Source: Thermococcus sp. (lineage in GTDB: Archaea > Methanobacteriota_B > Thermococci > Thermococcales > Thermococcaceae). From it: 39,854 bases of DNA. Position numbers and translations under genes: made by a program. Where the stretch lies: NCBI GenBank assembly GCA_015523195.1, contig WAKU01000081.1:1-39854 (forward strand), read 5' to 3'. Numbering within the stretch: the first letter of the stretch is position 1; each line of letters starts with the position of its first letter. Shown here piece after piece: positions 1 to 39,854 of this stretch. The notes beneath the pieces are model-generated. The model searched no databases. It had not been told where the DNA came from and saw only the letters and a list, made by a program, of their open reading frames with translations.

Positions 1-1
1 G

Positions 2-208
2 GTGGACATTGTAATGGGTGCTGCCATGATATGCATAGCCTTGGGCTTTGCCCTGTACGTGGACTACACGTTTTATCCACATCATTTAACAATGAGAGCA
101 GTTGCGATGTGGATGGCCGTGGGCATAATGTTTATGGTGGTAACGGAGATGGTGCAGTTTGGCAGGCGTGGATCAAGAATAGAAAAGTCAGTGGGGGGAT
201 CGTCATGA
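2..208 (+). CDS. Small membrane protein, possibly 5'-truncated
   Basis: The reading frame is open to the left edge of the window, so the GTG at position 2 may be internal and the protein may be longer. The visible 68 residues hold two hydrophobic stretches (about residues 4-20 and 31-48) separated by a short loop with YPHH, and end in a basic tail. The stop codon overlaps the ATG of the next gene (ATGA), so the two are translationally coupled and probably form a small membrane complex. I do not recognise the family. Confidence 0.55.
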   Translation: MDIVMGAAMICIALGFALYVDYTFYPHHLTMRAVAMWMAVGIMFMVVTEMVQFGRRGSRIEKSVGGSS

Positions 209-489
209 GATCTCTAATCGTTGTTCAGTGGGTTGGATTTGCCCTTACAGTACTCTTCATAGGTGCCTTTCTCTTTGACCGGGCCTATTTCATCACACAC
301 CACCTGTTGGCGGTCTTTGCAGTTGCAATGACAATCCTCGCCGAAACCGGGATTTACCTGGAAAAGAACAAGGGGGGAATAACTTCAGAGAATGCCGTGC
401 TTATCAGCCTTTTAGTCATTCTAATGATGGTAGCGGCCCTCTATATCGATCACACAGGAAGCCATGTTTTTCATAATTTTCATTTCTGA
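205..489 (+). CDS. Small three-helix membrane protein
   Basis: A 94-residue protein starting at the ATG that overlaps the previous stop codon by four bases. Three hydrophobic segments are visible, about residues 6-24, 32-48 and 64-80, with histidines at the membrane edges (ITHH, DHTGSHVFHNFHF at the C-terminus). The longer frame that begins at position 31 overlaps the upstream gene in another frame and was not used. A T-rich run follows the stop codon. Function unknown; the coupling to the upstream gene suggests a two-subunit membrane unit. Confidence 0.6.
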   Translation: MRSLIVVQWVGFALTVLFIGAFLFDRAYFITHHLLAVFAVAMTILAETGIYLEKNKGGITSENAVLISLLVILMMVAALYIDHTGSHVFHNFHF

Positions 490-685
490 CATTTATTCTC
501 CCGGTGTGTGCCTTGGGGTCATCTCGTTCCTTGAGAAGCATCAAGCACCGTGACGTGATGGCTAAGAAGATAAATACCAGCTCTTTTACTCAGGTTTCTT
601 TTGATCTGTTTTAATAGAAAAATGCAACTCGAAATGAATTAAAACTTGAAAGAAAAAAGGAAGAATCTTCGTTTAAAGTAAAAAG

Positions 686-698
686 AAAAATTTATAAT
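686..698 (+). promoter_or_regulatory. BRE/TATA promoter in a 303-base gap
   Basis: An A-rich BRE followed by TTTATAAT, about 95 bases before the start of the next gene, fits an archaeal core promoter with a leader of roughly 70 bases. The rest of the gap (490-792) is AT-rich and has no convincing gene; the minus-strand frame across 639-926 lacks a ribosome binding site and covers the promoter. Confidence 0.55.
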
Positions 699-792
699 AG
701 TAAGTTGTTGATAGGAACATAAAAGATCTTCCCGAAACGATAAAAGCGAGTCCAGAAACTCAGACTTTGGCTGATGAAGAGGGGTGAACACG

Positions 793-1221
793 ATGCTTCC
801 ATATCTACTTTTTGCATTTTTGGTTGGCATAGCAAGGGGAACCGTGCTGCTGATCCTCGGTCTAATTGGGATATTTGTTTCGGTCTTAATGCCGCAGACG
901 CTTATGAAAAAGATTGAACTCCTCACTTTCGTTGCTTCCTTGGTTTGTCTCAGGGCGGTTTACCTGGCCGATAACCTGACCCCGCTCTGTTTGTTGCTGG
1001 CGCTCCTGATCCCGCTCGGATACGTGGTGGTGGCCCTTAGGAGTGTAGAGACCACTGAGGCATTTTTGGCTGGACTTTTCGTATTTGTAGTAGTTTCCAC
1101 GATTACTTCCGGTTCATACGTCCCCACGGTAGTCATAACAACACCCGCACTTCTGGGACTTTTGGTTCTCTACGGCATCGAGACAGCGAGGGGTGATAAC
1201 AGGTGCACAGAAAAAGCCTGA
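793..1221 (+). CDS. Integral membrane protein, about four helices
   Basis: A 142-residue hydrophobic protein with about four to five membrane segments and few charged residues. The ATG at 793 was preferred over the GTG at 784 because GAGGGGTGA lies just before the ATG at a normal distance. The last 19 bases overlap the start of the next gene, whose ribosome binding site (GGGGTGA) is inside this coding region, so the pair is an operon. The family is not recognised. A role in membrane anchoring or transport with the neighbouring surface protein is only a guess. Confidence 0.6.
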   Translation: MLPYLLFAFLVGIARGTVLLILGLIGIFVSVLMPQTLMKKIELLTFVASLVCLRAVYLADNLTPLCLLLALLIPLGYVVVALRSVETTEAFLAGLFVFVVVSTITSGSYVPTVVITTPALLGLLVLYGIETARGDNRCTEKA

Positions 1222-1820
1222 TCGGATTGGTCTTATTGGTGGTTTTGATGCTACATGGGTACGCCCTCTGCGGAAGCAGCGCCGCGGTTACTGTGAAGGC
1301 CACGATAAACGAGAACTGGACGCAGTTCAACTTGACGCCGGGAGACGTCATGGTAATAAAAATCTTGAACATCAGCACAGCCAACGTGACTTTCATCAGG
1401 GGCCCCGGAATCCTTGTGTCCCCGGTTGGAGGGGAGTACCCTGCCTTGGCTCCAATAGTGACGCTCTACTTCGATCTCAACGGCAGCGTTTATGCCTTCT
1501 TCCCTTCAAAGGCCCTCAGCTTGGGGGAGTGGAAAAAAGGAGGGAACGTTACCCTCATATTAACCGACAGAAAGATACTGCTGAAAAACGGGAACGTTGC
1601 TGAATCCTTTGAGGCGCCGACTAAAATCGAGTCCGCCCACTACCTGACGGTCAGAACAACCTCAAGGATGATGAACGCCACCTTGGAGATTGAAAAATTC
1701 AGCCCTCTTAGCAAAAAGCAGCAAAAAACCGGCGGGGTAATTCCTTCAATGGGCTTCCTTTATTTCCTTATAGTGCTTGGTGTGGGGGCTGTGGCCATTG
1801 TTCTGTACAGTAAGAGGTGA
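1203..1820 (+). CDS. Surface protein with signal peptide and C-terminal membrane anchor
   Basis: A 205-residue type I membrane protein starting with GTG after GGGGTGATAACA. Residues 1-27 form a signal peptide (MHRKS followed by a leucine-rich core). The middle is rich in beta-type sequence with several N-x-S/T sequons (for example NWT, NIS, NVT, NGS, NAT). About residues 182-202 form a single hydrophobic anchor ending in YSKR, so the body faces outside the cell. It is coupled to the membrane protein before it. No enzymatic motif is visible; it may be a small receptor or adhesin-like protein. Confidence 0.6.
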   Translation: MHRKSLIGLVLLVVLMLHGYALCGSSAAVTVKATINENWTQFNLTPGDVMVIKILNISTANVTFIRGPGILVSPVGGEYPALAPIVTLYFDLNGSVYAFFPSKALSLGEWKKGGNVTLILTDRKILLKNGNVAESFEAPTKIESAHYLTVRTTSRMMNATLEIEKFSPLSKKQQKTGGVIPSMGFLYFLIVLGVGAVAIVLYSKR

Positions 1821-1977
1821 TAGCGACAACCTGCATAGACCTAAGTTCAAACGGGATACTCCACGATATCGGACGGTGAGAAAAGGGAAAAGGACGCGGC
1901 TTTCCCTGCGAATCCTTCTTTCAAAACCTCATGCCCTGCAGGTAATGAAGAAAATAGGGGGCCTGAATATTCTAAAT

Positions 1978-3936
1978 TCAAATCCTCCACTCAACCCCGA
2001 GCTCCTCGCTGTACGCATCGAGAACCTTCTCAAGGTACTCCTTGGCGGTTCCGACCTTGTCAATCTTAAAGCGCTCGGCCCACTTCTCGTTCCCGAACTC
2101 CTCGCTCCCCCGGGCGACCAAGTCTATGACCCTCATCGAGTCCCAGAAGACGGGGGTGTAGCCGGCTTTTTTGGCGAACTCTATGAGGCGCTTGATCTGC
2201 CTCTTGGAGTGCTCCTCCATGTCAACATTCTCACCATAAGCCTCCATGAAGAGAGCCTTGAGAACCGACTTCATCCACTTGCGGTGGAAGCGGCACCAGC
2301 CGACGTTGTCGTACCAGAACTCCCAGAGGGCGGAGGCTATTATTTTGTGGGCGAGCTCCCCGGGCTCAAGGAACACGCCGAACTGGTAAAACGTCCAGTA
2401 GCGGCCCTGAATCGGGAGCGGGATGTAGTTCCCTATAGCCCAGTACATCGTCGGGGTTATCTCCCCGTCCTCGCCGAGCGGGGTAAAGACCGCGTAGTCC
2501 TTGAAGCTCTCTCCATAACCGAGCCTGTCCCTGAACCTCTCGTCAAAGACGGCACTGGCCTTCCTCTTCCCGAGGCCGATTGTCTTCGCTATCTCGTTCT
2601 CGGCGAAGGCGACGCGGTGGGCTAATTCAGCAACTAACTTCGCGTTCCTCTCGCTCGTCTCGACGGGCCTCTCAAGTAAAGCCTCCTTCGTGAACTCCGG
2701 CTTATCGCTTAAGCCCACTTCCTCGGGCTTGAGGAGTCCGCGGTGGACGAGCTCGAGAACCCAAGCGGCGGTTCCACCGAACTCTATGGCATCGAAGCCC
2801 ATTGCATCAACCGCTGGAACGCTTATGTCGCTCGCGCGGAGCGTTATAACCCCGCTCAGGGGGCCGTTAGCTTCCCTCGGTTCGTACTCTATGTGGTGGC
2901 CGTGGGCGTACTTCTTGCAGACCACAGGGCAGGGTTCACCACAGTTCGTCCAGTTCTTCGGCTCTATTGCCTCCTTGTTGAAGGGCTCCCAGTAGTACTT
3001 CATTATGGCCTCGTGTATCTTTATGCGCTCCTCCTTCTCGATGTAGGGCATGCTCCAGTTTAGGATGGGAACGAAGTCGCCCTCGGCAGGGTAGTTGCCG
3101 CCAAAGGTTCCTCCAGTTTTCAGCTTTGGATTGTAGCGGTACTTGACCGTTTTCTCGGCGATAACGTCGTTGTAGGGCTTCTTGTGGATGCCCTCAACTA
3201 TGGCCTTGGCGGTTCTAAAGGAGGAGATGTCCTCCCCGGGAAAGGCCCTCTTCCTCGGCTTTCCGCCGAATATTATCCCAACGACGTTGTGGGCTCTGAG
3301 GAGAACGGAGCCAGAGCCTCCCCTCGCGGCCCAGTCCTCGCTTCCCTCAACGCGCTTGCCCTTCCTCAGGGTCTGGGAGAAGATGGCTCCGTAGTTGGTG
3401 TTCAACGAAGCCGGCCCGACGACCGCTATCCTGTACTCAAAGTCAAAGAGGTTCCCAAAGTTGTCTATGAGGTACTGGGTCAGGGCGTAGACGCCTTCCT
3501 CACCTTTGTAACCCCTCCACACTTCAATGATCTTTTCAAGTTCGATCTCGTGGAGCTCCACCCTGACGTTCGAGCCGTCGTTGTAGAGCATGACGATAAC
3601 CGGCTTCTCGGCTTTCCCCTCGAAGGTAACGAAATCAACCCCAACGTTCTTGAAGGCGTAGGCCGCTCCACCCATCGTTGATGGGAAGAGCGTTCCGTAG
3701 AGCGGTGAGCGGAAGAAGAAGACGAGTCTATGGGCCCCCGGGAGGATTGAACCTGAAAACGGCCCCATGCCCATAACCACGGTATTCTTGGGATCGTAGG
3801 GGTCTATCGAATGGGTTCCGAGCTTCTCGTGGAGCTCGATGCCGTAGTCTACGATGCCGTAGACCCCTTCTCCCTCGTACTCCTCCGGGCTGACGCTACC
3901 GTCGTCAAGATTGACGTGAAGGACTGTGAACCTCAT
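1978..3936 (-). CDS. gor: Glyceraldehyde-3-phosphate:ferredoxin oxidoreductase (tungsten enzyme)
   Basis: A 652-residue member of the aldehyde:ferredoxin oxidoreductase family. It matches my memory of Pyrococcus GAPOR along the N-terminus (VDYGI, DPYDPKN, LPGSHRLVFFFRSPLYG-like, FPSTMGGA). The enzyme oxidises glyceraldehyde-3-phosphate to 3-phosphoglycerate with ferredoxin as acceptor and is the one-way glycolytic step in Thermococcales. Cluster ligands are visible as NCGEPCPVVCKK (about residues 331-342), with the last cysteine in VGWCRFH near the C-terminal third; SGSVLLRAHN lies in the pterin-binding region. The ATG at 3936 was chosen over a GTG three codons upstream because GAGGTGG sits right before it. 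It lies downstream of fbp but has its own promoter with a Tgr-type box. Confidence 0.93.
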   Translation of the reverse strand: MRFTVLHVNLDDGSVSPEEYEGEGVYGIVDYGIELHEKLGTHSIDPYDPKNTVVMGMGPFSGSILPGAHRLVFFFRSPLYGTLFPSTMGGAAYAFKNVGVDFVTFEGKAEKPVIVMLYNDGSNVRVELHEIELEKIIEVWRGYKGEEGVYALTQYLIDNFGNLFDFEYRIAVVGPASLNTNYGAIFSQTLRKGKRVEGSEDWAARGGSGSVLLRAHNVVGIIFGGKPRKRAFPGEDISSFRTAKAIVEGIHKKPYNDVIAEKTVKYRYNPKLKTGGTFGGNYPAEGDFVPILNWSMPYIEKEERIKIHEAIMKYYWEPFNKEAIEPKNWTNCGEPCPVVCKKYAHGHHIEYEPREANGPLSGVITLRASDISVPAVDAMGFDAIEFGGTAAWVLELVHRGLLKPEEVGLSDKPEFTKEALLERPVETSERNAKLVAELAHRVAFAENEIAKTIGLGKRKASAVFDERFRDRLGYGESFKDYAVFTPLGEDGEITPTMYWAIGNYIPLPIQGRYWTFYQFGVFLEPGELAHKIIASALWEFWYDNVGWCRFHRKWMKSVLKALFMEAYGENVDMEEHSKRQIKRLIEFAKKAGYTPVFWDSMRVIDLVARGSEEFGNEKWAERFKIDKVGTAKEYLEKVLDAYSEELGVEWRI

Positions 3937-3950
3937 AAACCCCACCTCTG

Positions 3951-3991
3951 TATCACTCCGAGTGTTGGATTTGGGGGAAGAATATTTAAGG
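3951..3991 (-). promoter_or_regulatory. gor promoter: TATA with Tgr-type box downstream
   Basis: On the minus strand CCTTAAATATTC (3980-3991) is a BRE/TATA. About 25 bases downstream, across the expected transcription start, lies CAACAC-TCGGA-GTGATA (3951-3967). This matches the Thermococcales glycolytic motif TATCAC-N5-GTGATA with one perfect half and one half with three differences. A box downstream of TATA is the known arrangement for repression of glycolytic genes by Tgr when sugars are absent. Confidence 0.7.
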
Positions 3992-4030
3992 TTTCCGGCC
4001 AGGAGAAAAAGAATAAAACCCGGGAGGGGG

Positions 4031-5158
4031 TCACTCTATCTTCTCGAACCTGTCCTCAAGCTTCTTGAGAACGCCGGGGAGGGTTGTGTACTCCATGTCC
4101 TCGAGTGGCAGCCTGTGGGGCTCGAAGGGGCCGTGCCTGCGTATGTAGTCCGTTATCTCAAGGGCCTTCTGCCTGGTGTAGTCAAAAGCCGGGTCGTCGA
4201 AGAGGTCAACGGGCCCGATGAGCTCTCCCTTCGGGCTTATCTGCCATCCGAGGGCGACAACCCTCGGCGGACCGTCGAAGCGGGTTGGGTTGGCGTAGTT
4301 CATGGGGACGGGCAGGAGGGGTCCGTTGTGGCTCCCGCGCATCCAGCCGCTGACGAGGTGCGGGAAGGCGAAGGGCTCTAACACCTCACCGAGTGCTGGA
4401 AGGCCGCTCTGGGCCCTGACTATCGCGACGGGGTCGTCTTTGCCGACGTACTCCCCCGCTATCTCGTAGAGCTTTTCCGTGCTGACCACCGCGACGGGCT
4501 CGTCCTTGCTTATCTTGTGCCCCTCCTTCGGGTAAACCCTCTTGATAACGTAGCGGCCCTTCGCTCCTATGAGGGCTAAGAGGTCGTAGAGCTCCTCGGG
4601 GGAGTTGAGGACAACGCGCTTGTGCTTGAGGATGTCCCAGACTTCAAACCTGAAGCCCATGTGCATGTGGGGGTCTATGACGAGGCCGGCGGTGTTGAAG
4701 GGGTCTGCGAACATCCTGAATATCGGAAGGTTAAATGCACCAGGCTCGGTCTTGTCCATGTGGAATGTAACCACCGGCTCGCTCTTCCTGAGGGTTATCT
4801 CCATCTCCGCGACTCCAGGCCCAAGACCGCGGACGTTCCCGCTGAAAGCGTCCTTGAGGAGGTCCTGACCCGCTCCGTAGAGGCCCAGCTCCTTGGCGAC
4901 CTCCGTCGCGGCCTTGAACGTCTCCCAGGCGAGGCCGTGTATCTCCGGGCTGTCGGTTCCCTTCGTGTGGGTCATTATGAGCTGGAGGTCATCGCCCGCG
5001 TGGGCGACGTGGAAGTCTATCAGCTTTCCCTCCTCCTTCGCCTTGCCGAGGATTTCCCTCGCTTTCTCCATAAGTTTCGGATGAACCCTCGAATGGCCGG
5101 GCCAGCCGCCGATGTCTGCTTTTATGACGCTGATGGTTATTTTCTTCCCGACGAACAT
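4031..5158 (-). CDS. fbp: Fructose-1,6-bisphosphatase, archaeal type V (aldolase/phosphatase)
   Basis: A 375-residue enzyme of the bifunctional FBP aldolase/phosphatase family, which makes fructose-6-phosphate in gluconeogenesis. Family hallmarks are at the N-terminus: ITISVIKADIGGWPGHSRVHP, then DFHVAHAGDDLQLIMTH with the metal-binding aspartates, and later FNLPIFRMFADPFNTAGLVIDP. The ATG at 5158 gives the normal family length and follows GGTGG at correct spacing; nine upstream codons in the open frame were discarded. It is followed on the same strand by gor, so an enzyme of sugar synthesis sits beside one of sugar breakdown, each with its own promoter. Its upstream Tgr-type box suggests activation during gluconeogenic growth. 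Confidence 0.93.
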   Translation of the reverse strand: MFVGKKITISVIKADIGGWPGHSRVHPKLMEKAREILGKAKEEGKLIDFHVAHAGDDLQLIMTHTKGTDSPEIHGLAWETFKAATEVAKELGLYGAGQDLLKDAFSGNVRGLGPGVAEMEITLRKSEPVVTFHMDKTEPGAFNLPIFRMFADPFNTAGLVIDPHMHMGFRFEVWDILKHKRVVLNSPEELYDLLALIGAKGRYVIKRVYPKEGHKISKDEPVAVVSTEKLYEIAGEYVGKDDPVAIVRAQSGLPALGEVLEPFAFPHLVSGWMRGSHNGPLLPVPMNYANPTRFDGPPRVVALGWQISPKGELIGPVDLFDDPAFDYTRQKALEITDYIRRHGPFEPHRLPLEDMEYTTLPGVLKKLEDRFEKIE

Positions 5159-5190
5159 TGCAACCACCGATGAGATTAAGGGCACTGCAT

Positions 5191-5222
5191 CTTATAAAAC
5201 GTTGATATCACCAGGAATGACA
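5191..5222 (-). promoter_or_regulatory. fbp promoter: Tgr-type box upstream of TATA
   Basis: Minus strand: CGTTTTATAAG (5191-5201) is the TATA element. Directly upstream of its BRE is TGTCAT-TCCTG-GTGATA (5206-5222), one perfect and one partly matching half of TATCAC-N5-GTGATA. Position upstream of BRE/TATA is the arrangement reported for genes activated by Tgr in gluconeogenesis. Confidence 0.7.
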
Positions 5223-5270
5223 CCAACGTGGACGGGGCATACCTTAGAAAATATTTCGGGAAGGGAGGGC

Positions 5271-5283
5271 AAAATTTATAAAC
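5271..5283 (+). promoter_or_regulatory. tRNA-Trp promoter (TATA)
   Basis: AAAATTTATAAAC ends 25 bases before the mature 5' end of tRNA-Trp, a normal archaeal BRE/TATA for a tRNA gene. Confidence 0.7.
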
Positions 5284-5307
5284 CGCCCGGTCAAGCTACC
5301 CCTGGAT

Positions 5308-5447
5308 GGGGGCGTGGTGTAGCCTGGTCCATCATCGCGGGCTCCAGAGGTATGAGGACTTGCGGGTTTGCTGAGCGGGGATGAGCCTTTGGAGCTCTGA
5401 CCCGGAGAAACCCGCGGACCGGGGTTCAAATCCCCGCGCCCCCACCA
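5308..5447 (+). tRNA. tRNA-Trp (CCA anticodon) with 62-base intron, CCA encoded
   Basis: Acceptor arms are GGGGGCG (5308-5314) and CGCCCCC (5437-5443), followed by A73 and an encoded CCA (5445-5447). The anticodon stem is GCGGG (5337-5341) with CCCGC (5411-5415) and the loop reads CUCCAG-intron-A, giving anticodon CCA at 5344-5346. T-stem CGGGG/CCCCG encloses TTCAAAT. Exons are 5308-5347 and 5410-5447, with the intron after position 37. The exact cut may shift by a base or two with the bulge-helix-bulge. Confidence 0.95.
5348..5409 (+). ncRNA. tRNA-Trp intron: C/D box guide RNA for C34 and C39
   Basis: The intron carries C-like ATGAGGA near its start, D' CTGA (5371-5374), C' GATGAG (5380-5385) and D CTGA (5397-5400). 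The guide before D' (GCGGGTTT) pairs with AAACCCGC at the intron/exon 2 border; counting five from D' lands on C5411, tRNA position 39. The guide before D pairs with GCTCCAGAGG at the exon 1/intron border; counting five lands on C5344, tRNA position 34. Both target duplexes use intron bases, so methylation must happen before splicing. This arrangement is established for archaeal tRNA-Trp introns; the pairings were checked base by base here. Confidence 0.88.
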
Positions 5448-5452
5448 TCACA

Positions 5453-5558
5453 GCCTTTTCTGACGAATGTTGAGGCATTTGAAAGTGCACGCCAATATTA
5501 TCCCCCCGTTCATGAGAAAGGGAATTCTTTTGGTCAAGCTTTGCGCAAGCAAAGGTTG
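5453..5558 (+). repeat. Internally deleted copy of the hairpin-ended repeat
   Basis: Positions 5529-5558 are identical over 30 bases to the right end of the full copy at 6892-6921, including the hairpin CTTTGC-GCAA-GCAAAG. At the other side TTTTCTGACGAATGTTGA (from 5457) resembles the left end of the full copy (TTTTCTGGCGAAAAGTTTGA). The middle is missing. It starts a few bases after tRNA-Trp, just as the full copy starts just after tRNA-His. An open frame of 63 codons across it (5467-5658) has no ribosome binding site and is not counted as a gene. Confidence 0.6.
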
Positions 5559-5669
5559 CTCAGTGGTGACCGCTCTCATCACCCCTCAGGAGGGCTTGGG
5601 CGTCATCATCGCTGGGCATAAAAACGCTCCTGACCTTTTAACCATGGTGGTTCAATGATGCCCTTCATT

Positions 5670-5752
5670 CCTCCGATCGTTGCAAGGCCGGGGCTCGGAT
5701 GGCGATAGATGAGGCGGCAATGCGTGCGAGGATCGGAGGGAAAGCCCTGACA
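5670..5752 (+). ncRNA. Candidate structured RNA (long hairpin)
   Basis: In the non-coding gap after the repeat, CCTCCGATC (5670-5678) pairs perfectly with GATCGGAGG (5731-5739). Inside, GTTGC pairs with GCAAT, and the apical part contains GGCGATAGATGAGG, which could form a kink-turn-like element. An ACA lies at 5750-5752 after the stem, as in H/ACA guide RNAs, though the distance and loop sizes fit that class poorly. A TATA-like CCTTTTAACC lies about 30 bases upstream. It could also be a C/D-related RNA or the remains of a mobile element. Confidence 0.3.
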
Positions 5753-5769
5753 CTGTCCGCTTATAGCCT

Positions 5770-6396
5770 TCAGCCCCTCCCTATCCCGAACTCCTCTGCG
5801 AGCCCGTAGAACAGTTCGTCTTCACCGAGCTCTTCCCTGAGCTTTTTGAATTTCTCCTTCAACCTTGGAAGCCTGTCCTTCGAGCGCCTCAGCATGGAGT
5901 TGCCGATCTCAATGGCAAAGCGGAGATACTCGTCGTCCACGAGAACCCTCCCGTCCCTTCCGAGGGGGGCGGTTAGGTACTCCGTTGCGTTTATCTCGAC
6001 GAGGTACCTCCTTGAGATAGCCTTGAAGGTCGTGTACTTGAAGCCGCTCGCGAGGCCGAGCTCGTGGAGCCTCCTGGCCTTCTCCATGTCCTCCGCTATG
6101 ACGTGGAAGATCGGCGGCTGGCTCTTGAGAAATATGAGGCCTTTCCTCGCGTTCTTGAGCGCTTCCCGGGCCTCCTCAAATTCAATTGGTCTGTGAACCT
6201 TTATCAGCCACCTTGAGAGGGGCTTGGCCCCCAGCGCAGGCTCTTCGATTATTCCTATCCTGCCGGAGCATGAGCTTGTGGTGTGGATTCCCTTGATGGA
6301 GTTGATGAGGAGGAGTAGCTCGGTTATGTCCTCGTCCACCTTTCCTTCATTCATCGCCGTGAAGAGGCTCTGGAGGGCCTCGCGCTTGGCCTTCAT
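5770..6396 (-). CDS. taw3: tRNA(Phe) wyosine-pathway methyltransferase Taw3 (TYW3 family)
   Basis: A 208-residue protein with the TYW3 signature IHTTSSCSGRI (about residues 37-47), then KPLSRWLIKVH and a basic C-terminal helix. TYW3/Taw3 transfers a methyl group from S-adenosylmethionine to the N4 position of the 7-aminocarboxypropyl-demethylwyosine at position 37 of tRNA-Phe. The length is normal. The ATG follows GGGGTGGT at about seven bases. The promoter is probably GGCTTTAAAACTG at 6437-6449. It lies alone between tRNA-Trp and tRNA-His on the opposite strand. Confidence 0.88.
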   Translation of the reverse strand: MKAKREALQSLFTAMNEGKVDEDITELLLLINSIKGIHTTSSCSGRIGIIEEPALGAKPLSRWLIKVHRPIEFEEAREALKNARKGLIFLKSQPPIFHVIAEDMEKARRLHELGLASGFKYTTFKAISRRYLVEINATEYLTAPLGRDGRVLVDDEYLRFAIEIGNSMLRRSKDRLPRLKEKFKKLREELGEDELFYGLAEEFGIGRG

Positions 6397-6496
6397 CTCA
6401 AGACCACCCCCGAACGTCTTTCGGGCTGGATTTCAGTTTTAAAGCCTTCTCTTGCCACATAACCGTTTATGGGGACGTTTTTCTGGATTTCTGGCG

Positions 6497-6510
6497 AAAA
6501 CTTTATAAAG
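6497..6510 (+). promoter_or_regulatory. tRNA-His promoter (TATA)
   Basis: AAAACTTTATAAAG ends 27 bases before the tRNA-His 5' end. The preceding bases (TTTCTGGCGAAAAC) resemble the left end of the repeat found after this tRNA, which may be chance or an old remnant. Confidence 0.6.
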
Positions 6511-6536
6511 CTAACCCAAAAGCTTTAGCTGGGCGT

Positions 6537-6614
6537 GGCCAGGGTGGTGTAGCCTGGTTAGCACAGGGGACTGTGGATCCCCTAGCCCGGGTTCAAATCC
6601 CGGCCCTGGCCCCA
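6537..6614 (+). tRNA. tRNA-His (GTG anticodon), CCA encoded
   Basis: Acceptor GCCAGGG (6538-6544) pairs with CCCTGGC (6604-6610). The gene encodes the extra G at position -1 (6537) facing discriminator C73 (6611), the identity pair of tRNA-His. The anticodon loop is CTGTGGA between GGGGA and TCCCC; the T-loop is TTCAAAT. CCA is encoded at 6612-6614. No intron. Confidence 0.95.
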
Positions 6615-6621
6615 CAACAGC

Positions 6622-6921
6622 AAACTTTTCTGGCGAAAAGTTTGATCAAAAGAAACGTTGCTGGGTAAAGTTTCACCAAAGTTTGTACGTGCTTTTCATG
6701 TGCTGTAATTCTGGGGGCTTTCACACTCGAACTGAGGTTTTAGGTAGGGTTTACTTTTAGTAGCGCCCGAAGGGCGCGAGGGGGATAAACCCAGCAGATG
6801 TCGGTTATTCTACCCAAGAAAGCCAACTAAATTCTCTCCATTACAAAGCACGTACGAACTGCTCCAAGGCGATTAGATGGAGTCAGAACCATTTGGTCAA
6901 GCTTTGCGCAAGCAAAGGTTG
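6622..6921 (+). repeat. Full copy of a ~300 bp non-coding repeat with hairpin ends
   Basis: The left end is a perfect hairpin AAACTTTTC-TGGC-GAAAAGTTT (6622-6643) followed by GATCAAA. The right end is TTTGGTCAAG plus hairpin CTTTGC-GCAA-GCAAAG (6892-6917). The two ends are inverted copies of each other with several differences. An inner inverted repeat pairs GTTTGTACGTGCTTT (6681-6695) with AAAGCACGTACGAAC (6845-6859). In the middle GCGCCC-GAA-GGGCGC (6763-6777) is another hairpin. A diverged copy lies reversed at 31082-31353. No open frame is supported, so it looks like a MITE-like element; the gap 6615-6967 holds nothing else. Confidence 0.7.
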
Positions 6922-6967
6922 ATAACAACCATCAAAAAATTCGAGATTGTTATTCAAAATGAAAAGA

Positions 6968-7399
6968 TCAAAGCAGGCTCTCAATAAGCCTATAATCCTC
7001 TTCTGGAATTTCCCTCATCGCCTTGCCCATCAGGTGACCGCTCCAGCGCTTCTTGTTCGTGATGAACTTCATCTTTGGAATGAGGGGCTTGAAGTCGAGC
7101 TCGCCGAGCTTTATGGGCTTGATCTTAACCCTGAGCGGGTAGGTCTCGTTTAGATGTGGTGGGCTCTTGAATATTCTGCTTGAGTCCGTGTAGGGCTCGC
7201 TAACGACCTCAAAGATGCCCACAATCTTTGGCTCCAGAAGTTCTTTGTTCTTCCGCTCCTGCTTGACGTAAAAAACGAGTTTATCTCCGGGCTTGACTTT
7301 GGCGATGGTGTTTTTGTGCCTCTTCGGCACGCCCCAAACGTTCTTCTTTTTGACAATCTCCCAGTTGTCGCGGTTGGTTATGCAGAGCCAGCAGGGCAT
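6968..7399 (-). CDS. EVE-domain protein (PUA-like)
   Basis: A 143-residue protein with the layout of the EVE family: [16 protein letters not shown] at the N-terminus, [25 protein letters not shown] with the typical basic turn, and [15 protein letters not shown] domains have a PUA-like fold and bind modified bases in nucleic acid; some are found with restriction systems. The ATG at 7399 follows GGGTGG at good spacing, so four upstream codons in the frame were dropped. It stands at the left edge of the defense island, divergent from the methyltransferase gene. Its exact ligand cannot be seen from sequence. Confidence 0.75.
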
Positions 7400-7533
7400 A
7401 AAACCACCCAATGAATGTATACCAAATGGGGGATAAATAATTTGCCATTTAACATGAGATTACGGTTTCACCGCAACGCTAAAATACTTCAACTAGTAAT
7501 TACGCAGGGGATAGAGTCGCAGGTGGGATGGCC

Positions 7534-10500
7534 ATGACTAAGGATAAAGCCGAGAAAATTAGGACTGTTCTTGGAGAGCTTGAAAAGGGTATCAAAACTG
7601 GAGAAGCCGTTAAAGCCTTCCGCGAGATTTTCACGAGGTTCTGGGGATTTAGTTATGAAGACGAGGATATAGAAAGGGATTACCTCGACAGCTTTGTTGA
7701 AGAGAACACCGGGGCTTTAAAAGTCATTGCCATCACTAAACCTGAAGAGGGAGCTGAGTTCTTTATAATCTACGGTGAGACCTGGAGCGACACCGTGAAA
7801 TACAGGCAGAGGTTAATAAAGAAGCTCTTGGAGTTCACAGGTTCCCTGGGGCTTGACTTTGCGAACTTCCTCCTCGTTCTCGACGTTAAGAAATCGCCCA
7901 GAGGCCCCCGCAAGTTCTGGAAGCTTATCGTCCCCGTCTACCAGAGGCACCTGGAGAGCACGAAGCTCAACATTTACACCATTGACCCGGAGGACAAGAA
8001 GCTCCGAACTTTGGCATGGAATCTGGCCCAGGTCGCAGAGGAGCTTGAAAAGAAAAAGAAAGTGCCCCCTGCAAGTGAGATCAGGGCCCTGATAAACGAA
8101 CACATGCTCGTGCAGCCGCTGACCGAACAGTTCTTTGAGGACTACAAAAAGTACTATCTGAAGCTCAAGGAGTGGATAAAGGCCAATTATGGCGATGCCT
8201 TGAGAAAGGCCTGTCCGAAGGACTACCTGTCAACCGTTGACGAATCTGTGAAGGTTTCGAGAGACAAGGCGGAGGAGATTTTCGTGGAGAGGGCCGCCAA
8301 GACGTTCGCCCACACCTTCTTCAACAGGCTCATGTTCGTCTACTTCCTCCAGAAGAAGGGATGGATGGTCAATGAAAAATATGTTAAAACGGACTTTGAG
8401 AAGGCAGCGCTATTAAACCGCAGGAGGTTCATAGTCTGGTTATGGGAAATCTACGATGATCTAAAACATTCGGGGGAGCTCTCGGGGTTTTACAAGGATA
8501 TCCTGAGGAATCTCTTCGTGAACGTCATGAACAAACCCCGCCAAGATAGGCGTTTTGAACCTAAGCTCCCGAATAAGATATTCTACCCTTTCCTGCTCGT
8601 TCCTTACTTTAACGGTGGCCTGTTTAAGAACGTCAGAATTGAGAGCGTTGATCTCGATGAAATGATTAAAGACATCGATGATAAATTGATCAGGGACGTA
8701 ATATTCGACTTCTTTGAGGGTTACAACTTCACCGTCACCGAGGAGACCCCCTACGAGGTCGAGGTCGCCGTTGACCCGGCAATGCTCGGCAAAATCTACG
8801 AGTCCCTCATCGCGGAGGAGGAAAAGGCCGGGGAGGAAGAGGAGAGGAGGGCCTCAGGGATATTCTACACCCCCAGGGCAGAGGTTGACTTCATGTGCAG
8901 GATGGCAGTCTACCAGTACCTCCTCAGGAACACGGGGGTTGAGGAGGAGCTCGTGAGGGAGTTCGTCTTCACGCCCGCCCACGAGTGGGAGCCGGGGAAG
9001 CTGTCATGGGGAGAGATTGAGGACTTTGAAAAGGCACTCAACGAGGTTAAAGTCGTTGATCCTGCCGCTGGAAGCGGCGCTTTCCTCGTTGGAATGCATC
9101 ACCTCCTCATTGAGCTCCACGAGAAGCTGACGGAGGACAGCAGGGCCACCTACAAGAAGAAGCTTGAGATAATCAGGGACAACATCTACGGTGTTGACAT
9201 CAAGGAGTGGGCGATAAGGGTTGCAAAGCTCAGGCTCTGGCTGGCCCTCATAGAGGAAGAGGAGAGACTTCCAAACGAGCCGATACTGCCCAACCTTGAG
9301 ACGAAGCTGACTGTTGGGGATTCCCTTGCACCTCCCCACTTCGTTCTGAAGGTCAGTGGGAGAAAGAAGGTGGTTGAGATACCCCTCGCCAAGTTCCGTG
9401 AGGGCCTCAAGCTTCTTGGTGCAAGGAGGGGCGCCAGCGAGGCCATAGTAGCCTACAAGGGACTCGTGAGGAAGTACTACATGGGCGAGAAGATAGACGG
9501 CAAGGCCGTAACGCTTAGGGACATAGAGAAAGCCAAGTGGGGAGTCCTCCAGGAGTTCCTTGAGATGGCCCTCGAAGAGGAGCTGAAAGCGAAAGAGAAG
9601 AAGGAAGTCAGACTGCTCCTTGAGGCAGTGAAGAAGGAGGACTTCTCCGCCCTCGAGAAGCCTCCGTTCATCTGGGAGCTCGACTTTCCGGATGCCATGC
9701 TCGAAAAGAAGGGCTTCGACATCGTGATAGCTAACCCGCCCTATGTGAGGCAGGAGAAGATCTACCCCGAGTACTACGATTTAGCCGAGTTCCAGATGCT
9801 CCCCAAGAAGGAGCAGGAGAGGTTGAAGAAGGACTACAAGAACAAGATAAAGACCCACATGGAGACAATCATAAAGGAGAAGTTCAAGGGCGAGATGAAG
9901 CTCCCGGGCAGGAGCGACCTCTACGCGTACTTCTTCATCCAGTCGGTCAACCTGCTGAACCCGAAGGGCTCGCTTGTCTTCATCACATCTAACTCTTGGC
10001 TCGACGTTGACTTCGGAAAAGCTTTACAGGAGTTCTTCCTCCGCTTCACCCACCTGAGGGCGGTGATTGACTACACGAGGAGAAGCTTCGAGCAGGCTGA
10101 TGTCAACACCGTGATAACCGTCCTCACGAGGAAGCCCAAGGAGCTTTTCAACACGGTTGGGGAGGAGTGCGTTAACTTCATTCTGCTGAAGAGGGGGTTC
10201 GAGGGGGTTGATTCCAAAGTCTCAAAGAAGCTGCTCGAATGCTACACCGGAAAGGTGAAGGGCGTAGAGGTGTTTGGGGGTAAGGTCTACAGCTACGAGG
10301 ACGATGAGGCGAGGATAAGGAGCGTAAAGGCGGTGGAGCTCGCCAAGATGGGCGGATTTGAGGTCGGGAAGAGGAACCCCCTCCTCGGCACCTACAACAT
10401 ATTCGGCGAATACAGCGGCATGAAGTGGGGCGGAATCCTAATCAGGGCGCCGAGGATATTCTACGTGATTCTGGACAAGGGCAAAGGAAAACTTGTGAGG

Positions 10501-11379
10501 CTTGGAGAGATTGCTGATGTAGAAACTTATCTTAACACTGGTGGGGCAGATAAATTTTTTATTGTGAAAAAAGTTAGGGACATTGGAAACAATTATGTAG
10601 AAATAGAGAATACAGAATTCAAAAAAACTTTCCTAGTTGAAGCCCAGTTTCTGAGACCTCTTGTTAGAAGTCCCAGAGAGTTAATAAAGCGTATTGTCGA
10701 GCCAAATACCCAATATTACATTCTTGATATTCCTCCAGATATCGATGTCACAAAATACAAAGTTTATGAATACATAAAGTTTGGAGAAGAAAAGGGATAT
10801 CATAATCGTTCAGGTCCAAGAAGCAGAACTCCTTGGTGGAAGTTGCCAAAACAAGCAAGAGAAGGAGCACCTATTTTGTTCCCTAGAAGTTTTAATATTG
10901 ATTTCGCTATCTTTTACAATCCCCATAGAGTTGTCAGTAATAGGTTCTTCAGAATTACCAAGCTCAAAGTTGATGAAGTGTGCATGTACTTATCCCTAAA
11001 TTCAACGTTAAACTATCTTATGTTGGAGGTTTTTGGAAGAAAAAACTTAGGAGAAGGCGCGTTGGAATTCTTAAAGCCAGATATTGAAGGACTTCCAGTG
11101 TTTACTGCCTTAGATGAATGTAATGTAACCATATTAGATCCCATTAGAAGAACTGTCTTTGAGGAGCTCGGCCTTCCAAAGCCCAACCGCGACTTAAGCA
11201 ACATCAACCCCGAAGAGGTCTCCCTCGACAAGGTTCTCCCTGACAGGCGCGAGCTCGACAGGGTCATCTTCGAGGCCCTCGGCATGACGGAGGAGGAGCA
11301 GCTTGAGGTTTACAAAGCCGTTGTGGAGCTCGTGAAGGCGAGGCTGGTGAAGGCGAAGACGTTTTCGAAGAGGAGGTGA
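7534..11379 (+). CDS. Large N6-adenine DNA methyltransferase (Eco57I/type IIG-like)
   Basis: A 1281-residue protein. The N-terminal ~200 residues are a mixed alpha/beta region (FFIIYGETWSD) like the sensing or degenerate nuclease part of type IIG enzymes. An all-helical region follows, then the SAM-binding motif DPAAGSGAFLVG (about residue 509) and catalytic NPPYVRQ (about residue 734), which indicates methylation of adenine N6. The last ~450 residues should hold the target recognition domain. The ATG at 7534 is better spaced from GGTGGG than the ATG at 7528. It is followed by two unknown genes at 18- and 20-base gaps. Bases 10490-11160 are clearly more AT-rich than the flanks, suggesting exchange of the recognition domain. 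It could be type IIG, DISARM-like or BREX-like; none is proven. Confidence 0.88.
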   Translation: MTKDKAEKIRTVLGELEKGIKTGEAVKAFREIFTRFWGFSYEDEDIERDYLDSFVEENTGALKVIAITKPEEGAEFFIIYGETWSDTVKYRQRLIKKLLEFTGSLGLDFANFLLVLDVKKSPRGPRKFWKLIVPVYQRHLESTKLNIYTIDPEDKKLRTLAWNLAQVAEELEKKKKVPPASEIRALINEHMLVQPLTEQFFEDYKKYYLKLKEWIKANYGDALRKACPKDYLSTVDESVKVSRDKAEEIFVERAAKTFAHTFFNRLMFVYFLQKKGWMVNEKYVKTDFEKAALLNRRRFIVWLWEIYDDLKHSGELSGFYKDILRNLFVNVMNKPRQDRRFEPKLPNKIFYPFLLVPYFNGGLFKNVRIESVDLDEMIKDIDDKLIRDVIFDFFEGYNFTVTEETPYEVEVAVDPAMLGKIYESLIAEEEKAGEEEERRASGIFYTPRAEVDFMCRMAVYQYLLRNTGVEEELVREFVFTPAHEWEPGKLSWGEIEDFEKALNEVKVVDPAAGSGAFLVGMHHLLIELHEKLTEDSRATYKKKLEIIRDNIYGVDIKEWAIRVAKLRLWLALIEEEERLPNEPILPNLETKLTVGDSLAPPHFVLKVSGRKKVVEIPLAKFREGLKLLGARRGASEAIVAYKGLVRKYYMGEKIDGKAVTLRDIEKAKWGVLQEFLEMALEEELKAKEKKEVRLLLEAVKKEDFSALEKPPFIWELDFPDAMLEKKGFDIVIANPPYVRQEKIYPEYYDLAEFQMLPKKEQERLKKDYKNKIKTHMETIIKEKFKGEMKLPGRSDLYAYFFIQSVNLLNPKGSLVFITSNSWLDVDFGKALQEFFLRFTHLRAVIDYTRRSFEQADVNTVITVLTRKPKELFNTVGEECVNFILLKRGFEGVDSKVSKKLLECYTGKVKGVEVFGGKVYSYEDDEARIRSVKAVELAKMGGFEVGKRNPLLGTYNIFGEYSGMKWGGILIRAPRIFYVILDKGKGKLVRLGEIADVETYLNTGGADKFFIVKKVRDIGNNYVEIENTEFKKTFLVEAQFLRPLVRSPRELIKRIVEPNTQYYILDIPPDIDVTKYKVYEYIKFGEEKGYHNRSGPRSRTPWWKLPKQAREGAPILFPRSFNIDFAIFYNPHRVVSNRFFRITKLKVDEVCMYLSLNSTLNYLMLEVFGRKNLGEGALEFLKPDIEGLPVFTALDECNVTILDPIRRTVFEELGLPKPNRDLSNINPEEVSLDKVLPDRRELDRVIFEALGMTEEEQLEVYKAVVELVKARLVKAKTFSKRR

Positions 11380-11397
11380 AGGAGGGAGGATGATATT

Positions 11398-13218
11398 ATG
11401 GATGAGTCCGTTCTCATTATTTATACCCCTTTAGGATCTGAAGTGGAACTTCCAACTATTGAAGAAAATCCCGAAAAGTATATGAAAATAGAACAGCTAA
11501 AAGGAGCTAACGCTGAAAGGTTTATCAAATTTTTGGAGGAGAATATTAGAACCCTAGTTAAATCTTGGTATCCGCCTAAACACATTAGAAACCACACACT
11601 CAAAAGAAAAGTTTCAGAAATTATTTCTTCAGAGTCTCAAGAGATAAAAAGGATAATCCTTAGGGATATTTTATTTGATTTCCTTAAACATGGAACTGCG
11701 ACATCTATGCGAGCTGAAGGGAAGTATGTCGTTGCAATAGCATATTCCAATGTTCTTTACTTACTCCACAGTAAGCTTAAAGAGGAAAGTGCTGTCATGG
11801 AAAAACCAGGTCAGGTCAATGTTTATGAACGGTTTTTGGATAGAGACAACATTTATCGCTTTGTAATATTTCAAAAAGAGAGCGAACAATTGAGAACTGG
11901 GGTATACTTGAAGCATTCGTCCAACAAAACATTCCTTAGTTGGTTGGGAATTCCTGAGAAAAAATGGCCTTTACCAGAGGAATTTACTGTCAGATTCGTG
12001 GGCAAGTATGGGGATTATGAAATCTCCATTGGAATTAATAATGCTCTAATTTTTGAATTAGAACGTAACCTCCAAGGTGGAACAGCCAAAGTCGGGGATA
12101 TTGAACTAAACTTGGAGCAGAAGGTTCTGAAAATCAAAGGACTACCTCTTAGGATAAGATATGTCTCAATCCCTGCAGTACATAGGAGATTTTCAGATAA
12201 AAAACTCGTCCAGCTCTTTGAATATATAAAAGAATATCAGTACGGTATAGAGTACCAACGTGAATACATTGCCAATGTCATTAACGAACTCATGAATCTC
12301 AATCAATTTTTAGATCCAAAGAGCTTTGCCCTCAGGCCCCTGATCGAGCGAGTAGATGGGTTATATCGGAGAGTCCTATTGGATGGGGGATATGACGAAG
12401 TTCTTCTATTAGAAAAACCGGAATTTGAAGATTTTAACAGCATTTTGATCTATGCAGCGAAGAGGGTATACCAGCGTTTTATTGAGATTGACGGTGAATT
12501 CCTGGATGAGATCACAAAGAGAATAATCGGAGATGAACCAACAAACATACTCTTTGTGAAGAAAGATATCAATTTATGCTCTCCAATCAGAATTGGTAAT
12601 TTGGCAATTTATAACACAATTCCAGATGAGGACTTCATGGAGGTACTGGAATCCATTGAATGGGACAGTTTATCCCCCACTTACAAGATATTACTAAAGC
12701 TTTCCATTCTTAACTTGTTAACAACCCTCGAACCGGACTTTTGGATTTTCAATGAAGTTTTTGGATATATTGAAAAGTATATGAAACCTCTTGAATTGGG
12801 TGAAATTCCAGAAATGGAAAATATTGTTGAATATAAAGCAGCCGCTATCCTTTATGAGGACTACTCTCGCTTAAGACCAAAACCTGTAGAAAGTATCGTT
12901 TCCGAACTGGAGGAGGATGTTCTTAAAAAGCTCAATGATAATTATTTCAAGTTCTATCTTATTGGAATAGACGAAAGTACTCGCAAAGTACAACCAATAA
13001 AAAAGAGCGATTTTGGGGATGATGCATTTTTCAAAAATATTTATCAACCACTAAAAATTGAACTAGAGAAAAATGGGATCATACTATCTGAACCAAAGAA
13101 AATAATGGTTCAAGGTGGATTTCTGGTAATATTCTCTGTAAAGTGGAAAGATCCATCAATAAGAGAAAAACAAATCGCAGAGGGATTCAAAAGCCTGACA
13201 ACTTCCCATAACTTCTAA
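11398..13218 (+). CDS. Unknown 606-residue protein in the methyltransferase operon
   Basis: The gene starts 18 bases after the methyltransferase stop, behind GGAGGGAGGATGATATT, so both are on one transcript. No catalytic motif was recognised. The sequence looks soluble: an N-terminal helical part, a central beta-rich part around GKYVVAIAYSNVLYLLHSKL (residues 105-125) and GIYLKHSS-like segments, a helical middle, and a C-terminal domain from about residue 500. The base composition is distinctly AT-rich compared with neighbouring housekeeping genes, which points to horizontal transfer. A role as specificity, effector or regulator subunit for the methyltransferase is inferred from position only. 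Confidence 0.75.
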   Translation: MDESVLIIYTPLGSEVELPTIEENPEKYMKIEQLKGANAERFIKFLEENIRTLVKSWYPPKHIRNHTLKRKVSEIISSESQEIKRIILRDILFDFLKHGTATSMRAEGKYVVAIAYSNVLYLLHSKLKEESAVMEKPGQVNVYERFLDRDNIYRFVIFQKESEQLRTGVYLKHSSNKTFLSWLGIPEKKWPLPEEFTVRFVGKYGDYEISIGINNALIFELERNLQGGTAKVGDIELNLEQKVLKIKGLPLRIRYVSIPAVHRRFSDKKLVQLFEYIKEYQYGIEYQREYIANVINELMNLNQFLDPKSFALRPLIERVDGLYRRVLLDGGYDEVLLLEKPEFEDFNSILIYAAKRVYQRFIEIDGEFLDEITKRIIGDEPTNILFVKKDINLCSPIRIGNLAIYNTIPDEDFMEVLESIEWDSLSPTYKILLKLSILNLLTTLEPDFWIFNEVFGYIEKYMKPLELGEIPEMENIVEYKAAAILYEDYSRLRPKPVESIVSELEEDVLKKLNDNYFKFYLIGIDESTRKVQPIKKSDFGDDAFFKNIYQPLKIELEKNGIILSEPKKIMVQGGFLVIFSVKWKDPSIREKQIAEGFKSLTTSHNF

Positions 13219-13238
13219 AAGCAGTATGAGGGTTAAAC

Positions 13239-13973
13239 ATGCACGAGCTCGATAAGGCGATATTTGAAGTCTTTACGGGTTCAGGAGGGACTATTGCTGC
13301 GAATCTTAAGCCATATCTCAGCCTTGCCATTGCACTATACGAGGTTTTCAAAATCGTTGTTGACTTCATCCAATGGAGGAAGAGAGAAGAAAGGAAAAGG
13401 AACCTCAAAAGATCCCTCGCACTCACGTTCCAGAAAAAGCTCGACAGGGCTCGTGATAATCTAAAAAAACTGGCGGATGATGTCTCATACGCGTTTGGAG
13501 CACTCTTCTTGTACTCCGTGGCAATACCTCCATTTGAACCTGAAGAGAAGGCCAGAGACATAATCAAACAGCTCGAAAATGACTATATTGAGATGACAAA
13601 GAGCATGAAGGAATTAATGATGTTGGTTAAGAAACACGAAAAAATGATAGTTTCAGCCCTTGAGCTGAATGGAACCCAAATTATGCTGCTCGAAGGTTTA
13701 ATCGAGGCTTTTGAAAAAGAAAAACCTGATATCGAAGCGCTAGCCGATTATCTTCCTTTAATTGTCCACGAAATGCGGAAGACCGAAAAAGAGCGAAAGA
13801 CCTTCAGCCGTGAGCTTGCTAAAGGAATAGGAAAGTTCAACTCGGCTTCCGGGCTCGTTGTGATAAACCACGCCCTCGGAATCAACCGGCGGTACAAGCG
13901 GTGCTTCAAAAAAGCCGCCAGACACGGCTTTAAAGAGTTCTCTCAGAAGTTCAATGAATGCCGATTTGGTTAA
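13239..13973 (+). CDS. Unknown helical protein, third gene of the methyltransferase operon
   Basis: A 244-residue protein 20 bases after the previous gene, starting with ATG after GAGGGT. A hydrophobic helix near residues 25-46 (YLSLAIALYEVFKIVVDFI) is followed by a strongly basic stretch (WRKREERKRNLKR), so it may touch or cross the membrane. The rest is long amphipathic helix, likely coiled coil (residues 105-200), ending in a basic tail. No known motif was recognised. Its last 23 bases overlap the end of the convergent HEPN-like gene. An abortive effector is possible, but this is inference. Confidence 0.7.
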   Translation: MHELDKAIFEVFTGSGGTIAANLKPYLSLAIALYEVFKIVVDFIQWRKREERKRNLKRSLALTFQKKLDRARDNLKKLADDVSYAFGALFLYSVAIPPFEPEEKARDIIKQLENDYIEMTKSMKELMMLVKKHEKMIVSALELNGTQIMLLEGLIEAFEKEKPDIEALADYLPLIVHEMRKTEKERKTFSRELAKGIGKFNSASGLVVINHALGINRRYKRCFKKAARHGFKEFSQKFNECRFG

Positions 13974-14556
13974 TTTCAGATAGGTTCTTCCACTGTAATC
14001 CTCTTAACGCTTTTCTAATGCAACTAACAACCGTGTCCTTACGCACTCGAAGAATATCATCCAGCTTGTCTCCGCCACCATCATCGAGTAGAGTTTCCAC
14101 AAAGGAGTACCTTCGCTGGGCTTTTTGAACATAGGATTGTGATGAGAAGCTAACTTTTTCCGAACCTCTGGGCGTTTTAATCTCCGGCTTCTCTCGCAGG
14201 TCGTAGTCGGCCGCGTTTCTCAGTTCTCTCAGATACACCATGGAATTATGGGCCTGTCTGATCCTCACGTCGTTAATTTCTTCCTTGAGTGCTTCAAGAA
14301 AGGCTATGATGACTGCGTGCGGATTCTTACCCTCAAGCGCAAGGATAAAGTCGTCAAAATTCTCGTCGCGTAGAGATTGAGGATATTTTTCCAGTCCCTT
14401 CTTTAAAACCTCTCTTAGCTGCAAAAAGGCGGAGTAATAATACCTTCCAACAACGGTTCTGTTGATAGCATCGCGAGGAGGCGTACCAGAGTCCTCGTTT
14501 AAAGAACTCAGGTAGTCCCCAACTAACTTGAACCCTTTGGGGTCAAAGTCGGGCAT
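13951..14556 (-). CDS. HEPN-like protein, probable toxin of a two-gene module
   Basis: A 201-residue helical protein. RTVVGRYYYSAFLQLREVL (about residues 33-51) and LRELRNAADYDL (about residues 109-120) resemble the conserved helices of UPF0332/HEPN proteins. RIRQAH just before the second motif would fit the Rx4H RNase signature, though its place is not typical. The ATG at 14556 follows GGTGAGAGTGAC; the upstream 34 codons of the open frame overlap the partner gene and were dropped. It follows the partner by 14 bases. HEPN proteins in such pairs are often RNases kept silent by the partner. Confidence in the fold is moderate. Confidence 0.7.
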   Translation of the reverse strand: MPDFDPKGFKLVGDYLSSLNEDSGTPPRDAINRTVVGRYYYSAFLQLREVLKKGLEKYPQSLRDENFDDFILALEGKNPHAVIIAFLEALKEEINDVRIRQAHNSMVYLRELRNAADYDLREKPEIKTPRGSEKVSFSSQSYVQKAQRRYSFVETLLDDGGGDKLDDILRVRKDTVVSCIRKALRGLQWKNLSEINQIGIH

Positions 14557-14569
14557 GTCACTCTCACCG

Positions 14570-14941
14570 TCATTCAAACAGGGAATACACGAGTATCCTG
14601 TTGGACACCTTGGGGTCCGCTGATAGGAGCTGATACTCGAAGTCCTCAGACATGTCAACGGCTTCCTCGGAATCCCTAAACTTTGCTATTATTACAACAT
14701 GGGGGTTGATACCCCCCTCTGGTGTTCCCGCAGTTACTTTTATTTCCCTGACTTCTGGCTTATTCAACCATTCGGGGAGAATCCTCCGGAGATAACCGAT
14801 TATCAGCTCTTTGTGGGGTATCGGGGTCTTAAGTAGGGATTCGAGATCCACCTTAAGCTTTCCCGTCCACTCTTCTTGAAGGCTCGAAAGGAGAACCATC
14901 TCACGGAGGAGTGGCAGCTCAATACGGCCACTTTCTTTCAT
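14570..14941 (-). CDS. Unknown small protein paired with the HEPN-like gene
   Basis: A 123-residue protein, first gene of a two-gene minus-strand operon. The N-terminal half is helical and the C-terminal half has strand-like VREIKVTAGTP and HVVIIAKFRDSEEAVDMSEDFEYQLL. The GS-x-D-x-D motif of minimal nucleotidyltransferases, the usual HEPN partner, is not present, so an MNT antitoxin is not supported. The spacing of 14 bases to the HEPN-like gene suggests an antitoxin or regulatory partner. A TATA-like sequence (GTTATAATTTTTAAG) lies just upstream around 14970-14985. Family not recognised. Confidence 0.6.
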   Translation of the reverse strand: MKESGRIELPLLREMVLLSSLQEEWTGKLKVDLESLLKTPIPHKELIIGYLRRILPEWLNKPEVREIKVTAGTPEGGINPHVVIIAKFRDSEEAVDMSEDFEYQLLSADPKVSNRILVYSLFE

Positions 14942-15019
14942 GAAATCCCCGGCTGTTATTAAAGTGACTTCTTAAAAATTATAACGAGTACATCATGACA
15001 ACACAAAACCCTCCATAAA

Positions 15020-15052
15020 CCTTAAATAAATGAAGGCCCATCACTAGTGATG
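15020..15052 (+). promoter_or_regulatory. Promoter and 14-base palindrome before the ATPase gene
   Basis: CCTTAAATAAAT (15020-15031) is a TATA element. CATCACTAGTGATG (15039-15052) is a perfect palindrome placed at the expected transcription start and next to the ribosome binding site GGGGTG, where a bound repressor would block transcription. Confidence 0.5.
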
Positions 15053-15063
15053 GGGTGTTCACT

Positions 15064-16152
15064 TTGTTTAGCACACGCCCGGTTAGACACAAGAAGAACC
15101 TCCATGGAAAACAACACAAGGAAGCGGTGGAAAAGCTGAGGGAGGCTATGGAAGACGGTGACTTCGCGGCAGTCCTTGGGCCGAGAAGAGTGGGAAAGAC
15201 TAGTGTTATCAACGTTTTCTTAAATGAGTATGGCTCGGAGTACAAGTACCTCTATTATGACCTCGCATTTGGAATGGGAAGGGAGGCGATAAGCTACACC
15301 GAGCTTACGCCGGTATCAACCAACATTTCGGAGGAGGAGCTTGAGTACTCGGCGACACTTAACCTGGGTCTCGTCAAAATGGACATAAAACCCAGGGGAA
15401 TAGCGGAGTTCCAAAACGCCTTCCTAAACCTCCTGAGGTATCTCAATAAGGAGGGAAAGAAAACGGTAATCATTTTTGATGAGGCCCAAGTCCTTCCGAG
15501 ATTTGCTCCCCTGAATATGCTTGGAATGCTTCAGACTATCTCTGATGGCTTTGAAAACGTTACAGTAGTTCTGTCGGGCTCGATGCCAGGTTTGCTGGAG
15601 AGGATAATCAATCCAACGGGTGATAGGCCCTTCTTTGCGAGATACGTTGAGAGGATAAACATCCCCAGATGGGACGTTAAGGAGAGCGTGGAATACCTAA
15701 AAAAGGGCCTCCCAGATTCTTCGGAAGAGGAGCTCATGGAAGCTGCGAAGGAACTTTCCAACGTGCCAGGATTTTTGGCATATTACGGCAAGCTTAGAAC
15801 CAAGGGAAGAACCCACGAGGAAGCCCTCTCGATGACAGTTAATTACGCGGTTAAGCTCTGGAAGGAAGATTTGAGGAACTTCATCAGAATTTACAAGTCC
15901 CCCGCCTACATTATTGCCCTAAGGACTATTGCTAAAGGTCCCTCCTACGGGGTGGCGACTGAAGAGATAGTAACTGAAATAACTTCAACTTTAAAAATCT
16001 CTGAAAGGCGTGCCAAGGAAGTGTTAAAGAACCTCGTTGACGGAGGTTTTCTTGTGAAGCCCAAGAGAGGTCTCTATCAGATCCCCGAAAGGCCCCTAAG
16101 AAAAGCCGTGCTGGAGTTTAAAGCTGAAGCTTCATGGGAGGGTTATCCATGA
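15064..16152 (+). CDS. Archaeal P-loop ATPase (ATPase_2/MNS type) with C-terminal winged helix
   Basis: A 362-residue STAND-like ATPase. Walker A is GPRRVGKTS (about residue 40), Walker B IIFDEAQ (about residue 135), and VVLSGSMPG resembles sensor 1. The C-terminal region (from about residue 285, IAKGPSYGVATEEIVTEI to GLYQIPERPLRK) is a winged helix. The TTG at 15064 was chosen because GGGGTG lies five bases before it and the protein then begins LFSTRPVR, like family members; a GTG at 15055 is possible. Its stop overlaps the ATG of the RAMA/nuclease-like gene (ATGA). Such ATPases are common in archaeal mobile and defense loci; here it probably serves as the nucleotide-driven partner of the next protein. 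Confidence 0.8.
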   Translation: MFSTRPVRHKKNLHGKQHKEAVEKLREAMEDGDFAAVLGPRRVGKTSVINVFLNEYGSEYKYLYYDLAFGMGREAISYTELTPVSTNISEEELEYSATLNLGLVKMDIKPRGIAEFQNAFLNLLRYLNKEGKKTVIIFDEAQVLPRFAPLNMLGMLQTISDGFENVTVVLSGSMPGLLERIINPTGDRPFFARYVERINIPRWDVKESVEYLKKGLPDSSEEELMEAAKELSNVPGFLAYYGKLRTKGRTHEEALSMTVNYAVKLWKEDLRNFIRIYKSPAYIIALRTIAKGPSYGVATEEIVTEITSTLKISERRAKEVLKNLVDGGFLVKPKRGLYQIPERPLRKAVLEFKAEASWEGYP

Positions 16153-17054
16153 AACTCCTCCTTAAAGATTGCGTTAGGTATGTTCCACACGAATACAAGA
16201 ACGAGGCCGAACTTGAGGCCATGGTCTTCGAGCATTATCGAGTGATCTTTGGAGAGAACTCATTGATTTTCCCAAAGAAGAAAATCAAAACTCCAGCTAA
16301 CATCGGTACGATTCCAGACGCGTTCGTTGTCGATTTCAAGAGTAGGAGATGGTTCATTGTTGAGGTCGAACTCAGCAGACATCGGATTTATGAACACATA
16401 ATCCCCCAGCTAACGAAGTTTCTAAATGCTCTTAAAAATCCAAACACCAAAAACGGACTTGCCGATGCCTTCTACAACTACATAAAGACTGACCCATACA
16501 AGATAGCCCTTTTGGAATCCAATGGGATAGAGAGGGACAGGTACCGGGAGATATTGAGGATACTTGAAACTACCCCTGATGTAGTGATAATCATCGACGA
16601 GGTAACTAAAGCCGTGAGGGAAGCAGTGGAGGTGCTCTCCTATCCAGCGCACTTAATCGAGTTCAAAACCTTCGTAAGGGAGGACTCTAAAGAACTAAAT
16701 GACCACATCCATCTGTTTGAAACACTCTCCTCCACTTTTAAACAGGAAAACACTCCAGTAGGGAAACTATTCCAAAACAGAGTGCACAAAAACGAACTTG
16801 TGGATCTGATGAGGGAGGGAATAATCAGGCCAGGTTTTAGGATTTACAGGGAATACAAGGGGACCCTCTACACGGCAGAGATCCTTGAAGATGGTCGGGT
16901 GAGACTCCTCAACGACAGTACCGTTCATACAAGCCTCTCAAAGGCAGCAAGCCACATAACTAAAGGAGCAGTTAATGGATGGAGATGGTGGAAGTACAAG
17001 GATGAAAATGAAACTGAGCATGTAATTGATGACCTACGTCATAGATTTGACTAA
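16149..17054 (+). CDS. PD-(D/E)xK-like nuclease with C-terminal RAMA domain
   Basis: A 301-residue protein starting at ATG 16149 (GGAGGG six bases before). Near residue 55, PDAFVVDF followed by RRWFIVEVELS (about residues 62-72) has the strand layout D...E-x-E of PD-(D/E)xK nucleases, with E in place of the usual K; activity is therefore uncertain. The C-terminus, about residues 240-287 (YTAEILEDGRVRLLN, HTSLSKAASHITKGAVNGWRWWKY), matches the RAMA domain found with restriction enzymes and adenine methyltransferases and predicted to read modified DNA. It is translationally coupled to the ATPase before it. A modification-sensing restriction subunit is the best reading. Confidence 0.75.
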   Translation: MKLLLKDCVRYVPHEYKNEAELEAMVFEHYRVIFGENSLIFPKKKIKTPANIGTIPDAFVVDFKSRRWFIVEVELSRHRIYEHIIPQLTKFLNALKNPNTKNGLADAFYNYIKTDPYKIALLESNGIERDRYREILRILETTPDVVIIIDEVTKAVREAVEVLSYPAHLIEFKTFVREDSKELNDHIHLFETLSSTFKQENTPVGKLFQNRVHKNELVDLMREGIIRPGFRIYREYKGTLYTAEILEDGRVRLLNDSTVHTSLSKAASHITKGAVNGWRWWKYKDENETEHVIDDLRHRFD

Positions 17055-17082
17055 CAACCACTAACTTTTTATGGGTTGTTAG
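17051..17082 (+). promoter_or_regulatory. AbiEi operator: 9-bp inverted repeat flanking the TATA box
   Basis: CTAACAACC (17051-17059) and GGTTGTTAG (17074-17082) are a perfect inverted repeat with CTTTTTATGG, the TATA-like element, between them. The left arm overlaps the stop codon of the upstream gene. AbiEi antitoxins are known to bind inverted repeats and repress their own operon; binding here would block TBP/TFB access. The expected transcription start is close to the ATG at 17097, implying a leaderless mRNA. Confidence 0.65.
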
Positions 17083-17096
17083 TTAAATTGGAAACT

Positions 17097-17720
17097 ATGA
17101 AGCCCATCATTCAGTTCCTGCTTGCGGAGTTTGGAGGAAAAGTGATAACCCGTGAGGAACTTGAAAGACTGGCCTCCAGTTTCAACGAGGATCTCGATTA
17201 TCTGGTGAACTACCTGATCCAGTACCGCTACGTCGTTCGTATATTACGGGGCATCTACTACGTGAAAACGCCTGTTGAGTTTTCAACCGGAGGTTCCCCC
17301 CCAATCTATCAGCTTCTAGCCCTGGGAATGAATAAACTAACGAGGAACTGGTACTTTGGCCTCTTCACGGCCCTGATTCTGAACGGCCTCACCCACGAAA
17401 CCTACACGACGGTCTTCGTGATAAACGACAGAATCACGAGACCAAAGCCAATCAACGTGAATGGAACGCCTGTTAGGATAATCCGGAGCAGGAGGAACAT
17501 CTTTGACTTTGGGGTAGTTGCCAGGGACTCCCTCAGGTTTTCAGACCTTGAGAAGACCCTCCTGGACTTTCTCTACTTCGCCAACTACGGCACAATACCA
17601 AAGTCACTTGCTTTGAGGATATGGCGGGAGTACCGGGACAGGACCAACAAAGATAAACTTCAGAAGTATTTGATAAGATATCCTCGGTCGATAAGGATGG
17701 TGGTCGAGAATGGTCGATGA
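17097..17720 (+). CDS. abiEi: AbiEi family antitoxin / transcriptional regulator
   Basis: A 207-residue protein with an N-terminal winged helix (MKPIIQFLLAEFGGKVITREEL to VVRILRGIYYVK, about residues 1-57) and an AbiEi C-terminal domain that includes NWYFGLFTALILNG and FSDLEKTLLDFL. In type IV AbiE systems the antitoxin represses its operon and counteracts the nucleotidyltransferase toxin. ATG 17097 was preferred over TTG 17076 because the latter lies inside the operator; the mRNA would be leaderless. It overlaps abiEii by 11 bases. Confidence 0.82.
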   Translation: MKPIIQFLLAEFGGKVITREELERLASSFNEDLDYLVNYLIQYRYVVRILRGIYYVKTPVEFSTGGSPPIYQLLALGMNKLTRNWYFGLFTALILNGLTHETYTTVFVINDRITRPKPINVNGTPVRIIRSRRNIFDFGVVARDSLRFSDLEKTLLDFLYFANYGTIPKSLALRIWREYRDRTNKDKLQKYLIRYPRSIRMVVENGR

Positions 17721-18726
17721 ATCCCTCCTCATGGAGATCCGGAAGAACGAGAGAAGGGGTTTCGCCAGGTTCGTATCGGGAAAAACGGAAATTAAATCAA
17801 TAGACCTCGTGGAGTGGGACTACATAATCCACACGATTCTCAAGGAGCTTGAGAGGGATCCCCTCTTCAAGGAGAACTATATCTTCAAGGGTGGAACCTG
17901 CCTCGTAAAGTGCCACTTAGGTTACTACCGCTTCAGTAGGGACCTGGACTTCGCGTATCGGCAGGGCGATGAGCTTAGAGATATGAGCCGGAGCAGGCTG
18001 AAAAAATTCCTGAACGAAGAAACAGGCAGAATTGCTGAGATCCTGAGGTGCGTGGCCAAGGATCTGGGCCTTGAGTTTCAGTACAATAACCACAGCGACT
18101 TCAACAACCACAGGTATTTCAGTTTTCTCCTCGGCCCCGGGTGGTTTAGGGAGATAATACTCTACTCTCCCCTGGGGGAGAAGATAAAAATCGAGGTAAA
18201 TTACGCTGAAAGATTAGCGTTCAGGCCAAAAACTCTAAAAGCCCACACCCTCCTGTCCTGGAAGCGTGTTGAACTCACGCCGAAGGAGTACGAGAGGTAC
18301 ATTGAGTTTCTCGGCAACTATTATCCCGTACCCCTAACTGCCTATTCCGACAGAGAAATCCTAGTCGAGAAAGTTAGGGCCCTCCTGACGAGGAAAGAAT
18401 TCAAACTCAGGGACCTCTATGACCTTTACAAACTTCATCAGAGGGGTCTTAAGATGGCCCGTTACAGAAAAGAGATAGCTGAAAAGATCAGGGACTATCT
18501 CGACTTGAGCTCCGTTGCATCTCAAAACCTGAGGAACTCGATAGATGCCCTCAACGAGGGAAGGTTTCTCCAAAACATCGAGCCAGAGATAGAACGGGAT
18601 GTCGGGCTCATCGTTGAACCCTTCTCGAAGGAAGAGTTTTTGAACTTCGTTGAGGAGTTACGGTCGGAACTTAGTGATCTTATTGATGAACTGGAGGGAT
18701 TGGTTGGGGTGAAAACCAATGGCTGA
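17710..18726 (+). CDS. abiEii: AbiEii family nucleotidyltransferase toxin
   Basis: A 338-residue protein with the family motifs FKGGTCLV followed by RFSRDLDFAY (about residues 58-80), which contain the GG/S and D-x-D catalytic residues of a DNA polymerase beta-type nucleotidyltransferase. EILVEKVRALLTRKEFKLRDLYDLY (about residues 215-239) holds the later K and D motif. AbiEii homologues block growth by adding nucleotides to tRNA. All visible catalytic positions are intact. The ATG lies inside the end of abiEi, and the stop overlaps the helicase start by eight bases, an unusual third partner for an AbiE pair. Confidence 0.85.
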   Translation: MVDESLLMEIRKNERRGFARFVSGKTEIKSIDLVEWDYIIHTILKELERDPLFKENYIFKGGTCLVKCHLGYYRFSRDLDFAYRQGDELRDMSRSRLKKFLNEETGRIAEILRCVAKDLGLEFQYNNHSDFNNHRYFSFLLGPGWFREIILYSPLGEKIKIEVNYAERLAFRPKTLKAHTLLSWKRVELTPKEYERYIEFLGNYYPVPLTAYSDREILVEKVRALLTRKEFKLRDLYDLYKLHQRGLKMARYRKEIAEKIRDYLDLSSVASQNLRNSIDALNEGRFLQNIEPEIERDVGLIVEPFSKEEFLNFVEELRSELSDLIDELEGLVGVKTNG

Positions 18727-21700
18727 ATCGGCCATACATCTTCTCGACAAATATGGTCTCGTTGACAACAATCAGGTGAGACTAGTAGACGTCCTTAGGG
18801 AAGCTTTGACTTCGAGGGACTACAACCAGATAGACGTTGCCGTCGGTTTCCTCTTCATAAGCGGTATGAAGGAGATTCAAAACGAGCTCGAGGAGTTTTT
18901 CTCAAACGGGGGTAGGATGAGGATAGTGATAGGAAACCAGACCAATCGGGAGACGTATGAGCAGCTGAGTATGGTTTACCACTCCCTCGAAACTCTAAAG
19001 AGACTGAAGGAAAAAAGCGAAAGCGAGAAATCGGATCTGGATGAGCAGAGCCGGGACATCGAGGCCAACGCAAACTACATGGAACAGACCTTAGAGAACG
19101 AGAAATTCCTCCAAAAACTGCTGGAATGGCTCAAAGACGAGAAACTTGAGATTCGCGTCTATGTGAAGGAGTTCATGCACGCCAAAGCGTACCTCTTCTA
19201 CCCCTCAAGGGGGTCTGTTACGAGAATTGGACTGGTGGGCTCCAGTAACTTCACCTTGGCGGGATTCTCTGGGAACACAGAGCTAAACGCACTCGTTCAG
19301 TCAACGCACTTCGAGAGCCTCAAGGAATGGTACGAGGAGGTATGGAATGAGGCACTCCCCTTTAATCCCAAGCTCCTCGAAGTGATTGAAAGGAGCTGGG
19401 CAAACCAGGTTCCCGGAAACCTCCCGTTGCCATACGAGGTCTTAATTCGGGGCCTCTATGAGCTCTACAAGGAGGTACTGGAGGAGGACTCAAAATTCCT
19501 CCTGAGGAAACTGGATGAGACCCTCTATGACTTCCAGAGGGACGCCGTCAGAAGGGCCATAGCAATAGTAAACAAATATGGTGGAGTTCTCATAAGTGAT
19601 GTGGTCGGCCTTGGAAAGAGCTACATAGGCTTGGCCCTACTGGAGCACTTCTCTCTCTTCGAACTCCTCCATGGACGCTCAAAAGAAGTGGCGGTGATAG
19701 CTCCTCCGGAACTGGTTAGGTACTGGGAAGGTCTTCTCAACGAATTCCGCATTCCGGGGAAGGTGTTTTCCGCGGGTTTATTACCTCGCAGGGAACTCTC
19801 ACCTGAAAAATATCAGGAGATGGAAAATTACATTCGGAGCGTAGAGACTGTTTTAGTGGATGAGACTCACCACTATGCCAACACGAACACAAAATCCTAC
19901 AAAAACCTTCAAGAGCTCCTCACTGGCAAGAGGGCCATCCTCCTCACCGCCACCCCCTACAGGAAGCAGTACAGAGACATAATCAACCAGATTCGCCTTT
20001 TCCTGCCTGAGAGAAGACACCCATTCCCAATAACCCCCCAGACATGGGATGAACTGGTAAAAGCTATCGAAAAAGGGGAGATAGACCCATCGTACGTTCT
20101 GCGGGAGATCATGATAAGAAGAACCAGATACGACATCCTGCGCCTTTATGGAGGTAAGGGTAACTGTATAAAAGTAAAGAAGCGCAAAGAACCATTGTGC
20201 TTCCCTAAAAGAACGCTTTCAGTCCTGACGTACAAAATCTCGGAGGTCTACCCAATTGAATTCGTCCCAAAGGAGCTCGTCTCAAAGATAGCCTTTGACT
20301 CCTCAATAAAACCGGATGATATTTACACCCTCTTCCTCGCAGGTATTAGCTCCATGAAATACGCGAGGTTTGCCCTCTATGACTATGTGATACCCCACTA
20401 CAAAGATGCCGAGCCCTACAGAAGCCTGTCATCTGTTGGAAGGAACCTGAGAGGTTTAATGAGAATCCTCTACCTCAAACGCCTTGAGAGTTCATGGTAT
20501 GCCATGTACCAGACCCTGAAAAGGGACATAATAAAGACCGAGAACTTCATCAAGTTCGTGGAACACAAGTTTATCCCTGCTGGAGACGAGTTTGAGGACG
20601 TTCTCCTTGGAAAGATAAATGGAAATAGAACACCCAAGGTTCTCAGTGACGAGGAAGTTGAAGAATTCATCAAGGAATACACCATCTCAAGAACTCCACA
20701 GTACAAGGCTGGTGCCTTCAAGAGGAGCGAACTTCTGGATGACCTCCGCTACGATCTGGAAAAACTCAAGGCCATGGAAGCTGCCCTGCGGCCTCTAAAG
20801 GAATACCTCGAAAAGAATCCAGAACGGGACCCCAAATTAATGGCCCTTGCTGAAGAAGTCCAGAATCTGTGGAAGGAAGGGAAGAAAATACTGGTTTTCA
20901 GTGAGTTTGAGGAGACCGTTCAGTGGGTTTACAATGGGCTCCAGAAGATCATAGAGGATAAAGAACTCAAACGCAAGATGGCTTACGTAAGTTCGAGCAC
21001 AAAAGGGATCGCCGATAAGATAAGGCGGTTTGCACCGAAGGCTAACAGGTACGAGGAATACTTAGACAGAGAGGACGAGCTTGACGTTTTGATCTCCACT
21101 GACGTTCTCAGTGAGGGCCTCAACCTTCAGGATGCTAACGTTGTCGTTAATTACGACCTCCACTGGACTCCGATAAAGCTCATACAGCGCATAGGCAGGG
21201 TGGACAGAATAGGAACCAAACACGATGAAATTCTTGTCTACAACTTCTTCCCAGAGACCAAACTCGAGGAGAACCTGGGTTTAGTTGAGAAGGTTAGGAG
21301 AAGAATTGCGGAGTTCAACAACGCACTTGGTGCCGACGGTAAAATCCTTGAGGAGACAGAAGAGTGGAACCCGTCCGCAATAGAGGCGATTTACAGGACC
21401 AGCAACCTGGATGAGATTGAGCTTGAAACTGATAAGTCCCTCCTCTCGGTCACGACGTTTGCAGAGAAGCTTGTCAGAGAATACATGGAGTCTCACAAAA
21501 AAAGATTTGAAGAGCTGAAAAAGAGATACTCAATGAGAAGTGTCGCTCTCTCAGACTCTAATGAGCTGTACGCGTTTTTTGTTCTCTCCAACGGAGTCGT
21601 ATCCCAATATCTGATCTACCGGCTCGTCAATGGAGAATGGAAGAAGCAGAACATACCAATAGAGCAACTAATCGGCAAGACCGGGCTGTCAGAGAAAACG

Positions 21701-22165
21701 CCACCTTACAATAATGAAAAGGCCATGGATGTTTATCGCAAGGTTGCAGGGATTGCGATGAGGGACTTTAAGAGGCTCCTCAAAATAAGCGGAAGTTCCC
21801 TTGAATACAGTGAAAGGCGATCCTCCAAGTATCCCCCCAAGATCAGGTTGATACTCCAGAGACTTCAGAGCAGGCTGGAAAAGACCAAAAAGCCTGGAGA
21901 GAGGGAAGTCATCTCAAAATTATTGGATTTGATTCAGTGGGGCTACCTAAATCATGAGCCGTTTAAAGATGCACTGCTGAAGGCAAAAATCCACAGAAAC
22001 ACTCGTACGGAAGAAATAATCGAGCTTTGCCAAGAGCTGATAGACCGTTTTGGCATCGCTACCCGTCGTAAAAGTTTGCAGGAAGAGGCTAAAAAGAGAG
22101 AACTTGAGGGAACAAAACCACACATTGTCGCCGGATTATTGTTTGTACCCCGGAGTTCTTCTTGA
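18719..22165 (+). CDS. SNF2-type helicase with N-terminal phospholipase D nuclease domain
   Basis: A 1148-residue protein. The N-terminal part (about residues 30-200) is a PLD-like domain with HAKAYLF (HxK, about residue 153) and GSSNFT (about residue 172); only one HxK is seen, so activity would need a dimer. The helicase core has Walker A DVVGLGKSY (about residue 292), DETH (about residue 380), LLTATPYRK, VFSEFEETVQW, STDVLSEGLNLQ and QRIGRVDRIG (about residue 820), all of the SNF2/RapA class. The family acts on double-stranded DNA as a translocase. The start overlaps abiEii by eight bases, so it belongs to the AbiE operon. PLD-SNF2 proteins occur in several restriction-like systems, including relatives of DISARM; the core DISARM genes are absent here. 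Confidence 0.88.
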   Translation: MAESAIHLLDKYGLVDNNQVRLVDVLREALTSRDYNQIDVAVGFLFISGMKEIQNELEEFFSNGGRMRIVIGNQTNRETYEQLSMVYHSLETLKRLKEKSESEKSDLDEQSRDIEANANYMEQTLENEKFLQKLLEWLKDEKLEIRVYVKEFMHAKAYLFYPSRGSVTRIGLVGSSNFTLAGFSGNTELNALVQSTHFESLKEWYEEVWNEALPFNPKLLEVIERSWANQVPGNLPLPYEVLIRGLYELYKEVLEEDSKFLLRKLDETLYDFQRDAVRRAIAIVNKYGGVLISDVVGLGKSYIGLALLEHFSLFELLHGRSKEVAVIAPPELVRYWEGLLNEFRIPGKVFSAGLLPRRELSPEKYQEMENYIRSVETVLVDETHHYANTNTKSYKNLQELLTGKRAILLTATPYRKQYRDIINQIRLFLPERRHPFPITPQTWDELVKAIEKGEIDPSYVLREIMIRRTRYDILRLYGGKGNCIKVKKRKEPLCFPKRTLSVLTYKISEVYPIEFVPKELVSKIAFDSSIKPDDIYTLFLAGISSMKYARFALYDYVIPHYKDAEPYRSLSSVGRNLRGLMRILYLKRLESSWYAMYQTLKRDIIKTENFIKFVEHKFIPAGDEFEDVLLGKINGNRTPKVLSDEEVEEFIKEYTISRTPQYKAGAFKRSELLDDLRYDLEKLKAMEAALRPLKEYLEKNPERDPKLMALAEEVQNLWKEGKKILVFSEFEETVQWVYNGLQKIIEDKELKRKMAYVSSSTKGIADKIRRFAPKANRYEEYLDREDELDVLISTDVLSEGLNLQDANVVVNYDLHWTPIKLIQRIGRVDRIGTKHDEILVYNFFPETKLEENLGLVEKVRRRIAEFNNALGADGKILEETEEWNPSAIEAIYRTSNLDEIELETDKSLLSVTTFAEKLVREYMESHKKRFEELKKRYSMRSVALSDSNELYAFFVLSNGVVSQYLIYRLVNGEWKKQNIPIEQLIGKTGLSEKTPPYNNEKAMDVYRKVAGIAMRDFKRLLKISGSSLEYSERRSSKYPPKIRLILQRLQSRLEKTKKPGEREVISKLLDLIQWGYLNHEPFKDALLKAKIHRNTRTEEIIELCQELIDRFGIATRRKSLQEEAKKRELEGTKPHIVAGLLFVPRSSS

Positions 22166-22228
22166 TTTTTTATCATAATTTCAGGAAGATAAATAAAGAA
22201 AAGAACCGTGTACTGTAACGGGGTGGCT

Positions 22229-22684
22229 ATGATGAAAATGCATGAGACGGTGGTTGGAGCTACATTTCCAATCCCGAAGTGGTTTTTGAATAGAATAGTC
22301 GAAGAAGGTAAGACCGTCTTCGTGAAGCCGTCCACGCTGAGAGTCCAGCCCGGCATGAAAATAATCTTCTATGCCTCAAGAGAGGGGCAGGGCTGGCACG
22401 GTGAGGCGGAGGTCGAGAGTGTCGAGCACTTTACGAACGTTGAAGATATTATCAAGGAGTACAAGGAGGAGCTTTTCCTCACTCCTGAAGAGCTGAGGAA
22501 GTACGAGAGGGATAGAGCGAAGTGGCACTCCCGGGGAAGAAGGCCGAGGCCCTGGATGGTGGTTAGGCTGAAGAACATACGGAAGTACCCGAAGGTTGTC
22601 AAGCCGAAAAGATTCATCGCGGTCTCGGGAAGATATATCAAAGAAGATGAGTATAAGGAGATTTTGAGGAAGGCGGGGGTTTAA
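22229..22684 (+). CDS. PUA/ASCH-like protein, probably DUF365
   Basis: About 151 residues, with ATG 22229 or 22232 directly after GGGGTGG; the frame upstream to 22208 was excluded. The sequence (HETVVGATFPIPKWFLNRI, TVFVKPST, PGMKIIFYASREGQGWHGEAEVESVEHF) resembles archaeal DUF365 proteins and has the compact beta layout of PUA/ASCH domains that bind RNA or modified bases. A TATA-like AGATAAATAAAG lies near 22186-22197. It closes the right side of the defense island, as the EVE protein does on the left. The family name is from memory and only moderately sure. Confidence 0.65.
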   Translation: MMKMHETVVGATFPIPKWFLNRIVEEGKTVFVKPSTLRVQPGMKIIFYASREGQGWHGEAEVESVEHFTNVEDIIKEYKEELFLTPEELRKYERDRAKWHSRGRRPRPWMVVRLKNIRKYPKVVKPKRFIAVSGRYIKEDEYKEILRKAGV

Positions 22685-22874
22685 TTCTTTCTCGTCAGAT
22701 CTCAAAATTCGGTCTCGATTAGCCACTCCTTTCTGTACCTTTCTTTGACGCTTTTCTATGGGTTCTGAAATCGTGTTTTCTTGCATTCTCATGCATTCTG
22801 AGGTTGTTCTATTAACGCTCGCTCCTATCCAAACCCCTAAAAACCCCGGCGATTATATCCACCCGGTGAAGGAA

Positions 22875-23402
22875 ATGTCGTGGAAAGACAGGCTCGGTCT
22901 GGTGCACATCTACACCGGCAACGGGAAGGGAAAAACGACTTCAGCCTTTGGATTGGCCGTCAGGATGCTCGGTTCTGGCGGAAGGGTGATAATAATCCAG
23001 TTCCTGAAGGCTGGCAGGGCTTACGGAGAGCAGGTTAAGATAGAGGAGTGCGGGGCAGTTATAGAGTCCTTCGGGTTGCCAAAGTTCGTCCACGGGAAGC
23101 CGAGCGAGGAAGACATAGAAGCTGCAAAGCGGGCCCTTGAGAGGGCCAGGGAAGTTGCCTCAAGCGGCGAATGGGATTTGGTTGTCCTCGACGAGCTCTG
23201 CGTTGCCCTAAGCTTCGGCATGCTCGACGTGGGTGAGGTTAAGGAGCTGATAAGGAAGAAAGCCCCCCACACAGAGCTCGTCCTCACCGGAAGGTACTGT
23301 CCGGAGGAGCTCTTCGAGCTGGCCGACTACGTGACGGAGATGAGGGAGGTAAAGCACCCCTACCAGAGGGGCGTCTTAGCGAGGAGGGGCGTGGAGTACT
23401 GA
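22875..23402 (+). CDS. cobO: Cob(I)yrinic acid a,c-diamide adenosyltransferase (CobO/BtuR type)
   Basis: A 175-residue enzyme with the P-loop GNGKGKTTSAFGLAVRM near the N-terminus, IIQFLKAGRAYGE, WDLVVLDELCVAL and LVLTGRYCPEEL, all characteristic of the CobA/CobO/BtuR family. It adds the 5'-deoxyadenosyl group to the cobalt of corrinoids. The ATG at 22875 after GGTGAAGG gives the normal family length; 39 upstream codons in the open frame have no support. The stop codon abuts that of the convergent ABC permease with no intergenic bases (TGATCA). T-rich sequence at 22685-22800 probably ends the upstream gene. Confidence 0.9.
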   Translation: MSWKDRLGLVHIYTGNGKGKTTSAFGLAVRMLGSGGRVIIIQFLKAGRAYGEQVKIEECGAVIESFGLPKFVHGKPSEEDIEAAKRALERAREVASSGEWDLVVLDELCVALSFGMLDVGEVKELIRKKAPHTELVLTGRYCPEELFELADYVTEMREVKHPYQRGVLARRGVEY

Positions 23403-24083
23403 TCACCTCTTTATCGTCGTTACCCCGGGGATGTGGATCTTAAGCTCCACGAGGCGCATGAGCTGGATTATCAGCACGGCAAAGACGAGGTAAATTCCCG
23501 CGACTATTAGATATATCTGGGCGTAGAGGAAGGTCTCCGACGCGGTGACGCTCGCCATGTACATGAGCTCGGGAACCGCGAGGAGCATGGCCAGCGAGGA
23601 GTACTTGAGGAGGTAGACCATCTCGTTCGTCCAGCTCGGGAGCATTATCCTGAAGGCCTGCGGGAACACGACGTGCCTTATTATCTTCCACCTCGTCATG
23701 CCGAGGGAGAGAGCAGCCTCTATCTGCCCTGACTCTATCGAGTTGAAGGCTCCCCTCATGTACTCTGCCTGGTAAGCCGCGCTGTTGAGCATTATTCCAA
23801 GGAGGGCCGCTATCGTGGGGTTCATGACGAAGTTCGGGAGGTACTGCCTTATGAGGAGGGGTAACCCGAAGCCGATTATGTAGAGCTGGAGGAGCATTGG
23901 GGTGCCCCTTATGAGCTCTATGTACGCTACTGCCAGGGCCTTGGAAACGCCGCCCCAGTATGTTCTCGCTATAGCCAAGAGAAAGCCCAATACAAAGCCC
24001 CCGAGGAAGCCGAGGATCGTCAGCTCAAGGGTGACTTCGAGCCCCTTGATGAGCTGTCCTAATATGAACCCGTAGTCCATCAT
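23403..24083 (-). CDS. Polar amino acid ABC transporter, permease 2
   Basis: A 226-residue inner-membrane permease of the His/Glu/Gln family. Five or so membrane helices are visible, with the conserved ELIRGTPMLLQL motif and the EAA loop SGQIEAALSLGMTRWKIIRHVVFPQAFR that docks on the ATPase. It starts at ATG ATG after GAGGTGGG, seven bases downstream of the ATPase gene's stop. It is the fourth gene of the transporter operon and would pair with the permease encoded at 24829-25515. Confidence 0.9.
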   Translation of the reverse strand: MMDYGFILGQLIKGLEVTLELTILGFLGGFVLGFLLAIARTYWGGVSKALAVAYIELIRGTPMLLQLYIIGFGLPLLIRQYLPNFVMNPTIAALLGIMLNSAAYQAEYMRGAFNSIESGQIEAALSLGMTRWKIIRHVVFPQAFRIMLPSWTNEMVYLLKYSSLAMLLAVPELMYMASVTASETFLYAQIYLIVAGIYLVFAVLIIQLMRLVELKIHIPGVTTIKR

Positions 24084-24089
24084 CCCACC

Positions 24090-24851
24090 TCACAGCGACA
24101 GGTCGGCTATCCTCCTCAGGAAGCCCCTGGTTTCCTCCCTCTTCGGGTTGTAGAGCAGCTCCCTCGGCTCTCCCCTCTCCCAAATCTTTCCGTTGTAGAA
24201 GAAGAGCACCTCGTCAGCAGCGTTCAGGGCAAAGCCAATCTCGTGCGTAACTACCAGCATCGTGACCTTCTTCTTAGCGAGCTCCCTCATGACGTCAAGC
24301 ACTTCCCCCGCGAGCTGGGGGTCTAAGGCGGAGGTCGGCTCGTCGAAGAGTATTATGTCGGGCTCCATCGCGAGGGCCCTCGCTATCGCTACGCGCTGCT
24401 GTTGACCGCCGCTCAGCTCGGCCGGGTACTTCTCAAAGGCGTCCTCCTCAAGGTGAACCGCCTTTAGAGCTTTGACCGCTATCCTCTCTGCCTCCTCGTC
24501 GCTCAGGCCCTTCACCACCTTGGGCCCTATCTTGACGTTTTCGAGCGCGGTCAGGTGCTTGAAGAGGTTGAAGTGCTGGAAGACGAAGCCTATCCTCGCG
24601 CGGATTTTCCTTATGTCCACGTCCTTCGAGAGGACGTTTATCCCGTCGAAGATTATCTCCCCCTCATCGGGCTCGACGAGCCTGTTGATGCACCTGAGGA
24701 GGGTGCTCTTCCCGGCACCGCTCGGCCCTATTATAACTTTAGTCTCACCCCTCCTCACGCTGAAGGAGACCCCTTCAAGGACCGTCTTTTCCCCGAACCT
24801 CTTCTTCAGGTTTCTAATTATCAGAACGTCAGATTCTGACGTTGGAGGCAC
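24090..24851 (-). CDS. Polar amino acid ABC transporter, ATP-binding subunit (GlnQ/HisP type)
   Basis: A 253-residue ATPase with Walker A GPSGAGKST (about residue 42), Q-loop VFQHFNLFKH, signature LSGGQQQR (about residue 146), Walker B ILFDEPTSALD and H-loop VVTHE. It powers uptake through the two permeases on either side in the operon. The GTG start at 24851 overlaps the permease gene by 23 bases and lies in GGGGGGTGCC, so a slightly later start cannot be excluded. The combination with a solute-binding protein indicates import of glutamine, glutamate or another polar amino acid; which one is not visible. Confidence 0.93.
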   Translation of the reverse strand: MPPTSESDVLIIRNLKKRFGEKTVLEGVSFSVRRGETKVIIGPSGAGKSTLLRCINRLVEPDEGEIIFDGINVLSKDVDIRKIRARIGFVFQHFNLFKHLTALENVKIGPKVVKGLSDEEAERIAVKALKAVHLEEDAFEKYPAELSGGQQQRVAIARALAMEPDIILFDEPTSALDPQLAGEVLDVMRELAKKKVTMLVVTHEIGFALNAADEVLFFYNGKIWERGEPRELLYNPKREETRGFLRRIADLSL

Positions 24852-25515
24852 CCCCCGTTCCCTTTATCCCGTACTTCTTCGCAAGAACACCCGCCAGATA
24901 GGTGAGCGGGAGAACCATTATCAGGTACAGGAAGGCGGCGAGGCCGTAGTAGCGGAAGGGCTCACCTGTTATCGAGACGAGGTACTGGGCCTGCCTCGTG
25001 AGCTCGACTATGCCTATGGCGAGGGCTATCGAGGTGTCCTTCAGGACTATGACGTATTCGTTCATCCACGCCGGAACGGCCATCCTTATCGCCTGCGGCA
25101 GAACAACGTACCTGAGGGTCTCCAACTTGGACATCCCGAGGGAGTAAGCTGCCTCTATCTGCCCCTCGCCAACGGCCTGTATGGTGCTCCTGAATATCTG
25201 GGACTGGTAGGCTGAAGAGCGTATCCCGAGGCCTATAACCGCCGCCCAGAAGGCCGGCAGGCCTATTCCAGTCAGGAGGGGTATCGAGAAGAATATCACC
25301 ATGTATATCGCGAGGAGCGGAATCCCCCTGAGGATTCCCTCGTAAACCATAGCTATGTATCTCAGCACCTTACCGCCGTAGGTCTCCATTATCGCCACGG
25401 GAAGCCCAACGAGGAGGCCGAGGATTATCGAGAGAACCGAGAGGATGACTGTCATCTTCGCCCCTTCGAGGAGCATCCTCATTGCAACGTCGAGAGAAAC
25501 CGCGGTCCCTATCAA
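24829..25515 (-). CDS. Polar amino acid ABC transporter, permease 1
   Basis: A permease of about 228 residues with the same plan as permease 2: GILRGIPLLAIYMVIFF and EAA loop EGQIEAAYSLGMSKLETLRYVVLPQAIR. I set the start at TTG 25515 because GGAGGGTG lies six bases before it; the open frame continues to a GTG at 25584 inside the upstream gene, which would overlap it by 37 bases and is less likely. A GTG at 25524 is another option. Two different permeases in the operon suggest a heterodimeric channel. Confidence 0.85.
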   Translation of the reverse strand: MIGTAVSLDVAMRMLLEGAKMTVILSVLSIILGLLVGLPVAIMETYGGKVLRYIAMVYEGILRGIPLLAIYMVIFFSIPLLTGIGLPAFWAAVIGLGIRSSAYQSQIFRSTIQAVGEGQIEAAYSLGMSKLETLRYVVLPQAIRMAVPAWMNEYVIVLKDTSIALAIGIVELTRQAQYLVSITGEPFRYYGLAAFLYLIMVLPLTYLAGVLAKKYGIKGTGGASNVRI

Positions 25516-25547
25516 CGCCGGCACCCTCCGGAAAAGGGAAAGGGGAG

Positions 25548-26315
25548 TCAGCTCCCGAAGTACTCCTCGACGAGCTTGTTCCACTCCGGAGAGTTCATTA
25601 TGCCTTTGAGGGCATTGTTTATACCGTCGAGGAGCTTTTTGTTGCCCTTCTTGACCGCTATTCCGTAGTGCTCGCCCGTCTTTATTGTGTAGACGATTTC
25701 AACGCTGTACTTCTTGGAGAACATCTTCGCGACCGGGCTGTCGAGGACAACGGCGTCCACCTGACCGTTCAAAAGGGCCTCCGTTGCCGCGACGTACGTG
25801 GGATACTCCTTTATCGTCGAGCTGTTGCCGAGGTGCTTCTTGACGTAGATTGCCCCCGTTGTTCCCTTCTCGACGCCTATCTTCTTGCCCTTGAGGTCGT
25901 CAACCGAAGAGACCTTTATACCGGAGTCCTTCCTTACGAGGACGGCTTGATCAGCCTCCCAGTACGGGATGCTGAAGTCAACTACCTTTTCGCGCTCCTG
26001 CGTTATCGTCATGCCCGCTATGACAACGTCGACCTTTCCCGTCTGGAGGGCTGGAATGAGGGAGTCAAAGTCCATGTCCTTTACCTCGACCTTGTCGTAG
26101 CCCATCTTCTTGGCTATGAGCTTTATCAGGGAGATATCGAAGCCGGTGATCTGGCCGTTGCTTGCGTTCTTGTACTCGAAGGGCGGGAAGTCTGCGCTCG
26201 TTCCAACCACGAGAACCTTCTCCTTTGTTCCGGTGCTGATGCAGCCGCTCGCGGCGACCGCTAACAGAAGGGAGACCGCTATGAAAACGCCGATATAGGG
26301 GGACTTCCCCTTCAT
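25548..26315 (-). CDS. Amino acid ABC transporter solute-binding lipoprotein
   Basis: A 255-residue protein with a lipoprotein signal (VSLLLAVAASGC, cysteine at about residue 25), a short linker, and a periplasmic-binding type 3 domain: LVVGTSADFPPFEYKN, ITGFDISLIKLIAKKMGY, DFDSLIPALQTGKVDVVIAGMTIT, GVEKGTTGAIYVKKHLG. It would be anchored outside the membrane and deliver the amino acid to the permeases. It is the first gene of the operon; the ATG follows AGCGGTGACC. The promoter element is at 26346-26358. Confidence 0.93.
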   Translation of the reverse strand: MKGKSPYIGVFIAVSLLLAVAASGCISTGTKEKVLVVGTSADFPPFEYKNASNGQITGFDISLIKLIAKKMGYDKVEVKDMDFDSLIPALQTGKVDVVIAGMTITQEREKVVDFSIPYWEADQAVLVRKDSGIKVSSVDDLKGKKIGVEKGTTGAIYVKKHLGNSSTIKEYPTYVAATEALLNGQVDAVVLDSPVAKMFSKKYSVEIVYTIKTGEHYGIAVKKGNKKLLDGINNALKGIMNSPEWNKLVEEYFGS

Positions 26316-26345
26316 GAAGGGTCACCGCTCTAAATTTGGCAATCC

Positions 26346-26358
26346 AGTTTAAAAGCCT
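26346..26358 (-). promoter_or_regulatory. Promoter of the amino acid transporter operon
   Basis: Minus strand GGCTTTTAAACTG about 31-43 bases before the first ATG is a good TATA candidate. The remaining gap up to 26542 holds the promoter of the UPF0147 gene and no other gene. Confidence 0.5.
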
Positions 26359-26542
26359 ACTTTTATCCGGTTGTTAAAGTTCCAAGCCGAATCCCCCCAT
26401 GTATCATCGGGCCTGGGGAGAAGGGGTTTCACCTTCCGGGTCGGGCATGTTTCGACGTTGACCGAAAAGCTTTTTAGCCGGGAGAGCATAAGGTAAGCTG
26501 GGAAGGTTTTAGTAACAATTTTTAAGAAAAGGGGGTGATAGC

Positions 26543-26794
26543 ATGAGTGAACTCATCCAGCAGATCGTCCAAGTTCTCAAGGATCAGGTCGTTCAGGACA
26601 CGGTCGTCCCGAGGAACATAAGACGGGCGGCCGAGCAGGCCATAGAGATACTCCTCGACGAGAGCAAGGAGCCGGCCGTCAGGGCGGCCGACGCCATAGT
26701 CATCCTTGAGGAGATAAGCGAGGATCCGAACATGCCCATGCACACGAGAACCATCATCTGGGAGGTTCTCGGGGCCCTTGAGCAGGTGAAGTGA
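26543..26794 (+). CDS. UPF0147 family protein
   Basis: An 83-residue, highly charged all-helical protein, [33 protein letters not shown], ending LGALEQVK. It matches the archaeal UPF0147 family over its full length as I remember it. The function of the family is unknown. The ATG follows GGGGGTGATAGC, a strong ribosome binding site, which suggests high expression. It stands alone between the ABC operon and the convergent aldolase gene, 15 bases from the latter's stop. Confidence 0.88.
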
Positions 26795-26809
26795 GCTTTA
26801 TTTTTTCGC

Positions 26810-27379
26810 TCATTTTCCGCAAGGCCTTTCAGTCAGGTGCCAAAGCTTCGCGCTCTCCTCGACGAGTTCGGCCTTGTAAAAGGCCTCCCTAAGACTTCTG
26901 CCGACGGTGACTACACCGTGCCTCTCCATTATAACCGCGTCGGCTTTTCTCAGAGCCTCTGAAGTCACCTCGGCGAGCTCCTCGGTCCCAGCGGGTCTGA
27001 AAGGGGTTATAGGTATCTTTCCGAGGTAGAGCTCCGCCTCGGGGGTTATTATCGGAAGCTCGTCCCTCAAAAGGGCCGAGACCGCTATCGAATAAGGCGG
27101 ATGGAGGTGGGCTATGGCCCTAACGTCGGGCCTCTTCCTGTAAACGGCTAAGTGGAGGCGGTACTCCGAGGAGGGTCTTACGCCCGAGAGCTGGTTTCCG
27201 TTCATGTCGATAACAGCCACCTGAGCCTCGTTCATCTCATCCATAACAGCACCGGTCGCTTTTATGAAAACCCTGTTCCCGAGCCTTACGCTCAGGTTCC
27301 CTCCGAAGGCGGCGGTTAAACCGCGTTGGTGAGCAAGACGGGAGTATTCTACCAGCTGGGATTTAATTACATGGCTCAC
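26810..27379 (-). CDS. Class II aldolase/adducin family (L-fuculose-phosphate aldolase-like)
   Basis: A 189-residue zinc aldolase. Motifs are AAFGGNLSVRLG (phosphate binding), AIAHLHPPYS (zinc histidines), PEAELYLG (catalytic glutamate region) and MERHGVVTVG (third zinc histidine). Family members cleave sugar-1-phosphates to dihydroxyacetone phosphate and an aldehyde; the true substrate in this organism is not shown. The GTG at 27379 follows GAGGTGATCTTT, so the upstream GTG in the ribosome binding site was rejected. The binding site contains the stop codon of hicA, so aldolase synthesis is coupled to the HicBA module, an odd partnership. Confidence 0.82.
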   Translation of the reverse strand: MSHVIKSQLVEYSRLAHQRGLTAAFGGNLSVRLGNRVFIKATGAVMDEMNEAQVAVIDMNGNQLSGVRPSSEYRLHLAVYRKRPDVRAIAHLHPPYSIAVSALLRDELPIITPEAELYLGKIPITPFRPAGTEELAEVTSEALRKADAVIMERHGVVTVGRSLREAFYKAELVEESAKLWHLTERPCGK

Positions 27380-27389
27380 AAAGATCACC

Positions 27390-27638
27390 TCACATCTTTT
27401 TAAGGAGCTCTATAAGCTCCTCCTTTGGAACTCCGTTCCACAGAGAAACCCGGTTTAGGATATCGTTCAGAGTTCCTTTTGCAATCTCACTGTGATATGG
27501 GACGGTTATCTTGTGTTTGCCTGCTGGAGTCTCTTTTTCGAGCCTAACGTGGCTTCCTTTTTGCCTCACGACTTTGTAGCCGAGCTTTTTGAGTAGTTTT
27601 ATCAGTTTCTCACCACTAACTACTGGCAGTCTGCTCAA
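27390..27638 (-). CDS. hicA: HicA family toxin (mRNA interferase)
   Basis: An 82-residue HicA with the double-stranded RNA-binding-like fold: VSGEKLIKLLKKLGYKVVRQKGSHVRLEK, with the catalytic histidine in GSHVRL (about residue 30), and KITVPYHSEIAKGTLNDIL. It should cut mRNA when not bound by HicB. The TTG start at 27638 lies seven bases after GAGGTG inside the end of hicB, so the two are coupled with 23 bases of overlap. The antitoxin comes first in the operon. Confidence 0.88.
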   Translation of the reverse strand: MSRLPVVSGEKLIKLLKKLGYKVVRQKGSHVRLEKETPAGKHKITVPYHSEIAKGTLNDILNRVSLWNGVPKEELIELLKKM

Positions 27639-27840
27639 CTCGGGACACCTCGAAGTGTGAAAGTGTCATAACAATGATTTCCTCTCCCCTCTCGATTTCC
27701 TCCTCAAAATGAAGCTCAACGGCCTCTCGGAGGTTCTCCATGAGCTCATCGAGGGTTTTCCCCTGGGTGAATATATCCTCCTCGATCCCCCTAGCACACC
27801 AGTATTCCCCGTCAAAGTACACATCAAACTTCACTATCAT
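27616..27840 (-). CDS. hicB: HicB family antitoxin
   Basis: A 74-residue partial RNase H-like fold protein: MIVKFDVYFDGEYWCARGIEEDIFTQGKTLDELMENLREAVELHFEE, the standard HicB N-terminal domain. No C-terminal DNA-binding domain is present, so autoregulation, if any, needs another factor. ATG follows GGCGGTGAGGAT; a TATA element AAGGTATAAGTATC lies near 27867-27880. Confidence 0.85.
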   Translation of the reverse strand: MIVKFDVYFDGEYWCARGIEEDIFTQGKTLDELMENLREAVELHFEEEIERGEEIIVMTLSHFEVSRVEQTASS

Positions 27841-27873
27841 ATCCTCACCGCCTACTGTTTGCCCTTTTGATAC

Positions 27874-28452
27874 TTATACCTTATCTCCAATCTTAACCCG
27901 GTATCCGCAGTCGAGGCAGTGGGCCTCCCTTCTCCTCCACACCAGTTCTCCCCCGCAGATGGGACAAACGTTCAGCTTTCCGCCCTCCTTCCAGCGTCCG
28001 AATGTCTCGCCGTCTATAAGAAGGTACGGTCCCTCCTCGTCCTCCGAAAAGTCACCCAAGACAGGTGTGCTGATTAGCTCCCCGCTCTCAGCGTCCACCA
28101 TAACGGGCTCCAGACCGATGTTTCCCTCGTACTCAAGCTCGTTGGCCGGCAGTATCTCGGCTATCAGGGCGTTGAGCTTTCTGTCGTGGTAAACGACGAC
28201 TTCCAGGGCGTCGCTGAGTTCTCCCGTTGAGGGGATGATGTCGATTACCGTCCCGTTTTCCCGGGGAAAGACCAGCACGACGAACCAGCGGTTCCTTAAA
28301 ACTGCCAGCCCCCTGTCCGAATGAAGGCTTTCCAGTCCGAGGTTTACGAGGATTTTTCTGATTTCCTCGCCGTTCGGGAGTTTCCTGTTTCCCAGGATGT
28401 GCTCCTCAATCCTCTTCGCGAGGGGCATCGCCAGCGTCACTGGATCGAGCAT
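27874..28452 (-). CDS. Unknown protein with C-terminal zinc ribbon
   Basis: A 192-residue protein. The N-terminal two thirds are alpha/beta with no known motif (MLDPVTLAMPLAKRIEEHIL, LRNRWFVVLVFPRENGTVIDIIPSTGEL). The end is a zinc ribbon: CPICGGELVWRRREAHCLDCGYRV (about residues 163-186). The ATG at 28452 follows GGTGGTGGTA; the open frame continuing to 28671 runs through tRNA-Tyr and is not used. It is divergent from that tRNA. Function unknown; the ribbon suggests nucleic acid or protein contact. Confidence 0.75.
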   Translation of the reverse strand: MLDPVTLAMPLAKRIEEHILGNRKLPNGEEIRKILVNLGLESLHSDRGLAVLRNRWFVVLVFPRENGTVIDIIPSTGELSDALEVVVYHDRKLNALIAEILPANELEYEGNIGLEPVMVDAESGELISTPVLGDFSEDEEGPYLLIDGETFGRWKEGGKLNVCPICGGELVWRRREAHCLDCGYRVKIGDKV

Positions 28453-28478
28453 TACCACCACCGGGTCTGGGTATGGAG

Positions 28479-28492
28479 AAAAATTTATAAAC
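28479..28492. promoter_or_regulatory. Near-palindromic TATA element between divergent genes
   Basis: AAAAATTTATAAAC reads as a TATA box on both strands (TTTATAAATTTTT on the minus strand). It is about 32 bases before tRNA-Tyr and about 27 bases before the zinc-ribbon gene's start codon, so one element may serve both directions. Confidence 0.55.
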
Positions 28493-28523
28493 CTGCTCTG
28501 AGGATTACCCTTCGGGCAGAGGT

Positions 28524-28601
28524 CCCGCGGTAGCCTAGCCTGGGAGTGGCGGCGGACTGTAGATCCGCAGGTCCCCGGTTCAAATCCGGGCCGCGGGACC
28601 A
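28524..28601 (+). tRNA. tRNA-Tyr (GTA anticodon), CCA encoded
   Basis: Acceptor CCCGCGG (28524-28530) pairs with CCGCGGG (28591-28597), giving the C1-G72 pair typical of archaeal tRNA-Tyr. A73 and an encoded CCA follow (28599-28601). Anticodon loop CTGTAGA lies between GCGGA and TCCGC. T-stem CCCGG/CCGGG encloses TTCAAAT. No intron. Confidence 0.95.
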
Positions 28602-28604
28602 CCA

Positions 28605-29034
28605 GAATTCTGCCGGTGTTCTGCCCTCCTAATCGGCTGGTTTTGCTCCGGTGCCTCTCAAAGAAGGCCAAACCCTGATCTTCAGGATGTTTTGAATGAA
28701 GCTAAAATCCTGACTTTTAGTTAAATTTCCATGCTGTTGATTGGCTCCTCCCCATCCCTTCCCCCGTGGTATGTTGCCAATTCACCTCATTCTCGTTCAA
28801 AATGTTCTCCGTTGAAGATTTCAGGAACCTTTTTTGTGAAGTTGGTTCTGTATTTTTAGCCGTCCATGGGAGCACAATGTTCCCCCTGTTATTTTTTCAT
28901 TGGGGGTATATACGACTCATTGATGGGCTCATCATTTTTCTTACAACTCCTCTCGTTTTTGAATGTATGGTTGTTGATGTAGTTTGTATATTGTTGCAGG
29001 AAATCTCAAAGCTTTGGCCTCATTTTTAGAAAAG
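28605..29034 (+). other. Non-coding stretch, nothing recognised
   Basis: This 430-base gap between tRNA-Tyr and the M20 gene is T-rich. The 87-codon frame at 28766-29029 has no ribosome binding site, no promoter at a sensible place and an unusual cysteine/phenylalanine-rich product, so it is not supported. It may be the decayed remains of a gene. Confidence 0.4.
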
Positions 29035-29061
29035 CATTTAAACATTAAGTTCTAATAAGAT

Positions 29062-30201
29062 ATGGTGAAAAGGGTGTGGGATGAACTTTTGAGGAAGCTG
29101 GTTTCCATTCCCTCCCGGTTCGGTGAGGAGGGTAGAGTATCACAGTTCATAGGCTCCTACCTTGAGGAGCACGGCCTGCCCGTTGAGTACCAGGAAGTTG
29201 AGGGTTTTGGAAGCAACGTTATCTCCCGTATAAAAGGTAAGAGAACCACGGTGGTTCTCAACGGTCATATGGACACCGTTGGTCTCTCCGATGGATGGAC
29301 GAGGAACCCTTGGGGTGAAGTGGAGGGGGACCGTTTCTACGGCCTCGGGAGCGCCGACATGAAGGGTGGGCTCGCCGCCATAATCTCCGCTTTTGTAGAG
29401 GTGTCCGAGCTCCCGAGGAGGAAGAGGCCCACCGTTGTGTTCACTGCAGTCGTTGACGAGGAGGGCTACTCCCGGGGTGCATGGCGGCTCATAGAGAGCG
29501 GCTCAATAAAGGACGCCGACGTCGTCTTCGTGGCCGAGCCCACAAACGAGGCGGTGATGCTCGGGGCCAGGGGAAGGTTCGTTCTCCATCTGAAGGCCCA
29601 CGGCAGGAAGGCCCACGCCGCACGGCCCGAGGAGGGCATCAACGCGATAGAGGAGCTCTCCAGACTCACCTCGTACCTGCCGACCGTGAGGATGAAAACC
29701 CACAGACGCCTCGGCAGGGGTTCATACTGCACCCTCTACATCCACGGTGAAGCGGACGGCCTGAGCGTTCCCGACTACGCCGAGGCGATAGTTGACAGGC
29801 ACGTTGTGATCGGGGAGGACTGGGAGAGGATAGAGGCCGAGGTAAGGGCCGCCATGGAGAAGCTTGGAATAAAGGCCAACATCGAGGTCAGCCGCTTTAA
29901 CAGACCGACGCCGGAGATGCCTCCCTACGTTGTTAGGGATAACAACCGCTTTGCCTCCACGTTGATTAGGGTCTACAAGTCCCTCTGGGGGGAGGAACCC
30001 CGGAAGACCTACGGAAAGAGCGTTGGGGACTTCAACTACTTCGGCGCTTACTTAGGGGTGCCAACCATCGTCTTCGGCCCGAGGGGCTCAAACTGGCACG
30101 CCGCAGACGAATGGGTCAGCCTCTCCTCCGTCCAGAGGGTTCAGAGGACGTACGTGGAGCTCATGAAAACCTTGGGGACTTCAAGGGGGACGCTCACATA
30201 A
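29062..30201 (+). CDS. M20 family metallohydrolase (ArgE/DapE/ACY1-like)
   Basis: A 379-residue zinc hydrolase. Metal and catalytic motifs are VVLNGHMDTVG (about residue 68), GLGSADMKGGLAA (about residue 96), VVDEEGYSRG (about residues 131-140), FVAEPT, and the C-terminal FGPRGSNWHAADE (zinc histidine). The dimerisation domain begins near GRFVLHLKAHGRKAHAARPEEG. Members remove acyl or amino-acid groups from small substrates; the specificity cannot be read here. A TATA element CATTTAAAC (29035-29043) is about 25 bases from the ATG and no ribosome binding site is seen, so the mRNA is probably leaderless. The last eight bases overlap the convergent radical SAM gene. Confidence 0.85.
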   Translation: MVKRVWDELLRKLVSIPSRFGEEGRVSQFIGSYLEEHGLPVEYQEVEGFGSNVISRIKGKRTTVVLNGHMDTVGLSDGWTRNPWGEVEGDRFYGLGSADMKGGLAAIISAFVEVSELPRRKRPTVVFTAVVDEEGYSRGAWRLIESGSIKDADVVFVAEPTNEAVMLGARGRFVLHLKAHGRKAHAARPEEGINAIEELSRLTSYLPTVRMKTHRRLGRGSYCTLYIHGEADGLSVPDYAEAIVDRHVVIGEDWERIEAEVRAAMEKLGIKANIEVSRFNRPTPEMPPYVVRDNNRFASTLIRVYKSLWGEEPRKTYGKSVGDFNYFGAYLGVPTIVFGPRGSNWHAADEWVSLSSVQRVQRTYVELMKTLGTSRGTLT

Positions 30202-31030
30202 CGCAGCACTCGTAGATTATCTCGACGTCCCTCAAGGTCTTTGCCCACTCTATGATTTTCCTCGGCGGGTTTGTAAGCCTGTTGACGCCAGCTAAAACCG
30301 CCCCCCTGTCGAATTCCAGCCTCCACCTCCCGAGCGGGCGCATGCAGCCGATGCTCAGCTCGCCGTCAAAGCGCTCCCTCGCGTACCTCACCACCTCAAG
30401 GCTCTCCTCAACGGAAGGCTTTGGAACGTCCTCCATCTCGGTTCCCTTAGTCGGGATGAGAACGTCAAGGACGAGGACTTTTATGGGGTACTTCACCAGC
30501 AGGTCTATCGCCTTATACTCCCAGTGTATCCTCCCAAAATCCAAGCCTATGGTTATGTGGGGCGCAACCATTATCCCGTTCTCTGTGAGGAGGTCGAGTA
30601 CCCTGAGGTAGTCCTTTACGGTCTTGTCTATCTTGTAAACTCGCTTTATTACCCCGTCGTCTCCAACGAAGTCGAGGGAAACGACGTCAACCCAGCGGAG
30701 CCACCTCAAATCGTTCTCGTCTATAAAGCCGACGTGGGCGTTGAGTTTAAGGTTCGTGCGACGCTTTACCTCCCTTATCTCGTCGGCGTAGAAGTCGAGG
30801 GGCACTTTTAGGCGGCCGTCCATCCCGCCGCTCAGCAAACAGCCGAGGTAGCCTCTTTTAGCAAGGTCGAGGCAGTAGCTCAAAAGCTCCCCCCGCTCCG
30901 GCTTCCTCATGCCCTCAAGGTAGTGTCTGCCGCAGTGGGCGCAGTTCAAAGCGCAGGCATTCCCCGTGACCGAGATTGAGGGGAATTTAACGCCGGGTAT
31001 GTAGATTTTGAGCTTTTTTCGTCCCGTCGT
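30194..31030 (-). pseudogene. Radical SAM protein, main part of a gene without a start codon
   Basis: The frame encodes KKLKIYIPGVKFPSISVTG, then NACALNCAHCGRHYLEGM with the CxxxCxxC iron-sulfur motif, and a full TIM-barrel-like remainder. Upstream the frame begins after a TAA (31031-31033) with ACG ACG GGA; no ATG, GTG or TTG lies before the first cysteine. The first usable codon is the TTG between the first and second cysteines (position 30949), which would remove one cluster ligand. GGAGGTGG stands five bases before the ACG, as if an ATG had been there. A second copy of the gene's first 15 codons with an intact start lies at 31406-31453, across the repeat. The gene is thus broken or uses a non-standard start. 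Confidence 0.75.
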
Positions 31031-31081
31031 TTAAACCACCTCCCAGAACGGGGGGTTGCACAGGGCGGAGCCCCCTAACAA

Positions 31082-31353
31082 CATTTGCTCCGGCAAAGGC
31101 TGATCAAAAGTTTTTAAACCTGAAAAAGTGCGGAGATGAGTTCCTACGTGCTTTTTAACCCGAGACTCCATAAAGTGGGCTTCACTGGAAATTTTACCAT
31201 TTTCTACTGAGTTTTTTCTCGCTTGCGCCCGTAGGGTGCTATTAAAAGCAAACTTCCTCCTGAAATGCCATTTGAACACTGAAGCCCCTATTGAACGAGA
31301 GTTCTCGGTGAAGAGGTAGGAACTTTGATGAAACTTTTCCCCAGAGAAGTTTC
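31082..31353 (-). repeat. Diverged third copy of the hairpin-ended repeat
   Basis: Read on the minus strand it follows the copy at 6622-6921: hairpin AAACTTCTC-TGGG-GAAAAGTTT, CATCAAAGTTCCTAC, a central TTTTAATAGCACCCTACGGG, AAAAAGCACGTAGGAAC, then TTTTGATCAGCCTTTGC. The inner inverted repeat has changed on both sides together (TTCCTAC with GTAGGAA here; TTTGTAC with GTACGAA in the other copy). GC-rich borders follow, including GGGGGGTG-A-CACCCCCC (31382-31398). The 140-codon frame 31031-31453 that runs through it is a by-product of the repeat, not a supported gene. Confidence 0.7.
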
Positions 31354-31405
31354 CTCGGGGGGAGGAGGTTGGCAAGGACGTGGGGGGTGACACCCCCCGG
31401 TCCTG

Positions 31406-31453
31406 CGGGGGGAATTTAACGCTTGGAATGTAGATCTTGAGCTTTCTCTTCAT
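31406..31453 (-). pseudogene. Detached start of the radical SAM gene
   Basis: ATG plus about 15 codons (MKRKLKIYIPSVKFP) behind GAGGTGACCATAA. It duplicates, with 34 of 40 bases identical, the segment at 30980-31019 that joins directly to the radical SAM body. The start site overlaps the stop codon of the HicA-like gene (TGA inside GAGGTGA), so the intact ancestor was the third gene of that operon. Confidence 0.65.
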
Positions 31454-31459
31454 TTATGG

Positions 31460-31696
31460 TCACCTCAAAGCAGTCTGAAGGCCTTCGAGGAGCCTGTTGA
31501 ATTCCTCAATATTTAAGCCAGCTTCCTGATAATTACCCTCAAGAGTCCTTTTTAGCCTCCTGTGGAGCGGAAGCACAATCAACCTTCCGTCCCGCCCTTC
31601 AAGTACTACACGCGAGCCCTTCTTCCTAACGGGCTTATAACCCACCTTTTTGTTTATGGCCTCTTTCCCAGAAACGTCGTGGGAAAGCTTGCTCAT
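31460..31696 (-). CDS. HicA-like protein lacking the catalytic histidine
   Basis: A 78-residue protein with the HicA outline: SGKEAINKKVGYKPVRKKGSRVVLEGRDGRLIVLPLHRRLKRTLEGNYQEAGL. The GSH motif is GSR, so the catalytic histidine is replaced by arginine. The N-terminal helix is also altered (no EKLIKLLKK). It overlaps the HicB gene by four bases (ATGA). The toxin is probably inactive, leaving a HicB-like antitoxin and a dead partner that may act as an RNA-binding or regulatory protein. Confidence 0.75.
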   Translation of the reverse strand: MSKLSHDVSGKEAINKKVGYKPVRKKGSRVVLEGRDGRLIVLPLHRRLKRTLEGNYQEAGLNIEEFNRLLEGLQTALR

Positions 31697-31923
31697 ACCG
31701 ATACCTCAACTACGGCGCTCTCACGGTGTTTTTTCAGGATTCCCCTTTGGGCTCTCTTGAGTTCCCGTTCCTCTACTGTCTCAAGGTACAGCTCGATAGC
31801 TTCCCTGATGTTTTTCAGAGCCTCTTCCATTGTCTCACCCTGGCTGAAGCACCCGGGGAGGGCGGGGACGTAGGCTACATAACCGCCTTCAGCCTGTGGC
31901 TCAAGGATGGCCTTAAGCTTCAT
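31693..31923 (-). CDS. HicB family antitoxin, second module
   Basis: A 76-residue HicB-type protein: LKAILEPQAEGGYVAYVPALPGCFSQGETMEEALKNIREAIELYLETVEE, a very typical family sequence. It lacks a DNA-binding extension. ATG follows GGTGGTAGT; a TATA candidate GATTTTTAAGCTC is near 31951-31963. It heads an operon of hicB, hicA-like and the broken radical SAM gene. Confidence 0.85.
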   Translation of the reverse strand: MKLKAILEPQAEGGYVAYVPALPGCFSQGETMEEALKNIREAIELYLETVEERELKRAQRGILKKHRESAVVEVSV

Positions 31924-31999
31924 ACTACCACCGAGGGATTTAGAAGGCGGGAGCTTAAAAATCTAAAGGAAGTTAAAACGGCAAAAATGGGAAAGAAAC

Positions 32000-34900
32000 T
32001 CACTTCTTGGCTTCCTCGTGGTTCTTGAACAGCGGCCACCAGGCCTTCTCGCCGAAGAGGCTCATGAAGGCGGGCCCTATGAAGTAGACCGCCATCGTCG
32101 CCGTCAGCAGTATTCCCGCTGCTAATGCGAAGCCCATCTCCCTCGTTCCCCATGTGCTGCTGAGCATCAGCGCCCCATAGGTGCTCGCTAAAACAACCGA
32201 GAGCCCTATGACCAGCGTGTCCATTGTTCCAGCGGCGACGATGAGGGACTCGTCCGGCTTCCTGCGCTCGAACTCGTCCCTCGCTTTGACCAGGTAGAAG
32301 CTGTTGTAGTCTATGCCGACGCCCATGAGCACTACGAAGACCATCAGCGGAAGGAACCACATGACCTGCTGGTTGAAGACCTTCTCGAAGAGCCACGTTG
32401 AGACCCAGATGCTCGTCATGACGCCGAGGAATATCGTGCTCATCGTCGAGGCAACCGCAGGAAGTCCCTTGAGTGTGGGTATGAGCGACAGGAACATGAG
32501 CACTAAGGCCACTGGAATTATCCTGTGCCAGAAGATGTCGTTTATCCTGTCCGAGAGGTCCATCGAGAGTGCCGCTCCGCCGCCGACGAGGCCGGCCTTT
32601 ATCCTTGGGTTTTTCTCTGCCAGTCCCCTGACATAGGCTCTGAGCTCCTTCACGAGCTCCCTGGCCCCCTTGTCCGTTGGTCTGTAAACTGTCTCCACCT
32701 GGATCATCACCTTGTCGCCCTTCGACGAGATGAACCGGTCGCCGCCGAGGGCCTTTATCGCTGAGAGCGTTAGGTTGCTGACGGGTTCTCCATAGGGCCG
32801 CGTTGGTGAATAGACCGCCTTAACTCCCTTCATCGAGGCTATATGGGCGGTCATCTCGTCTATGAGCTTGAGGTCGTCGCCGGTAACGTTGCCGTTGAAC
32901 TCGATTATCACGTAGTTGGGCGACATCAGCGATGCGCCGAGCTTCTCCTCGCTCAGCTTCATGAACTTAAGCGTGTCGCTGTCCTTTGGAAGGAAGAGCG
33001 TCAGGTCGTGAGTCCCCTTGAATGTCAGGAATGTGTAGGTGGCTGGAGTGGCTATGAGGAGTGCTATCAGGAGGACGACCTTTGCGTGCTTGATGACCCA
33101 CTCCGCTATTCTGCTCCTCTCGTGGACGTCCATGGCGCTTACGTGCTTTACATGCCTCGGCCACCAGAACCAGCTCTTGTCTCCGATCAGCGCTGTTATA
33201 GCGGGGATGAAGGTGAGGCTTGCGATGAGCACCGTGATTACCGCGAGTGGCGCTATTATGCCCATCTGCTGGAATATCGGGAACTCCCACGCTAAAACGA
33301 AGCTGGCGAAGGCTATGATGTCTGTGAAAGCGCTGGCCAAAACGGCATCCTTTGCCCTCTTCAGAGCCTCAGCGACGGCTTTCTCATGCTCGTAGCCCTC
33401 GGCAACGTACTCCTTAAAGCGGTGGACGTAGTAGGTCGAATAGTCGATACCGAGGCCGAGGGCGGTCGTGATGGTCAGCATCTGGGCCCAGCTTCCGATG
33501 TTCAGTATTCCGCCCCTCGCGAGCAGGTACGCTATTCCCAAGGCTGTCAAAGCGGAGGTCGCGACGCCGGTGAAGGGCAGGAAGGTCGCGAGCAGGGCCA
33601 TTCCCATCAGGATGAAGAGGACTATCAACGCCATTATCATGCTGGCTTTTGTCGTCGTGGCGTTGTCCCTCTTTCCGTACTCCGTCATCTCATGCATCTG
33701 GATCGGCGTTCCCCCAAGGGCGCCCTCGACTTTGGGGAAGTACTTTCCGAACTCCTCAAGGGCTATCCCCTTCACGCGCGTCGCGTTTCCGGCCCTGTAC
33801 AGGTAGAGGTCGTCGCTCGGTCCCGGCTTCCCGTGGGGAACGAAGGTGATGAGCATCGTTGTGTTGTCCCTGCTCTTGAGCATGCTCAGGTAGACGCCGG
33901 CCTTCTCCTTCACCGTCGGGAAGAGCTCCTCAGTCAGGGGCTTGACGTCCTTGGGGGTTATCTTGCCCGGATCGTCCTTGAATTCGAAGGCTATATCCGC
34001 GAGCTTTGTGGCGTTGAAGGTTATCTTTATGCCGTAGGGGTTGTTGCTGGCGTAGGAAGTGACGAAGGTCCTCACCGTCTCCTTGACGAGCTTCTCTATC
34101 TCCTCACCGCCCATCGGGTAGTTCTTAACTACCGTCTCGGTGATGTTCATGAAGAGCCCTTTAAACTCCTCCGGTGCGCTTATGTTGCTCATCTTCTCCC
34201 TGACTCCCTGGAGGAAGAGGTTCTCTGCGAGCTGCCTCGGATTGGAGCCTTCGTAGAGCTTCCTCACGAGCTCGGAGACGTTGAAGTTTGCCCCACCGCT
34301 CATCTTTGAAGCCAGTGCCGAAACAACCTTCACCGTTGCATCCTCAAGCTTCTCACCGCTGATTATTCCCTCCGGGTCTTCTGTGGCCGTTTTAACGATG
34401 AGCTCGGCCACATCGCCGGCGTTCGGAAGCCCGGCCTTCTCCAGCTGCTCCGTGAGTCCGGCCTTAAGCATCCCAATGGCGATTTCACCGAGAACCTGGG
34501 GATTTCCGTTGCTCTCGTAGATGCTCCTCAGCAGGTTCTCGTCAACCTTGACCCCCATCTTCGCCGTCATCGCCTTGAGGACTGAAAGGGTGGCGTTTTC
34601 AAGAACGGCAGGGTTCCTTGAGAGAACCGCTGTGGCGTTTCCGTCGTAGGCCAGAACGGTGTCAACTATGAGCGGGGCGAACCGGGAGGCTTCGCTTGGA
34701 AGGTTCTCCTCCATGCCCGAGAGGAGGAGGTTTCCCTCAAGCTCCTTCGTCGGCCCCCCAATAAGGAGCTCCCTCAGGACTTCCCTCGCGTTCGGAAGCT
34801 TTGAGATGGGGTTGTTGGGGGCGCTGCCGATGAAGGAAAGCGCAACCTCAACGGTAGCGTTCTCGACTGCCCCGGCGCTTGGGTTCGGCCCGAGCGAGAT

Positions 34901-36109
34901 CGCGGTCTCTACTATCCCGGAAAAGCTCTTCGCATCAAGCTCACCAAAGCCCTTCACAACGACAGTCTGGTTGGCCTGCGCTATGGCCTTTGGAAGGCTC
35001 TGGAAAGCGGAGGTAGCTATCCCCGCGACAGCTTTGGCCAGCTCCCCGGGGGACATGCTCTGGAGGGCGTACTCGCTCCCGGCCCTTCCGTCGAATGCCC
35101 TAACACCGAGGTAGAATGCCCTTCCGTAGGCCTCAACAAGGGGAGCCTGATCAGAGGGCGAGCCTGCTTTTACGATCCCCTCAGTGACGTTGGCGAGGAA
35201 CGCATCGGTGATAGCTTGGCTTCCCGCCTTTGAGTAAACGGGGTAAACCGAGTTGAAGACCGCGTAGACGAACTCCGGAGTTGTTCCCGTCTGGTTCGCT
35301 ATCGCCCCCGCCTCGGCCTGGGTGAGGTTTCCCCTGCCGTAGGCTCCGCTCGTCAGCAAGGCTCTGTGGACGGCTGCAACCCCCATGTACGCCCGTCCGT
35401 AGGTCGAGTTGAGCGCGTAGAGGCCGCGGTTGAGGTTTGCGAGTGTGGAGTTAAGGGATCTGAGCATTTCAGCAGTTGAGGTCAGGTTTCTCCCGAGGGC
35501 AACGTAAGCCGTATCCGTTTTGTTTAGCGCGTTCCTAAGGAGGATGGTCTGGTTGTAGAGGGATGTAACGTTCCCCTTTAAGGTTAGGTAGCCCCTCGCC
35601 GCACCGACCAGACCCTTCTTCACCATAGCCGTCGTGTTGTCGAGCTGGAACGTCGCGTTGAGAAGCCTGCCGAATCCTTCGTTGCTCTGGACTGCCGTGG
35701 AGTAAAGGACCCCAGTGAGGTTTGCGGTCATCCTCGTCAGGTTGAGGGTTAGGTTGGAGGTCATGTTCCAGAGCTCGTTGAGGGCGTCGTAGTAAGAGGT
35801 TACGTTGTCGGCGTATTTACCTTCTACCCTCTCCTTGAAGGCGTAATAGGCCTCTTTAGCCCTCTCGTCGTTGACGCTTATGTTCGTGATGAGCAGGTAA
35901 GTGGTGTTCTCGTTCTGGGCCCTCGTGAACTCCTTTGACATTATATCCTGCACCTTTATGGACTCTATCTTGTGGGAGACCATCTGCTCCTCGCTGTAGT
36001 TGGTGACCTTGCTCAGCTTGGCCGCGAGGGGGCTCATGAGGATTATCACCACTATCCAGACGAGGAGCACGAGCTTTGCGTGCTTTGCTATCCACTCGTT
36101 CCAGGCCAT
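32000..36109 (-). CDS. Giant MMPL/RND superfamily exporter
   Basis: A 1369-residue membrane protein. One helix at about residues 14-32 is followed by an extracytoplasmic region of nearly 800 residues, then about five helices (from residue 823) and a second RND half with a smaller external domain and another helix block. Motifs such as GLGIDYSTYYVHRFKE and GVGIDYNSFYLVKARDEFE carry the aspartates of the proton relay. The first external domain has coiled-coil helices with many N-x-S/T sequons and three related segments of about 85 residues. RND/MMPL proteins export lipids or hydrophobic compounds using the proton gradient. ATG 36109 follows GGTGG. It is divergent from a PadR regulator. Confidence 0.85.
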   Translation of the reverse strand: MAWNEWIAKHAKLVLLVWIVVIILMSPLAAKLSKVTNYSEEQMVSHKIESIKVQDIMSKEFTRAQNENTTYLLITNISVNDERAKEAYYAFKERVEGKYADNVTSYYDALNELWNMTSNLTLNLTRMTANLTGVLYSTAVQSNEGFGRLLNATFQLDNTTAMVKKGLVGAARGYLTLKGNVTSLYNQTILLRNALNKTDTAYVALGRNLTSTAEMLRSLNSTLANLNRGLYALNSTYGRAYMGVAAVHRALLTSGAYGRGNLTQAEAGAIANQTGTTPEFVYAVFNSVYPVYSKAGSQAITDAFLANVTEGIVKAGSPSDQAPLVEAYGRAFYLGVRAFDGRAGSEYALQSMSPGELAKAVAGIATSAFQSLPKAIAQANQTVVVKGFGELDAKSFSGIVETAISLGPNPSAGAVENATVEVALSFIGSAPNNPISKLPNAREVLRELLIGGPTKELEGNLLLSGMEENLPSEASRFAPLIVDTVLAYDGNATAVLSRNPAVLENATLSVLKAMTAKMGVKVDENLLRSIYESNGNPQVLGEIAIGMLKAGLTEQLEKAGLPNAGDVAELIVKTATEDPEGIISGEKLEDATVKVVSALASKMSGGANFNVSELVRKLYEGSNPRQLAENLFLQGVREKMSNISAPEEFKGLFMNITETVVKNYPMGGEEIEKLVKETVRTFVTSYASNNPYGIKITFNATKLADIAFEFKDDPGKITPKDVKPLTEELFPTVKEKAGVYLSMLKSRDNTTMLITFVPHGKPGPSDDLYLYRAGNATRVKGIALEEFGKYFPKVEGALGGTPIQMHEMTEYGKRDNATTTKASMIMALIVLFILMGMALLATFLPFTGVATSALTALGIAYLLARGGILNIGSWAQMLTITTALGLGIDYSTYYVHRFKEYVAEGYEHEKAVAEALKRAKDAVLASAFTDIIAFASFVLAWEFPIFQQMGIIAPLAVITVLIASLTFIPAITALIGDKSWFWWPRHVKHVSAMDVHERSRIAEWVIKHAKVVLLIALLIATPATYTFLTFKGTHDLTLFLPKDSDTLKFMKLSEEKLGASLMSPNYVIIEFNGNVTGDDLKLIDEMTAHIASMKGVKAVYSPTRPYGEPVSNLTLSAIKALGGDRFISSKGDKVMIQVETVYRPTDKGARELVKELRAYVRGLAEKNPRIKAGLVGGGAALSMDLSDRINDIFWHRIIPVALVLMFLSLIPTLKGLPAVASTMSTIFLGVMTSIWVSTWLFEKVFNQQVMWFLPLMVFVVLMGVGIDYNSFYLVKARDEFERRKPDESLIVAAGTMDTLVIGLSVVLASTYGALMLSSTWGTREMGFALAAGILLTATMAVYFIGPAFMSLFGEKAWWPLFKNHEEAKK

Positions 36110-36123
36110 CGCAACCACCCCAA

Positions 36124-36137
36124 AGCCTTTTAAACGG
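36124..36137 (-). promoter_or_regulatory. Promoter of the MMPL exporter gene
   Basis: Minus strand CCGTTTAAAAGG is a TATA candidate about 15-28 bases before the ATG at 36109, giving a very short leader. Confidence 0.45.
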
Positions 36138-36141
36138 TTAT

Positions 36142-36197
36142 CACATATGTGTCAATTGTAAATCTGTCCTTTCAAGATATGTTTAGTTCAGACATAT
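36142..36197. promoter_or_regulatory. Candidate PadR operators between divergent genes
   Basis: CACATATGTG (36142-36151) is a perfect palindrome beside the exporter promoter. ATATGT (36177-36182) and ACATAT (36192-36197) form a dyad with nine bases between. PadR regulators elsewhere bind ATGT-N8-ACAT-type sites, so both are plausible targets for the adjacent PadR protein. The spacing differs by one from that pattern. Confidence 0.5.
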
Positions 36198-36209
36198 ATG
36201 GGACGGGTG

Positions 36210-36221
36210 AAGTTTATAAGC
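36210..36221 (+). promoter_or_regulatory. Promoter of the padR gene
   Basis: AAGTTTATAAGC is a strong TATA box 21 bases before the ATG at 36242. Confidence 0.55.
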
Positions 36222-36241
36222 CTTTCGCAGGTGGTGAGAAC

Positions 36242-36742
36242 ATGTCCGCGGACTCCAGCCTCGTGAGGAACCTCTTCACCGTCCCCCTGAAGAACCTCAT
36301 ACTCCTCATCATAGGCCTGAAGGGGGAGGCACACGGCTACGAGATACTGAAGGAGATAGAGAAGGTTACCTTCGGCAACTGGAAGCCCAGTCACGGGAAC
36401 CTCTACACCATGCTGAACAAGCTGGCCGAAGAAGGTTTGATAGAGCCGCGGGAGGAGTACAGGGGAAAGAGGCGTGTTGTCAGGTACGCGCTTACCGAGC
36501 GGGGCTGGCTCTACCTGAGGGAGGCCAACGAGCTCGCCCTGAAGTCCCTCTACTTAGCGGTTCAGTACCACGAGAGGCTCCGCGAGAAGCTCAGGGAGAT
36601 GGGTTACGGAAAGGAGATCCCTGCCGAGGCCATAGGGGAGTACGTGAAGCTCCTCGACGGGATCATCGGCGTTTTGGAAGAGAAGAAAAGGGAGCTCGAA
36701 GAGCTGAAGAGGAAGAAGGAGCTCAGAGGAAGGGGTCCCTGA
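36242..36742 (+). CDS. PadR family transcriptional regulator
   Basis: A 166-residue winged-helix regulator: [68 protein letters not shown] are the canonical PadR segments. A C-terminal coiled coil (about residues 120-160, ending [13 protein letters not shown]) would form the dimer. ATG 36242 follows GGTGGTGAGAAC; the open frame further upstream crosses the promoter. PadR proteins usually repress efflux or stress genes and respond to hydrophobic ligands, which fits the divergent exporter. Its last 20 bases overlap the end of enolase. Confidence 0.88.
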
Positions 36743-38015
36743 ACTTCCGCCCCGGATAGACGGCTATGCCCTCAAGCTCCTCCTCTATCCTTATGAGCTG
36801 GTTGTACTTGGCGTTCCTGTCCATCCTCGCCGGGGCACCGGTCTTTATCTGGCCCGTGTTGAGGGCGACCGCGAGGTCTGCTATGAACGGGTCATCGGTC
36901 TCGCCCGAGCGGTGGGAGACGACTACTCCCCAGCCGGCCCTGTAAGCTGTGTAAGCAGCGTCGATGGCCTCGCTGAGCGTTCCTATCTGGTTGACCTTTA
37001 GAAGGAGTGCGTTTGCCGCTCCCATCTCGATCCCCTTCCGTATTCTCTTCGGGTTGGTGACGAAGATGTCGTCGCCGACGATCTGTATCCTGCTCCCGAG
37101 CTCCCTCGTTATGAGGGCGAAGTTCTCCCAGTCCTCCTCATGGAAGGGATCCTCAAGGGAGACCACGGGGTACTTGCTCACGAGCTCCCGATAGAGTTCG
37201 AGGAGCTCACCGCCGTCGTATTCCTTCCCGGCTACAACGTACTTCCCGATGTCGGCGTGGAAGAACTCGCTCGACGCCGGATCCATGGCGAAGGCTATCT
37301 CGTCGCCCGGCTTGTAGCCGGCCTCCTCAACGGCCTTGATGAGGAGTTCAAGGGGCTCGTGCGGCTCCTTCAGTGGGGGTGCAAAGCCGCCCTCGTCGCC
37401 GACGTTGACCGCGTCTTTGCCGTACTTCTCAGCGATGACGCCCTTGAGAACGTGGTATGTCTCGGAAACCCAGCGAATTCCCTCGCGGAAGCTGTCGGCT
37501 CCAACGGGCATGATCATGAACTCCTGAAAGTCGAGCTCGTTGCCGGCGTGTACGCCGCCGTTTATGACGTTGCTCATCGGAACCGGCATGACGTAGGCGT
37601 TGGTGCCTCCGATGTACTGGTAGAGCGGAAGACCGAGGGCGTTTGCCGCTGCCCTCGCAACTGCCAAGGAAACGCCGAGGATCGCGTTTGCGCCGAGGTT
37701 GCTCTTGTTCTCTGTGCCGTCGAGTTCAAGCATTAGCGTGTCGATGTCCCTCTGCCAGGTGACGTCCATTCCTATTACCTCTGGCGCGATTATCTTGTTG
37801 ACGTTCTCGACGGCCCTCCTAACGCCCTTGCCGTGGTACCTCTTTCCGCCGTCGCGGAGCTCAAGGGCCTCGTGGGTTCCCGTTGAAGCACCGCTCGGAA
37901 CCGCTGCGCGTCCCATGCTGATCGGGGTGTAGACCTCGACTTCAACGGTTGGGTTACCCCTGCTGTCGAGTATTTCCCTCGCTATTACGTTCGTTATCTC
38001 GAACGGGTTCTCCAT
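36723..38015 (-). CDS. eno: Enolase
   Basis: A 430-residue phosphopyruvate hydratase that converts 2-phosphoglycerate to phosphoenolpyruvate. It starts [31 protein letters not shown], with [16 protein letters not shown] (loop 1), [38 protein letters not shown] and [11 protein letters not shown], the complete set of magnesium and catalytic motifs. ATG 38015 follows GAGGTGATTGGT; nine upstream codons in the frame are not used. The length is normal. A Tgr-type box overlaps its ribosome binding site. Confidence 0.97.
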
Positions 38016-38018
38016 ACC

Positions 38019-38060
38019 AATCACCTCGGGTGATAACTCCATCGGGGGTCTTATAACGGT
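38019..38060 (-). promoter_or_regulatory. Enolase promoter with possible Tgr-type box
   Basis: Minus strand ACCGTTATAAGA (38049-38060) is the TATA element. TATCAC-CCGAG-GTGATT (38019-38035) differs from TATCAC-N5-GTGATA by one base and lies at the expected transcription start. Its right half is also the ribosome binding site GAGGTGATT, so half of the match could come from that. Confidence 0.5.
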
Positions 38061-38101
38061 TTTGAAGGGAAAGCTTCAAACGCGCTTGAAGCCATGGTGC
38101 C

Positions 38102-38111
38102 CCTTAAATAG
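38102..38111 (+). promoter_or_regulatory. Promoter of the CGP-CTERM protein gene
   Basis: CCTTAAATAG is a good TATA element about 32 bases before the ATG at 38143, leaving a short leader that contains the ribosome binding site GGTGGTGAAG. Confidence 0.55.
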
Positions 38112-38142
38112 GATGACGCCGGAGTGGATGGTGGTGAAGTGC

Positions 38143-39438
38143 ATGAGGCTCATCACCGGGCTTGTGATAATCCTGCTGATGCTGTCCCTTCCCCTGGCGG
38201 TCGCCTGTTTCAGCCCTAAGGATAGGTATGCCGTTGAGGTTGTTCTAAACAAGCCCGGGATAACCTACAACCCCAATGCAACGGTTCCAGGCGTTCTTAA
38301 CGTGGGTGAGAGGAGCTTTGTCATGAGGCTCTGGAACGGAAGCGACGGCCTTCATGTGAGGGTGGAGATACCCCAGAAGAGGGAAACCGGAGCTTACTGG
38401 AGCTACTCCGGGGTTCTCGTGATCACGGAGGGGAACCTGAGCCAGCTGACAAAGATGGGCTGGATCGGAACGTCAATGGTCAAAAACGGTTCGAGCGTTA
38501 ACGTCTTCAAAAAGGGCAACGTAACGCTTAAGATCACCCTCCCGAAGAAGGAGTGCAGTTCCGATTCGGACTGCGCCACCGGAGGCTGCTCTGGCGAGAT
38601 CTGTGCACCCAAGTGGGAGGCGGGAAAGATCGCCTCGCCGTGCGTCTACGCTAAGTGGTACGACTGCCTCAAGCTCACGAGCTGCGGCTGTGTGAACGGA
38701 ACCTGCTCTTGGAAGCCGAACCCGGCCTTTGAGAAGTGCCTCAAGGAGCACGGGGTCGATCCGAGCAAGGTGATAAGGGCCGGAAGGGTGAGGGTTGAGG
38801 CAACCGGACCTAACCCAGAAGAGCTTGAGAAGGCTCTTAAGGAGTTCTTCAGCGTTGTGGGAATAAACTGCACGAACATTACCCTCCTCTCAGGCTCAAG
38901 GGAGGGCCCGGCGTACAGACCAGAGGAAGTGAACGCCTCCAAAGTCGTGAAGGCGGCCCTCAGCGAGCTCCTCAGGGACGGCGCGGTAAAAGGGCTCAGC
39001 GATCGGGACATCGAGGAGATCTCGGCGATAGCGAACTGGGGCGATGCGGGCTGGAACTCCCGCATAGGCTGGTACGAGACCAAGAACGGAACCTTCGCCT
39101 GGATACCGTACTACGAGAGCAAGGATCCACAGCTCGTGAGGTGCGGAGGGAGTTCAGGAACAGGAAACGCCTCAACTGGCTGGATTGGACCGCCGGTTCA
39201 GAGCAACGGCTCTTCATCTGGTGGAGCAAGTCCCGGAACGGGTGAGCTCAACCCAGGGAGCGGGCCGAACGCCACGGGAGGTTTCGGCAACCATACGGTG
39301 AGCCCAAACCCTTCCATTAATGTCCCTCAGAACGAGATGGCCTCAACCACAAATACGAAAACAGGCTCCGCCATCTGCGGGCCGGCGTCTATCTTGGGGA
39401 TTGCAGTATTAGTGGGAATGATAAGGAGGAGAAGGTAA
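38143..39438 (+). CDS. Surface protein with eight-cysteine-cluster domain and CGP-CTERM anchor
   Basis: A 431-residue secreted protein. The signal peptide (MRLITGLVIILLMLSLPLAVAC) ends in AVAC, which could be a lipobox or a signal peptidase I site. The middle has a dense cysteine cluster (ECSSDSDCATGGCSGEIC ... CVYAKWYDCLKLTSCGCVNGTC ... CL, about residues 158-220), as in the eight-cysteine-cluster domain of archaeal surface proteins. A Ser/Gly/Asn/Pro-rich linker leads to a C-terminal CGP, hydrophobic helix and RRRR, the CGP-CTERM sorting signal of Thermococcales. Start ATG 38143 follows GGTGGTGAAG; 27 upstream codons cover the promoter. The role is unknown; disulfides may stabilise it. Confidence 0.85.
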   Translation: MRLITGLVIILLMLSLPLAVACFSPKDRYAVEVVLNKPGITYNPNATVPGVLNVGERSFVMRLWNGSDGLHVRVEIPQKRETGAYWSYSGVLVITEGNLSQLTKMGWIGTSMVKNGSSVNVFKKGNVTLKITLPKKECSSDSDCATGGCSGEICAPKWEAGKIASPCVYAKWYDCLKLTSCGCVNGTCSWKPNPAFEKCLKEHGVDPSKVIRAGRVRVEATGPNPEELEKALKEFFSVVGINCTNITLLSGSREGPAYRPEEVNASKVVKAALSELLRDGAVKGLSDRDIEEISAIANWGDAGWNSRIGWYETKNGTFAWIPYYESKDPQLVRCGGSSGTGNASTGWIGPPVQSNGSSSGGASPGTGELNPGSGPNATGGFGNHTVSPNPSINVPQNEMASTTNTKTGSAICGPASILGIAVLVGMIRRRR

Positions 39439-39439
39439 G

Positions 39440-39474
39440 TTTTCTTGGCTTTTTCTGCTTTTCTCTTTTTGTTT
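39440..39474 (+). terminator. T-rich transcription terminator
   Basis: Several runs of four to five T (TTTTC, TTTTTC, TTTTC, TTTTTG) directly after the stop codon are typical of archaeal intrinsic termination. Confidence 0.7.
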
Positions 39475-39498
39475 GGATGGAAGTTATGTCCTCAAAAA

Positions 39499-39511
39499 AG
39501 TTTATAAATAC
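39499..39511 (+). promoter_or_regulatory. Promoter of the last gene pair
   Basis: AGTTTATAAATAC is a strong TATA box; the transcription start is expected near 39530, about 25 bases before the leader ORF. Confidence 0.65.
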
Positions 39512-39553
39512 TTATAGCATGTTGATAGCGAATACTTATCGGGAGATGAGCGC

Positions 39554-39616
39554 ATGAAACGGGCAATTGGTATGTCAATAATTTTCACCATTCCAGCTCC
39601 GGAGGTGGTCTCGTGA
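39554..39616 (+). CDS. 20-codon leader ORF overlapping the next gene
   Basis: ATG 39554 follows GGGAGATGAG and encodes MKRAIGMSIIFTIPAPEVVS, ending in a TGA that overlaps the GTG start of the next gene (GTGA). It is the first open frame on the predicted mRNA and contains the next gene's ribosome binding site GGAGGTGG. It may be a translational leader, a small protein, or the remnant of an older start; no family is recognised. Confidence 0.4.
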   Translation: MKRAIGMSIIFTIPAPEVVS

Positions 39617-39854
39617 AGCCCAAATCGCTGCTATCTCTGTCCCTTTTGCTCCTCTTTCTTATCTCTGGAATTGAAGTTCCCCATGTCAGCGCCGGAGAGG
39701 ATATAACTGCCCCCGTGCCCCTCTACCTGCTGACGAGCAACTTCACGTATCAGGTGTACGTTGCTCCCCCCTGCTTTCAGTTTCCCGACAGGTATCTCGT
39801 TGAGTACGCGGTGATCAACGGAACGGCCTGGAGGATTGAGGGCTCCCTCTACAC
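39613..39854 (+). CDS. Secreted or surface protein, 3' end outside window
   Basis: GTG 39613 after GGAGGTGGTC opens a frame that runs off the window (80 codons). It begins with a signal peptide (MKPKSLLSLSLLLLFLISGIEVPHVSAG, cleavage probably after VSA), then VPLYLLTSNFTYQVYVAPPCFQFPDRYLVEYAVINGTAWRIEG with sequons NFT and NGT. The domain cannot be named from this part. It is coupled to the 20-codon leader ORF and shares the surface location of the CGP-CTERM protein before it. Confidence 0.75.
   Translation, partial: MKPKSLLSLSLLLLFLISGIEVPHVSAGEDITAPVPLYLLTSNFTYQVYVAPPCFQFPDRYLVEYAVINGTAWRIEGSLY

Follow-up and report, generated by a model that had tools for sequence, protein, structure and literature searches.

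The AbiE toxin-antitoxin genes of the analysed DNA very probably form an embedded, exchangeable cassette within a restriction-modification-like system. The analysed stretch, i.e., the window, comprises 39,854 nucleotides of Thermococcus sp., contig 81 of genome G000. The system would consist of an Eco57I-type methyltransferase and a PLD-SNF2 helicase, joined at most loci by a DUF365/EVE-like protein, and the cassette lies between the methyltransferase and helicase genes. This reading draws on gene content, gene order, conservation, cassette exchange, scars, operator conservation and purifying selection. An earlier note on this DNA had described an AbiE system with DNA-sensing hardware added. 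That description was not supported, because the constant partner of the helicase is the Eco57I-type methyltransferase, the AbiE and helicase trees conflict, and each persists without the other. From these sequence comparisons, the helicase is best read as part of a restriction-type system and not as an add-on to a toxin. An AbiE-helicase operon that looks like an orphan would thus find its place within a defined archaeal restriction-like system.

Recurrent genes of the locus

The search covered 94 Thermococcales genomes and gave 17 helicase loci. Some of these loci are not independent of each other, because genomes G076 and G081 are almost identical. The genome of the window is 87% complete. 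The wide contig scan was run with narrow peptide patterns and returned Thermococcales alone. The recurrent components were located as follows.

7528..11379, + strand: Eco57I-type N6-adenine DNA methyltransferase, 1283 aa (Pfam Eco57I 5e-31; PADLOC REase_MTase_IIG; NPPY and VDPAAGSG motifs)
18719..22165, + strand: PLD (HKD-type) nuclease-SNF2 helicase fusion, 1148 aa, predicted restriction effector (PLDc_2 5e-11; RE_NgoFVII 8e-7; SNF2 7e-8; Helicase_C 6e-19)
22208..22684, + strand: DUF365 protein with weak likeness to EVE, the third of the recurrent components (Pfam DUF365 6e-41; EVE E 0.04)

A methyltransferase, a PLD nuclease and an ATPase are therefore encoded together in one locus. In the helicase, the HKD/PLD domain was placed by Pfam at the N-terminus of the SNF2 helicase, and the motifs of both parts are intact, i.e., HAK...GSSN, GLGKS, DETHH, TATP, and QRIGRVDR. 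The solved-structure search with the helicase gave matches for the motor domain only. The AlphaFold models had mean pLDDT of 59 for the helicase and 58 for AbiEi, and were unusable except for the AbiEi N-terminus.

In 16 of the 17 loci, methyltransferase sequence lies upstream of the helicase and shares its strand and contig; some of these loci hold only contig-end pieces and two hold split genes. The 17th locus (G056) meets its contig end. When the methyltransferase was searched at E 1e-60, 16 genomes were hit, all of them helicase-bearing except G051, which has only a contig-edge fragment. In distant relatives outside Thermococcales, the two genes overlap with nothing between them and without AbiE, in the order methyltransferase to helicase in L107 and helicase to methyltransferase in L108. 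A paralogous PLD-SNF2/Eco57I pair in L109 has the same arrangement.

The DUF365 gene is patchily distributed (29/94 genomes), and most copies lie with this helicase or with a DUF499-type system. It was considered as a housekeeping neighbour, and this was rejected on that distribution. Beside the helicase it is missing in G073, G035 and the second copies of G076 and G081. The DUF499-type system is a four-gene DUF1156-methyltransferase/DUF499/178-aa/NOV_C-helicase system from which DUF365 diverges; in other Thermococcales (L103, L104 and L106) DUF365 accompanies a four-gene system of this type. DUF365 is thus tied to two kinds of SNF2-based systems.

The enzymatic activities of these proteins and the role of DUF365 are predicted. 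The methyltransferase would mark adenines of host DNA. The SNF2 motor would travel along unmarked invader DNA, which the PLD domain would cut, and DUF365 possibly reads the base marks.

AbiE genes and their junction with the helicase

The AbiE genes precede the helicase gene directly in the window.

17097..17720, + strand: AbiEi antitoxin/repressor, 207 aa, start ATG at 17097 (PADLOC AbiEi 3e-106)
17710..18726, + strand: AbiEii nucleotidyltransferase toxin, 338 aa (Pfam PF08843 1e-24; PADLOC 3e-136)
18706..18712, + strand: Shine-Dalgarno-type motif of the helicase, GGGGTGA, within the AbiEii 3' end
18719..18726, + strand: 8-nt overlap of the AbiEii stop and the helicase start, ATGGCTGA

AbiEi matched Pfam AbiEi_4 at E 0.1 only. 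Its N-terminus has a winged-helix (wHTH-like) pattern with pLDDT of about 80 within an otherwise poor AlphaFold model. The top Foldseek match of this model was AbiEi 6y8q, a weak match (E 0.056) that is suggestive only, and the solved-structure search with AbiEi gave no match. AbiEii is a DUF1814-type nucleotidyltransferase with intact catalytic motifs, i.e., KGGT, DLDF, and RDLYDL, and its solved-structure search gave weak matches to AbiGII and 6y56. Between relatives, the dN/dS of AbiEi and AbiEii was 0.07-0.15, which indicates purifying selection.

The three genes overlap head to tail at the coordinates above, AbiEi and AbiEii by 11 nt, and the 8-base overlap of the AbiEii stop with the helicase start, described in the earlier note, was borne out. 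The order AbiEi-AbiEii-helicase recurs in other genomes. The 8-nt overlap is kept in 7/7 loci of one clade (G000, G068, G089, G020, G056, G017, and G030), in which AbiEii is 74-91% identical to the copy of the window. A 2-nt gap separates AbiEii from the helicase in G076a and G081a. Judged from the sequences, the AbiE-helicase arrangement is not due to chance, since the overlap recurs in relatives and purifying selection acts on AbiEi and AbiEii.

Before the helicase start, a GGTG-type Shine-Dalgarno motif is present in AbiE-bearing and AbiE-less loci alike. Production of the helicase in a fixed ratio to AbiEii, as claimed earlier, was not supported, because the helicase carries its own motif of this type. 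Translational coupling may be inferred, and translation of the helicase need not depend on AbiEii, because the motif is also present where AbiE is absent. In L107, a relative outside Thermococcales, the helicase overlaps the methyltransferase gene, likewise by 8 nt. Thus, the helicase tends to overlap any gene that precedes it. A functional tie between AbiE and the helicase may exist, because one clade keeps the junction to the exact nucleotide and, of the cassettes immediately preceding the helicase, AbiE occurs most often.

Exchange of cassettes between methyltransferase and helicase

The loci follow one map, i.e., methyltransferase, slot 1, P244, slot 2, helicase, and DUF365, with some elements absent from some loci. 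Slot 1 holds P606, or KwaA-KwaB-P301, or an OLD-like gene, or AAA_15-P161. Slot 2 holds an unannotated three-gene reverse module, MNT/HEPN, PIN, AAA-RAMA, AbiE, or another AbiE. The names of the cassette genes rest on Pfam and PADLOC, and the KwaB match was just under the Pfam cut-off. In the window, the following genes lie between the methyltransferase and AbiE.

11398..13218, + strand: P606, the cargo gene of slot 1, without a family match (its place is taken in relatives by Kiwa-like, OLD-like or AAA_15 genes)
13239..13973, + strand: P244, a gene that recurs between cargo slots 1 and 2, without a convincing family match
13951..14658, - strand: gene 3 of the unannotated three-gene reverse-strand module, 85% identical to a 218-aa protein of L068
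14570..14941, - strand: truncated form of gene 2 from that module (123 aa, versus 179 aa)
15055..16152, + strand: cargo gene for a 365-aa AAA-type ATPase, next to the RAMA gene (PADLOC PDC-S27-like; also in G047 and G076a)
16134..17054, + strand: cargo RAMA-domain protein, 306 aa (Pfam RAMA 2e-15; C-terminus PADLOC PDC-S14-like)

The three-gene module of the window is a remnant, because gene 2 is truncated and gene 1 (195 aa) is missing. The module had no family match and gene 3 no Pfam match, and 'HEPN-like' is only a working name.

Nine of the 17 helicase loci carry this AbiE, one carries the other AbiE (G073, 30% identical), and seven are without an intact AbiE. The seven include close helicase homologues in G018, G047 and G032 (89-92% identical), more distant ones in G035, G012 and G081b (62-65%), and a disrupted copy in G076b. 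Scars of AbiE were found in four of them, i.e., G018, G047, G076b, and G081b. The earlier note had set against itself the case of a helicase under its own promoter with no AbiE nearby; relatives without a nearby intact AbiE were found, and no own promoter of the helicase was established. Conversely, AbiE has no adjacent helicase in G086, G082, G083 and G012, with contig ends limiting G082 and G083. Relics of the system stand beside such AbiE genes, namely P244 in G086 and a methyltransferase tail in G012. The PIN, Kiwa-like, OLD-like or P606 genes lie further upstream than the cassette directly before the helicase. Together, the locus map and the scars show that unrelated defence genes are exchanged within a conserved core locus.

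The sequences of the cassette and the helicase also differ in their relationships. The window and G056 are 91% identical in AbiEii and 71% in the helicase, and the window and G068 are 74% and 90% identical, respectively. The maximum-likelihood trees of AbiEii and of the helicase (residues 100 onward) rejected each other (AU p 3e-7 and 1e-41). The change of relationship was mapped by sliding nucleotide identity, protein windows and the AU test.

18910..19000, no strand: recombination breakpoint

The breakpoint lies about 200-280 bp inside the helicase gene. The DNA upstream of it resembles G020/G056 and the DNA downstream resembles G018/G068. These comparisons mark the window as a mosaic, recombinant at the helicase 5' end. 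The simplest account would be that the AbiE cassette was swapped in through homologous recombination, which took along the 5' end of the helicase gene.

These data bear on the idea of a single three-gene system, made up of AbiE and the PLD-SNF2 helicase, with the helicase acting as DNA sensor of the toxin. The conserved order, the 8-nt overlap in seven genomes and the lack of a convincing internal promoter before the helicase agree with it. However, there are seven helicase loci without an intact AbiE and four AbiE loci without an adjacent helicase, the two trees conflict, and the helicase is paired with the methyltransferase wherever the contig permits checking. A single three-gene system is therefore highly improbable. 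As an obligate unit, AbiE-helicase was rejected by presence and absence, scars and tree conflict.

The exchangeable cassette in a restriction-like core has a wider meaning. Toxin-antitoxin modules appear to be swapped by recombination at one fixed methyltransferase/nuclease position, where relics of the former occupants are still legible. For one helicase family a natural series is available, with AbiE, another AbiE, MNT/HEPN, AAA-RAMA, or decayed pieces only. With this series one could ask if an embedded toxin-antitoxin module acts as passenger, backup or regulator of the defence system that hosts it.

Predicted operator and transcription

A conserved palindrome was found before the AbiEi gene.

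17050..17083, no strand: predicted AbiEi operator/promoter, a perfect 10-bp inverted repeat (ACTAACAACC...GGTTGTTAGT) with the TATA-like TTTTTATG (17066-17073) in the loop

The inverted repeat around the TATA-like box lies 14-47 nt upstream of the AbiEi start. In 11 AbiE cassettes, some with the helicase and some without it, the upstream palindrome and TATA are kept exactly or nearly so. This site is conserved though the cassette proteins are down to 65% identical, and the DNA further upstream is not conserved. In the searched part of the genome of the window, such a palindromic site occurred once. The AbiEi of Streptococcus represses its own promoter via inverted repeats (PMC3985639, PMC7319586). 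Because that AbiEi acts through inverted repeats in the promoter, the palindrome is predicted, by analogy, to be the AbiEi operator. AbiE would then repress itself via a palindrome over its own TATA box.

In the AbiE-bearing loci, a TATA/BRE scan before the helicase gave no candidate better than random; the scan is crude and weak, as the own site of AbiEi also scored modestly. Since a single palindromic operator stands upstream of AbiEi and no convincing internal promoter was found, co-transcription of AbiE and the helicase is plausible, and hence control of the helicase by AbiEi. Alternatively, the helicase could be transcribed by read-through from the promoter of the 365-aa AAA ATPase gene.

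A regulatory role can be drawn from co-transcription. The AbiE cassette, joined to the helicase start, would place the restriction nuclease under the control of AbiEi. AbiEi would act like the C-protein of classical restriction-modification, i.e., it would restrain cutting until the DNA is methylated, and would release toxin and nuclease once it is lost, e.g., on infection. This role is considered unlikely.

Role of the AbiE cassette

Within the favoured reading, i.e., a restriction-modification-like core with an exchangeable AbiE cassette, AbiE may have one of two roles, which are given equal weight. It could make loss of the locus costly (addiction), or it could halt growth once the core is defeated (backup).

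As a purely selfish addiction cassette, AbiE would neither regulate nor help the restriction core. The cassette retains its own operator and promoter with and without the helicase, and it outlasts decay of the core. In addition, an integrative element of Streptococcus suis is partly stabilised by AbiE, through the antitoxin (PMC11062541). A purely selfish cassette fits less well with the repeated insertion at a single site immediately ahead of the helicase, where the cassette is joined to the helicase start codon. Most genes gathered at this site are, moreover, of the toxin-antitoxin or defence kind, and together these features suggest that the position is selected. Tentatively, this role is kept as one possibility.

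As a backup abortive-infection arm, AbiE would act when an invader blocks the restriction core. The exchangeable genes (HEPN/MNT, PIN and OLD-type) are the kind of set that has been described for BREX and BREX-related loci, where such genes are embedded as backup effectors (PMC12839542). However, AbiE survives also without the core. A backup arm is possible to the same tentative degree.

Comparison with known systems

The AbiE of the window shares with the AbiE type IV toxin-antitoxin system (Dy et al. 2014, PMC3985639) the AbiEi repressor/antitoxin, the AbiEii nucleotidyltransferase, overlapping genes and a promoter inverted repeat. Here, however, AbiE is embedded in a restriction-like system, with a gene of that system on either side, and is joined by overlap to the helicase, its predicted operator contains an archaeal TATA box, and its toxicity is predicted from the genes.

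The best library matches of the helicase were PADLOC C3a139 'HKD+Snf2' (3e-58) and NCBIfam NF042964 PLD anti-phage protein (1e-39), which have the same domain order. The helicase was rejected as an NF042964 equivalog, at 136 bits against the NCBIfam cut-off of 1100.

BREX-related (BR) type 2 is composed of DUF499, DUF3780, an N6-methyltransferase and an HKD-SNF2 helicase (PMC12839542). The island resembles it in the PLD/HKD nuclease N-terminal to the SNF2 helicase, in the paired N6-adenine methyltransferase, and in the embedded HEPN/MNT, PIN or OLD genes. In contrast, the methyltransferase of the window is Eco57I/IIG-like and DUF365 is present. The island was not filed as BREX-related type 2, because neither the DUF499 ATPase nor DUF3780 had a Pfam match among the scanned island proteins; DUF499 was seen instead in L103, a separate four-gene system. 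The methyltransferase and the DrmD-like scores brought BREX and DISARM into consideration; both were set aside, since the scanned island proteins included none of their other core genes.

An archaeal system of EVE, SNF2-nuclease, COG1743 methyltransferase and DUF499 (PMC7641849) likewise combines a small EVE-like protein with an SNF2 helicase-nuclease and a methyltransferase. The association of helicase and DUF365 resembles this published EVE/SNF2-nuclease partnership and may, by analogy, echo it. The methyltransferase of the window, however, is not of the DUF1156/COG1743 type, and DUF499 is missing from the scanned island proteins. With CglI and NgoAVII (PMC4267653, PMC5737866) the island shares a methyltransferase, a PLD nuclease and a helicase-type ATPase, and the ATP-dependent restriction of those systems is only predicted here. 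The nuclease and ATPase are separate proteins there, whereas here the nuclease is fused with an SNF2-type motor.

Defence genes embedded in immune systems were described by Payne et al. (2024 preprint), as cited in PMC12988326, where embedding is cited as a discovery principle. As far as that citation goes, the unrelated defence genes within a conserved core locus are the same feature. The host there is Hma; here, a two-gene Eco57I-methyltransferase/PLD-SNF2 pair forms the core. The locus is best read as a new variation on the known theme of embedded defence, with an exchangeable AbiE cassette within a restriction-modification-like core.

Gene content between the methyltransferase and helicase genes

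In the Thermococcales genome G073, an AbiE pair unrelated to that of the window (AbiEii approximately 30% identical) was found at the same position, before a helicase of the same PLD-SNF2 family (L071, 9061-10712). Therefore, the slot before the helicase seems to have been entered by AbiE at least two times.

A remnant of another cassette was recognized in the window:
13951-14941, minus strand, unannotated three-gene module, gene 1 absent and gene 2 shortened
The full reverse-strand module was found in locus L068, with products of 195, 179, and 218 aa.

The 365-aa AAA-type ATPase gene is preceded by a perfect 16-bp palindrome, CCATCACTAGTGATGG (15038-15053), placed between a TATA-like box and the ATPase start. 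A sequence resembling it, AGTGAT.GGGTGTTCACTT, was observed upstream of AbiEi at the helicase-less AbiE loci of G012, G086, and G082. It is perhaps a leftover of a lost pair of ATPase and RAMA-domain protein genes, or a regulatory motif in common.

The second helicase copy of G076 (L076, 6354-11595) is split in two pieces, with ORFs of 390 and 144 aa in between. The corresponding copy in G081, a nearly identical genome, is full-length.

Relation to other defence systems

A KwaA/KwaB-like pair was embedded immediately 3' of the methyltransferase gene in L061, L063, L065, L066, and L075, usually accompanied by a third protein of 301-333 aa. The pair is possibly an archaeal variant of Kiwa.

Loci L103-L106 (G039, G004, G015, and G077) encode a different SNF2 system, i.e., DUF1156-methyltransferase, DUF499, small protein, and NOV_C-SNF2 helicase (domains checked in L103). 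A divergently oriented gene for DUF365, the weakly EVE-like protein recurrent beside the PLD-SNF2 helicase, adjoins this system in L103, L104, and L106, which suggests that DUF365 is a component common to SNF2-based defence systems.
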